Shown here one piece after another: positions 1 to 44,207 of a stretch of DNA of 44,207 nt (positions are counted from its first letter, which is position 1; the number at the start of each line of letters is the position of its first letter). The notes under the pieces are model-generated. The model worked only from the letters and a program-made list of their open reading frames with translations, had not been told where the DNA came from and searched no databases. Where the stretch lies: the NCBI GenBank assembly GCA_015493615.1, contig WGCV01000054.1:1-44207 (forward strand), given 5' to 3'. Both the position numbers and the translations under genes were made by a program. The stretch comes from Melioribacteraceae bacterium (GTDB lineage Bacteria; Bacteroidota; Ignavibacteria; Ignavibacteriales; Melioribacteraceae).

Positions 1-907
1 TGCCGGTTTCAATTACACGGTTCGGCTGTCCTTGTAATTCGTCGTGTCCGTCCCAGCCGAGTCCGATATTGTATTTGTACTGGTAAGTTGCATTAGGATC
101 AAGCTCGAATGTTTTGGTGTAAACCAAATCGCCGTCGGAGTCGTCCATTACCTTATCGGTATTTGCAGGAGGCTCGTTCAGCCAGTTGTCGAAATCGCCC
201 GGGATTGTAACGACATTGCTGTCGGGATCAAAATTACCGAGAGCCGCTTGAACGCTCATGTCAACTTGGAAGGTTACATTGACGGTGGTCGGACCGCCGT
301 TCATTGTATGCGAGCCGATATAATCAAATGTGTTTTTTGGATAGACTATCCATTCCGAGTTGTCTGCATCTGTTCCTGCAGATGCCGCCCAATCGGTATT
401 GCCCGATGTAACCGAAGATTTTCTGACAAGCGTATGGTCTTTTGTAGCTGCTGAAACTCCCGCAACATCCCATCCGTCGCCCGGATCTTCATTCGGGACA
501 CCGATGACGTCAATTATTGTATAATCGGAACCATTTATTTTTGCAATAGCTCTTGCGTCGTTACCGTTAAAACCTACTACATAGCCGGAGTCGTTATAGG
601 CTAACTGTTGGTCAGCAACTGCAAGAATTGCATCGTCGGCTCCCGAGTTTGCAATTACCCAGACATCGCCGTCGGCAAGCGTACTTCCGGAAGGGAAATG
701 TGTAACATTTGTCCAGTCGCTTCCGTTGTAATTACCGAGTATAACATACTGGGTTAAATCAACCGCTTCACCGGTTCCGTTGAAAATCTCAAGCGCTTTA
801 TTGTTGCTGCTTCCCTCTATGTATTCAGAGAAAAACAAGTCGGAGGCTTGAGCATGCACCATGGAGACGGTGAAAAGGATTGTTAGAAACATGAAGAACG
901 TCTTCAT
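1..907 (-). CDS. Secreted lamin-tail-domain protein, C-terminus beyond the window
   Basis: An open frame on the minus strand starts with ATG at 907-905 and runs without a stop off the left edge, giving 302 visible residues. An aggagc ribosome site lies at 913-918 on this strand. Residues 1-20 are a signal peptide (hydrophobic FFMFLTILFTVSMV, then AQA). Residues 22 to about 175 look like a lamin tail domain: FFSEYIEGSSNNKALEIFN near the start, a LADGDVWVI stretch, and a late 'DHTLVRKSSVTSGNTDW' segment. After about residue 188 comes a beta-sandwich resembling the starch-binding/E-set modules of Bacteroidota surface proteins (VTFQVDMSV, then PGDFDNW, then YQYKYNI). Such proteins are usually exported and often carry a C-terminal sorting domain, but that end is not visible. 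The exact role is unknown; it is probably an adhesin or a secreted enzyme accessory. Confidence 0.8.
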   Translation of the reverse strand, partial: MKTFFMFLTILFTVSMVHAQASDLFFSEYIEGSSNNKALEIFNGTGEAVDLTQYVILGNYNGSDWTNVTHFPSGSTLADGDVWVIANSGADDAILAVADQQLAYNDSGYVVGFNGNDARAIAKINGSDYTIIDVIGVPNEDPGDGWDVAGVSAATKDHTLVRKSSVTSGNTDWAASAGTDADNSEWIVYPKNTFDYIGSHTMNGGPTTVNVTFQVDMSVQAALGNFDPDSNVVTIPGDFDNWLNEPPANTDKVMDDSDGDLVYTKTFELDPNATYQYKYNIGLGWDGHDELQGQPNRVIETG

Positions 908-1010
908 TTTTTGCTCCTTTATTTGTTAAGAGAAATCGTTAGTTCAAATATTTCAGCTTATAAGTTATTAAAATTCAGGCAATGTGTAAAGTTAAATTAT
1001 AACTAAATAA

Positions 1011-2033
1011 TTAGAGAAATAATTCATTTAAGTTACGTTTTTTCCTCTTTTCCCAATTCATTTTGTGGTAAGCATATCCCGCTATTAAGGGGAGCGCAAG
1101 CGTGGCTTCGGAATAGACCATTTGCTCAAACGTTGTCTCTACTTTTCCCCATGAGCTTGCCTCTCTGAGTGTGGAGCTAGAAAGGGCGCCGTCGCGAACG
1201 TCGGCAACCGTAATTTGTACGGCATATTTGTGCATCGGTACGTTCTCGCGTAGAATGTCAGCGGCTACTACAATGTCCTGCGTGAAGTTTTTGGGAACTC
1301 CGCCGCTTACCATAAATATACCGGTTTCTTTGCTTTCAAGTTTTATTTTGGTTAATTCCAAAAAATCTTTTCCGCTGTCGAATGAAACATGTTTTTCGGG
1401 ATGATTTGTTTGGTGCATTACTATTCCAAATCCTGCCGAACAATCGGAGAATGCGGGAACGAAAATCGGAACGTTATTTTTATAAGCGGCATAAATCACA
1501 CTGTCGTCAACTTTAGGGCCGCCGTTGTCTTCAAGGTATTTTCCAAAATGCCAAAGCAGTTCGCGGGAAGAATAGGGGCGAGGGTCAAGCGAATCAAAAA
1601 TTGCCGCCGTTGTATCATCGCAAATTCTTAGCTCGTCTTCGTCAATAAAAGTATCGTAAATTCTGTCGATGTGAAGCTCGCGAAGTTCGTTATCATCAGC
1701 ATACCGGGAGCCGATGTAATGTTTAAATCCCAATGCCTCGAAAAAATCCTGATCCACCATCAAAGCGCCGGTTGATACAATTGCGTCAACCATATTATTG
1801 TTAACCAAATCGAAAACAACTTTTTTTAATCCCGCGCTGAAAATACTTCCCGCCAAAGTTAAAATTATTGTAGTCTCTTTGTCTGTAATCATTCTATCAA
1901 AAATTTTCGCGGCTCGGTTTAAGTCCCTTGCTGAAAAAGCCATATTTTCCATCGCATCTACAAGCTCAATTACGTTATGTTTTTTTATATCAATATGCTC
2001 GATTGTTTTCTTCAAATAATCCGATTTTGTCAT
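1011..2033 (-). CDS. Deoxyhypusine synthase-like protein (DHS family)
   Basis: This 340-residue protein belongs to the deoxyhypusine synthase family, NAD-dependent enzymes that move the aminobutyl group of spermidine onto an acceptor lysine. The family's catalytic lysine lies in a SWGK motif, present here at 294-297 (Lys297). Other family blocks are LTLAGSIFSAGL at 58-69, VSTGALMVDQDFFEALG around 86-102, and MVSGGVPKNF at 241-250. Bacteria lack eIF5A, so bacterial members probably act on polyamines, for example as homospermidine synthases, or on unknown targets; the substrate cannot be read from sequence. An aggagc ribosome site at 2041-2046 supports the start. It stands alone between two intergenic gaps, transcribed in the same direction as its neighbours. 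The family assignment is firm; the substrate is not. Confidence 0.88.
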   Translation of the reverse strand: MTKSDYLKKTIEHIDIKKHNVIELVDAMENMAFSARDLNRAAKIFDRMITDKETTIILTLAGSIFSAGLKKVVFDLVNNNMVDAIVSTGALMVDQDFFEALGFKHYIGSRYADDNELRELHIDRIYDTFIDEDELRICDDTTAAIFDSLDPRPYSSRELLWHFGKYLEDNGGPKVDDSVIYAAYKNNVPIFVPAFSDCSAGFGIVMHQTNHPEKHVSFDSGKDFLELTKIKLESKETGIFMVSGGVPKNFTQDIVVAADILRENVPMHKYAVQITVADVRDGALSSSTLREASSWGKVETTFEQMVYSEATLALPLIAGYAYHKMNWEKRKKRNLNELFL

Positions 2034-2563
2034 TTGTAACGCTCCTTAAATATCATATTTTAAAAAGAATTCACATATCTTAATTTAATTAAATTGCTTA
2101 ATATTTACTATCGAAATTCTTTGCCGGAGATAGAATTGTTATTGTCAGCAACTGCTGATGCGGAAGTGAAATAATAAAGTTTTACCTCGACTAATGTGCA
2201 GTCCATTGCAAAATAGCCTTGACTATTATGCAATGCTTTGCAGTATTTACACATAATATTTGGTTTTACTATTTATGGACCTACTTAAAAAAGGTGATTA
2301 TTTACAAATTCAATAATTTATAAACTGCTGAAACGGTTACTGATTTCTCTATGTTATTGCTAACCCCCCGTCCGCCACGGCGGATAAGTCGTGGGCTAAT
2401 AGAATGCTTATTATACATTGCAACCGTTTCAACGGTTTTTAGACCTTTCTTTAGTAAACTCATTTATGATTTGGTTAAATGGTAGAGTAACAAGTTATGT
2501 GTAAATGGAATAATTCCACGGAAAGGGAGTTATGCATTGCAAAGCGAACGAGTTTGTTAATTT
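2034..2563. other. Intergenic stretch with nested inverted repeats
   Basis: This 530-base gap between two minus-strand genes has no credible gene. Its middle (2280-2460) is a small repeat element with a second copy at 8843-9013. A perfect 12-base inverted repeat (atttacacataa at 2245-2256, its complement at 2495-2506) surrounds that element. A promoter for the gene ending at 1011 should lie in the 2040-2240 part, but I could not pick out a convincing one. Confidence 0.6.
2280..2460. repeat. Repeat family 1, copy 1 (MITE-like)
   Basis: About 180 bases that recur at 8843-9013. The ends are imperfect inverted repeats (cttaaaaaaggt on the left, acctttctttag on the right). The inside carries an AACCGTTTCAACGGTT-type palindrome near the right end and a hairpin in the centre. 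In this copy the central loop holds a short TCCGCC-AC-GGCGGA palindrome (2371-2384) absent from copy 2, where the loop reads cgacttaattt. No protein is encoded. The size, inverted ends and dispersed copies fit a non-autonomous mobile or REP-like element. Confidence 0.7.
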
Positions 2564-5428
2564 TTATTTCTCCGGAAGATTAAAAAAGTCGTCAGTCGCT
2601 TTAATCACTTCGTTGTGAAGAAGCGGACGGAACTTGATGTGTTTTCTGTTTTTTCTTGTCGGGTAAACTCTGTTGCTGAGCAAAATTACGAATAGTTTTC
2701 TTTCCTTGTCAACCCAAATCGAAGTGCCGGTAAAACCTGTATGACCGAAGGAATTGAGTGAAAATAGTTTACCCGCGGAAGTATAACCGGTAGGCGATTT
2801 TGTATCCCAGCCGTAAGCCCTTCCGCTTTCGGAGTGTTTTGTAGTAAAAAGTCTTACCGTTTCCCGCTTAAATATTTGCCGCCCATCATATTCGCCTTTA
2901 TCGAGAAGGAGCTGCGCGAACTTTGCTAAATCTTCCGCTGTGGAAAACAAACCCGCGTTTCCTGAAACGCCGTTCAATAATGAAGCCGTCTCATCATGAA
3001 CTTCGCCCTGAACGGTTTTCATTCGCCAGTAAGTGTCTGTTTCGGTCGGAGCGCATTCATATTTTAAGGAGTCCGGCGGATTAAACATTGTGCGGCTCAT
3101 TCCAATTTTTGAGAAAAGATTCTCGGAGATAAATTTATCAATGGAAGTTCCGGTAATTTTTTCGATTACCTGCTGAAGAACAATCATTCCGATGTCGCTG
3201 TATCTGTATTTTTCTCCCGGTTTTGATAGGAGCTTCATATTCATAATCCGATTCAGAACTTCTTTGCGCGTTTTACTTTTAAGATAGAACCTTTTTCCCG
3301 CGGGCAAACCGGAATTATGAAGGAGCAGATTTTTTATTGTAATTTCACCTTTCCCGTTATTGTTAAATTGCGGGAGATATTTTACTGCTTTATCTTCAAG
3401 CTTAAGTTTTCCTCTATCATACAGAAGCATTGCCGCGCTCGTCGTCGCGACAACTTTTGTTAATGATGCCAAATCGTAAAGAGTTGTCTTTTTTACCGAA
3501 TCCGAATTCAAATCATATCTGAATCTTCCGAATGTTTTGTCGTAAATTACTTTTCCGTTTTTGCCGATAACCAATTCAGCGCCGGGAAAAACCGAATCGC
3601 GGATTGCGGAGCGCATCAATGAATCGAGAGATGAAAAATTGTAAAGTGAATCTTCATTCATAAAAGGAAAGATTAATCTGTCGCGCGAATATTTTTTCCC
3701 GAAACCGAAACTGTAATCGGTCTTCGGAATTGTAACCGGAAGTTTCCCCAAAACATCGTTCTCTCCGAAAAGAGCCTGCACAATCGCCGCTTGGGAAGCG
3801 TCCGCCAAACCGTAGGAAGTAAGGTAAACATCGGTGTTGGGCAAATCTGAAATCATGTAAGGATTTCCCATACCGAGAACTACTGTACTCGTTTTAAGCA
3901 AATTGATTTTCCGAATAAGTTCTTTCATCGGTTTGGAAAGAGTGATTTCGCCGGAGAATGATTGAACGCCGATAAAAACGGGAAAAATTATTAAGTCCGA
4001 TTTCTTTGCAATTTTATAAGCTTGCTTAAAATCTTTCGGAGCGCTTAATTTATTCAATGTTATGTAATTCGCATTTGGAAGACGCGCTTTCAAGAATTTG
4101 AAAAAGGGCAATTCTTTGCTCAGTAAATCCGCACGGTCAGTTTCACGAAAAGCGATAACGGAAATTTTGTTAAAACGATTCGGTTTAAGGGGAAGAATGT
4201 TGCTTCTATTTTTCAGCAGTGTGATAGATTTTTCGGCGATTGTTCTTGCCAATCTTTTGTGTGATTTATCTGAAAGAATCTTTTTTGTTTGTTTTAAGTT
4301 CAATGTGTCGTCATTAAAAAGTCCCAGCTTTATTTTAAGAGCAAGAATTTTCTTTACGGAGTTAAGAAGTCTCTTCATACTGATTTTATTGAGCAGAACG
4401 CCATCGTAGATCGCGTCAACAGCGGTTTTTACATCGGGCGGGAAAAGAATGACATCGTTGCCCGCATTGAAAGCGAGCCGAACAGCTTCTTCATTAGAGT
4501 AAGCGCTTGTGATTGCGTGCATGTTCATTGCGTCGGAAACGACCAATCCTGAAAACTTTAATTTATCCTTCAGCAAACCACTGATAACATTATGTGAAAG
4601 AGTTGCCGGGTATTTTTTGTCAAGCGAAGGAATGCTAAGATGAGCAACCATTATTGAAGCGGCTCCCGCACTGATCGCTTTTGCAAAAGGAATCATTTCG
4701 AAGTTGAGAAGCTCCTTTACCGATTTGTTTATCACAGGAAGTTCGTTGTGGGAATCCGTTTCAGTTGCGCCATGTCCCGGAAAATGTTTTGCCGTAGCAA
4801 TCACGCCGCTTTTCTGCAATCCGTCAATATATGCTTCCCCGAACTTCGCCACTATTTCGGGTATGTCGGAAAATGAACGGTAATTAATAATCGGATTAAG
4901 ATAGTTATTATTTACATCAAGAACAGGGGCGTAGTTTTGCCGAACGCCGAGAGCGCGGCTTTCAATGCCCGTAATAAATCCGGCTTCGTACGAGAGCGCT
5001 GTATCGCCGGCAGCGGCTATTGCCATCGGGGGCGGAAACTCAACTCCGTTATCCATTCGCGCTCCTACGCCGTTTTCAAAATCGGCTGAAATCAGTAGAG
5101 GAATGTCGCTCAGCTTTTGCAGCTTATTTACCACTACAGGTAAGGAATCGACATCGCCTTGAAGAAATAGAATTCCGCCTACTTTTTCTCCATCAACAAA
5201 TTGTTTTAATCGTTTAATTTCAGCTGAGCTGTCGGACGTAAAATAAGCGTAGCCGTTCGGGAAAACAATCTGAGCGCATTTTTCACGCAGAGTCATTTTA
5301 TCGAGAATTAAATCGAGCTTAAGCGAATCTTTATATGAAAGAGTGAAAAAAACGGAATCTTTTTTTTGAGCAAAAAGAGTGATCGAAAAGAGGACAAGAA
5401 AAAGAATTGCGAAGGTTGATTTTTTCAT
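2564..5428 (-). CDS. GH3 (NagZ-like) beta-N-acetylhexosaminidase fused to a class C beta-lactamase-like domain
   Basis: A 954-residue two-enzyme fusion. Residues 1-20 are a signal peptide. Residues 35-370 form a GH3 barrel with the NagZ signature KHFPGHG at 214-220 followed by D225-S-H227 (the unusual Asp-His acid/base pair) and the nucleophile Asp299 in SDAMNM. Residues 390-575 are the GH3 C-terminal sandwich. Residues 595-950 are a serine beta-lactamase/PBP-like domain with SLTK (Ser655, Lys658), YSD (743-745) and HTG (896-898). The GH3 part should remove GlcNAc from muropeptides; the second part is probably a DD-peptidase or esterase acting on peptidoglycan rather than a resistance enzyme. 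It starts 11 bases after the AmpG-like gene ends, so the two are almost certainly co-transcribed. Such fusions are known in Bacteroidota. The signal peptide places it in the periplasm, unlike cytoplasmic NagZ. Confidence 0.93.
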   Translation of the reverse strand: MKKSTFAILFLVLFSITLFAQKKDSVFFTLSYKDSLKLDLILDKMTLREKCAQIVFPNGYAYFTSDSSAEIKRLKQFVDGEKVGGILFLQGDVDSLPVVVNKLQKLSDIPLLISADFENGVGARMDNGVEFPPPMAIAAAGDTALSYEAGFITGIESRALGVRQNYAPVLDVNNNYLNPIINYRSFSDIPEIVAKFGEAYIDGLQKSGVIATAKHFPGHGATETDSHNELPVINKSVKELLNFEMIPFAKAISAGAASIMVAHLSIPSLDKKYPATLSHNVISGLLKDKLKFSGLVVSDAMNMHAITSAYSNEEAVRLAFNAGNDVILFPPDVKTAVDAIYDGVLLNKISMKRLLNSVKKILALKIKLGLFNDDTLNLKQTKKILSDKSHKRLARTIAEKSITLLKNRSNILPLKPNRFNKISVIAFRETDRADLLSKELPFFKFLKARLPNANYITLNKLSAPKDFKQAYKIAKKSDLIIFPVFIGVQSFSGEITLSKPMKELIRKINLLKTSTVVLGMGNPYMISDLPNTDVYLTSYGLADASQAAIVQALFGENDVLGKLPVTIPKTDYSFGFGKKYSRDRLIFPFMNEDSLYNFSSLDSLMRSAIRDSVFPGAELVIGKNGKVIYDKTFGRFRYDLNSDSVKKTTLYDLASLTKVVATTSAAMLLYDRGKLKLEDKAVKYLPQFNNNGKGEITIKNLLLHNSGLPAGKRFYLKSKTRKEVLNRIMNMKLLSKPGEKYRYSDIGMIVLQQVIEKITGTSIDKFISENLFSKIGMSRTMFNPPDSLKYECAPTETDTYWRMKTVQGEVHDETASLLNGVSGNAGLFSTAEDLAKFAQLLLDKGEYDGRQIFKRETVRLFTTKHSESGRAYGWDTKSPTGYTSAGKLFSLNSFGHTGFTGTSIWVDKERKLFVILLSNRVYPTRKNRKHIKFRPLLHNEVIKATDDFFNLPEK

Positions 5429-5439
5429 AAGGTGCCCGA

Positions 5440-6714
5440 TTATTTTTTCCCGTAGTCGGGATTGATTTTAACATACTTAATTAAAAAAAACATTGGGACT
5501 GAGGAGAGTAAAACCCAAAGAAAAAAATTAGAGTAGCCGAGAGCTTCCTGCAAGTATCCGCTTGCCATTCCGGGCAGCATCATCCCGAGCGCCATAAAAC
5601 CGGTGGCGATTGCGTAGTGCGCAGTTTTGTATTTCCCTTCGGAAATCATCATTGCGTAAAAAAGATAAGCGGCAAAACCGAAGCCGTATCCGAATTGCTC
5701 GAACGCAACGCCAAGAGCTACAAGGGGAAGGGAAACAGGAGTAAACAAAGCAAAAAGCCAGTAAACGATATTCGGAATATTAATTGATATAACCATTGGG
5801 AGAAGCCAGAATTTCAGTCCACTGCGGGCGATTGCAAATCCTCCGAGAATTCCGCCGAGTACCAGAAAAAGAACGCCGATTGTTCCGTAGATTAAACCGA
5901 TTTGCGCCGTCGTTAAGCCGAGTCCGCCGGACGCGGGTGAGTCGAGAAAGAAAGGAGCTGCAAGTTTAACGAGTTGCGCTTCCGATAATCGGTAGAGGAG
6001 AAGAAACAAAATAATGAAGCCGATATTTTCTTTTTTGAAAAATTCAATGAATACGGCGAGAAATGATTTTAAGAAGTTTTCCGTTTCATTCGATTTTTGA
6101 GTCAGTTCTTTTTTAGGTAGAAAGAATTTATGATAGAGAGAAAAAACAATGAAAATAAACGCTGTCAACCCGAATGTAATTTCCCATGCTTGTTTTACGT
6201 CGCCGAAATTTTCTTCCAATTTTCCCGCGATAATTACGAACAGCCCTTGTCCGGTTATCATTGCGATTCTGTAAAAAGTGCTTCGTATGCCTATAAACTT
6301 TGCCTGCGAGTGAGGCGATTGAGCGAGCATGTAAAAACCGTCGGCGGCAATATCGTGGGTGGCGGAAGAAAAGGCAATCAGCCAGAAAAAAAGGAGAGTA
6401 TAGTTCAACCAGTTTTGGAAAGGCAAAGTAAGCGCGATACCGGCAAACAAAACTCCGATCGTAAACTGCATGAATAAAATCCAGTTCCGTTTTTGCCCGA
6501 GTAAATCGACAACCGGACTCCAGAACGGTTTAATAATCCAAGGGAGATAAAGCCAGCTTGTGTAGAGCGCGATTTCTCCATTCCCGAGATTCATCCTTTT
6601 AAGGAAGATTACCGAAACGGACATTACGAATATGTAAGGAAGTCCTTCAATAAAGTAGAGCGAGGGAACCCAGCTCCAGCCGTAATCGATTTTATTTGCA
6701 ATTGTTTTTTTCAA
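5440..6714 (-). CDS. ampG: AmpG-like MFS muropeptide permease
   Basis: A 424-residue major-facilitator protein with about twelve membrane helices. AmpG-family hallmarks are EGLPY at 23-27 and SWLYLPWIIKPFWSPVVD at 53-70. AmpG imports anhydro-muropeptides across the inner membrane for peptidoglycan recycling. The adjoining downstream gene encodes a NagZ-like glycosidase, which supports this role. The frame opens with TTG at 6714; the next in-frame Met is residue 31, inside the first membrane segment, so TTG is preferred although no strong ribosome site precedes it. It is the first gene of a two-gene unit with the GH3/beta-lactamase fusion. Other substrates cannot be excluded. Confidence 0.85.
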   Translation of the reverse strand: MKKTIANKIDYGWSWVPSLYFIEGLPYIFVMSVSVIFLKRMNLGNGEIALYTSWLYLPWIIKPFWSPVVDLLGQKRNWILFMQFTIGVLFAGIALTLPFQNWLNYTLLFFWLIAFSSATHDIAADGFYMLAQSPHSQAKFIGIRSTFYRIAMITGQGLFVIIAGKLEENFGDVKQAWEITFGLTAFIFIVFSLYHKFFLPKKELTQKSNETENFLKSFLAVFIEFFKKENIGFIILFLLLYRLSEAQLVKLAAPFFLDSPASGGLGLTTAQIGLIYGTIGVLFLVLGGILGGFAIARSGLKFWLLPMVISINIPNIVYWLFALFTPVSLPLVALGVAFEQFGYGFGFAAYLFYAMMISEGKYKTAHYAIATGFMALGMMLPGMASGYLQEALGYSNFFLWVLLSSVPMFFLIKYVKINPDYGKK

Positions 6715-6983
6715 TAGAAAGTTTTTCTCGCAGAAAATTTAAAAAACAGATTCTGATTCTTTATTTATAAAAATAAAAAAAAGATTGGAATGAATTGGAA
6801 CAAGTTTAATTGGAAAAGTTAGATGAGCAACATAAGCATGATTAGTTCCGGTGAACAGCAATCCGCCAAGGCGGATAAAAGGTTCAAAGGCGCAAAGGTA
6901 AAAACCTATGAACTTTTGTACCTTGAATATGTTTTTACGTCAATAAATAATTTACTGCTTGCCCCGGCTGTTTTTCGCAATGC
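6715..6983. other. Divergent intergenic region, left part
   Basis: This AT-rich stretch upstream of the minus-strand AmpG-like gene leads into a 1-kb non-coding block reaching 7717. It contains one short TCCGCC-AA-GGCGGA palindrome at 6862-6875. The promoter of the AmpG-like gene should lie at its left end, but none was clear enough to mark. No gene is seen. Confidence 0.5.
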
Positions 6984-7181
6984 GTCAACTTAAATAATAA
7001 TCATTCTGATTAACCCACCGATTCATCAGTGGGTAAAAGGAAAAACATAATTACCGTAACCGGTTAACCGGTTTATGTGCCGTAGAATTAAGGAAACCGG
7101 TAAACCTGTTGAACGGCATTTCTTTTACATACTAATCCCATTGCTGAAGCAATGGGTTAATGATAAAAATCTTAAGTTGAC
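6984..7181. repeat. Repeat family 2, copy 1 (MITE-like)
   Basis: A 198-base element whose second copy at 11740-11937 has the same length. The terminal inverted repeats are GTCAACTTAA (6984-6993) and TTAAGTTGAC (7172-7181). Three internal hairpins are shared by both copies: a CCCAC..ATCAGTGGG stem, an AACCGGT-based palindrome, and an ATTGCTGAAGCAAT stem near the right end. No protein is encoded; an open frame at 7075-7347 only overlaps the right part and is not conserved in copy 2. Confidence 0.75.
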
Positions 7182-7403
7182 AACATTGCAGCTTTTTGTT
7201 GGGGCGGTTTTCAAGGATAAAGAATCCTTTGTTGTCAGATGCGAAACGAAAGACGTAAAAAAATGGGGGATTGGCGCTATCCTTTTTCAGGGCATTTGCG
7301 CAATCATTTATCCGAATTTTATTTTTGCCGCTTGCCGATTTATCTAATATATTTAAGTTTAAAATTTTTTTTATGAATCGGACTTACAATTATTTTGTGA
7401 GTT

Positions 7404-7450
7404 ACGTGGCGAAGCTTTAAAAAACGGTCAATGGTCAATGGTCAATTGTT
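7404..7450. repeat. Short tandem GGTCAAT repeat with a 'cgtggcgaagct' leader
   Basis: Three and a half copies of a 7-base unit (ggtcaat) follow the leader acgtggcgaagctttaa. A near-identical leader precedes an agtaaaaagt-type low-complexity run at 12943-12986, and a weaker one occurs at 15254-15270. The leader plus short-unit run therefore recurs with different units. Confidence 0.55.
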
Positions 7451-7528
7451 ACCGGTTATTTGTTACTATAGAAAGTCCCAACTGATTAATCTGATTATAT
7501 ATTTTTATTTTTTAATATTGGTGATTAG

Positions 7529-7677
7529 AAAGCTTTGTAAAACCTAAATTTGTCATATTGAGGACGGTGTAAGCCGTCCGAAATATCTCTAAATTCGGTA
7601 TAATTACCAGTTTTGAGATTCTTCTCCCGCCAAGGCGGGATCAGAATGACATATAAATTAGGTTATGCAAAGCCTTC
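7529..7677. repeat. Repeat family 4, copy 1 (inverted TGTCAT..ATGACA element)
   Basis: About 150 bases with long imperfect terminal inverted repeats: the left end reads agctttgtaaaacctaaatt then tgtcat (7530-7556), and the right end is its complement (atgacat at about 7647-7653, then aaattaggttatgcaaagcc). A CCCGCC-AA-GGCGGG palindrome sits inside at 7626-7639. A second, shorter copy lies at 13006-13095, and a degenerate left half is at 15214-15245. It ends about 40 bases before the WbpB-like start, so it sits where the promoter or leader of that gene would be. Confidence 0.65.
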
Positions 7678-7717
7678 GATTATTAATTCCGCGTAGGCGG
7701 ATAAATTTGGAGGAATA

Positions 7718-8602
7718 ATGAAAAAATTTGCATTAACCGGCGCCGCCGGATATATAGCTCCGAGGCACTTTCAAGCTATTAGAGATACAGGCAACGAACT
7801 GATTGCAGCTTTAGATGTTCATGACTCGGTTGGAATAATCGATTCTTATTTTCCGGATGCCGCTTTTTTTCGGGAGTATGAGCGGTTTGAGAGGCATCTC
7901 GAAAAGTTGAGGAGAGAACATAACGCGATTGATTACCTATCGGTTTGCACTCCGAATTATCTCCATGATTCGCATATTCGTCTCGCTTTAAGAATGGGTG
8001 CTGATGCAATCTGCGAAAAGCCGCTTGTTCTTAATCCGTGGAACCTTGACGCGCTGCAGGAAATCGAAGAGGAAACCGGAAGGAAAGTTTACAATATACT
8101 TCAGTTAAGATTACATGACTCGGTGCTTGCATTGAAGGAAAAGGTGAAAGACTCCACTTCAAGACACAACGTTGATTTAAAGTATATTACTTCGCGCGGG
8201 CAATGGTATGATTTTTCGTGGAAAGGAGATATTTCCAAATCTGGGGGAATTGCGACGAATATTGGAATTCACTTTTTCGATATGCTGATGTTTCTTTTTG
8301 GTGAAGTTAAAAATTACAAGCTGGAGATTTCCGAACCGAGAAAAATGAAAGGGACTCTCGAGTTACAGAATGCCGATGTAAGCTGGTTTTTGTCTATTGA
8401 TTATGCCGATGTCCCTGAAGCGGAGAAGGAAGCGGGCAAAAGAACTTACCGCTCGATATTAATTGACGGCGAGGAGTTTGAATTTTCGAAAGGATTTACC
8501 GATCTGCACACAAAAGTTTATCGGGACATTCTTAACGGAAACGGTTTTGGAATTGAGGACGCCAGACCGAGTATTGAACTGGTGCAGGCGATGAGGAAGT
8601 GA
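7718..8602 (+). CDS. wbpB: WbpB/WlbA-type UDP-GlcNAc-uronate 3-dehydrogenase
   Basis: A 294-residue Gfo/Idh/MocA oxidoreductase. The NAD-binding fold opens with TGAAGYIAPRH (7-17), and the conserved CEKPL is at 99-103. WlbA/WbpB oxidises C3 of UDP-N-acetylglucosaminuronic acid, the first step in converting it to the 2,3-diamino sugar. The N-terminal GAAGYIAPRH and the 'SGGIATNIGIHFFDML' helix (175-190) are typical of this subgroup. A strong GGAGGA at 7709-7714 supports the ATG. The next two enzymes of the pathway, acetyltransferase and aminotransferase, follow downstream but are separated by cassette-like insertions. The protein is slightly shorter than the usual 310-320 residues. A paralogous set occurs at 39048-41658. 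Confidence 0.87.
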   Translation: MKKFALTGAAGYIAPRHFQAIRDTGNELIAALDVHDSVGIIDSYFPDAAFFREYERFERHLEKLRREHNAIDYLSVCTPNYLHDSHIRLALRMGADAICEKPLVLNPWNLDALQEIEEETGRKVYNILQLRLHDSVLALKEKVKDSTSRHNVDLKYITSRGQWYDFSWKGDISKSGGIATNIGIHFFDMLMFLFGEVKNYKLEISEPRKMKGTLELQNADVSWFLSIDYADVPEAEKEAGKRTYRSILIDGEEFEFSKGFTDLHTKVYRDILNGNGFGIEDARPSIELVQAMRK

Positions 8603-8663
8603 ACAGTTAACGGTGAGCAGTAAACAGTTGACAGCGAACAGTGGGCAGTTGACAGTAAACAGA
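8601..8663. repeat. Low-complexity AACAGTTGACAGT run
   Basis: Degenerate repetition of a roughly 10-base unit (gaacagt / tgacagt / aaacag) beginning at the stop codon of the WbpB-like gene. It is the first part of the 640-base gap before the WbpD-like gene. No inverted partner was seen for this run. Confidence 0.5.
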
Positions 8664-8680
8664 GAATAGCTTGATCATCA

Positions 8681-9223
8681 AGTAAAGAGTAATGAGTAAT
8701 GAGTAATCCGCCAAGGCGGAGTGATGCGTGATGAGAAAAGCGTAATGAGTTAAGATGAAAGATTTCCTTTTGTTTGATAAATGGAACCCGCCTGAGGCGG
8801 ATGGATGAGCGGATAAAATAAAGTTTTAATATTTTATAAATGTTCCCACTTAAGAAAGGTGATTATCCTCAAATTCAATAATTTATAAACCGCTGAAGCG
8901 GTTACTGATTCCTCTAAGTTATTGCTAACCCACGACTTAATTTGTGGGTTAATACAATGCTTATTGTACATTGCAACCGTTTCAACGGTTTTTAGACCTT
9001 TCTTTAGTGAACTCGTAAATGAAAAGTACAAAAAGAAAAAATATTAATCGCAGTTGCATGAAGTTGTATGTTTGGAATGAAGCAATTAAAATGAATAATT
9101 TTGTTTGTGCCGAGCTTAGAGGTATTTTCCAGAATCTCTTATAATATTAAAGAATAGATTTTACTTCATCAACTCATTACTCCGCCCTGGCGGATTACTC
9201 ATAACTGATCACTCATAACTAGC
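8681..9223. repeat. Cassette A: opposed low-complexity arms around a repeat, no gene
   Basis: The left arm (8681-8752) is built from agtaatgagtaatgag-type units interrupted by a TCCGCC-AA-GGCGGA palindrome. The right arm (9171-9223) is the opposite orientation (actcattac, then TCCGCC-CT-GGCGGA, then ttactcataact and atcactcataact), so the arms can pair. The 418 bases between hold repeat family 1 copy 2 and no credible gene. Cassette B has the same arms around a four-helix-bundle gene, suggesting A is a related cassette that lost or never had one. It lies between the WbpB- and WbpD-like genes, with the right arm ending about 10 bases before the WbpD ribosome site. Confidence 0.6.
8843..9013. 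repeat. Repeat family 1, copy 2 (MITE-like)
   Basis: Second copy of the element at 2280-2460. The terminal inverted repeats are clearer here (cacttaagaaaggt on the left; acctttctttagtg on the right). The central hairpin taacccac..gtgggtta has an 11-base loop without the TCCGCC palindrome seen in copy 1. The open frame at 8834-9031 on the minus strand lies across it and is not a gene. Confidence 0.7.
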
Positions 9224-9244
9224 AACTAAAAAAAGAGGAATAGA

Positions 9245-9832
9245 ATGAAAAATAAAAATTACTATGTAAATGAACATGCCGTAGTTGACGACGGTGTTGA
9301 AATCGGAGAAGGAACAAAGATTTGGCACTTCTCGCATGTTCAGTCCGGAGCAAAAATCGGGAAGAAGTGTGTGCTCGGGCAGAATGTGAATGTGGGCAAT
9401 AATGTTACTATCGGGAATTTTGTCAAGATTCAAAATAATGTTTCCGTTTACGAGGGAGTAACTCTTGAAGATTATGTTTTCTGCGGTCCTTCTATGGTAT
9501 TTACAAATATCTTAAATCCCCGCAGTAAATACCCGCAAGTCGGTTCCGAATATTACATCAAAACTTTGGTTAAAGAAGGCGCATCGCTCGGCGCAAACTG
9601 CACAATTGTTTGCGGACACACAATCGGGAGATTTGCAATGGTGGGAGCCGGAGCCGTTGTTACAAAGGATGTTCCCGATTACGCTCTCGTGGTTGGCAAT
9701 CCTGCCAAGATTATCGGCTGGTACTCGGAAGCGGGAGAGAAAATGGAATTCGACGATAACGGAGTTTTTGTTTCACCGAGAACGGGAATTACTTACAGAT
9801 TAGTTAAGGGAATAGTTATTGAGGAAAAGTGA
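9245..9832 (+). CDS. wbpD: WbpD/WlbB-type UDP-amino-sugar N-acetyltransferase
   Basis: A 195-residue left-handed beta-helix acetyltransferase with continuous hexapeptide repeats from about residue 14 to 155 (VEIGEG, AKIGKK, VTIGNF and so on). WbpD/WlbB transfers acetyl from acetyl-CoA to the C3 amine of UDP-2-acetamido-3-amino-glucuronate, the third step after the 3-dehydrogenase and aminotransferase. The C-terminal '[16 protein letters not shown]' tail is typical of WlbB proteins. An agagga site at 9234-9239 supports the start. Transcription would proceed to the WbpE-like gene through cassette B. Confidence 0.87.
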
Positions 9833-9920
9833 ATAATGCGTGATGCGTGATGAGTAAAGCGTAATGAGTAATCCGCCAGGGCGGAGTGATGAGTAGCGAT
9901 TAATTTTAATTAATGATTAA

Positions 9921-9926
9921 GAGGGG
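9921..9926 (+). promoter_or_regulatory. Ribosome binding site deciding the start at 9931
   Basis: GAGGGG lies just ahead of the ATG at 9931. It shows that the in-frame ATG at 9913, which has no ribosome site, is not the start. Confidence 0.6.
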
Positions 9927-9930
9927 GATT

Positions 9931-10281
9931 ATGAATAATCATAAAGATTTGGATGTTTGGAAAAGGTCAGTAGAATTTGTTATTAATATTTATGAGGCAA
10001 CTGAAATATTCCCTCAGAAAGAAATTTACGGGATAACAAATCAAATCAGACGAGCATCAGTTTCAATTCCTTCAAATATTGCTGAAGGAGCGGGAAGAAA
10101 GGGGAATGTTGAATTTAGTAGATTTTTATATTTTTCGTTAGGCAGTTTATCTGAAGTGGAAACACAGCTAATAATAAGTCAAAAATTAAAATATTTAAAG
10201 GAGGATGATTTTAAGAGATTAAGTACAGAATTAATAGAAATCAGAAGAATGCTTTTAGGACTGATTAAATCATTAAAATAA
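9931..10281 (+). CDS. Four-helix-bundle protein (S23/IVP family)
   Basis: A 116-residue small helical protein of the family first known from intervening sequences in 23S rRNA genes and related to the Avd accessory protein of diversity-generating retroelements. Family marks are DLDVWKRSVEFV near the N-terminus and QIRRASVSIPSNIAEGAGR in the second helix, then a basic FSRFLYFSLGSLSE segment. Members form pentameric basic rings that bind nucleic acid; the role of stand-alone members is unknown. The ATG at 9931 is chosen for its ribosome site. The gene sits inside the opposed low-complexity arms of cassette B, between two sugar-biosynthesis genes with which it has no functional link. No reverse transcriptase or template repeat was seen, so a retroelement role is unlikely. 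Confidence 0.88.
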   Translation: MNNHKDLDVWKRSVEFVINIYEATEIFPQKEIYGITNQIRRASVSIPSNIAEGAGRKGNVEFSRFLYFSLGSLSEVETQLIISQKLKYLKEDDFKRLSTELIEIRRMLLGLIKSLK

Positions 10282-10352
10282 TATTCTACTTGTTAATCTC
10301 ATAACTCATCACTCATTACTCATAACTCATTACTGATTATAAAGAGGAAAAA

Positions 10353-11519
10353 ATGAACGTAAAATTATTAGATTTGAAAAAACAATATCAATCGTTAAAA
10401 CCGGAACTGGACGAAGCAATTCTGAAGGTTGCGGAATCACAATATTTTATACTCGGACCGGAAGTTGCAAATCTTGAGAATAATATTGCGGAGTTTCTCG
10501 GAGCTAAAAAGGCGGTCGGAGTCTCGTCGGGAACGGATGCGTTACTCCTCGCGTTAATGGCAATCGATATTAAACCGGGCGATGAAGTAATTGTGCCTAC
10601 ATATTCGTTTTTTGCAACTGCCGGAGTTGTAGCGCGCTTGAATGCCACCCCCGTTTTTGTAGATATTGATCCCGTGAGCTTTAATATTGATCCGGAATTA
10701 ATTGAAGCTAAAATTACATCCCGGACGAAAGCGATTATTCCTGTTCATCTCTACGGGCAAAGCGCCGATATGGCTCCCATTATGGAAATCGCGGAAAAAT
10801 ATAATTTGAAGGTGATTGAAGATGGCGCACAGGCGATCAGCGTACAATATAAAGATGGACGAAGCGTTGGAACGATCGGGACAGTCGGCTGCTACTCCTT
10901 TTTCCCGAGTAAGAACCTCGGCGGATACGGCGATGGTGGAATGGTAGTAACGATGGACGAAGAGCTTGGCGAGAAGATGAGAATACTTCGGGTTCACGGC
11001 TCAGAGCCGAAGTATTATCACAGTATGATTGGCGGAAATTTCCGGCTGGATGCAATCCAATCGGCAGTGCTTAATGTTAAATTACCGCATCTTAATGAGT
11101 GGTCGGCAAAAAGAAGGGATAACGCGCAACTTTACACAAAATTGTTTATTGAAGCCGGAATAGCTGAAGAAGAGGGAAGAGTTAAATTCGATGAAAATAA
11201 TAAAGTCCTTTTGCCAAAGGCGGTTTACAAGGATTCCGGATTAACCAACTACCATATTTATAATCAATATGTAATTCGTGTGGAAAACCGTGATGAGCTG
11301 AGGGAATTCTTGAAAGAGAATGGAATAGCGTCGGAGATTTACTATCCGGTTCCGTTTCATAAGCAGGAATGTTTTAAGGATTTGCCTAGTTCCAAAGATA
11401 AATATCCCAATGCTGATTTTGCTGCGGATCATTCTCTGGCTCTACCGATCTTCCCCGAACTCGAGCGTGAAGAGATTGAATATGTTGCCGGAAAAATCAC
11501 GGAGTTTCTTAAATCGTAA
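10353..11519 (+). CDS. wbpE: WbpE/WlbC-type PLP aminotransferase (DegT/DnrJ/EryC1)
   Basis: A 388-residue aminotransferase of the DegT/DnrJ/EryC1 family. The PLP-binding lysine is Lys187 in SFFPSKNLGGYGDGG (182-196), and VSSGTDAL (57-64) is the phosphate-binding loop. With WbpB and WbpD nearby, it should put an amino group on C3 of the UDP-3-keto-uronate using glutamate. An aagagga site at 10342-10348 supports the start. It is the last gene before a 1.6-kb repeat-rich gap, so a transcript may end there, though no clear terminator hairpin with a T-run was seen. A paralogue is at 40540-41658. Confidence 0.9.
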   Translation: MNVKLLDLKKQYQSLKPELDEAILKVAESQYFILGPEVANLENNIAEFLGAKKAVGVSSGTDALLLALMAIDIKPGDEVIVPTYSFFATAGVVARLNATPVFVDIDPVSFNIDPELIEAKITSRTKAIIPVHLYGQSADMAPIMEIAEKYNLKVIEDGAQAISVQYKDGRSVGTIGTVGCYSFFPSKNLGGYGDGGMVVTMDEELGEKMRILRVHGSEPKYYHSMIGGNFRLDAIQSAVLNVKLPHLNEWSAKRRDNAQLYTKLFIEAGIAEEEGRVKFDENNKVLLPKAVYKDSGLTNYHIYNQYVIRVENRDELREFLKENGIASEIYYPVPFHKQECFKDLPSSKDKYPNADFAADHSLALPIFPELEREEIEYVAGKITEFLKS

Positions 11520-11530
11520 TATCTGGTCTT

Positions 11531-11729
11531 TTAGTCCTTGCTCCGTAGGAGCAAAATCTGTGTAACAAGCAAACCCCATAGATTATAAGCTCCGTAGGAG
11601 CGATACAAAGCAGATAAAGTGTTGTATAGCGCATGCAATCCAAAGTGTGCCGCACCTACGGAGCTAAAAGATAATTGTGCAGATACTTTTTACAAAGGTA
11701 ACACTCCTACGGAGTTGTCCCCATTTTCG
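11531..11729. repeat. Repeat family 3, copy A (four CTCCGTAGGAG arms)
   Basis: About 200 bases recurring almost identically at 12011-12204. It carries four related arms: two in the form gctccgtaggagc and two in the inverted form cctacggag. The left pair can fold on the right pair, or each on itself, giving a cloverleaf-like structure. The spacer includes a constant 'gcaaaatctgtgtaacaagc' stretch. No coding sequence. It begins 12 bases after the WbpE-like stop codon, so it could also act as a 3' transcript end. Confidence 0.7.
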
Positions 11730-11739
11730 ACCAACACAA

Positions 11740-11937
11740 TCAACTTATGAAAACAATTAGTTTCATTAACCCACTGATTCATCAGTGGGTAAAAGGAAAA
11801 ACATAATTGTCGTAACCGGTTCACCGGTTTATGTGCCTAAGAGTTAAGGAAACCGGCAAACCGGTTGAGCTTCATTTCTTTTATGTACTTGAACCATTGC
11901 TGAAGCAATGAGATATTTATAAAAACTTTTAAGTTGA
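11740..11937. repeat. Repeat family 2, copy 2 (MITE-like)
   Basis: Second 198-base copy of the element at 6984-7181, sandwiched between the two family 3 copies. Terminal repeats TCAACTTA (11740-11747) and TTAAGTTGA (11929-11937). The internal hairpins are conserved (CCCACTGAT..ATCAGTGGG; AACCGGT..ACCGGTT; ATTGCTGAAGCAAT), while the single-stranded parts have drifted, which suggests constraint on structure. Confidence 0.75.
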
Positions 11938-12010
11938 GAACATTGTTTTCGACAGGATAGGATATGATTCTGTTTACACAGGTTTCTGATAATAATAAAG
12001 ACAATACGAT

Positions 12011-12204
12011 ATAGTCTTTGCTCCGTAGGAGCAAAATCTGTGTAACAAGCAAACCCCACTGATTATAAGCTCCGTAGGAGCGATACAAAACAGATAATAT
12101 GAATAGCACTTGCAACCAAAAGTGCCGCACCTACGGAGTTAAAAGATGATTGTGCAGATACTTTTTACAAAGGTAACACTCCTACGGAGTTGTCCCCATT
12201 TTCA
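12011..12204. repeat. Repeat family 3, copy B
   Basis: Direct repeat of 11531-11729 in the same orientation, with the CTCCGTAGGAG arms unchanged and only scattered differences between them. Together with family 2 copy 2 between them, this is a composite repeat island of about 670 bases. Confidence 0.7.
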
Positions 12205-12942
12205 ACAGTAGGGGGGATGATTCGGTTTACAAACAGTGCTTTGATGAAATATAAGCCCAAAATTGTCATAAGAAAAAATTTTTTGCTCTAAAAATTTGAA
12301 TAGCAATATATTTTTTGTAGCGTAGATTGCTTGCAATCTGCGAAAAACAAGCATAACGCTAAATTATTTCAGCCACAGTCCTCCGTGGCGGACTGTGCTG
12401 CAAATAGAACGAGTAAGAATTTCTTATGTGTTTTATTGTCAAAGTTAATTTTTTTATCGTTGGATAACTCATTGTGTTTTAATAACTAATCCTAATTTTT
12501 ATCTAATGGTGGTTATTAGAGATTTTCAGCCTAATGATAATTTTGGGATAATTTAGCTGTTGCATATAGTGAGATAAATAATGACAATATTTACTAATCA
12601 GCACGAGAAGTTCCATAATCTTGTAATTTTATTTCTAAAAATTCAATAAATGCCTCAGCCATCTAAAATTTGCACTAATACTGATTTTATTAATGAAAAT
12701 TAATCTTTTAATGCGAATGTGATATACTTCACACGGTAAAAACAAATGGTGAATTTTAGTTATAATTTGTTTTGCGGTTAGAACTTTTTTCATATATTTG
12801 AATCTTAAAATTGCGAGGGAAGGAAAAAAGCAATTATTGAAATACTGAGGCGATAAGTTAGGTTAGAAATTGTTTTTCTGCTTTTGTCCAAAGTAAAATT
12901 CAACTCCCGGACTCCTTCCAAGGATTCACAGAAAATGTGACT
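12205..12942. other. Non-coding AT-rich stretch with two hairpins
   Basis: No credible gene. Two clear hairpins: AGATTGC-TT-GCAATCT near 12327-12342, and CACAGTCC..GGACTGTG (12374-12397), whose loop contains a half TCCGCC/GGCGGA motif. The rest is AT-rich and featureless to my reading. Neither hairpin is followed by a clean T-run, so I do not call them terminators. Confidence 0.5.
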
Positions 12943-12986
12943 CACGTGGCGAAGCTGTAACATTTCAAGTAAAAAGTATAAAGTTA
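12943..12986. repeat. Leader plus AGTAAAAAGTATAAAGT low-complexity run
   Basis: The stretch gaagctgtaacatttcaag followed by taaaaagtataaagtta is matched closely at 15258-15292, ahead of a four-helix-bundle gene (cassette C). Here it is not followed by such a gene or by a clear opposed arm, but by repeat family 4 copy 2. It may be a solitary or decayed left arm. Confidence 0.5.
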
Positions 12987-13005
12987 AATTTTGCGGTTAT
13001 TTTAT

Positions 13006-13095
13006 AGAAGGTTTTGTATTATCCAATATTATGTCATTCTGAACCCAACTTGGCGGACTCAATATGACAATTTTAGGTTTACAAAGGTTTCTATA
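13006..13095. repeat. Repeat family 4, copy 2
   Basis: A 90-base element with inverted ends (left gaaggttttgtattatccaa then tgtcattctga; right the complement, atatgacaattttaggttta then caaaggtttct). It is shorter in the middle than copy 1 (7529-7677) and contains half of a GGCGGA palindrome. It ends about 60 bases before the coiled-coil gene, where a promoter would be expected. Confidence 0.65.
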
Positions 13096-13157
13096 ATAAT
13101 TAAAGAGTTCCGAAATAAATTGCTGAATGAATTTAAGAATTAGATTTAAGGAAAGTA

Positions 13158-14216
13158 ATGGGCGATCAAGAATTTACTCCGAAAAAATTATCTATGACTA
13201 ATACAAAAAAAGAACTTCTCGAGTCCTATGAAAAAGTTGTTAAACTTCTTGCGGAAAAAGCGAAAGCTAAATTGAATCCTCAAAAAATAGTTGAGGAAAA
13301 GCAGAAAAAAGAAGCGGTAAAGAAGGTGGAAGAATTTACCGCAGATAAAATCAATGCAGGTATCTCAGGGTTGAGTGAAGAAATTACTAAATTACTTGAC
13401 GATCTGAAATTCAAACTTCGTAATGAAATTAAACGATATGAAGATATCCAAAAAGCAATTTCGGTTAAAGACGCCGAATTGAAAGAAATTTTTGAAATTG
13501 AGAAATCTGCGTATTCGCTTGCGGCGTTAATTGAAGCGCAAAATACACGGAAGGAAGATTTTGAGTTGGAATTTGCCGAAATGAAGAAAAAACTTTCGAG
13601 TGAAATTGAGGATACAAAAAAAGAGTGGGAAAAAGAGAAATCTGAACATCAAAAAATCGTTGCCGAGTTAAAAGCCGAAGAGGATAAAAAAAGGAAGCGT
13701 GAAAAAGAAGAATATGAATACAATTTTAATAGAGAAAAAATACTTGCCAAAAACAAATTTGAAGACGAACTAAAGATACGTGAAAAAGAAACTTTGGAAA
13801 AATTGAATCAAAAAGAAATTGAGCTGAATGAGAGAGAAAAAACGATTTCGGAAAAAGAAAACGAATATAGAGAACTTAAATCCAAAGTTGATAATTTTGA
13901 TAAAGAAATTAAACTTGCAGTAGATGCGGCTGTAAAAGAGGCGGTTGAAAAAATTGAAATTGAGTATAAGAATAAAGAAGAATTACTTAAAAAAGAATCT
14001 GAAGGAAGAGAGAATGTTCTTACAACTAAAATTGCAAGTCTCGAAAAATTAGTGCAGGAACAAGAAAAGAAAGTCGTTGAGTTATCCGGCAAACTTGATA
14101 AAGCTTATCAAAAAGTTCAAGACGTAGCATTAAAAGCCATTGACGGAGCTGCAAATATGAAATCTTTCAATGAACTGCAGAAAATATTATCGAGTAGTAC
14201 GAAAAAAGAAGATTAA
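13158..14216 (+). CDS. Long coiled-coil protein of unknown function
   Basis: A 352-residue, strongly charged protein. Residues 1-80 are mixed, and roughly 85-330 are almost unbroken heptad-type sequence rich in Glu and Lys (EKEKSEHQKIVAELKAEEDK, then REKETLEKLNQKEIELNER). No signal peptide, membrane segment or catalytic motif is visible, so it is probably a cytoplasmic rod. I do not recognise a named family. The ATG has an aagga site just ahead. It stands between a repeat island and the AbiEii-like pair, with no evident link to polysaccharide synthesis, and may belong with the accessory genes. A structural or scaffold role is only a guess. Confidence 0.75.
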   Translation: MGDQEFTPKKLSMTNTKKELLESYEKVVKLLAEKAKAKLNPQKIVEEKQKKEAVKKVEEFTADKINAGISGLSEEITKLLDDLKFKLRNEIKRYEDIQKAISVKDAELKEIFEIEKSAYSLAALIEAQNTRKEDFELEFAEMKKKLSSEIEDTKKEWEKEKSEHQKIVAELKAEEDKKRKREKEEYEYNFNREKILAKNKFEDELKIREKETLEKLNQKEIELNEREKTISEKENEYRELKSKVDNFDKEIKLAVDAAVKEAVEKIEIEYKNKEELLKKESEGRENVLTTKIASLEKLVQEQEKKVVELSGKLDKAYQKVQDVALKAIDGAANMKSFNELQKILSSSTKKED

Positions 14217-14301
14217 AGATTTTACCGGAATTTCATTTTCGTACTAACAACATGATACTGTAATTAATAATTGAATATTTGAGAAAAATAAAATTATTTT
14301 G

Positions 14302-14562
14302 ATGAAACGGTTGCCTGATAAATTTAAAAAATATTTTTGGGATTGTGATTTTAGCGAATTAAATATCATTAATCATAAAGATTATATTTTAAACAGACTA
14401 CTTGCATATGGAGATTTATCGGTGATTAATTTTATATTTACAACATTCTCTCTAAGTGATATTTCAGTTTTCTTAAATATTAAAGGACAAAAATCTTTGA
14501 GCAGGACAAACTATTTGTTTTGGCAAAAACTGGTTAAATATGAAAAACTCTGGAAAAAATGA
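14302..14562 (+). CDS. Small putative antitoxin-like partner (DUF6922-like) of AbiEii-type protein
   Basis: An 86-residue helical protein beginning MKRLPDKFKKYFWDCDF. Proteins with this 'FWD.DF..L....ikdyIl.RlL.yGd...i..' pattern sit directly upstream of AbiEii-type nucleotidyltransferases in many Bacteroidota and are annotated as DUF6922. Its 3' end overlaps the AbiEii-like start by 23 bases, so the two are translationally coupled. It is likely the antitoxin-side partner, by position only. An in-frame TTG lies one codon earlier; the ATG is chosen. Confidence 0.7.
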   Translation: MKRLPDKFKKYFWDCDFSELNIINHKDYILNRLLAYGDLSVINFIFTTFSLSDISVFLNIKGQKSLSRTNYLFWQKLVKYEKLWKK

Positions 14563-15193
14563 TTTAATTTACACGGTTTTGGATGATGACAGAAGGGAAA
14601 TTCTTGATAAATTATCCGTTTTTAAAAATCATTTTTATCTTGCCGGAGGGACCGGGCTTGCTCTTCAATTAGGACACAGAAAATCAGTCGATTTTGATTT
14701 TTTTACTTCGCAAGAATTTGAGAATGACAAACTTATAAACTTTGTTAAAACAACTTTTTACGGAACAAAAATTTCCGTTATTCAAAATGAGCTTAATACG
14801 CTGACTTTTTTATTAAATGAATCTATTAAATTATCATTGTTTAAACTTCAGTATTCTAACGTTTTACCTTTGCTTCAAACTGAATTTTTTAATTTAGCTC
14901 AAATTCTTGAAATCGGCGTAATGAAATTGTTAGCTCTTTTCAGAGCTACTTATAAAGATTATGTGGATATTTATTTTATTCTTCAAAAATACGACTTAGC
15001 CGAATTGATAAACTTAGCAAAGAAAAAACATCATGAACTGGATATAGGAATCTACTTGCGGGCTTTGCTTGCGTATGACGATGTTGACGATTTCCCAATA
15101 TCGTTTATGCAGAATTTTGAAATAAACAGAAAAGCGGTTTTCGGTTTTATTGAAAAAAAAACAATTGAGTATTTGGAAAATTCCTTAGAATGA
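14540..15193 (+). CDS. AbiEii-type nucleotidyltransferase (type IV toxin-like)
   Basis: A 217-residue protein with the AbiEii fold: the GGTGLALQLGHRKSVDFDFF block at 36-55 holds the Gly-rich loop and the two metal-binding aspartates (Asp51, Asp53). A later 'TYKDYVDIYFIL' block is also typical. AbiEii toxins transfer nucleotides, in characterised relatives onto tRNA ends, and act in phage defence or plasmid stability. The upstream 86-residue gene overlaps it. The cluster context (repeats, four-helix-bundle cassette) fits an acquired accessory island between sugar-synthesis genes. Confidence 0.85.
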   Translation: MKNSGKNDLIYTVLDDDRREILDKLSVFKNHFYLAGGTGLALQLGHRKSVDFDFFTSQEFENDKLINFVKTTFYGTKISVIQNELNTLTFLLNESIKLSLFKLQYSNVLPLLQTEFFNLAQILEIGVMKLLALFRATYKDYVDIYFILQKYDLAELINLAKKKHHELDIGIYLRALLAYDDVDDFPISFMQNFEINRKAVFGFIEKKTIEYLENSLE

Positions 15194-15271
15194 ATGTTAC
15201 AGATATTAATTCTTGAAGGCTTTGCACAACATAGCAATATGTCGTTATGAATGGAGCGAAGTTGTAACATT

Positions 15272-15727
15272 TTAAGTAAAAAGTATAAAGTAAAAAGTCA
15301 AAAGTGAATGAATAGGGCGGGTGGTATAATTGAATGATTTAAGTAAAAGGTTATTCGATTTTATTATTAAGACTATTAACTTTTTGAAAACATTACCAAA
15401 GTCATCAATAGATAATGTTATTATTTCTCAACTGACAAAAAGTAGCGCCTCCACGGAAGCCAACTATGAGGAAGCTCAAGCGGGATCTTCCAGAAGAGAT
15501 TTTAATAATAAAGTTTCAATTGCATTAAAAGAAATGCGTGAAACAAATTACTGGCTAAGAATAATAAAACATTCCAAAATTTCTAATAAAATTCAAGAAC
15601 TGGACTTTTTGATAAACGAATCAAATGAATTAAAAAACATACTTGGAAGCATCGTATCAAAAACAAGGAAAAATCAAGATAAGAAATTATCCTAACTTTT
15701 TACTTCATACTTTTTCCTTTTTACTTA
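15272..15727. repeat. Cassette C: opposed low-complexity arms enclosing a four-helix-bundle gene
   Basis: The left arm (15272-15309) reads aagtaaaaagtataaagtaa and continues in that style. The right arm (15696-15727) starts right after the gene's stop codon and has the opposite orientation (ctttttacttcatacttttt, then cctttttactt). The only gene between them is the second four-helix-bundle protein. The WbpA-like ribosome site follows immediately. The unit sequence differs from cassettes A and B (agtaaaa instead of taatgag), but the layout is the same. Confidence 0.65.
15330..15695 (+). CDS. Four-helix-bundle protein (S23/IVP family), second copy
   Basis: A 121-residue member of the same family as the protein at 9931 but of a different subgroup, with QLTKSSASTEANYEEAQAG in the middle and SIALKEMRETNYWLRII in the third helix. 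It starts with TTG at 15330, directly after an in-frame stop and preceded by a G-rich stretch at 15315-15324; no in-frame ATG offers a good alternative. It sits inside the opposed arms of cassette C, between the AbiEii-like toxin and the WbpA-like dehydrogenase. The function of stand-alone members is unknown. Confidence 0.83.
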   Translation: MNDLSKRLFDFIIKTINFLKTLPKSSIDNVIISQLTKSSASTEANYEEAQAGSSRRDFNNKVSIALKEMRETNYWLRIIKHSKISNKIQELDFLINESNELKNILGSIVSKTRKNQDKKLS

Positions 15728-15737
15728 CGGAGTATTT

Positions 15738-17090
15738 ATGAATAATAAAGAAGAAATATTAAACAAAATCAACAATAAATCCGTCATAGTCGGTATTGTC
15801 GGCTTGGGATACGTCGGTTTGCCGCTCGGATTGGAATTTGCCGAGAAGAATATTAAAGTAATCGGTTTTGATGTCGATGAAAGGAAAATTCCTGTTTTAA
15901 TGAACGGTGAAACATACATCAAGCATATTCCGGCTGAAAGAATTTCGAAAGCTGTTAATTCCGGATATTTTGAGGCGACGTCTGATTTTTCACGTCTGCC
16001 TGAAGTTGACGCAATTTTAATTGCAGTACCTACTCCCCTAGACGGACACCGCGAACCGGACATGAAGTATGTGGTTTCGTCTGTTGATATAATAAAAAAA
16101 TACTTAAGAAAAGGACAGCTTGTTACTCTTGAATCTACAACCTATCCGGGAACGACAAGAGAAATAATGCTTCCCGAATTTGAGAATGCATTAAATTATC
16201 AAGATAAAAAAGATGCAGAAAAATGGTTGGTCGGTGAAGACTTTTTTCTTGCTTACAGTCCCGAAAGAGAAGACCCGAACAACCCGAATTTTAACACATC
16301 TACAATTCCGAAAGTAGTCGGAGGCGTAACGGAGAACTGCTTGGAAGTAGCGCGCAAACTTTACGATTTGGTTATAGTTAAGACCGTTCCGGTTTCATCA
16401 ACCGAAGCCGCCGAAGCTACAAAAATAGTCGAAAATGTTTTTCGCTCAATTAACATTGCGCTGGTAAATGAGCTGAAAATGGTGTTTGATAAAATGGGAA
16501 TTGACGTTTGGGAAGTAATTGACGCGGCAAAAACAAAACCGTTCGGATTTACTCCCTTTTATCCCGGTCCCGGACTCGGCGGGCACTGCATTCCGATTGA
16601 CCCCTTTTATCTGACATGGAAAGCCCGCGAATTTGAAATAAACACAAGATTTATTGAACTTGCCGGTGAAGTAAATACATATCAACCATATTACGTGGTA
16701 CAAAAAGCGCTTGAACTTATGAATGAAAACGGAAAATCTTTAAAAAATTCCAAAGTACTGATTCTCGGAGCGGCTTATAAAAAGAATATTGACGACATGC
16801 GTGAATCGCCTTCGTTAAAACTAATTGAGATTTTCAGGGAGAAAGGCGCGATTGTAGATTACAGCGATCCGTACATTCCCGTTTTGCCTCATACGAGAAA
16901 ATATCAATATGATATGAAATCCGTAGAATTAACGGAAGAAAACCTAAAGTCATTCGACTTAATCGTTTTAAGCACGGACCACGACGATTTTGATTATCAG
17001 TTCATAAAGGACAACGCGAAAATAATTCTTGATACAAGAAACGCCTTTGAAAAACACGGGATTTATTCGGAGAAGGTTTTTAAAGCGTAA
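15738..17090 (+). CDS. wbpA: WbpA-type UDP-N-acetylglucosamine 6-dehydrogenase
   Basis: A 450-residue nucleotide-sugar dehydrogenase that oxidises the C6 alcohol of a UDP-sugar to a carboxylate with two NAD+. The Rossmann motif is GLGYVGLPLG (22-31), and the catalytic Cys284 lies in PGLGGHCIPIDPFYL (277-291). The TPLDGHREPD segment (99-108) and overall length favour the UDP-GlcNAc 6-dehydrogenase subgroup (WbpA/WbpO) over UDP-glucose dehydrogenase. It makes the UDP-GlcNAcA substrate for the WbpB-like enzymes encoded at 7718 and perhaps 39048. GGAG at 15729-15732 supports the start. Confidence 0.88.
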   Translation: MNNKEEILNKINNKSVIVGIVGLGYVGLPLGLEFAEKNIKVIGFDVDERKIPVLMNGETYIKHIPAERISKAVNSGYFEATSDFSRLPEVDAILIAVPTPLDGHREPDMKYVVSSVDIIKKYLRKGQLVTLESTTYPGTTREIMLPEFENALNYQDKKDAEKWLVGEDFFLAYSPEREDPNNPNFNTSTIPKVVGGVTENCLEVARKLYDLVIVKTVPVSSTEAAEATKIVENVFRSINIALVNELKMVFDKMGIDVWEVIDAAKTKPFGFTPFYPGPGLGGHCIPIDPFYLTWKAREFEINTRFIELAGEVNTYQPYYVVQKALELMNENGKSLKNSKVLILGAAYKKNIDDMRESPSLKLIEIFREKGAIVDYSDPYIPVLPHTRKYQYDMKSVELTEENLKSFDLIVLSTDHDDFDYQFIKDNAKIILDTRNAFEKHGIYSEKVFKA

Positions 17091-17098
17091 CTGACAAG

Positions 17099-17220
17099 TT
17101 CAAAGGAAAAAGTAGAAAGTAAAAAGGAAAAAGGTTCAAAGGTTAAAAGGCGAAAAGGTCAAAAGACTTAAAACTCTCTACTCTTTCTTTACGGATTACT
17201 CTTCACTCATCACTCGTTAC
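17099..17220. repeat. Cassette D: opposed low-complexity arms with nothing between
   Basis: The left arm (17099-17168) repeats aaagtagaaagtaaaaagg and ggttcaaaggttaaaagg-like units. The right arm (17171-17220) is opposite in orientation (actctctactctttctttac, then cactcatcactcgtta). The arms abut, so there is no cargo. It lies between the WbpA-like and CysQ genes and may be an empty site or a cassette that lost its gene. Confidence 0.5.
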
Positions 17221-17285
17221 AAATTTATATTTTAACTGCTAAAACACACACAAATTCGTAACTGTCAGAGAAAAAGCAAATAATT

Positions 17286-18080
17286 TTGAAAGAAATCAAT
17301 TTAGAAAAATTAATAGAAATAGCACAGGAAGCGGGAGATGCAATTCTCGATGTGTATAATTCCGAGGATTTTGGAGTTGAAACCAAGTCGGATAATTCTC
17401 CTTTAACGAAAGCTGATAAAGCCTCGAATGAGATAATTGAAAAAAGATTGAAGGAAGATTACCCCAAAATTCCAATCTTATCTGAAGAAGGGAAGGAAAT
17501 AGCATTTGACGAAAGAAAAAATTGGGAATATTTCTGGCTTGTTGATCCTTTGGATGGGACTAAAGAATTCATCAAACGCAACGGCGAATTTACAGTTAAT
17601 ATTGCTTTAATTGAAAATCAAAAACCTATCGCCGGTGTAATTTATGTCCCAGTAACTAAAGAATTTTATTACGGCGATGTAGAAAATGGAAGTTACAAAA
17701 TCGAAGCTGACGAAACAAATGTTAAAATAAATGTAAGCGGTAAATCAGCTTCTGATAAATTAAATGTCGTTCAGTCGCGTTCGCATTCCGGCGAAGAAGA
17801 GAACAAATTTTACTCCCAATTTAATATCCACAAGAAGTTATCAAAAGGAAGCTCTTTGAAAATTTGTATGGTTGCCGATGGAACCGCCGATATATACTAT
17901 AGAAGCGGACCGACTTGGGAATGGGACACTGCAGCCGGACATGCAATTCTTCTTGGCGCCGGAGGTTCGTTTGTTAATAAAGATAAATCTGAATTGGTTT
18001 ATAATAAAGAAGTAATTAAGAATTTTGGGTTTATAGCAATTGGATTTAAAGGTTTAAATTTTCAGGTGGAAAATGGATAA
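17286..18080 (+). CDS. cysQ: CysQ-type 3'(2'),5'-bisphosphate nucleotidase
   Basis: A 264-residue member of the inositol-monophosphatase-like metal-dependent phosphatases. Metal ligands are visible: Glu67 in SEEG, Asp87 and Asp90 in DPLDGTKEF (87-95), and Asp214 in WDTAAGH. CysQ turns PAP, the by-product of sulfotransferases, into AMP. The same operon encodes ATP sulfurylase, APS kinase and a sulfotransferase, so it closes the PAPS cycle. The frame opens with TTG at 17286; no usable in-frame ATG follows near the N-terminus. Its 3' end overlaps the next gene by 8 bases, and it looks like the first gene of the long operon. Confidence 0.9.
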   Translation: MKEINLEKLIEIAQEAGDAILDVYNSEDFGVETKSDNSPLTKADKASNEIIEKRLKEDYPKIPILSEEGKEIAFDERKNWEYFWLVDPLDGTKEFIKRNGEFTVNIALIENQKPIAGVIYVPVTKEFYYGDVENGSYKIEADETNVKINVSGKSASDKLNVVQSRSHSGEEENKFYSQFNIHKKLSKGSSLKICMVADGTADIYYRSGPTWEWDTAAGHAILLGAGGSFVNKDKSELVYNKEVIKNFGFIAIGFKGLNFQVENG

Positions 18081-19119
18081 AATATTAGTTACTGGAACAG
18101 CCGGTTTTATAGGATTTCATCTTATAAAAAAATTGGTTAAAGAAAACTTTGAAATTGTCGGTTTGGATAATATTAATAATTATTACGATGTCCGACTTAA
18201 ATATGGTAGATTAAAGGAAAGTGGAATTACTGGAAACATTGAATATAATAAATTCATTAAAAGTTCTAATTATTCTAATTACCGATTTATCAAACTTAAT
18301 TTGGAAGATAAAGAAAACCTAAAAAGACTTTTTCAGAAAGAAAAATTCGATTATGTAATTAATTTAGCTGCTCAAGCCGGTGTTCGATATTCGTTGGAAA
18401 ATCCGCAGTCTTATATCGAGAGTAATATTGTCGGGTTTATGAATATTTTGGAAAATTCAAGATATACGAACATAAAGCACCTTGTTTATGCAAGTAGTTC
18501 CAGTGTATATGGTTTGAATAAAAAACAACCGTTTTCGACAAAAGATTGCGTAGAACATCCCATAAGCGTTTATGCGGCTACAAAAAAATCAAATGAATTG
18601 CTTGCGCATACATATAGTTATCTTTTTAACTTACCTACAACCGGCTTACGTTTTTTTACAGTTTACGGTCCGTGGGGAAGACCGGATATGGCTTTATTTT
18701 TATTCGTGAAAGCAATTTTAAATGATAAGCATATAAATGTTTTTAATTTCGGAAATATGAGTAGGGATTTTACTTATATAGATGATATTGTTGAAAGCGT
18801 GAAAAGAATACTAAAAGTTATTCCTGAAAGGATTGAAAACGTACACGACAAAGATTTTTCCCCTGATTCCTCAAATGCTCCGTATAAAGTTTACAATATT
18901 GGAAATAATTCACCCGTTCGTTTAATGGATTTTATTGAAACGATTGAGAAAAAGTTGGGCAAAAAAGCGCAAATAAATTTTTTGCCTTTACAACCTGGCG
19001 ATGTCCCGAGTACATACGCAAATGTTGACGAGTTAGTTAAGGTAACTGGCTTCATACCGGAGACAAGTATTAATAAGGGAATATCTAATTTTATTGATTG
19101 GTACAAATCTTTTTTTTGA
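18073..19119 (+). CDS. UDP-glucuronate 4-epimerase-like SDR
   Basis: A 348-residue extended short-chain dehydrogenase. The NAD-binding GTAGFIGFH is at 8-16, the catalytic Ser region SSSSVYG at 141-147, and Tyr167/Lys171 in YAATK. The block LAAQAGVRYSLENPQSYIES (98-117) is the signature of UDP-glucuronate 4-epimerases (GAE/CapI type), which interconvert UDP-GlcA and UDP-GalA. It may instead epimerise the N-acetylated uronates made by neighbouring genes. It overlaps cysQ by 8 bases and is followed by an acetyltransferase with one base between stop and start. Confidence 0.85.
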   Translation: MDKILVTGTAGFIGFHLIKKLVKENFEIVGLDNINNYYDVRLKYGRLKESGITGNIEYNKFIKSSNYSNYRFIKLNLEDKENLKRLFQKEKFDYVINLAAQAGVRYSLENPQSYIESNIVGFMNILENSRYTNIKHLVYASSSSVYGLNKKQPFSTKDCVEHPISVYAATKKSNELLAHTYSYLFNLPTTGLRFFTVYGPWGRPDMALFLFVKAILNDKHINVFNFGNMSRDFTYIDDIVESVKRILKVIPERIENVHDKDFSPDSSNAPYKVYNIGNNSPVRLMDFIETIEKKLGKKAQINFLPLQPGDVPSTYANVDELVKVTGFIPETSINKGISNFIDWYKSFF

Positions 19120-19120
19120 A

Positions 19121-19717
19121 ATGAAAAGATTTATCAAGCTACTTTATAATAGAATATTTAGAAAATCCAATCGTAATAATATTGCATTTGTTAATTTTCT
19201 ATTTCAAAAAATTTTGGGTATTAATAAGGATTTCCCTATTGAGGCTCATTATACAACAATTATTTCAAGTCCCCAAAATATTAAATTTAAAGGTGGCATA
19301 AAATTTATAAAAAGCATGTCCGTAAGCGGAAATTGTTATTTTTCCGCTTATAACGGAATTGAATTCGGGTATAATGTTTTATTTGCTCCTTCTGTAAAAA
19401 TTATTAGTTCTAACCATGATTTTAGCGCTGATAGGAAGCCTCTTGAGGGGCAACCGGTAATAATAGGTGATAATGTATGGCTAGGTACGGGTGTTGTAAT
19501 TCTTCCAGAAGTAAATATAGGTGAAAATTGTATTGTTGCCGCTGGCGCAGTGGTTTCAAAATCGTTCGGAAAGAATTTAATTATTGGAGGTGTGCCCGCT
19601 AAGGTATTGGGCGGTATATGTTCTTGCGGTAATAGATTAAAGAAAAGTGAAGGGATTTATTTTTGTGAAAAGTGCGGGGAAAAATATAAATTGGAAAATA
19701 ATAACTTAATTTCCCTT
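19121..19717 (+). CDS. Hexapeptide acetyltransferase with C-terminal zinc ribbon
   Basis: An approximately 199-residue left-handed beta-helix acetyltransferase of the WbbJ/maltose O-acetyltransferase type. Hexapeptide repeats run from about 75 to 165, with the catalytic His99 in SSNHDF and the loop IGDNVWLGTG (115-124). After the repeats comes a short zinc ribbon: Cys167-x-Cys169 and Cys182-x2-Cys185 (CSCG..CEKCG). It probably O-acetylates a sugar of the polysaccharide or its precursor. The ATG at 19121 lies just past the epimerase stop; an earlier TTG at 19094 is in frame but would overlap that gene and has no ribosome site. The stop codon is at 19718-19720. Confidence 0.82.
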
Positions 19718-19720
19718 TAA

Positions 19721-21277
19721 ATGAGTAATAGGATCAACATCCTTGTAAAAAACTCTTCGTGGGTATATCTAGCCAAAATTACGGTTCAGATAATAGGTTT
19801 TGTCGTTAATATTTTAGTTGTTAGAAAGCTTTCCGTCGAAATTTACGGAACATATAATTTTTTACTCAGCACATTAACATTCATAAATATATTTGCTCTT
19901 TCTTCCGTTACCAGTGTTTTTAACAGATTTATCCCAGAATTAGCGGAAAACAAAGATATTCCGAAACTATTAAAATTGTTGAAAGTTGGAGTCCTTTCTT
20001 CTGTCGGAATATTTGTTCTATTATCGTTAATGATTTATGTATTCAGAAAACCGTATGCCGAAATATTTAATATACAAAATATAGAAATTTATCTTCTTGC
20101 CCTTTTTGTTTATATGTTTTTTAGTTATTCCAAAGCTATTTTTGATAACATAATTAAGTCGCTTCTTTTACATAAAAACGCATCTGTCTTTGCTATAATT
20201 AATTCTCTGTTTACCGCGGTATTGTTAATAATATTTTTACCTCGCTTAACGGTAAATATTCTTCTATACATTAGCGCTGCCGGAGCCTTTGTTTATCTGA
20301 TACCTTCCATTTTCATTATTATTAGATATTTTAAAACAATTAAGTATGAAAAAATTAATTCCGTTAAATTGAAAAAAAAAGAAGTTGTCCGTTATGCGGC
20401 ATATTCATCTTTGAATGAACTCGGAGCAGGCATTATTGGCAAAACGTCGGATAATTTCATTGTTGCCGGAGCCGGTAATCAGTATTTTGTGGGATTGTAT
20501 TCTTTTTCGTTAAAACTTTACAAGCTTGTCTTTAAACTTTTACCTATGAAGGATTTTTTAACTGTTTTAAGACCCTTGTTTCTCGGGAAATTTACAAAAG
20601 AATTTAATAAAAACGAATTTGATAAAGTTTATAATTTTATTGTAAAGGTTATGTTGCTAGTGTATTCGTTACCATTTATATATTTTTTTAGTTTTGGCAA
20701 ACCTTTTATTGAATTTATTTACGGAGCAAAATATTTCCCTTCCTTTGGGGTATTGGTGTTGTTACTAGCGGGGAATTTTATAGCAGCATATTTTTATCCA
20801 CTGGGATTAACTATTATTTTAAAAAAAAGAATGGAAATTGCTTTTTATGCTAAAATTATTGTTGTTTTCAGTATTTTCGTAGGAATATGGGGAATGAAAA
20901 ACTTTGGAATAATGGGAGTTGCACTTGCAACGCTAATTGGTGATTTACTCAAAAATGCGCTAATGTTATTTTTAGCAAAAAGAATTATTCGAATAAAATA
21001 CTATAATAAAGAATTTATAAAAATTTTCGCTTTGATTTTTGTTTTGTCAATACTTTTTTATTTCTTAAGTTCGCTTTTTGTTAAAGGGATAATCTCCTTG
21101 ATAATTTTCAGTATAATTTTCGGCGCAATTTCTTTTGTTAGTTTCATCTTTTTTCATCCTTTCCGGAAGGATGAACTTGAATATTTTAATAAAATGAAAG
21201 AAAGTTCAAAAATTTTGAGGAAACTTTCGCAACTGGTAATTTTTATTTTTGAATTCAAACCAAGGTTAAATAATTGA
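19721..21277 (+). CDS. wzx: Wzx-type lipid-linked oligosaccharide flippase
   Basis: A 518-residue integral membrane protein with about 12-14 helices of the MATE-like/MurJ-like oligosaccharide flippase superfamily. The N-terminus 'SSWVYLAKITVQIIGFVVNILVVRKLSVEIYGTYNF' pattern (helix 1, then a basic loop and 'LSVEIYG') is typical. It would flip undecaprenyl-linked repeat units across the inner membrane. It starts with the ATG directly after the preceding stop, and the next gene's TTG overlaps its TGA. A Wzy-like protein is encoded four genes on. Wzx proteins vary in sequence, so the call rests on topology and context. Confidence 0.85.
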   Translation: MSNRINILVKNSSWVYLAKITVQIIGFVVNILVVRKLSVEIYGTYNFLLSTLTFINIFALSSVTSVFNRFIPELAENKDIPKLLKLLKVGVLSSVGIFVLLSLMIYVFRKPYAEIFNIQNIEIYLLALFVYMFFSYSKAIFDNIIKSLLLHKNASVFAIINSLFTAVLLIIFLPRLTVNILLYISAAGAFVYLIPSIFIIIRYFKTIKYEKINSVKLKKKEVVRYAAYSSLNELGAGIIGKTSDNFIVAGAGNQYFVGLYSFSLKLYKLVFKLLPMKDFLTVLRPLFLGKFTKEFNKNEFDKVYNFIVKVMLLVYSLPFIYFFSFGKPFIEFIYGAKYFPSFGVLVLLLAGNFIAAYFYPLGLTIILKKRMEIAFYAKIIVVFSIFVGIWGMKNFGIMGVALATLIGDLLKNALMLFLAKRIIRIKYYNKEFIKIFALIFVLSILFYFLSSLFVKGIISLIIFSIIFGAISFVSFIFFHPFRKDELEYFNKMKESSKILRKLSQLVIFIFEFKPRLNN

Positions 21278-22437
21278 AGAAGTTGCTAAAAAAAATATTC
21301 TTATTATTTATTAACGTTATTTTATTCCCGATTTTTTTAATAGAACTCCTTTCCTTTTTGGTTTACTCGGTTTTTAATTCAACTCAAAAAAAATCCGCTC
21401 TTTTTTGTGGCTTAGAACATGTTATTAACAAAAGTGCAGTTAGAGGATATTATTTGGAAAAAGAAGGGATTATGCCTTTTTTTTACTCTTTGGAATTAAC
21501 CGGACAGAAAAATTCGTACAATTATCCGGTACATGAAACTCCTCAAATATTGGTTTTTGATTTTATGGTTTTTATTTTACAAATTATAAAAATTAAACCA
21601 GTATATGTTGAAATTTATTTCACGGGTAGATTAGGCAGCGGTGTACGTCAGGCCTTTTATGCCTTTGTTGCAAAGCTGGTTGGTTCGACAGTGTTTACTG
21701 TTTTACGTGGAGAATTATATTATTATAACGAGTACAGCAAGGTAAAAAAAATCTTTATTAAGCTAACATTATCTTTAAGCGATAAAATTTTATATAGAGA
21801 AACTTATATGAAACAAATATTATTCGATTTAGGAATAGATCAAGATAATATTGTTTTTGACCCTAATAAAGTACGTGTGAAAAATAATGTTAATTTTAAC
21901 AGAAAGGATAAAATTATTTTATTCCTAAACGGATTTAAAAAATGGCGTAGGATAGATATAATAATAAACGCAATGCCCTTTATACTGGAAAAGCATAATG
22001 ATGCGAAATTTCTTTTTGTTGGCGCTCGTAATACAAAAGAAAAGGAGAAAGTTGAGAAATTATTAAAAAGTAAAAACTTGACCAAATTCGGGGATGTTCA
22101 TTTTTGGACTGAAAATGCGCAAAAATACTATGAAAAAGCCAAAATATTTGTATTGCCTGCGGATTTGGTATATTTAAACTTTTCTTTGTTGGAAGCCATG
22201 GAGAGAGGAACACCGGCCATTATAGCAAAAGTTAAGGATGCGGAAAAAATCATTGAGAATCACGTTGACGGGGTAATATGCGAACAAAATTCCGAGAAAT
22301 TTGCCAAGTATATTGTCGAATTACTGGATAATGAAGAAAAAAGGATTCAAATGGCAATAAATGCCAGAAAGAAAATAGAGAAATATTTTGATGATAGTAA
22401 AAGAATGAAAGTGATCTTAAATTATATCCTTAACTAA
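21274..22437 (+). CDS. GT4-type glycosyltransferase with an N-terminal membrane anchor
   Basis: A 387-residue GT-B glycosyltransferase. Residues 7-33 are a hydrophobic anchor. The C-terminal donor domain has FSLLEAMERGTPAIIAKV (303-320), the E-x7-type region of GT4 enzymes. It starts with TTG overlapping the wzx stop (TTGA), so translation is coupled. Donor and acceptor cannot be deduced; it belongs to a run of five GT4 proteins in this operon that presumably build the repeat unit. Confidence 0.83.
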   Translation: MKKLLKKIFLLFINVILFPIFLIELLSFLVYSVFNSTQKKSALFCGLEHVINKSAVRGYYLEKEGIMPFFYSLELTGQKNSYNYPVHETPQILVFDFMVFILQIIKIKPVYVEIYFTGRLGSGVRQAFYAFVAKLVGSTVFTVLRGELYYYNEYSKVKKIFIKLTLSLSDKILYRETYMKQILFDLGIDQDNIVFDPNKVRVKNNVNFNRKDKIILFLNGFKKWRRIDIIINAMPFILEKHNDAKFLFVGARNTKEKEKVEKLLKSKNLTKFGDVHFWTENAQKYYEKAKIFVLPADLVYLNFSLLEAMERGTPAIIAKVKDAEKIIENHVDGVICEQNSEKFAKYIVELLDNEEKRIQMAINARKKIEKYFDDSKRMKVILNYILN

Positions 22438-22444
22438 CAACAAA

Positions 22445-23656
22445 ATGAATATTCTTTTCATTGTTGATAGAGATTTTCCGACGAAGCACGCTTTTATTGA
22501 AACGGTTTACTCAAAAATTTTTCCTTCTGAAAATATTAAAGTTTATTTTCTTTTTAAGAGTAATCTTAATAATAAACGTTATATAGAAATTACCAAGTGG
22601 AATAGAGCATTTCTACTTTTGATAAATACGTTTGGTAAAAAAGGAATTTTTTATACTTTTATATTGAATTTAGAAGTTTTATTTGTGGTATTTTCCTTAC
22701 AACGAAAAATAAAATTTGATATTTATCAAGTTAGAAACTGGGTATGGGGCGGAGTACTCGCTTTTTTTTTTAGTAAGTTAAACAATTCGAAATTTGTTTT
22801 CCAACATTCATTCCCGCGGGAAATATTATTAAGAGAACGAATTAAACACGATAGATTTGACAGAAGAGTGCGAGCTTTTTTTGAATTAAAGGTGCTTAAA
22901 TTTATCTGGAGAAAAAGTGATGCTATTTTTGCTATAAGCGAGGAAATGAAAAGAGTGCTGACGAAAGAAGAAAGAGTAAAGAAAGAAAAAATATTTCCTG
23001 TGGGATTGGGATTTGAGCCAGATTTTTTGTTTGATGAGAATATTAAGAAATCTATTCTTAAAAAATATGATTTACTAAATAAAAAAGTAATTCTTTATTT
23101 CGGTGTTATGGATAAAAAGAGGAATTTGGGCTTTTTGATTTCAGTTTTTAAAAGGGTTTTAAATATATGTCAAGAAAAAACTCTTCGTCTTGTCATGGTT
23201 GGCGGAACAAATAAAGAAATAAACGACTTGAAAAAAGTAGTTATTAAAGAAAATCTTGAACAATTTGTAATTTTTACCGGATATGTTAATCGTGAATTTA
23301 TTAAATATTTTTTAAAAATAGCGATTTTGTCTGTTTCTCCAATTCCTCCGATTCCTTTATATACGGTAAGTTCAGTAACTAAGGTTTATGAATCGCTTGG
23401 ATACGGATGTCCTGTTGTTGGTAACGATTTGCCTGAACAAGGAGAGGTTCTAAGAAAAAGCGGAGGAGGTCTTTGTGTTGAATACGATGTTTCCCAATTT
23501 TCCGAAGCTATTTGTAAAATTATTCACGATGAAAAATTAAGAGAGCAAATGAGTAACAACGGCACTAAATTTGTTCTTGAAAACAGAACTTATAAAAAGA
23601 TTTTCGAAAAGGTATATAACTCCTACAAAGAAATTTTAAACAATGGCAAACAATAA
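22445..23656 (+). CDS. GT4-type glycosyltransferase
   Basis: A 403-residue GT-B enzyme without membrane anchor. The donor domain has VILYFGVMDKKRNLGFLI (215-232) and SSVTKVYESLGYGCPVVGND (309-328), the conserved Glu-containing GT4 block. It overlaps the following Wzy-like gene by 14 bases. Substrate unknown. Confidence 0.85.
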   Translation: MNILFIVDRDFPTKHAFIETVYSKIFPSENIKVYFLFKSNLNNKRYIEITKWNRAFLLLINTFGKKGIFYTFILNLEVLFVVFSLQRKIKFDIYQVRNWVWGGVLAFFFSKLNNSKFVFQHSFPREILLRERIKHDRFDRRVRAFFELKVLKFIWRKSDAIFAISEEMKRVLTKEERVKKEKIFPVGLGFEPDFLFDENIKKSILKKYDLLNKKVILYFGVMDKKRNLGFLISVFKRVLNICQEKTLRLVMVGGTNKEINDLKKVVIKENLEQFVIFTGYVNREFIKYFLKIAILSVSPIPPIPLYTVSSVTKVYESLGYGCPVVGNDLPEQGEVLRKSGGGLCVEYDVSQFSEAICKIIHDEKLREQMSNNGTKFVLENRTYKKIFEKVYNSYKEILNNGKQ

Positions 23657-25070
23657 CCAGATAAATATACTAACCAAAGAAAATATTTTATACTCTGTCG
23701 TCGGAGCTTTATTTACATACATAACTTTGTACTTAAATTCTTCACGTATGGGTTGGGCAGCGACGATTGTGTTTCTAATGGTGCTTTATTTACAAAATAA
23801 AAAATTAGGAAGCATTCTATTCTTAAGTTTGTATTTTTATCGTACATTATTTATTAATACAAAAATAAAGGGTTTGTTTTCTCCTTTTATTTTTGGTAAA
23901 TTTTTGATAAAGGCAGATTGGGGCGAAAAAGCCTTGCAAATGATTGGCCAATATTACATTATTTTTCTTTTTTTTATACTGTTTGTTTATGTTGTTTTAG
24001 AGCGTAATAAGATGCCAATTTTTACATGGAATATTTTAATTATTTTGGGACTATTATATGGGGCTTTTTTTATAAGTTATCTTGGTGGTATAATAGATAG
24101 AGAAGGGTTAATTCGCGTTATTTTTATTTATGGTCGTTTTTTTCTTGCTATAGCAATTATTCCATTACTAATACCTGGACAATTTAAATTTATTTTTAAA
24201 TATACTCTTTTTAATATTTCTGTTGTACAAATTTTTGTTTTTCTCATAGGGTGGCTCCCTCAACTGATATATAAACGTATCTATTTTAGCGGGGATTTTA
24301 TAACTTTAACCTCAAATACCGCAACGGAAACTGTTTATGTTACGGGGATTGCTTTAATTTTTTTATTTTTCAATAATCAAGTTAAATATCGTAATATATA
24401 TTTAGGGTTTCTTCTATTAATTATTTTCTTAGCTCAATCAGTCGCACAAACATTTATTTTATTTAGTTCGGTGGTTTTTGTTCAAGTTATGTTCGCTAAA
24501 AAAAGAAAAATATTGGGCTACTTGGTGGTTAGTTCTTTCATAGGTCTTTTAGTAGTCCTTTTAGTGATGTATTCCAGTAAATATTTCCCTTATATAAGAA
24601 ATATGTTACTTTATGCGGATTTACAGTTAACCTATTTTTCCAAGTTGGGTATAATTAATAATCCAAAGGTTGCCGGATTTATTAAAATATTTAATACGCT
24701 AAGTGAAAAAGGTTGGACTAATTTCTTATTTGGAAACGGGAATAAAGAATTTTTTCAAATGTTTGGAAGAGCTGAGGTTTACGGCATACAATATATTAAT
24801 TCAAGTATGGGACGAACCGTTTTTACTCCTTTTAATGTTCTTTTATATGATTATGGCTTTATTCCGGCAATGGTTTTTATTAGTGGATTGTTTTATATTT
24901 TTTACAAAGTGAAAAATTTCTTCAATGTGTATCAATCAAATTATGGTTTGGTAGCATTAGGAGTTATAATTTATGTTGCTTTGTCTTATTTGCTATTTCC
25001 AATTGTTGAATATCCTTTTACAAGTATTGTTGCCGGAACAATGATTGCTGGGATATTCTACCTTGAATAA
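23643..25070 (+). CDS. wzy: Wzy-like O-antigen/exopolysaccharide polymerase
   Basis: A 475-residue polytopic membrane protein with about 12 helices and a large hydrophilic loop around 330-390. There is no strong family motif, as usual for Wzy polymerases; the identification rests on topology, length and position among glycosyltransferases and a Wzx. The start ATG lies inside the previous gene (14-base overlap). Wzy joins lipid-linked repeat units in the periplasm. It could also be an O-antigen ligase-like protein; both share this topology. Confidence 0.7.
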   Translation: MANNNQINILTKENILYSVVGALFTYITLYLNSSRMGWAATIVFLMVLYLQNKKLGSILFLSLYFYRTLFINTKIKGLFSPFIFGKFLIKADWGEKALQMIGQYYIIFLFFILFVYVVLERNKMPIFTWNILIILGLLYGAFFISYLGGIIDREGLIRVIFIYGRFFLAIAIIPLLIPGQFKFIFKYTLFNISVVQIFVFLIGWLPQLIYKRIYFSGDFITLTSNTATETVYVTGIALIFLFFNNQVKYRNIYLGFLLLIIFLAQSVAQTFILFSSVVFVQVMFAKKRKILGYLVVSSFIGLLVVLLVMYSSKYFPYIRNMLLYADLQLTYFSKLGIINNPKVAGFIKIFNTLSEKGWTNFLFGNGNKEFFQMFGRAEVYGIQYINSSMGRTVFTPFNVLLYDYGFIPAMVFISGLFYIFYKVKNFFNVYQSNYGLVALGVIIYVALSYLLFPIVEYPFTSIVAGTMIAGIFYLE

Positions 25071-26193
25071 TAAAATAATATTTTATACTGTTTCACATCC
25101 TAAATATGGTTTAGGAGGGGCCGAATTACAGACATACTATTTGGCGAAAGAATTTGCTATAAGGAGTTGGGATGTTTATTTTCTTACTGAGCGAAAAAAT
25201 TATAAATCTAATTTTAATGATAATTTTAACAAAATAACTGTTGTTGAGTATGAAAGAGGAAATAATATTTTGAAAACCGCCTTTAATATTTTTTTAAAAC
25301 TTATTGAGATTAGACCGAATTTTATTTACTATCGATATCATAAATTTCATTTGGGCGTGTTAGCTATTTACTCTTCTTTTTTTAATTCAAAGTTGTTTTG
25401 GAATCCAATGCATGATGAATATTGCGATGATTCCGCTCCAATTAAAGTTAGTTACAAAAAGATGCAAAAAGAAAAAAGAAAACTCAAAAAAATTTTTTGG
25501 AAAATTAAGCTCTATTTTGAAAGAAGATTGTTTCTATATGGTGTTAAAAAAACAAACGGAATAATGGTTCAAAATAAGATTCAAAACAATATAGTGAAAA
25601 ATAATTTTGCTAATAAAAAAGTTCTTCGTATATACAACGGACATTATATACACACTTTTGAAAACAAAAAAAAATATGATATTATTTTTGTTGCAACGCT
25701 TAAAGAATTTAAGAGACCCGAATTGTTTTTTGAAATTATAAAAAGAATTTCTTTCCTGGTAAAAGTTGCAATGGTCGGTAACAATTTTTCGGATGATCTT
25801 TTGGCGGCAAGGGTACGCGACGCAATAAGTGAGTTGAATATTAACTATTACGGAGAAGTTGAACCGGAAAAAGTTTTGCAGTTGACATCTGTTTCTAAAA
25901 TTTTAATTAATACGAGTATTAACGAAGGGTTCCCTAATACTTTTATACAAGCTTGGATGTTGGGGGTGCCGGTTGTCTCATTAAAGGTTGATCCCGATAA
26001 CTTAATTAGAGAAAATGGGTTAGGGATAGTTTGTGATGATAATGTTGCGTATGCAGCAGAAAAAATTGAAGAATTATTGGGTAATGAACATGAATACTCG
26101 GTATTGTCAAATAAGTGTAAAAATTTTGCGAATGAAAATTTTAACATAAAAACAAATAGTCTTAAACTAGAAAATTTTATGTTAGGTAATTAA
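25063..26193 (+). CDS. GT4-type glycosyltransferase
   Basis: A 376-residue GT-B enzyme. Its N-terminal GLGGAELQTYYLAKEF segment is the typical glycine-rich first loop of GT4 proteins, and INEGFPNTFIQAWMLGVPVV is the donor-site Glu block. The start is taken as TTG at 25063, overlapping the wzy stop codon, rather than the in-frame TTG at 25045. The next gene's ATG directly follows its stop codon. Substrate unknown. Confidence 0.83.
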   Translation: MNNKIIFYTVSHPKYGLGGAELQTYYLAKEFAIRSWDVYFLTERKNYKSNFNDNFNKITVVEYERGNNILKTAFNIFLKLIEIRPNFIYYRYHKFHLGVLAIYSSFFNSKLFWNPMHDEYCDDSAPIKVSYKKMQKEKRKLKKIFWKIKLYFERRLFLYGVKKTNGIMVQNKIQNNIVKNNFANKKVLRIYNGHYIHTFENKKKYDIIFVATLKEFKRPELFFEIIKRISFLVKVAMVGNNFSDDLLAARVRDAISELNINYYGEVEPEKVLQLTSVSKILINTSINEGFPNTFIQAWMLGVPVVSLKVDPDNLIRENGLGIVCDDNVAYAAEKIEELLGNEHEYSVLSNKCKNFANENFNIKTNSLKLENFMLGN

Positions 26194-27366
26194 ATGTATA
26201 AAGATGCTGGAAGTTATCCTTTATACAAAATAAAAGATAAAAAATATAGCAATATTTCCCCTTTTGTTTTCGACTTGGCTAAAACTATTGGTGAAGTTTC
26301 CTTAAATTCTGTTGCGCTGGAGAAAATTAGAAAACAGGGACGAATAATCGGTTACGAAACTGTTTTTAATGAAATTACTTGGATTAATCCGAATGTAAGC
26401 ATTGAAAAAAATATTTCGTCAAAATTATCTTATAGAATTAAGTGTAATAAATGGGTTGATGCATTTATTGACGAATTAAAAAATTGGTTTGTAAAAAATC
26501 TTTCTTTTGAAAAAGAATATTGGTTATTGCACAGTTCAGGTGGTGATTCAAGAATTTTATCAGGAATTTTCAGTGAATTAAGAAAAGAAGGGTATGATTG
26601 GAATATTAAATTTGTTTCTTGGTATCCTGAAGCACGTACTTCGTATAAAATCTTAAAATTTTTAGGTTGGGAAGATGACAGGATTTGGTTGGTGGGGAAC
26701 CCTGATAATGAAAGTAATTATTGGAATGAAAATAATTTTTATGATTTTAATGAAATAGGGATAATAACAAACGGTGAAATAATGCCCTTTGGTAGTGCCC
26801 AAAGTAATTTTTGGAGACCATATTATGACGATGTTTCCAATATTACGATTATTATGGCTTTAATGGGAGATGTAGTGATGGGGGCTTTACCTTGGTGGAG
26901 GCGAATGAAAAGATATCATGTACTTAAACAACCTTTTCTTTTTTCGAAGAATTTTAAAATCAATACTTTAATTGCTGGAACGACAAGGTGGAATGGTTTG
27001 GGAACTTTGGGATATTTAAGAAATTTTAATGATATTTTGATTCCGACAATGAGTTACGAATTTGTTAATTTGGGAATAAATGTCCCCTTTTTGTGTAGAT
27101 TTGACGATCAAATTAGAAAGAAAATTCAGGAAAAATTAAGAAAAGGACTTTCAAAAATTCCTAATGACAATGGCGTTTGGATAATTAATAATGAAAAGTT
27201 ATTTAATAAGATATGGACAGATTATTATTCATCAGTTTTTTACAAAGAAACCAAGTTAGATGAAAAAGCATATTTAAATGAGAAAATATCATATCCAGTA
27301 TATCTTTCATTAGCAAGTCTTGTTGAAAGATTACTTAATGAAGGAACAATAATTAATTTTAGGTAA
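26194..27366 (+). CDS. PP-loop (asparagine-synthase-like) protein of unknown function
   Basis: A 390-residue soluble protein. Residues 110-122 (WLLHSSGGDSRIL) carry a PP-loop of the adenine-nucleotide alpha-hydrolase superfamily, in the S-x-G-G-D-S-R form used by asparagine-synthase-related proteins, and this is followed by an 'FVSWYPEARTSYKIL' helix as in that family. Such proteins make an adenylated intermediate and amidate a carboxylate, or form another amide bond. There is no glutaminase domain, so ammonia or another amine would come from elsewhere. It abuts the preceding glycosyltransferase and may modify a uronic acid carboxyl of the polysaccharide. I do not recognise a named family member. 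Confidence 0.7.
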   Translation: MYKDAGSYPLYKIKDKKYSNISPFVFDLAKTIGEVSLNSVALEKIRKQGRIIGYETVFNEITWINPNVSIEKNISSKLSYRIKCNKWVDAFIDELKNWFVKNLSFEKEYWLLHSSGGDSRILSGIFSELRKEGYDWNIKFVSWYPEARTSYKILKFLGWEDDRIWLVGNPDNESNYWNENNFYDFNEIGIITNGEIMPFGSAQSNFWRPYYDDVSNITIIMALMGDVVMGALPWWRRMKRYHVLKQPFLFSKNFKINTLIAGTTRWNGLGTLGYLRNFNDILIPTMSYEFVNLGINVPFLCRFDDQIRKKIQEKLRKGLSKIPNDNGVWIINNEKLFNKIWTDYYSSVFYKETKLDEKAYLNEKISYPVYLSLASLVERLLNEGTIINFR

Positions 27367-27369
27367 TAT

Positions 27370-28344
27370 ATGAAAATTTTAATAACAGGCGCAGGAGGTT
27401 TTATTGGTTCTCACTTGGTTGAAGAAACTGTTCGGAAAGGACATGATGTAAGAGCTTTTGTACATTATAATTCTTTTAACAGATGGGGCTGGTTGGAAAA
27501 TTCTGAAATAAAAAATGAAATTGAAGTTATTTCTGGAGATATTCGTGATTTTGATTCGGTAAAAAGCGCTGTCAAAAATGTAGATGTAATTTTCCATTTG
27601 GCGGCGTTAATAGGCATTCCTTATTCTTATGTTTCTCCGCTCGCATATATAAGAACTAATATTGAAGGAACATACAATATTCTTCAAGCTGCAAAAGAAA
27701 ATGAAAACATACAGCAAGTTTTAGTTACTTCAACAAGCGAAACATACGGTACCGCCCAGTATGTGCCTATCGATGAAAACCATCCGTTAGTTGGACAGTC
27801 CCCTTATTCTGCAACTAAAATAGCTGCGGATCAATTAGCAATAAGTTTTTTCCGTTCATTTTCGTTGCCTGTAAAAATTGTTAGACCTTTCAATACATAC
27901 GGGCGCAGACAATCTGCTCGAGCAATTATACCAACCGTTATTACTCAAATATTTTCAGGGAAAAAGCAAATTCATTTGGGTAATATTCACCCGACTCGCG
28001 ACTTGACTTTTGTAAAGGATACTGCAGCCGGCTTTTGGGCAGTTGCAGATTCCGATAAATTATTTGGCGAGGTAACTAATATTGGAATGAATGAAGAAAT
28101 TTCTATTCTTGATTTGGTAAAAAAAATTGGGAATTTAATGAATACGGATATTGAAATTATTTCCGAGTCTCAAAGGGTGCGTCCTTCCAAAAGCGAAGTA
28201 GAACGACTAAAATGTAATAATATGAAAATCTTGAAAAACACTAACTGGAAACCGCGATATTCTTTGGACGCAGGGTTAAGAGAAACAATAGGTTGGTTTG
28301 AGAAATATCATAAACTGTATAAAAGCGAGGTATATAATATATGA
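27370..28344 (+). CDS. LegB-like nucleotide-sugar 4,6-dehydratase (SDR)
   Basis: A 324-residue extended SDR with GAGGFIGSH (7-15), STSETYG (121-127) and Tyr146/Lys150. The N-terminal 'RAFVHYNSFNRWGWLEN' segment and the SE dyad match NAD-dependent 4,6-dehydratases of the LegB type, which act on GDP-GlcNAc or other NDP-sugars to give a 4-keto-6-deoxy product. It overlaps the nucleotidyltransferase gene by 4 bases. The aminotransferase LegC and the rest of a legionaminate pathway are not in this window, so the final sugar is uncertain; the next-but-one gene (a reductase) suggests a 6-deoxyhexose. Confidence 0.83.
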   Translation: MKILITGAGGFIGSHLVEETVRKGHDVRAFVHYNSFNRWGWLENSEIKNEIEVISGDIRDFDSVKSAVKNVDVIFHLAALIGIPYSYVSPLAYIRTNIEGTYNILQAAKENENIQQVLVTSTSETYGTAQYVPIDENHPLVGQSPYSATKIAADQLAISFFRSFSLPVKIVRPFNTYGRRQSARAIIPTVITQIFSGKKQIHLGNIHPTRDLTFVKDTAAGFWAVADSDKLFGEVTNIGMNEEISILDLVKKIGNLMNTDIEIISESQRVRPSKSEVERLKCNNMKILKNTNWKPRYSLDAGLRETIGWFEKYHKLYKSEVYNI

Positions 28345-29036
28345 AAGCTTTGATTTTGGCAGGCGGTAAAGGAACGCGATTAAAACCATATACTACAAAT
28401 TTTCCCAAACCGCTTATGCCGATAGGCGAACGACCGATATTAGAAATTGTTGTGTGTAACTTAGCTAAGGTGGGAATAAAAGATGTAATTATTGCTACAG
28501 GGCATTTAAGTGAAATGGTAAGACTTTTTTTTAAAGATGGTTCCGATTTTGGCTTAAATATTTCTTATTCTATTGAGGACAAACCGTTGGGAACAGGGGG
28601 ACCAATTAAGAAAAACAAAAATTTTTTGGAAAATGATTCATTTTTAGTAATGAACGGCGATGTTTTAACTGATATTGATTTCCAAAAGTTGTTTGATTTT
28701 CACACTGAGAGTGGGAATGATATTACAATTGGGACAGCTTACAGGGAGCAATATGTTGATTTTGGCGTGGTTGAGTTGGATAAAGACAATAATTTTGTCC
28801 TTTGGAATGAAAAACCCACATTAAATTATTTGGTTAGTATGGGAATTTATGTCTTTTCGTCAAATGTTCTGGAGCATTTACCAAAAGAAGAAACATTTAA
28901 CATCCCTGATATTATTGAAGTATTGTCAAAGAAAAATTTTAGAATAAAAGGATTTATTCATAAAGGCTATTGGTTGGATATCGGACGACCCGAAGATTAC
29001 GAAAAAGCTTGCAATGATTATGAAAAAATTGCGTAG
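28341..29036 (+). CDS. Sugar-1-phosphate nucleotidyltransferase
   Basis: A 231-residue GT-A-fold nucleotidyltransferase. The N-terminal LAGGKGTRLKPYT (6-18) binds the nucleotide, and NGD at 105-107 supplies the catalytic-metal Asp. It activates a hexose-1-phosphate to an NDP-sugar, probably the substrate of the adjacent 4,6-dehydratase. The short length and lack of a C-terminal hexapeptide domain fit a ManC/PtmE/RmlA-like minimal enzyme. The ATG overlaps the preceding stop (ATGA). Confidence 0.85.
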   Translation: MKALILAGGKGTRLKPYTTNFPKPLMPIGERPILEIVVCNLAKVGIKDVIIATGHLSEMVRLFFKDGSDFGLNISYSIEDKPLGTGGPIKKNKNFLENDSFLVMNGDVLTDIDFQKLFDFHTESGNDITIGTAYREQYVDFGVVELDKDNNFVLWNEKPTLNYLVSMGIYVFSSNVLEHLPKEETFNIPDIIEVLSKKNFRIKGFIHKGYWLDIGRPEDYEKACNDYEKIA

Positions 29037-29048
29037 GAATGATTTCTA

Positions 29049-29894
29049 ATGAGTAAAAATATATTAATAACAGGAAGCGACGGTTTTGTCGGTAAAAAAC
29101 TATGCGCACGGTTAAAAAAAAATAAACAATATTCGGTGCAATGTATTGATATTAAAGACATTAATTTGACAAAGTGGGAAATTGTTAGAGAAAAAATTCG
29201 TCCATTTGATAAAGTAGTACATTTAGCCGCTGTATCGTTTGTTCCTGAATCATATAAAAATCCGCGTAAGTTTTATGAAACTAACATCATATCCACTCTA
29301 AATGTTTTGGAACTGTGTAAGGAATTCAATGCAGGAATGATATTTGCAAGTTCTTACGTTTATGGAAAACCGCAGTATTTACCTATTGACGAGGAGCATC
29401 CTACAAGCGCAATAAACCCGTATGCAGAAAGTAAAATTATAGGGGAAAAATTATGTGTTGCATATCATAGAGATTTTGGCGTTAAATATGCAATTATCAG
29501 ACCTTCAAATATATACGGCAAAGGACAAAATGAGAGATTTTTAATCCCTACTATCATTAATCAACTTTCAACAGGAAAAATTTCTCTGCAATCTTCTAAG
29601 CCAAAAAGAGACTTTATTCATATAGATGATATAATATCTGTTTACGAAAAAATAATAGAAAAAGATTTTGATTCAATTATTTTAAATGCTGGGAGTGGAA
29701 AGAGTATTTCCGTTGAAAAATTAGTTGAATTGGTTTTGTCATTATCTTCAAAAACCGACGTAAAAGTAAATTATAAAGAGCAAAAGCGAAAAAATGAAGT
29801 AATGGATGTTGTTTACGATGTATCAAGGGCCGAAAAATATTTGGGTTGGAAACCTACGGTTAATTTAGAAGAAGGTATTAAAAAGCTTTTATGA
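29049..29894 (+). CDS. SDR-family nucleotide-sugar reductase or epimerase
   Basis: A 281-residue short extended SDR with GSDGFVGKK (9-17) and Tyr125/Lys129 in YAESK. It follows the nucleotidyltransferase and LegB-like dehydratase closely, so it is probably the 4-ketoreductase or epimerase that finishes that 6-deoxy sugar. Length and 'FASSYVYGKP' block fit GDP- or dTDP-6-deoxy-4-keto-sugar reductases. The exact product cannot be read. Confidence 0.8.
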   Translation: MSKNILITGSDGFVGKKLCARLKKNKQYSVQCIDIKDINLTKWEIVREKIRPFDKVVHLAAVSFVPESYKNPRKFYETNIISTLNVLELCKEFNAGMIFASSYVYGKPQYLPIDEEHPTSAINPYAESKIIGEKLCVAYHRDFGVKYAIIRPSNIYGKGQNERFLIPTIINQLSTGKISLQSSKPKRDFIHIDDIISVYEKIIEKDFDSIILNAGSGKSISVEKLVELVLSLSSKTDVKVNYKEQKRKNEVMDVVYDVSRAEKYLGWKPTVNLEEGIKKLL

Positions 29895-31057
29895 GAATCG
29901 TAATAATAAGTTCGGATCAATATACCTTTTTTGTTGATACTGTTTCGGAATTAGCCGAGCGAGGTCATGAAATTTACGTTTTTTGTTCCAAAGAAATAGG
30001 GAGTAAAAAAGGAATTCCTAAGATTGATAAAAAAAATGTACATATTAATAAAAAATTTATTGGTCTTTTATCCGCAGATTTTTCAAAAGTTCCAATTTTT
30101 TTGTTACCATTGACAATTTATCGTTTTAAAAATGAACTAAAAAAAATTAAACCGGATATTTTACATGCATTCAATTTGAAATGGTCAGGGTGGGTTAGTG
30201 CTTTTAGTGATTTTCATCCTTTTATATTAAGCGGTTTAGGTTCAGATATTTTAATTGAACAAGGTGCAGTTAAAAATTTAATATTAAAGTTATTGAGGCA
30301 ATACACATTAAAGAAGGCTGATATTGTCAGTGTTGTAAGTAAACAAATGTTCAAGCAAGTTAAAGAAGTTTCAGGGGAAAATAAAATTTTTTATTTTTCT
30401 CACGGTGTTAATACTAAAAAAATGTTTAAAATATTACCGGATGACTGCAAATTATATGATAAACTAAAGATAGATAAAAAAGAAAAAATAATTTTTAGTC
30501 CAAGGTACATTAGAGCAATTTATCAAATCAAACAAATAATTAAAGCCTTTAATTTATTAGTTAAAAATGAAGACAAATTTGGACCTTTTCGGTTGATTTT
30601 AGGCGGAGCAAAAGATAATGACCCCGAGTATTTTCAAGAGGTAATTAATTTGATAAATAAACTAAAATTAAAGAGTAAAATTTCTTTTACTGGCAGGTTG
30701 GATGAATATGAATGGAATGCCGTTTTTTTAATCTCTGATGTTATTGTTTCCTATCCAACAAATGACGGTTTGCCTGCAACGGTTTTAGAAGCAATGTATC
30801 TACGTGTGCCTCTGATTTTATCGAAAGTACCTTCCCTACAAGAAGTTTTGGAAGAAAATAAAAGCGCGCTTTTTTGTAATTCTAATGATTATTATGATTT
30901 ATATGAAGAATTAAAAAAATTTTTTACTACTATTGGATTAGCAAAGATACTTACTGATAATGCTTTTCTGATTTTTGAAAAAAAAGGCAGCTTTTTAAAT
31001 GAAATAAATAGTTTGGAAAAAATTTATGCCGGATTGATAAATGATAGCAATAATTGA
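29891..31057 (+). CDS. GT4-type glycosyltransferase
   Basis: A 388-residue GT-B enzyme. The donor domain has IFSPRYIRAIYQIKQIIKAF and NDGLPATVLEAMYLRVPLIL, with the conserved Glu of GT4 proteins. It overlaps its upstream neighbour by 4 bases and the HisH-like gene by 17 bases, so it is co-translated with the acetamidino module. It may transfer the WbpG-modified sugar, but this is only positional inference. Confidence 0.83.
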   Translation: MRIVIISSDQYTFFVDTVSELAERGHEIYVFCSKEIGSKKGIPKIDKKNVHINKKFIGLLSADFSKVPIFLLPLTIYRFKNELKKIKPDILHAFNLKWSGWVSAFSDFHPFILSGLGSDILIEQGAVKNLILKLLRQYTLKKADIVSVVSKQMFKQVKEVSGENKIFYFSHGVNTKKMFKILPDDCKLYDKLKIDKKEKIIFSPRYIRAIYQIKQIIKAFNLLVKNEDKFGPFRLILGGAKDNDPEYFQEVINLINKLKLKSKISFTGRLDEYEWNAVFLISDVIVSYPTNDGLPATVLEAMYLRVPLILSKVPSLQEVLEENKSALFCNSNDYYDLYEELKKFFTTIGLAKILTDNAFLIFEKKGSFLNEINSLEKIYAGLINDSNN

Positions 31058-31652
31058 TTATGGAATGGGTAATTTGCGATCGGTCGCAAATATGTTGCAA
31101 AAAATTGGTCATAAAGCCATTATTACATCTGAGGCTGAGATAATTGCAAAAAGCGATAAAATAATTTTGCCAGGCGTAGGGGCTTTCAAACAAGGTATGG
31201 AAAATTTAAATAAAATGAATTTTTTACCGCTACTAAATGATTTGGTCCTTAATAAAAAAAGGAAAATTCTAGGTATTTGTTTGGGAATGCAATTGATGAC
31301 TAATTGGAGTGACGAGGGAAATAGCGAGGGTTTTGGATGGTTTGACGCCAAAACTATTAAATTTAACCTGGATACAACAAAATATAAAATACCTCATATG
31401 GGTTGGAATTCAATCAATTTGAAAAAAGGATCGCTATTATTTAACAATTGTCCGAATAATTTACGGTTTTATTTTGTCCATTCCTATTATGTCGTTAATA
31501 ACAATACTAATGACGTGGTTGCAACCGCATTCCATGGTATCGAATTTACTGCCTCAATGGGGAGGGAAAATATATTTGCTACACAGTTTCATCCAGAAAA
31601 AAGTCATAAATTTGGCATGTGTGTTTTAAATAATTTTGCGAGTATGGAGTAG
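31041..31652 (+). CDS. hisH: HisH-type glutamine amidotransferase of the polysaccharide cluster
   Basis: A 203-residue class I glutaminase of the HisH family. The nucleophile Cys80 lies in GICLGMQ, and His184/Glu186 in QFHPEKS complete the triad. In histidine synthesis HisH feeds ammonia to HisF; here the adjoining HisF-like and WbpG-like genes show the polysaccharide version, in which the ammonia converts an N-acetyl group to an acetamidino group. No other histidine gene is present. It overlaps the upstream glycosyltransferase by 17 bases; the next gene starts 6 bases after its stop. Confidence 0.9.
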   Translation: MIAIIDYGMGNLRSVANMLQKIGHKAIITSEAEIIAKSDKIILPGVGAFKQGMENLNKMNFLPLLNDLVLNKKRKILGICLGMQLMTNWSDEGNSEGFGWFDAKTIKFNLDTTKYKIPHMGWNSINLKKGSLLFNNCPNNLRFYFVHSYYVVNNNTNDVVATAFHGIEFTASMGRENIFATQFHPEKSHKFGMCVLNNFASME

Positions 31653-31658
31653 ATTTAT

Positions 31659-32423
31659 ATGCTTATGCCAAGAATAATTCCCGTATTAACATTTATTGAG
31701 GGAAGGCTAGTTAAAACAATAGGATTTAAAAAACCTAATTATATCGGCGACCCCATAAATGCAATAAAGTTATTTAATGAATTGGAAGTTGATGAGTTAG
31801 TTTTTTTAGATATTAGGGCTTCAAAAGATAAAACCCCAATAGATTTTGATTTAATATCAGATATTACAAGCGAGTGTTTTATGCCTGTTGCTTATGGAGG
31901 AGGAATAAAAACTTTTGAGGAAATTGAAAAATTGTTTTTGTTGGGAATTGAAAAAATAATTTTGAATACTAATGCATTCAATAATCCGGATTTAATTAGA
32001 AGAGCGGCGGACAAATATGGTTCTCAAAGTATTTTGGTGTCGGTAGATGTAAAAAAGAACTATTTAGGGAAATACTCGACTTGGATAGAATCCGGAACAA
32101 AAAAAATAAACAGAGAGTTATCTGAAATAATTAGAGACTTTGAACAGTATGGAGTTGGCGAAATTATAATAAATTCAATCAATAATGATGGAAAAATGAA
32201 CGGATATGATATATATTTAATTAAAAAGGTTACCTCTGTTGCAACTGTACCTGTTGTGGCAGTCGGTGGGGCTGGGGAAATGAATCATTTTAAGGAAGCA
32301 ATATTCGAAGGTGGAGCGTCTGCCGTTGGGGCAGGGTCGATGTTTGTTTATCATGGAAGTGAAAAAGGGATTCTCATTAATTATCCTTCAAGAGAAGAAA
32401 TAGATAAATTATTTGCGTATTAG
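31659..32423 (+). CDS. hisF: HisF-like ammonia-channel protein lacking the catalytic Asp11
   Basis: A 254-residue (beta/alpha)8 barrel of the HisF family. Histidine-pathway HisF uses Asp11 and Asp130 for catalysis. Here Asp130 is kept (SVDVKK at 128-133), and Lys19 is kept, but position 11 is Thr (IIPVLTF at 6-12). Loss of Asp11 with conservation of the barrel is expected of HisF2-type proteins that only channel ammonia from HisH to a WbpG amidotransferase. Neighbours on both sides support this. The stop is overlapped by an upstream in-frame start of the next gene; the better start of that gene lies 16 bases past the stop. Confidence 0.88.
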   Translation: MLMPRIIPVLTFIEGRLVKTIGFKKPNYIGDPINAIKLFNELEVDELVFLDIRASKDKTPIDFDLISDITSECFMPVAYGGGIKTFEEIEKLFLLGIEKIILNTNAFNNPDLIRRAADKYGSQSILVSVDVKKNYLGKYSTWIESGTKKINRELSEIIRDFEQYGVGEIIINSINNDGKMNGYDIYLIKKVTSVATVPVVAVGGAGEMNHFKEAIFEGGASAVGAGSMFVYHGSEKGILINYPSREEIDKLFAY

Positions 32424-32426
32424 TTT

Positions 32427-32430
32427 GGAG
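32427..32430 (+). promoter_or_regulatory. Ribosome binding site deciding the WbpG-like start
   Basis: GGAG nine bases before the ATG at 32440 favours that start over the in-frame ATT/TTG-like codons further upstream. Confidence 0.5.
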
Positions 32431-32439
32431 TTATCTTAT

Positions 32440-33561
32440 ATGAATAACATAGAATATTGTTCTCGTTGTATTTTGGATTCAGAAGTGCCTGGAGTTAAAA
32501 TAGAAAACGGAATTTGTAATCAATGCAAAAATTTTGATGAAAGGGAAAAATGGTTTCAAGAATCTAAAGAGAGGGAAGTTGTTTTTGAAAATTTGATAAA
32601 AAAAATAAAAGAAGATGGAAAAAATAAAAAATATGATTGTATAGTCGGTGTAAGTGGAGGACAAGACAGTTCATATACTTTATATCATGCTGTAAAGCTT
32701 GGTTTACGCCCTATTGCCGTTCATTTTGATAATGGTTGGAACTCTGAGCAATCAATTCGAAATATTAAGAAAATCATAACAAAATTAGGAGTTGATTTAT
32801 ATACATATGTTGTGGATTGGAGCGAATTTAAGGATTTACAAGTCTCTTTTTTAAAAGCGTCTGTCCCTGATGTTGAAATACCAAGTGATATTGGTATCAA
32901 AGCCACATTATATAGAACTGCAGTTAAATACGGTATTAAGTATATTTTATATAGCGGATCTAATTATCGAACGGAAGGAGAAATTCCAAAAGAATGGACA
33001 TATATGGATGGTCGTTATATAAAAAGTGTCCAGAAAATTTATGGAACAAAAAAGCTTAAAACATTTCCAAATGTTTTAGCAAAAGATATATTTTATTTTC
33101 ATGTTTTAAAAGGTGTCCAAATTATAAAAATGTTAGATTATGTTGAATTTGGCAGCAACGAAGTTCTTGATTTACTTAAACAAAAGTTTGATTGGGAATA
33201 TTATGGCGGCAAACATTTTGAATCCGTTTATACAAAATTTATTCAAACGTATTTTTTACCTGAAAAATTTGGTATTGACAAACGAAAAATTCATTATTCT
33301 GCATTAATTAGATCAGGACAACTTAATAAAGAGGATGCGCTAAAAAAATTAGAGCAAAAACCGTATGACGAAGAAACAATAGAAGAAGATAAAAGTTACG
33401 TGCTAAAAAAATTAAAATTAAGTGAAAAAGAATTTAATCAAATAATGAAGTTACCTATTAAATCTTATAAAAATTATAAGACATACGATTCGTATAAACA
33501 AAAATATGGAAAGTTAATTGATTTTTTAAAAGCCAAGAAGCTTTGGCCTAAAATAGCGTAA
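32440..33561 (+). CDS. wbpG: WbpG/PseA-type N-acetyl-sugar amidotransferase
   Basis: A 373-residue PP-loop amidotransferase. N-terminal Cys7/Cys10 and Cys26/Cys29 form a zinc knuckle (CSRC..CNQC), and the ATP pyrophosphatase loop is SGGQDS (72-77). WbpG uses ammonia passed from HisH through HisF to turn an N-acetyl group of a sugar nucleotide into an acetamidino group, as in P. aeruginosa O-antigens and in flagellin glycans (PseA). The substrate here is probably a UDP-2,3-diacetamido uronic acid made by the WbpABDE enzymes of this window. It comes directly after hisH and hisF homologues, completing the three-gene module. Confidence 0.92.
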   Translation: MNNIEYCSRCILDSEVPGVKIENGICNQCKNFDEREKWFQESKEREVVFENLIKKIKEDGKNKKYDCIVGVSGGQDSSYTLYHAVKLGLRPIAVHFDNGWNSEQSIRNIKKIITKLGVDLYTYVVDWSEFKDLQVSFLKASVPDVEIPSDIGIKATLYRTAVKYGIKYILYSGSNYRTEGEIPKEWTYMDGRYIKSVQKIYGTKKLKTFPNVLAKDIFYFHVLKGVQIIKMLDYVEFGSNEVLDLLKQKFDWEYYGGKHFESVYTKFIQTYFLPEKFGIDKRKIHYSALIRSGQLNKEDALKKLEQKPYDEETIEEDKSYVLKKLKLSEKEFNQIMKLPIKSYKNYKTYDSYKQKYGKLIDFLKAKKLWPKIA

Positions 33562-33571
33562 TAAAAATAAT

Positions 33572-35797
33572 ATGGAAAAAATGATAAAAAAAATAGTTAC
33601 TCTTGGACCCTCAACTAATACTATTGAAATCTTAGAAAAAATAAAAGAGCGAGTGGTAGATTTTGTAAGAATTAACATGTCACATTCGACGCTTAAAGAT
33701 TTAAAGTATTTTATTGAGTTGTCTCAAAAAGTTGGATTAGATTTCATTATTGATACGGAGGGTTCTCAAATAAGAACTTGTGAAATTAAAAACGGCGAAT
33801 ACTTTTATTATGAGAATCACGAAATCTTGCTTTATGAGGAAGAAATAATTGGAGGACCAGATAAAATTTCATTACGTCCCAAAGAAATATTTCAACAATT
33901 AAACGTTGATGATATATTATATATTGATTTTGATACTCTGGTTTTGTCGGTGGTAGATGTTTCAACAAAAAATAAAGGATTTATTAAAGCAAAAGTAATT
34001 TCGCAAGGTATATTGGGGAGTAACAAAGGCGTGGTTGTTGATAAACAAAGTGGAAACGAAATAGTTTTACCGCCATTGACCTCAAAAGATTTTGAAGCTA
34101 TCAAGATAGGGCAGAAATACAATGTGAACTTTATTGCTTTTTCATTTGCACGAAATAAGGAAGCTATTGAATATGTTAGAAATGTTTCAGGAATGAAAGT
34201 TATTTCTAAAATTGAATGTGTTGACGCCCTAAAGAATTTAGAAGAAATTATTGAAGTAAGTGATTATTTGCTTATTGATCGCGGAGACTTAAGTAAAGAA
34301 ATTCCTATTGAGAAAATACCTCTTACACAAAGAGTGATTTTATCCAAAGCAAAGAATATGAATAAAGAAGTTTTTGTCGCTACAAATCTTCTTGAATCTA
34401 TGATACACCATCGAAAACCTACAAGAGCTGAGGTGCATGATATTATTGAAACAATTAATGAAGGGGCTAATGGTTTGGTGCTTGCCGCGGAGACTGCAAT
34501 AGGAAAATATCCATTAGGATGTATTAATATGTTAAATAAACTGATTCTGCATTCGAAATTTGTAGAGAAAAAGATTAAGCAAAATGAAGAAATTACTCCT
34601 ATAAATATTAAACGTTCGTATTTGCTCGAACATTCTGTATCCTCTAATTTAATTGAACCGAATGGTGGCATACTTGTAAATAGAATTGGTAATCCGGAAG
34701 ATTTTACTAGTGAACTTTCAGACCATAAGATAAAATTGAATGAAAATACGCAGCTTGATTTTGAACAAATATCAATTGGAACATATAGTCCTTTGGAAGG
34801 ATTTTTAACAAAGGAAGAATTGAATAGTGTTTTGGATAATTTAAGGTTGCCTGAAGGAGCAATATGGCCGATTCCCATATTACTTGATGTTGATTACGAT
34901 ATTTGGAAAAAGTTATCGAATGGAGAGCTTGTTCCTTTAGTTAATTCAAATAGCGATGAAGTTGTTGGTATGATAGAAGTGGGGGACTTATATGAGTATG
35001 ATCCTTTGAAAATCGCACTAAAATTTTACGGAACTACTGTTGCCGAGCATCCGGGTGTAGCAATTACTGCTTCAATGAGTGGATATTATATCGGAGGGAA
35101 AGTTACGTTATTCTCTTTTTCAGAGAAGAAATTTAAGTATTCTTTTACGCCGAGGCAAATCAGAAGACTTTTTGAAGAAAAAAATTGGGAGAAGGTTGTT
35201 GGCTTCCATACTCGTAATGTTATTCATAAAGCGCATGAATTTATCCAATTTGAAGCTATAAAAAGAGCAAAAGCCGATGGAATTTTATTACATCCGGTTG
35301 TTGGGAAAAAAAAGAAAGGCGATTATCAGGCTCAATATATTATTGAAAGTTATGAATATATGATTAAAAATGTTTATCCGCCCGATACTGCTTTATTAGC
35401 AGTATTTTCCACTTATTCCAGATATGGAGGAGCAAAAGAAGCTTTATTTACCGCTCTTTGCAGACAAAATTTCGGCTGTAGTCATTTTGTGGTCGGAAGA
35501 GATCATACAGGAGCGGGAATAAGTACTACCAACAATTCTGGTAGTATTTTCGACAAGTTTCCGGATTTGAAAGTGAAAATTATTAAATTTGACGAGGTGT
35601 TTTTTTCAAAATTACAAAATAAATACATTGAAAAAACGTCTGAGTATGACCTTTCGGATAAGTTATCTATAAGCGGAACCGAAGCAAGAAAAATTCTATT
35701 GAGAGGCGATAATCCTCCTGAATGGTTTATGAGGGAAGAAATTGCTTCAATAATAACAACAGCAATAAAAAAGGGAGTAGAGGTTTTTGTTAAATAA
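33572..35797 (+). CDS. Pyruvate-kinase-like domain fused to ATP sulfurylase (Sat)
   Basis: A 741-residue fusion. Residues 4-335 are a pyruvate kinase barrel with its B domain. Catalytic and ion-binding positions are kept: Arg33, Asn35, Ser37 and His38 (VRINMSHS), Asp61-Thr62 (DTEGSQIRT), Lys213 and Glu215 (ISKIE), Asp239 (RGDL), Thr271 (ATNLLESM), PTRAE (283-287) and ETAIGKYP (307-314). Differences include DTKGPEIR becoming DTEGSQIR and GDLG becoming GDLS. The usual C-terminal regulatory domain is absent; residues 357-740 are ATP sulfurylase, with the PUA-like N-domain, HTRNVIHKAHE (546-556; usually QTRN) and GRDHTGAG (642-649). The APS kinase gene overlaps its stop. It should make APS, and the kinase half may regenerate ATP from PEP. 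Whether that half is active is unknown. Confidence 0.9.
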   Translation: MEKMIKKIVTLGPSTNTIEILEKIKERVVDFVRINMSHSTLKDLKYFIELSQKVGLDFIIDTEGSQIRTCEIKNGEYFYYENHEILLYEEEIIGGPDKISLRPKEIFQQLNVDDILYIDFDTLVLSVVDVSTKNKGFIKAKVISQGILGSNKGVVVDKQSGNEIVLPPLTSKDFEAIKIGQKYNVNFIAFSFARNKEAIEYVRNVSGMKVISKIECVDALKNLEEIIEVSDYLLIDRGDLSKEIPIEKIPLTQRVILSKAKNMNKEVFVATNLLESMIHHRKPTRAEVHDIIETINEGANGLVLAAETAIGKYPLGCINMLNKLILHSKFVEKKIKQNEEITPINIKRSYLLEHSVSSNLIEPNGGILVNRIGNPEDFTSELSDHKIKLNENTQLDFEQISIGTYSPLEGFLTKEELNSVLDNLRLPEGAIWPIPILLDVDYDIWKKLSNGELVPLVNSNSDEVVGMIEVGDLYEYDPLKIALKFYGTTVAEHPGVAITASMSGYYIGGKVTLFSFSEKKFKYSFTPRQIRRLFEEKNWEKVVGFHTRNVIHKAHEFIQFEAIKRAKADGILLHPVVGKKKKGDYQAQYIIESYEYMIKNVYPPDTALLAVFSTYSRYGGAKEALFTALCRQNFGCSHFVVGRDHTGAGISTTNNSGSIFDKFPDLKVKIIKFDEVFFSKLQNKYIEKTSEYDLSDKLSISGTEARKILLRGDNPPEWFMREEIASIITTAIKKGVEVFVK

Positions 35798-36314
35798 TAA
35801 GAAAGTTTTGTGGTTCACAGGATTAAGCGGTTCAGGGAAAACAACTTTAGCGTACAAAGTTAAAGATGAATTACAGAAAAAAGGATTAAAGGTCGCTATA
35901 TTTGACGGTGATAGCATAAGGGATAAAATTACTAAAAAGTTGGGTTTTACAAAAGAGGATATATGGGAAAATAATAAACTAATAGCAAATTTAGCGGCTG
36001 AAAACATTTCTAAATTTGATGTAATTTTAGTTCCGGTTATTTCTCCTTATAGAGAACATAGAGCAAAAGTACGTGAAATTATCGGAGATGTGTTTAATGA
36101 AGTTTACATTAGAGCATCATTGGAAGAGTGTATTAAAAGAGATACTAAGGGACTTTATAAAAAGGCAATAAATGGAGAGATAAATAATTTAATTGGTTTT
36201 GCGGAAATATCGCCATACGAGTCTCCAGTGAATCCTGACCTAATAATTGATACCGAAAACCTTACAATTCATGAAAGTTTATCGCGCATAATTAATTTTG
36301 TTATAAACCAATGA
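35787..36314 (+). CDS. cysC: APS kinase
   Basis: A 175-residue adenylylsulfate kinase: P-loop GLSGSGKTT (12-20), FDGDSIRDK (39-47), SPYREHR (86-92) and the RDTKGLYKKA lid (118-127). It phosphorylates APS to PAPS, releasing ADP. It starts with TTG at 35787 inside the end of the Sat fusion (11-base overlap) and overlaps the sulfotransferase start by 4 bases, so APS synthesis, PAPS synthesis and sulfation are coupled in expression. Confidence 0.92.
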   Translation: MLNNKKVLWFTGLSGSGKTTLAYKVKDELQKKGLKVAIFDGDSIRDKITKKLGFTKEDIWENNKLIANLAAENISKFDVILVPVISPYREHRAKVREIIGDVFNEVYIRASLEECIKRDTKGLYKKAINGEINNLIGFAEISPYESPVNPDLIIDTENLTIHESLSRIINFVINQ

Positions 36315-37225
36315 TTATGAATATTAATAAACCAATTTTTGTTATAGGAACTAATAGAGCAGGCAAAGAACTTTTTATAAAGTTAATAGCTTATCATAAA
36401 GAACTAGGTTGGTTATCAAATTATCATATGAGATTTCCCACAAAGGAAAGCGTTGCTTACTTGAATCGTTTGCTGGATTTTCCCTTATTATATTATACTA
36501 AAATTAAATATATGAAAGGGATACCAAAACCTTCTTCTTCCTATATGTTCTGGAATAATATTTTTGAGGGTTTTAGGAGACCGTTTAGAGATTTAAGGGA
36601 AGACGATGTCAATCCGTTGGTTGAAAAAAAAATACGTCAGAAGGTTTATAACGTTCTAAAGAAAGAGGGGAAAAAAAGATTTCTTGCACAATACTCCGGC
36701 TGGTCAAGAATAGGTTTTTTCAAAAAGATTTATCCGGATGCTAAATTCATACATATTGTACGGGACGGAAGAGCAGTCGCGAATTCTTTAACTAATTACG
36801 AAGGATGGGAAGGATGGGAAGGAGTGTATAATTGGCGGCTTGGTTATTTACCGAATGAAGAAGAAAAAAATTTTTTAGAAAATGTGAATTGGTCCTTTTA
36901 TGGAATTGCAGCATTAGAGTGGAAAGCTGTTGTATCAAATATAATTGAAGTTAGTTCTAAACTAAGTAAAGATGATTTTTTAACGATTCGATACGAAGAT
37001 TTGGTAAGCGAACCATTAGAAACAGTTTTTAATATTTTTGATTTTTGTGAGTTGGAAATAAACAGAAAGCAATACTTAAAACATTTTAAAACTATCAAAA
37101 TTATAAATGCAAACGAAAGTAAATTCAGAATTCCCTCTTGGAAACAAAATTTAAGTGTTGAAATTGTTGCTGAACTAAATGAATTTTTGTATAAAGAACT
37201 TAAATATTTTTCTTACCTTACTTGA
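36311..37225 (+). CDS. PAPS-dependent sulfotransferase
   Basis: A 304-residue soluble sulfotransferase. The 5'-phosphosulfate loop is in FVIGTNRAGKELF (10-22), a variant of the usual GxxRSGTT, and the 3'-phosphate site is FIHIVRDGRAVANSL (147-161) with Arg152 and Ser160. It probably sulfates a sugar of the repeat unit or its lipid-linked precursor in the cytoplasm. It directly follows CysC with ATG overlap. Confidence 0.88.
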   Translation: MIMNINKPIFVIGTNRAGKELFIKLIAYHKELGWLSNYHMRFPTKESVAYLNRLLDFPLLYYTKIKYMKGIPKPSSSYMFWNNIFEGFRRPFRDLREDDVNPLVEKKIRQKVYNVLKKEGKKRFLAQYSGWSRIGFFKKIYPDAKFIHIVRDGRAVANSLTNYEGWEGWEGVYNWRLGYLPNEEEKNFLENVNWSFYGIAALEWKAVVSNIIEVSSKLSKDDFLTIRYEDLVSEPLETVFNIFDFCELEINRKQYLKHFKTIKIINANESKFRIPSWKQNLSVEIVAELNEFLYKELKYFSYLT

Positions 37226-37227
37226 TT

Positions 37228-37980
37228 ATGGGAAGTATTGAAGCTTTCGTAAATGTTTTAAATGAAATTAAAGATTTCTCAGAATTAAATAATTTCATAA
37301 AGAAGTATGAACTTATTAGAGATAATTTTGATAAGAAAGTTCTGAGAGTTGTTGATCATAATAAAGTTTATTACTGTAAAATTTGGATAGAAAAAGGGCT
37401 TAAAAGGGAAATAATTAATTTAATTAGGCGAGGGAATAGAGGAAGTCGTGAAGTTAAAGGATTAAATAGATTATTGCAAAAAGGTTTTTGCGTTCCTAAT
37501 CTAGTAAGTTCTGGTTCAATAAAATTCAGCAAATTTTCTATTATAGAATGGGTGATTACAGAAGAAGTTAATGGATATGTTGGATTAGATAAGTTATTAT
37601 ATGAAAACAAAAATATAGATAAATTTAGTTCCATTGCCGCAAATGCGTTGTACAAAATCCATAATATAGATTTGATTTATGGCGATTACAATTTTGAAAA
37701 TATTTTGATTAATACTAATGGAGAGGTTTGCTTTCTCGACTGGTTGGGCGTAAGGGAAAGCGCTTCAGTCAAAAAGAAACTAAAGGATGTCTCGGTTTCC
37801 CTTTATGAAATTACAGCTAATTCTACATATCCTAATAAACATGAAATTAACGGAATCTTTTTGAAAAGTTATTTGAAAAATTTTAATGAATCTCAAGCTC
37901 CTTCATACAAAAAAATAATATTGAGTTACTATAAAGAACTCTTGAGAAAGAAAAATATTACAGATGAAATTAATTTTTAA
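37228..37980 (+). CDS. Lipopolysaccharide kinase-like (WaaP/InaA-type) protein
   Basis: A 250-residue protein with a protein-kinase-like fold. Lys51 in VYYCKIW, the catalytic loop GDYNFENIL (152-160, Asp153, Asn158) and the metal Asp171 in FLDWLGV match WaaP/Kdo-kinase-like sugar kinases. It may phosphorylate a sugar of the glycan core or repeat unit. It sits just after the sulfotransferase. The ATG at 37228 is taken; a TTG two codons earlier overlaps the preceding stop. It overlaps the next glycosyltransferase by 17 bases. A choline- or aminoglycoside-kinase-like role is an alternative. Confidence 0.75.
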   Translation: MGSIEAFVNVLNEIKDFSELNNFIKKYELIRDNFDKKVLRVVDHNKVYYCKIWIEKGLKREIINLIRRGNRGSREVKGLNRLLQKGFCVPNLVSSGSIKFSKFSIIEWVITEEVNGYVGLDKLLYENKNIDKFSSIAANALYKIHNIDLIYGDYNFENILINTNGEVCFLDWLGVRESASVKKKLKDVSVSLYEITANSTYPNKHEINGIFLKSYLKNFNESQAPSYKKIILSYYKELLRKKNITDEINF

Positions 37981-39043
37981 CACCCGAACATTTTGGGAGG
38001 AGCCGCCGAGAGCTCGTCACCAATTGGCACGCAGTTTGGCAAAGCAAGGAATCGAAATATTTTTTATTGCAAAAAACAAGAAGGGTAAAAAAAACATTAC
38101 TTTTAATGAAGTTGAAAAAAATATATTTTTAATTCAACCTTCGTGGTATTTTTTAGCCGTAATTATTTATAGAATACCAATAATTAATGAAATATATCAA
38201 GTATGGCTTTTTAAAAATATTAGAAAAAAAATTGGCAACTACGTTGTGGTTAATTTTGACCCGTCGGCATGGTTGCTTTTTAAATACTTTAAAAATGTAA
38301 TATATTTTTGTAATGATAATTTTTTAGCGGTCAAAAGGGCAAAATCTTATATAGTTGTTTTATATCATTTTTTTACGCAAAAATTAGTAATTAAAAATTC
38401 GGTTTTTAATTGTGGAGTCAGCATATATTTATACGATTACTTAAAAAAATATAATCCTAATTCACATTTGTTTTTAACTGCGGCTCCGGATTTAAATTAT
38501 AATTTTTTAAAGCACAATGAAATCAAAGATAAATGCACTGTTGTTTATGTAGGTTGGTTAGCGAAAATCGATATCGAACTTCTACAAGGATTAGCGGTTG
38601 AAAGTGAAAAATTCCGAATAATAATAGTGGGGCCTGGCGAAGAACTATTGAAAGATAAATTCTCGAGTTTTAGTAATATTGAATTTCACGGTGAGAAAAG
38701 AGGCGATGAATTATATTCACTTTTGGAGTCTTCTGACGTAGCAATTGCTCCGTATATTATTGACGACGATGTGGAAAATGTTTATACCATGCCTAATAAA
38801 TTTTGGTTATATTTAGCTTTTGGTTTGTCTATCGTAACAAGAAAAATAAAGAATCTATACCATTTACCGGAAAAATTTGTTTATCAAGCATATGACGTTA
38901 GGGGATTTGTTGATAATGTTTTTAGAGCTTGTAGAGAAAATTCAACTCAAGTGATAAAAGAAAGAATTAGCTTCGCGAAAAATAACACTTGGGAACATCG
39001 CGGGAGAGAATTCATAAATCTAATTAATAAATATATCGGTTAA
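37964..39043 (+). CDS. Putative GT4-like glycosyltransferase
   Basis: A 359-residue GT-B-like protein with VVYVGWLAKIDIELLQGLAV at the start of the C-domain and a donor-site region APYIIDDDVENVYTMPNKFW, a layout seen in GT4-like enzymes that handle uronic or amino sugars. Weaker match than the other glycosyltransferases in the cluster; no membrane segments. The WbpB-like oxidoreductase follows 4 bases later. Confidence 0.75.
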   Translation: MKLIFNTRTFWEEPPRARHQLARSLAKQGIEIFFIAKNKKGKKNITFNEVEKNIFLIQPSWYFLAVIIYRIPIINEIYQVWLFKNIRKKIGNYVVVNFDPSAWLLFKYFKNVIYFCNDNFLAVKRAKSYIVVLYHFFTQKLVIKNSVFNCGVSIYLYDYLKKYNPNSHLFLTAAPDLNYNFLKHNEIKDKCTVVYVGWLAKIDIELLQGLAVESEKFRIIIVGPGEELLKDKFSSFSNIEFHGEKRGDELYSLLESSDVAIAPYIIDDDVENVYTMPNKFWLYLAFGLSIVTRKIKNLYHLPEKFVYQAYDVRGFVDNVFRACRENSTQVIKERISFAKNNTWEHRGREFINLINKYIG

Positions 39044-39047
39044 ACAA

Positions 39048-40073
39048 ATGGGAAAATTGAAATTCGGATTAATAGGTTGCGGACGAATTGCGCAAAGACA
39101 TGCCGAGCATATTAGCAATGTAGGAGAGCTTAAGGCTGTGTGCGATATTGATTTGCGGAAAGCTCAACTGTTAGGGGAAAAGTACAAAGCGAACATTTAT
39201 TCCGATATCGACGAACTACTAGAGCATGAAAAAGATATTGACGTTATCTCGATATGTACGCCTAATGGTTTGCACGCCGAGCATACAATAAAAAGTTTAA
39301 AAGCAGGTTTTCATGTATTATGTGAAAAACCAATGGCAATTAGCGTTTTGGATGCCGGAAAGATGATTGATGCTGCGGAGAAAGCGAATAAGAGGTTATT
39401 TATTGTTAAGCAAAACCGTTTTAATCCGCCTGTTGCCGCAGTAAAAAATTTAATTGATAATAATAAACTCGGAAGAATTTACAGCGTTCATTTAAGTTGT
39501 TTTTGGAATAGGAATTTTGAGTATTATACAAATTCGGATTGGAAAGGGACAAAAGAATTGGACGGTGGAACGCTTTTTACGCAATTTAGCCATTTTATTG
39601 ATTTGTTGTTTTATTTAATTGGCGATGTTCAGGAAGTTTATTCGTTTAATGAAAATTTTACCCATAAAGATATTATTGAATTTGAGGACACAGGCGTGGC
39701 TATTTTGAAATTTTACAACGGCGCCTTGGGAACTGTAAATTACACGGTGAATAGTTATAAAAAGAATATGGAAGGTTCAATTACTATTTTCGGCGAAAAA
39801 GGGACGGTTAAAATCGGCGGGCAATATCTTAACGAATTGGAATATCAAAACATTGAGGGCGTAAAAATTGAAGGGTTGCCTGAAGGAAACCCGCCAAACA
39901 ATTACGGACAATATGTTGGCTCGATGTCCAATCACAGCGAGGTTTACAAAAATGTTGTAAATGTGCTTGAAAATGGAGGAATAATAGCAACAAATGGTTT
40001 TGAAGGATTAAAGACAGTGGAAATTATTGATAAAATTTATAGGAGTGCGGCTAAACTCAATGGGAAAAGTTGA
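39048..40073 (+). CDS. WbpB-like Gfo/Idh/MocA oxidoreductase (second copy)
   Basis: A 341-residue NAD-dependent sugar dehydrogenase: GLIGCGRIAQRHAEH (7-21) and CEKPM (92-96). It differs from the first WbpB-like protein (7718), for example in the long FWNRNFEYYTNSDWKGTKEL region, and is closer in style to UDP-GlcNAc 3-dehydrogenases. With the acetyltransferase and aminotransferase that follow, it forms a second 3-keto/3-amino/3-acetamido sugar set. The next gene overlaps it by 14 bases. Confidence 0.83.
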   Translation: MGKLKFGLIGCGRIAQRHAEHISNVGELKAVCDIDLRKAQLLGEKYKANIYSDIDELLEHEKDIDVISICTPNGLHAEHTIKSLKAGFHVLCEKPMAISVLDAGKMIDAAEKANKRLFIVKQNRFNPPVAAVKNLIDNNKLGRIYSVHLSCFWNRNFEYYTNSDWKGTKELDGGTLFTQFSHFIDLLFYLIGDVQEVYSFNENFTHKDIIEFEDTGVAILKFYNGALGTVNYTVNSYKKNMEGSITIFGEKGTVKIGGQYLNELEYQNIEGVKIEGLPEGNPPNNYGQYVGSMSNHSEVYKNVVNVLENGGIIATNGFEGLKTVEIIDKIYRSAAKLNGKS

Positions 40074-40536
40074 TATTTTGGAAATTGGAATAGTTGATGT
40101 AAAATTTGGCGACAATGTAAAGGTTGTTAAGCCGGTTAATTTGTATGGATGTACAATAGGCGACAATTGTTTTATCGGCCCGTTTGTTGAAATTCAAAAA
40201 AATGTTTTCATCGGAAATAATTGTAAAATACAATCGCATGCTTTTATTTGCGAGTTGGTAACTATTGGTAATAATTGTTTTATTTCGCACGGAGCAATGT
40301 TTATTAATGATAAATTTCAAAAAGGCGGGCCGGCGCAAGGAGATAAGAATTTATGGTCTGAAACAATTATTGGTAACAATGTTTCTATTGGCACAAATGC
40401 TACAATTTTACCGGTGAAAATTTGTGATAATGTTGTTATTGGCGCAGGGAGCGTTGTAACGAAAGATATAACGGAACCGGGCATTTATGTAGGAAATCCT
40501 GCAAGAAAAATTAATGATTTACCAAATATAGGTTAA
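40060..40536 (+). CDS. WbpD-like hexapeptide N-acetyltransferase (second copy)
   Basis: A 158-residue beta-helix acetyltransferase with hexapeptide repeats through most of its length. It is shorter than the 195-residue WbpD-like protein at 9245 and lacks that protein's C-terminal tail. ATG 40060 is chosen, with AGGAG at 40041-40045; an earlier in-frame TTG at 40027 has no ribosome site. It lies between the second oxidoreductase and the second aminotransferase and is probably the C3 N-acetyltransferase of that set. Confidence 0.83.
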   Translation: MGKVDILEIGIVDVKFGDNVKVVKPVNLYGCTIGDNCFIGPFVEIQKNVFIGNNCKIQSHAFICELVTIGNNCFISHGAMFINDKFQKGGPAQGDKNLWSETIIGNNVSIGTNATILPVKICDNVVIGAGSVVTKDITEPGIYVGNPARKINDLPNIG

Positions 40537-40539
40537 AAT

Positions 40540-41658
40540 ATGAAAATTAATTTTGTTGATTTAAAAAAACAGTATTTAAATATCAAAACGGAAATCGATT
40601 CCGCAATTAATGAGGTATTGGAAAATACGGCATTTATCAAAGGGCGTTATGTCGAAAATTTTGAGAAAGCTTTTGCACAAAAATTAGGCGTAAAGTATTG
40701 TATAGGAGTTGGCAACGGTACGGACGCTTTGATGGTAGCGTTAAAAGCCCTTGGAATTGGAAGAGGAGACGAAGTTATTACGGCAGCTAATTCATTTATT
40801 GCCACCTCCGAAGCAATTACGGCTGTTGGTGCAAAGGTTGTTTTTGTTGATATTAATCCCAATACTTACAACATAGACGTTACAAAAGTTGATGAGAAAA
40901 TAACCTCGAAAACCAAAGCTATAATTCCGGTGCATTTGTATGGTCAGCCTGCTGATATGAAACAGATTTTGGAAGTCGCGAAGCGGCATAATCTTTTTGT
41001 TGTAGAGGATACCGCGCAAGCGCATTTTGCTGAATATAATATGAACGGAAAATGGTATTTTGCCGGAACAATGGGAGACATTGCTACTTTTAGTTTTTAT
41101 CCTGGTAAAAATCTTGGGGCATACGGTGATGCCGGAACAATTGTTACCAATGATGAAGAAATTGCTAAAAAGGCGAAAATGCTTGCTAATCATGGTAGAA
41201 TTTCAAAATATGATCATGAGTTTGAAGGTTACAATAGCCGCTTGGACGGGATACAAGCTGCTATTTTAAACGTTAAATTAAAGTACATAAATGAATGGAG
41301 CCAGAAAAGAAGAAAGATTGCAAAAATTTACTCGGAAAAGCTAAATAATATAGGCGATATTAAAACGCCTTTTGTTCCGGACTATGCTAAACCGGTTTGG
41401 CATTTATATGTCGTACGAACAAAGTATCGCGAGGAATTAAAAAAATTTTTAGCCGAAAAAGGAATAGCAACAGGCATTCATTATCCGATAGCCCTTCCTA
41501 ACCTTAAGGCATATAGTTATTTGGGATATAAAAAGGATGATTTTCCAGTCTCATCAAGATATCAGGATGAGATATTGAGTTTGCCGATGTTTCCGGAATT
41601 AGAAGAAGACGAACAACATCGAATTATTGAAATGATTTTAAATTTTTACAAGAGATAA
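40540..41658 (+). CDS. DegT-family aminotransferase (second WbpE-like copy)
   Basis: A 372-residue PLP aminotransferase with GNGTDAL (59-65) and PLP lysine Lys190 in PGKNLGAYGDAG (188-199). It is clearly related to the protein at 10353 but not a recent duplicate (YPGK instead of FPSK, different N-terminal region). It should aminate C3 of the keto sugar from the oxidoreductase at 39048. The upstream stop and this ATG are 3 bases apart. Confidence 0.88.
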   Translation: MKINFVDLKKQYLNIKTEIDSAINEVLENTAFIKGRYVENFEKAFAQKLGVKYCIGVGNGTDALMVALKALGIGRGDEVITAANSFIATSEAITAVGAKVVFVDINPNTYNIDVTKVDEKITSKTKAIIPVHLYGQPADMKQILEVAKRHNLFVVEDTAQAHFAEYNMNGKWYFAGTMGDIATFSFYPGKNLGAYGDAGTIVTNDEEIAKKAKMLANHGRISKYDHEFEGYNSRLDGIQAAILNVKLKYINEWSQKRRKIAKIYSEKLNNIGDIKTPFVPDYAKPVWHLYVVRTKYREELKKFLAEKGIATGIHYPIALPNLKAYSYLGYKKDDFPVSSRYQDEILSLPMFPELEEDEQHRIIEMILNFYKR

Positions 41659-41666
41659 GTTAAGAT

Positions 41667-43805
41667 ATGAAACAAATAATTCAATATCAGAAAACGGGTG
41701 AAATAACTGTTGAAGAGTTGCCAATTCCGCAATTAAAAGACAATGGCGTATTAGTACGGAATGTTTTTTCTTTGATAAGCGCAGGAACGGAGAAGAGTTC
41801 TGTAACAACAGCTCAGGCCTCACTATTGGGTAAAGCCAAAAAGCGCCCGGATTTAGTTAAACAGGTAATAGATAATTACCATCGAGAAGGTTTAATGGCA
41901 ACAATAAATAAAGTAAAAAACAGATTAGATAATTACAAAGAGTTGGGTTATTCCAGTGCAGGTGTTGTAATTGAATCTTCAACAGAAGAATTTAAACCAG
42001 GGGATTTGGTCTCTTGTTCAGGCGCAGGGTATGCCAGTCATGCCGAAGTTATTTACGTACCTAAAAATTTAGTCGCAAAAGTTCCTGAAAATGTTAGTAT
42101 GAAAGAAGCGGCTTTTGGTACAGTTGGCGCGATTGCAATGCAAGGAATAAGACAAGCTCAATTATCAGTTGGAGAGAATGTTGTAGTGATTGGATTAGGG
42201 TTGTTAGGTCAATTAACGATTCAGATAGCCAACGCAATGGGGTGTAATACAATTGGAATAGATATTTCTTCTGATGCAATTCAATTGGCGAAAGAAAACG
42301 GGGCAGATTTCGCATTTTTAAGCAAAAGACATGAAGTAGAAAATAAAGTTTTAAACTCAACAAAAGGAATTGGGGCAGACGCTGTAATAATTACTGCGGC
42401 TACACTGTCGAACGAACCAATTGAACTTGCGGCAGATATATTGCGTGACAGGGGCAGAATTGTAATTGTAGGTGCAATCAAAGCAGACATTCCGCGTTCG
42501 CCTTTTTATGATAAAGAAATTGAAATTAGATTTTCGCGTTCTTATGGACCAGGGCGTTATGACAGTATATATGAAGAAAAAGGCATCGATTATCCCCTAG
42601 GATATGTTCGATTTACAGAGCAGAGAAATGTGATAAGTTTTTTAGAATTAATTGGTAAAAAGAAAGTTAATGTAAATAAATTAATAACGCATATATTTCC
42701 TATTGAAAAAGGGATAGAAGCATATGAGTTGATTACTGGAAAGAAAAAAGAAAAATTTTTAGGAGTTCTAATTTCTTATGGTGAAGAGATTGAAACCAAA
42801 ACAAAACTCCAAAATCATGGGATAAAGAATACAAATATTGTGAAAGGGAAAGGTATTTCATTTATAGGAGCCGGTAATTTTGCACAATCTTATTTATTGC
42901 CTTTTATTGATAAAAATCGATTGCGCTTGGTAAGCACTACAAATCCGATAAATGCAAAATCAGTAGCAAAAAAATTTGATTTTAGTTTGTTTTCAACATC
43001 GCCCGATGATGTTTTTTTAGATGACGAAACAGGAGTAATTTTTATTGCTACGCGTCATAATACGCATGCTAAATTTGTAATAAAAGGTTTGCAAAATAAT
43101 AAGCATATTTTTGTAGAAAAACCGTTATGTGTAAAAAAAAGTGAGTTAAATGAAATAATTGATATATATAATGAAAAAAAACATCTTAAAATTCTTGTAG
43201 GATTTAATCGAAGATTTTCCGAACCCATAAAGAAAATGAAAGAAATTTTAGATGAAACTAATGGACCTAAACAAATTTTGTATCGTGTAAACGCCGGATT
43301 TGTTCCATTGGATAGTTGGTATCAGCAACCGGAGCAAGGCTACAGAATTTTTAGCGAGGGCGGACATTTTATTGACGTTATGCAATTTTTGACCGAGGCA
43401 CAGCCAGTTTCCGTTTTTGCGAAAAGTATTAAATCAAATAATAGTAGTATTAGAGATATAGATACAACAGCAGTTACTATTAGTTTTTCAGATGGTTCTG
43501 TGGGAACTTTGCTATATGTTTCGAATGGAAGTAGCAAATTGCCAAAAGAGTATATAGAAGTTAGCTCGGATAATATCTCAATGATAATGAATAATTTTAA
43601 GGAAGTGATTCTTTATCGCAATAAAAAAATAAAATTTAAATTTGATGGGAAAAAAGGGCATCAACAAGAAGTTAAAACACTTATTAATGCCATTGATGAG
43701 AATCTGGATTCTCCAATAGAATTCTCTTCGATAGTTGCAACAACGAAAACTACATTTGCTATCATTGATAGCATTATGGAAAATTCAATAATTAATATTT
43801 TATGA
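41667..43805 (+). CDS. Bi-domain oxidoreductase: zinc-type alcohol dehydrogenase plus Gfo/Idh/MocA
   Basis: A 712-residue fusion. Residues 1-375 resemble a zinc-dependent alcohol/L-threonine dehydrogenase with Rossmann motif VVVIGLGLLGQ (172-182), although the usual zinc-binding Cys residues are not all evident. Residues 395-705 are a Gfo/Idh/MocA oxidoreductase with FIGAGNFAQSYL (399-410) and VEKPL (483-487). This two-domain protein recurs in exopolysaccharide clusters next to heparinase II/III-like proteins, as here. It probably oxidises or reduces a sugar or its derivative. The downstream gene overlaps the stop by ATGA. Confidence 0.85.
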   Translation: MKQIIQYQKTGEITVEELPIPQLKDNGVLVRNVFSLISAGTEKSSVTTAQASLLGKAKKRPDLVKQVIDNYHREGLMATINKVKNRLDNYKELGYSSAGVVIESSTEEFKPGDLVSCSGAGYASHAEVIYVPKNLVAKVPENVSMKEAAFGTVGAIAMQGIRQAQLSVGENVVVIGLGLLGQLTIQIANAMGCNTIGIDISSDAIQLAKENGADFAFLSKRHEVENKVLNSTKGIGADAVIITAATLSNEPIELAADILRDRGRIVIVGAIKADIPRSPFYDKEIEIRFSRSYGPGRYDSIYEEKGIDYPLGYVRFTEQRNVISFLELIGKKKVNVNKLITHIFPIEKGIEAYELITGKKKEKFLGVLISYGEEIETKTKLQNHGIKNTNIVKGKGISFIGAGNFAQSYLLPFIDKNRLRLVSTTNPINAKSVAKKFDFSLFSTSPDDVFLDDETGVIFIATRHNTHAKFVIKGLQNNKHIFVEKPLCVKKSELNEIIDIYNEKKHLKILVGFNRRFSEPIKKMKEILDETNGPKQILYRVNAGFVPLDSWYQQPEQGYRIFSEGGHFIDVMQFLTEAQPVSVFAKSIKSNNSSIRDIDTTAVTISFSDGSVGTLLYVSNGSSKLPKEYIEVSSDNISMIMNNFKEVILYRNKKIKFKFDGKKGHQQEVKTLINAIDENLDSPIEFSSIVATTKTTFAIIDSIMENSIINIL

Positions 43806-44207
43806 TAGTAAAAAAAATTTTCTGGTATATTTCTCGTCTTTCCTCAATGTACTTCCCTGAAATATTTTACAGAATTCAACAGCAAATAAAAAAAATTAGT
43901 GAATTATTATTCATTCGAGGAGATCATCCGCAAGTTGAATTAATTAAACCGACTAAAAAAATTTTTCATAATTTTAATGAAAATCATAAAATTTTCTTAA
44001 AAGAAAAAGAATATCCTATTTTTATTGATAAGAATGACATAACAAAAGAAATTGATTGGCATAAAGATATATCAACAAATAGAAGATTCCCATTAAAATA
44101 TTCTAAAAATATCAATGTAAGAGATACTCAATACGGAAATGCAAAATACGTATGGGAAATAAACCGTTTGAATTTTTTGCTTTATTATGCGGTTAAATAT
44201 TCTATAT
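43802..44207 (+). CDS. Heparinase II/III-like protein, N-terminal part only
   Basis: The ATG overlaps the stop of the bi-domain oxidoreductase (ATGA), and the frame stays open to the window end (135 residues). The late KYVWEINRLNFLL segment is typical of the N-terminal helical domain of heparinase II/III-family proteins encoded in the same position in other exopolysaccharide clusters. Such proteins cleave or modify uronic-acid polysaccharides. The catalytic region is outside the window, so activity cannot be assessed. Confidence 0.7.
   Translation, partial: MIVKKIFWYISRLSSMYFPEIFYRIQQQIKKISELLFIRGDHPQVELIKPTKKIFHNFNENHKIFLKEKEYPIFIDKNDITKEIDWHKDISTNRRFPLKYSKNINVRDTQYGNAKYVWEINRLNFLLYYAVKYSI

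Follow-up and report, generated by a model that had tools for sequence, protein, structure and literature searches.

A pyruvate kinase-ATP sulfurylase fusion in scattered bacteria and archaea, with a possible role in PEP-fuelled PAPS synthesis

Bifunctional PAPS synthases, such as human PAPSS1 and the Aquifex protein 2gks, share with the locus analysed here the same sulfurylase and APS kinase families, either joined in a single protein or encoded by adjacent genes. Attachment to ATP sulfurylase of a helper enzyme that removes a by-product has a precedent in the ATP sulfurylase-pyrophosphatase fusions described from stramenopiles and haptophytes (PMC2275785). The second step of PAPS formation is prone to a stall, as APS kinases are reported to be inhibited by APS via an enzyme-ADP-APS dead end (PMC3734648). 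Consistent with this, when human PAPSS1 was incubated in vitro without pyruvate kinase (PK) and PEP, an ADP peak appeared and hardly any PAPS was formed, whereas PAPS rose and the ADP peak was absent when PK and PEP were supplied (PMC9885120). In that laboratory synthesis the same activities as those discussed below were combined from separate enzymes chosen by chemists.

We analysed a stretch of 44,207 nucleotides from a Melioribacteraceae bacterium (assembly GCA_015493615.1, contig WGCV01000054.1), referred to as the window, which encodes a PK barrel ahead of an ATP sulfurylase. No PK-sulfurylase fusion was described in the titles and abstracts searched, a search of open-licence PMC full text that is weak evidence of absence.

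Architecture of the fusion gene and its neighbours

A sequence-only reading of the window had claimed that a PK-like domain and a full ATP sulfurylase lie on one chain, and that the sulfurylase takes the place of the regulatory PK C-domain. Both statements were borne out, as three Pfam domains were found in one uninterrupted frame (Table 1) and the Pfam scan of the 741-aa fusion detected PUA_2 and ATP-sulfurylase and no PK C-terminal domain. The kinase half scored 215.8 bits with PF00224 against a threshold of 30, and the two sulfurylase domains were likewise well above their thresholds. Scores with two further family models fell below their cut-offs, with 265.2 bits (cut-off 306.4) for the pyruvate kinase equivalog TIGR01064 and 315.4 bits (cut-off 322.95) for the ATP sulfurylase model TIGR00339. 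The RNxxHxxH, GRDH and ISGTxxR motifs of Sat are all present in the window sulfurylase. An AlphaFold2 model calculated from a 28-sequence alignment reached a mean pLDDT of 85.6 and a pTM of 0.75, with weak regions at residues 338-348, the linker, and 647-653. Compared with solved structures, the modelled kinase half matched pyruvate kinases (best Z 35.9) and the modelled sulfurylase half matched ATP sulfurylases (best Z 46.4, 1i2d).

Table 1. Features of the fusion locus and associated genes in the window.
Feature	Coordinates	Strand	Evidence
Nucleotide-sugar dehydrogenase adjoining cysQ	15738..17090	+	TIGR03026 403 bits
cysQ, 3'(2'),5'-bisphosphate nucleotidase	17286..18080	+	TIGR01331 301 bits (cut-off 228.8)
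PK-ATP sulfurylase fusion gene, 741 aa	33572..35797	+	single ORF, no internal stop; Pfam PK, PUA_2 and ATP-sulfurylase
Pyruvate kinase barrel, residues 6-316	33587..34519	+	PF00224 E 1.1e-63; alignment to solved PKs
PUA-like N-terminal domain of ATP sulfurylase, residues 361-514	34652..35113	+	PF14306 (PUA_2) E 7e-36
ATP sulfurylase catalytic domain, residues 522-729	35135..35758	+	PF01747 E 4.1e-64
cysC, APS kinase	35787..36314	+	TIGR00455 179.4 bits (cut-off 138.7); PF01583 E 5.7e-48
Sulfotransferase	36311..37225	+	PF13469 (Sulfotransfer_3) E 6.6e-19; PF00685 E 1.6e-8

The reading had further placed cysC directly behind the fusion and had assigned a sulfotransferase and cysQ to the same polysaccharide locus. 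In agreement with this, the APS kinase gene, whose TTG start is uncertain, overlaps the end of the fusion gene and shares four bases with the following sulfotransferase gene, and its product scored above the TIGR00455 cut-off. Both the sulfotransferase and cysQ were found among sugar genes, cysQ lying 15.5 kb upstream of the fusion within one run of plus-strand sugar genes. Since CysC is encoded by a separate gene, the window holds no one-chain PAPS synthase. From known PAPS synthases the window fusion differs in this separate CysC gene, in the PK barrel ahead of the sulfurylase and in altered sulfate contacts.

Occurrence of fused and free-standing forms

The fusion proved to be broader than first noted and is present in scattered bacteria and archaea. 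A search for the domain order, which had been proposed together with an inspection of its neighbours, returned it from 33 genomes or plasmids, the window included, with CysC and sulfotransferases as common neighbours. Among 97 genomes of relatives, own genome included, two carried the fusion. The second (G060) belongs to another family of the order and encodes a full-length protein with 41% identity end to end; CysC follows, and upstream genes were read by eye as cysQ and sugar dehydrogenase. A sequence similar to the window nucleotide-sugar dehydrogenase adjoins its cysQ-like gene, upstream of the fusion. A genome collection (described as covering 84,980 species) was then scanned with the kinase half, relying on two short patterns taken from two fusions, a procedure that surely misses members. 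In 30 of the 63 fetched loci, kinase and sulfurylase lie in one frame in the same order; two of these are cut by contig ends, one contains a frame break and one is G060 again. Record titles assign the fused loci to Neomarinimicrobiota, NC10, Chloroflexi, Woesearchaeota, Patescibacteria-type groups, Omnitrophota, Planctomycetota and Bacteroidota. Ten of them encode PK, sulfurylase and CysC on one chain of 904-940 aa, and so carry both sulfurylase and APS kinase together as PAPS synthases do. Matches were obtained in 185 plasmid records, and two of these, both rhizobial megaplasmids, cover at least 80% of the query and carry the fusion. None of the 21 phage records with a match covers 80% of the query, and in the best 15 of the 21 only the PK half was hit. 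In a sample of 150 Flavobacterium genomes the fusion gene was present in one, the query's own genome. The same order in G060, in 30 of 63 loci and on two megaplasmids rules out an assembly artefact joining two genes, which had been named as a possible refutation.

Another 30 of the 63 loci contain free-standing kinases of 316-359 aa (solo loci), titled Pelagibacter-type (24), Gammaproteobacteria (four), Euryarchaeota (one) and Niyogibacteria (one); the remaining three are other or partial. Most counts leave out five loci, namely L080, L097, L100 and the two truncated at contig ends (L045 and L055), and L003 and L072, which represent the same genome, were counted once except in one catalytic-residue comparison. 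In the kinase tree, fused (31 rows) and free kinases (30 rows) group with the divergent L080 in a single clade (SH-aLRT 99) that excludes the 22 ordinary PKs included from the order, and fusions occur in both of its main branches. The fused sulfurylases (30 rows) likewise group together, separate from the 41 unfused rows (SH-aLRT 99). These trees derive from short searches with SH-aLRT support only and contain flagged long branches. They fit a single old fusion that was later split in SAR11 and gammaproteobacteria; two separate gains of the fusion would also be compatible with them. PK genes that encode a barrel only, from genomes of family f2 (L033-L035), were considered as solo relatives and rejected, as they miss the signature and branch apart in the tree; none of the neighbours of L033, read by eye, looked sulfate-related.

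It is very improbable that the fusion's kinase is the cell's glycolytic pyruvate kinase joined to the sulfurylase by chance. A separate PK is encoded by a 479-aa frame of the window genome, and separate PKs were likewise present in 11 of the 30 fused and 9 of the 20 solo genomes examined. The fusion is also sporadic among the relatives and in Flavobacterium and placed among sugar genes. What could be cited for such a role is that, of 50 genomes examined that carry the family, 30 yielded no PK_C domain, many of them being small and of unstated completeness.

Genes flanking the kinase were compared by scanning up to two genes per side, which gave 103 proteins from 31 fused loci and 113 from 30 solo loci. 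Sulfotransfer_1 (18) and Sulfotransfer_3 (16, an overlapping set) were the commonest Pfam families near fused loci, accompanied by APS_kinase (12) and Inositol_P, the CysQ family (4). On the solo side, APS_kinase (19) was followed by Sulfotransfer_3 (7) and Sulfotransfer_1 (5). Chained phmmer searches of the fetched stretches gave sulfotransferase-like genes at 23 of the 31 fused loci, leaving 8 with none, and at 19 of the 30 solo loci, leaving 11; two of the 23 fused positives (L053, L054) look like spurious ORFs, and the phmmer-chained proteins of L066 and L087 matched no Pfam family. A CysC-like gene was found in the fetched stretch of 22 of 30 solo loci; in 15 it lies within 50 bases of the kinase, 13 times on the same strand. 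Of the 21 two-domain loci, 7 have CysC no more than 50 bases away. In single cases CysC is itself fused, to a CysQ-family (Inositol_P) phosphatase in L040 and to a PQ-loop membrane domain in L049. The partner common to the fused and free forms is thus of the ADP-making 3'-kinase type. Two loci also contain a TauE-family permease, and a third a similar protein.

In the solo genomes the sulfurylase itself was often missing from the search results. Sat-type sulfurylase was not found in 25 of the 29 solo genomes covered (all except L059), and CysD was present in only one of these 25, which are single-cell and metagenome assemblies and possibly incomplete. In them the kinase thus seems to function independently of APS made in this way. 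The four gammaproteobacterial solo genomes combine a free PK and CysC with an ordinary Gln/Ala-type Sat that has aprA or aprB nearby. Two CysC proteins on the solo side scored under the TIGR00455 cut-off of 138.7 bits, that of the gammaproteobacterial L066 just so (138.2 bits) and that of the SAR11 locus L090 with 119 bits. Eight SAR11-type loci encode a nucleotidyltransferase with a HIGH motif and a length of about 110 aa; in six of them it is fused to the CysC-like kinase, and it is fused to a CysC-like kinase in L059 too. The assignment was made by motif; Pfam CTP_transf_like matched L059 and L090, not L088, and occurred in 5 of the 113 solo-side neighbour proteins.

Kept and altered active-site residues

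Fold, catalytic residues and the residues for the PEP phosphate and the metal are common to the fusion's kinase and ordinary pyruvate kinases. Alignment to solved PKs located all residues named in the sequence-only reading (K213, E215, D239, T271 and N35-S37-H38). Across 61 non-duplicate homologues R33, N35, S37, H38, D61, R68, K213, E215, R237 and D239 are invariant, R237-D239 partly by construction as they sit inside a search pattern, the other invariant residues lying outside it. T271 is Thr in all but one homologue, which has Ser. Catalytic lysine, metal ligands and phosphate-binding residues are complete in all 30 free-standing kinases. The PK-like domain therefore looks like a working pyruvate kinase, as predicted from these residues.

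The comparison with characterised PKs also revealed several altered positions, by which the clade differs from ordinary PKs in addition to the missing C-domain and its separate branch. Known PK groups are distinguished as K+-dependent with Glu117 and K+-independent with Lys117 (PMC8835810). Neither signature was found in the 61 homologues, all of which have Gln at this position (rabbit numbering; Q66 in the window) together with Thr113 (60/61) and mostly Glu114 (57/61). Gln is listed among the residues at 117 in crenarchaeal PKs, of which those assayed had Ser, Arg or Val there and were described as independent of monovalent cation (PMC4374775). Compared with ordinary PKs, Asn272 replaces Gln (61/61) and Ala305 replaces Ser (52/61), and Asp236 (61/61), Ser241 (61/61) and Lys242 (59/61) differ as well. 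In 60 of 61 homologues the second Asp of the DDG hinge is changed to Phe (F120 in the window). Counting along the alignment, we take this position to be D127 of E. coli PykF, which presumably acts at the nucleotide site. A search of open-licence PMC full text found no literature on a PykF D127N mutant.

These changes, and the absence of the usual allosteric C-domain, would suit a PK domain that merely senses PEP or a nucleotide and regulates sulfate activation without turnover, and fungal ATP sulfurylase offers a parallel with its regulatory APS-kinase-like domain (PMC2275785). We consider such a role improbable, because the catalytic set is kept in 61 of 61 homologues, 30 of which are free-standing copies unable to regulate in cis. 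A full set in these copies is more than a cis scaffold or sensor would need.

Residues at the sulfate site were compared with A. vinosum ATP sulfurylase, in which Gln199, Arg201 and the NH of Ala299 hold the sulfate of APS and Thr200, Asn202 and the GRD loop hold its AMP part (PMC3779200). In the window, H546 and T646 occupy the positions of the sulfate-contacting Gln and Ala. His replaces the Gln of the QxRN motif in 31 of 31 fused sulfurylases, and Thr or Ser replaces the Ala of GRDHA in 29 of 30, the remaining one having Ala and one further protein being cut by a frame break ahead of the site. In contrast, 36 of 36 unfused ATP sulfurylases of the window's phylum have Gln and Ala, a count in which one gene appears twice (L010 and L131) and which excludes the degenerate proteins of L044 and L054. 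The same pair is present in the three solved ATP sulfurylases aligned and in the four gammaproteobacterial ones. The AMP-holding TRN motif and GRDH loop are retained in the fused proteins.

CysC shows a parallel change. The Arg of its DRxxN motif, which we take to contact APS, is replaced by Ile in the window protein and, across the CysC of fused loci, in 19 of 20 (Arg in L101). Ordinary CysC has Arg in 24 of 25 readable motifs (Ile in L153); six further matches without the DGD anchor were left unread and L156 gave none. The 22 CysC near free kinases are mixed: 13 have Ile, 6 Arg and 3 Val. The altered sites could mean a different anion, or merely another way to hold sulfate. Together with the PK active-site changes, they caution against assuming that the unit works on plain sulfate and plain ADP.

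An unlikely reading, though the main rival of PEP-fuelled PAPS synthesis, is that some group different from sulfate is activated and transferred: the PK-like domain would phosphorylate a small molecule from PEP toward the precursor of that group, and adenylation by the remodelled sulfurylase, 3'-phosphorylation by CysC and transfer by a sulfotransferase-fold enzyme would follow. In a comparable way, a CysC homologue in Campylobacter serves phosphoramidate transfer. The near-uniform His and Thr/Ser at the sulfate contacts beside an unchanged AMP site, the Ile in CysC, the PK active-site changes and the HIGH-motif nucleotidyltransferase that SAR11 loci have in place of ATP sulfurylase, either near the kinase or joined to it, all point in this direction. 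His can also donate a hydrogen bond, however, and the Ala contact is a backbone NH. Sulfotransferases and CysQ-family proteins are moreover frequent neighbours, the TauE-family permeases and the similar protein occur in three loci, and four gammaproteobacterial genomes hold an ordinary ATP sulfurylase. In its specific form, the idea would be that a PK branch, a remodelled adenylyltransferase and a CysC-type 3'-kinase build a PAPS-like non-sulfate donor for surface sugars, the HIGH-motif nucleotidyltransferase substituting in SAR11 genomes with no detected Sat; this we regard as rather doubtful.

PEP as a putative fuel for PAPS synthesis

In our view the best explanation, with a probability of roughly one in two, is that the PK domain recycles ADP with PEP during PAPS synthesis for the sulfotransferase of a surface-polysaccharide cluster. 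The fusion would then supply the first half of a machinery that makes PAPS with PEP as fuel. Its sulfurylase domain would convert ATP and sulfate to APS and PPi, and CysC, next door or fused in some relatives, would phosphorylate APS to PAPS and leave ADP. The attached PK domain would return this ADP to ATP at the expense of PEP, yielding pyruvate, and CysQ would clear PAP after sulfate transfer. The sequences themselves show the order of the domains and how widely it is conserved, the complete PK catalytic set and the adjoining CysC and sulfotransferase genes; turnover of PEP and ADP, sulfate as the substrate and a physical coupling of the steps are what we infer here. The basis of this proposal is the APS-kinase dead end, the effect of PK and PEP on PAPSS1 and the precedent of the pyrophosphatase fusions. 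The frequent sulfotransferase and CysQ-family neighbours, the ordinary Sat of the four gammaproteobacterial genomes and the separate PK of the window genome also speak for it.

ATP sulfurylase is blocked by pyrophosphate. The sulfurylase-pyrophosphatase fusions remove PPi and aid the sulfurylase, whereas the PK fusion would remove ADP and aid APS kinase. The sequence-only reading had proposed that ATP regeneration pulls the unfavourable sulfurylation forward. Of this, the regeneration itself gains support from the intact catalytic set, from CysC near 22 of 30 free kinases and from the dependence of PAPSS1 on PK and PEP in vitro, with the altered residues of the sulfate site, of most CysC partners and of the PK active site speaking against a plain version of it. 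The pull had to be reassigned, as ADP recycling would act on the APS-kinase step and favour the sulfurylase only indirectly by drawing APS away. Evidence against PEP-fuelled PAPS synthesis as a whole comes from the changed residues of the sulfate site, CysC and PK, from the 25 genomes without detected Sat, from the CysC scores of L066 and L090 below the APS-kinase cut-off and from the loci in which no sulfotransferase-like gene was found in the fetched stretch.

If PEP-fuelled PAPS synthesis is correct, cells would have met the APS-kinase stall on ADP and APS in the way chemists do in vitro, and surface sulfation would be tied to PEP. The single-chain PK-sulfurylase-CysC proteins may serve as PAPS factories for sulfated sugars. 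The free-standing SAR11 copy of the kinase raises a testable question of its use there. The findings point to a PK branch that left glycolysis, and, as predicted from sequence, activated sulfate for surface sugars may use fuel straight from glycolysis.

CysC and ATP sulfurylase proteins near the fusion

In L040, one of the loci (L-numbers) fetched from other genomes with a fused or free-standing pyruvate kinase (PK), the gene joining APS kinase to a CysQ-family domain is located 2.8 kb downstream of the PK-sulfurylase fusion. The ATP sulfurylase-APS kinase proteins of L044 and L054 exhibit degenerate sulfurylase motifs and an apparently intact kinase. PQ-loop proteins were detected by Pfam scan among the neighbours of fused loci (3/103). 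A frame break divides the fusion gene of one draft genome (L064:7995-10221).

Features in the window and at loci of other genomes
Feature	Position	Basis or location
APS kinase + CysQ-family (Inositol_P) domain, one protein, 440 aa	L040:13042-14361	Pfam
PQ-loop membrane domain + CysC, one protein	L049:10258-11055	domain scan
PQ-loop entry	L056:10794-11090	
ATP sulfurylase-APS kinase protein near fusion	L044:2828-4516	motif comparison
ATP sulfurylase-APS kinase protein near fusion	L054:5373-6971	motif comparison
HisH, HisF-like protein, WbuX sugar amidotransferase	window 31041-33561	immediately upstream of fusion
AbiEii-family nucleotidyltransferase, putative type IV toxin	window 14540-15193	upstream of sugar cluster
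TauE/SafE permease near PK gene	L038:7165-7881	Pfam
TauE/SafE permease near PK gene	L059:3591-4331	Pfam
Protein resembling TauE/SafE permeases	L081:9522-10250	phmmer only
CysC-like kinase + HIGH-motif nucleotidyltransferase	L059:2789-3544	sequence motif
CysC-like kinase + HIGH-motif nucleotidyltransferase	L077, L086, L088, L089, L094, L096	sequence motif; kinase genes near free PK
Barrel-only PK-like protein, about 325 aa	L033:5791-6765	

Permease-like proteins and short PK-like proteins

The permease-like protein of L081 reached no Pfam family, its likeness being detected by phmmer alone. Barrel-only PK-like genes of about 325 aa are also present in L034 and L035. In the proteins of L033-L035 the active-site Thr is replaced by Gly; they constitute a separate short PK branch.

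Kinase-nucleotidyltransferase proteins

In SAR11-type genomes and in one Niyogibacteria genome, small proteins combine a CysC-like kinase with a HIGH-motif nucleotidyltransferase. Example motifs of the nucleotidyltransferase part are GRYQPWHxGH and, further along, ISATKIR. Such proteins may substitute for ATP sulfurylase and APS kinase.
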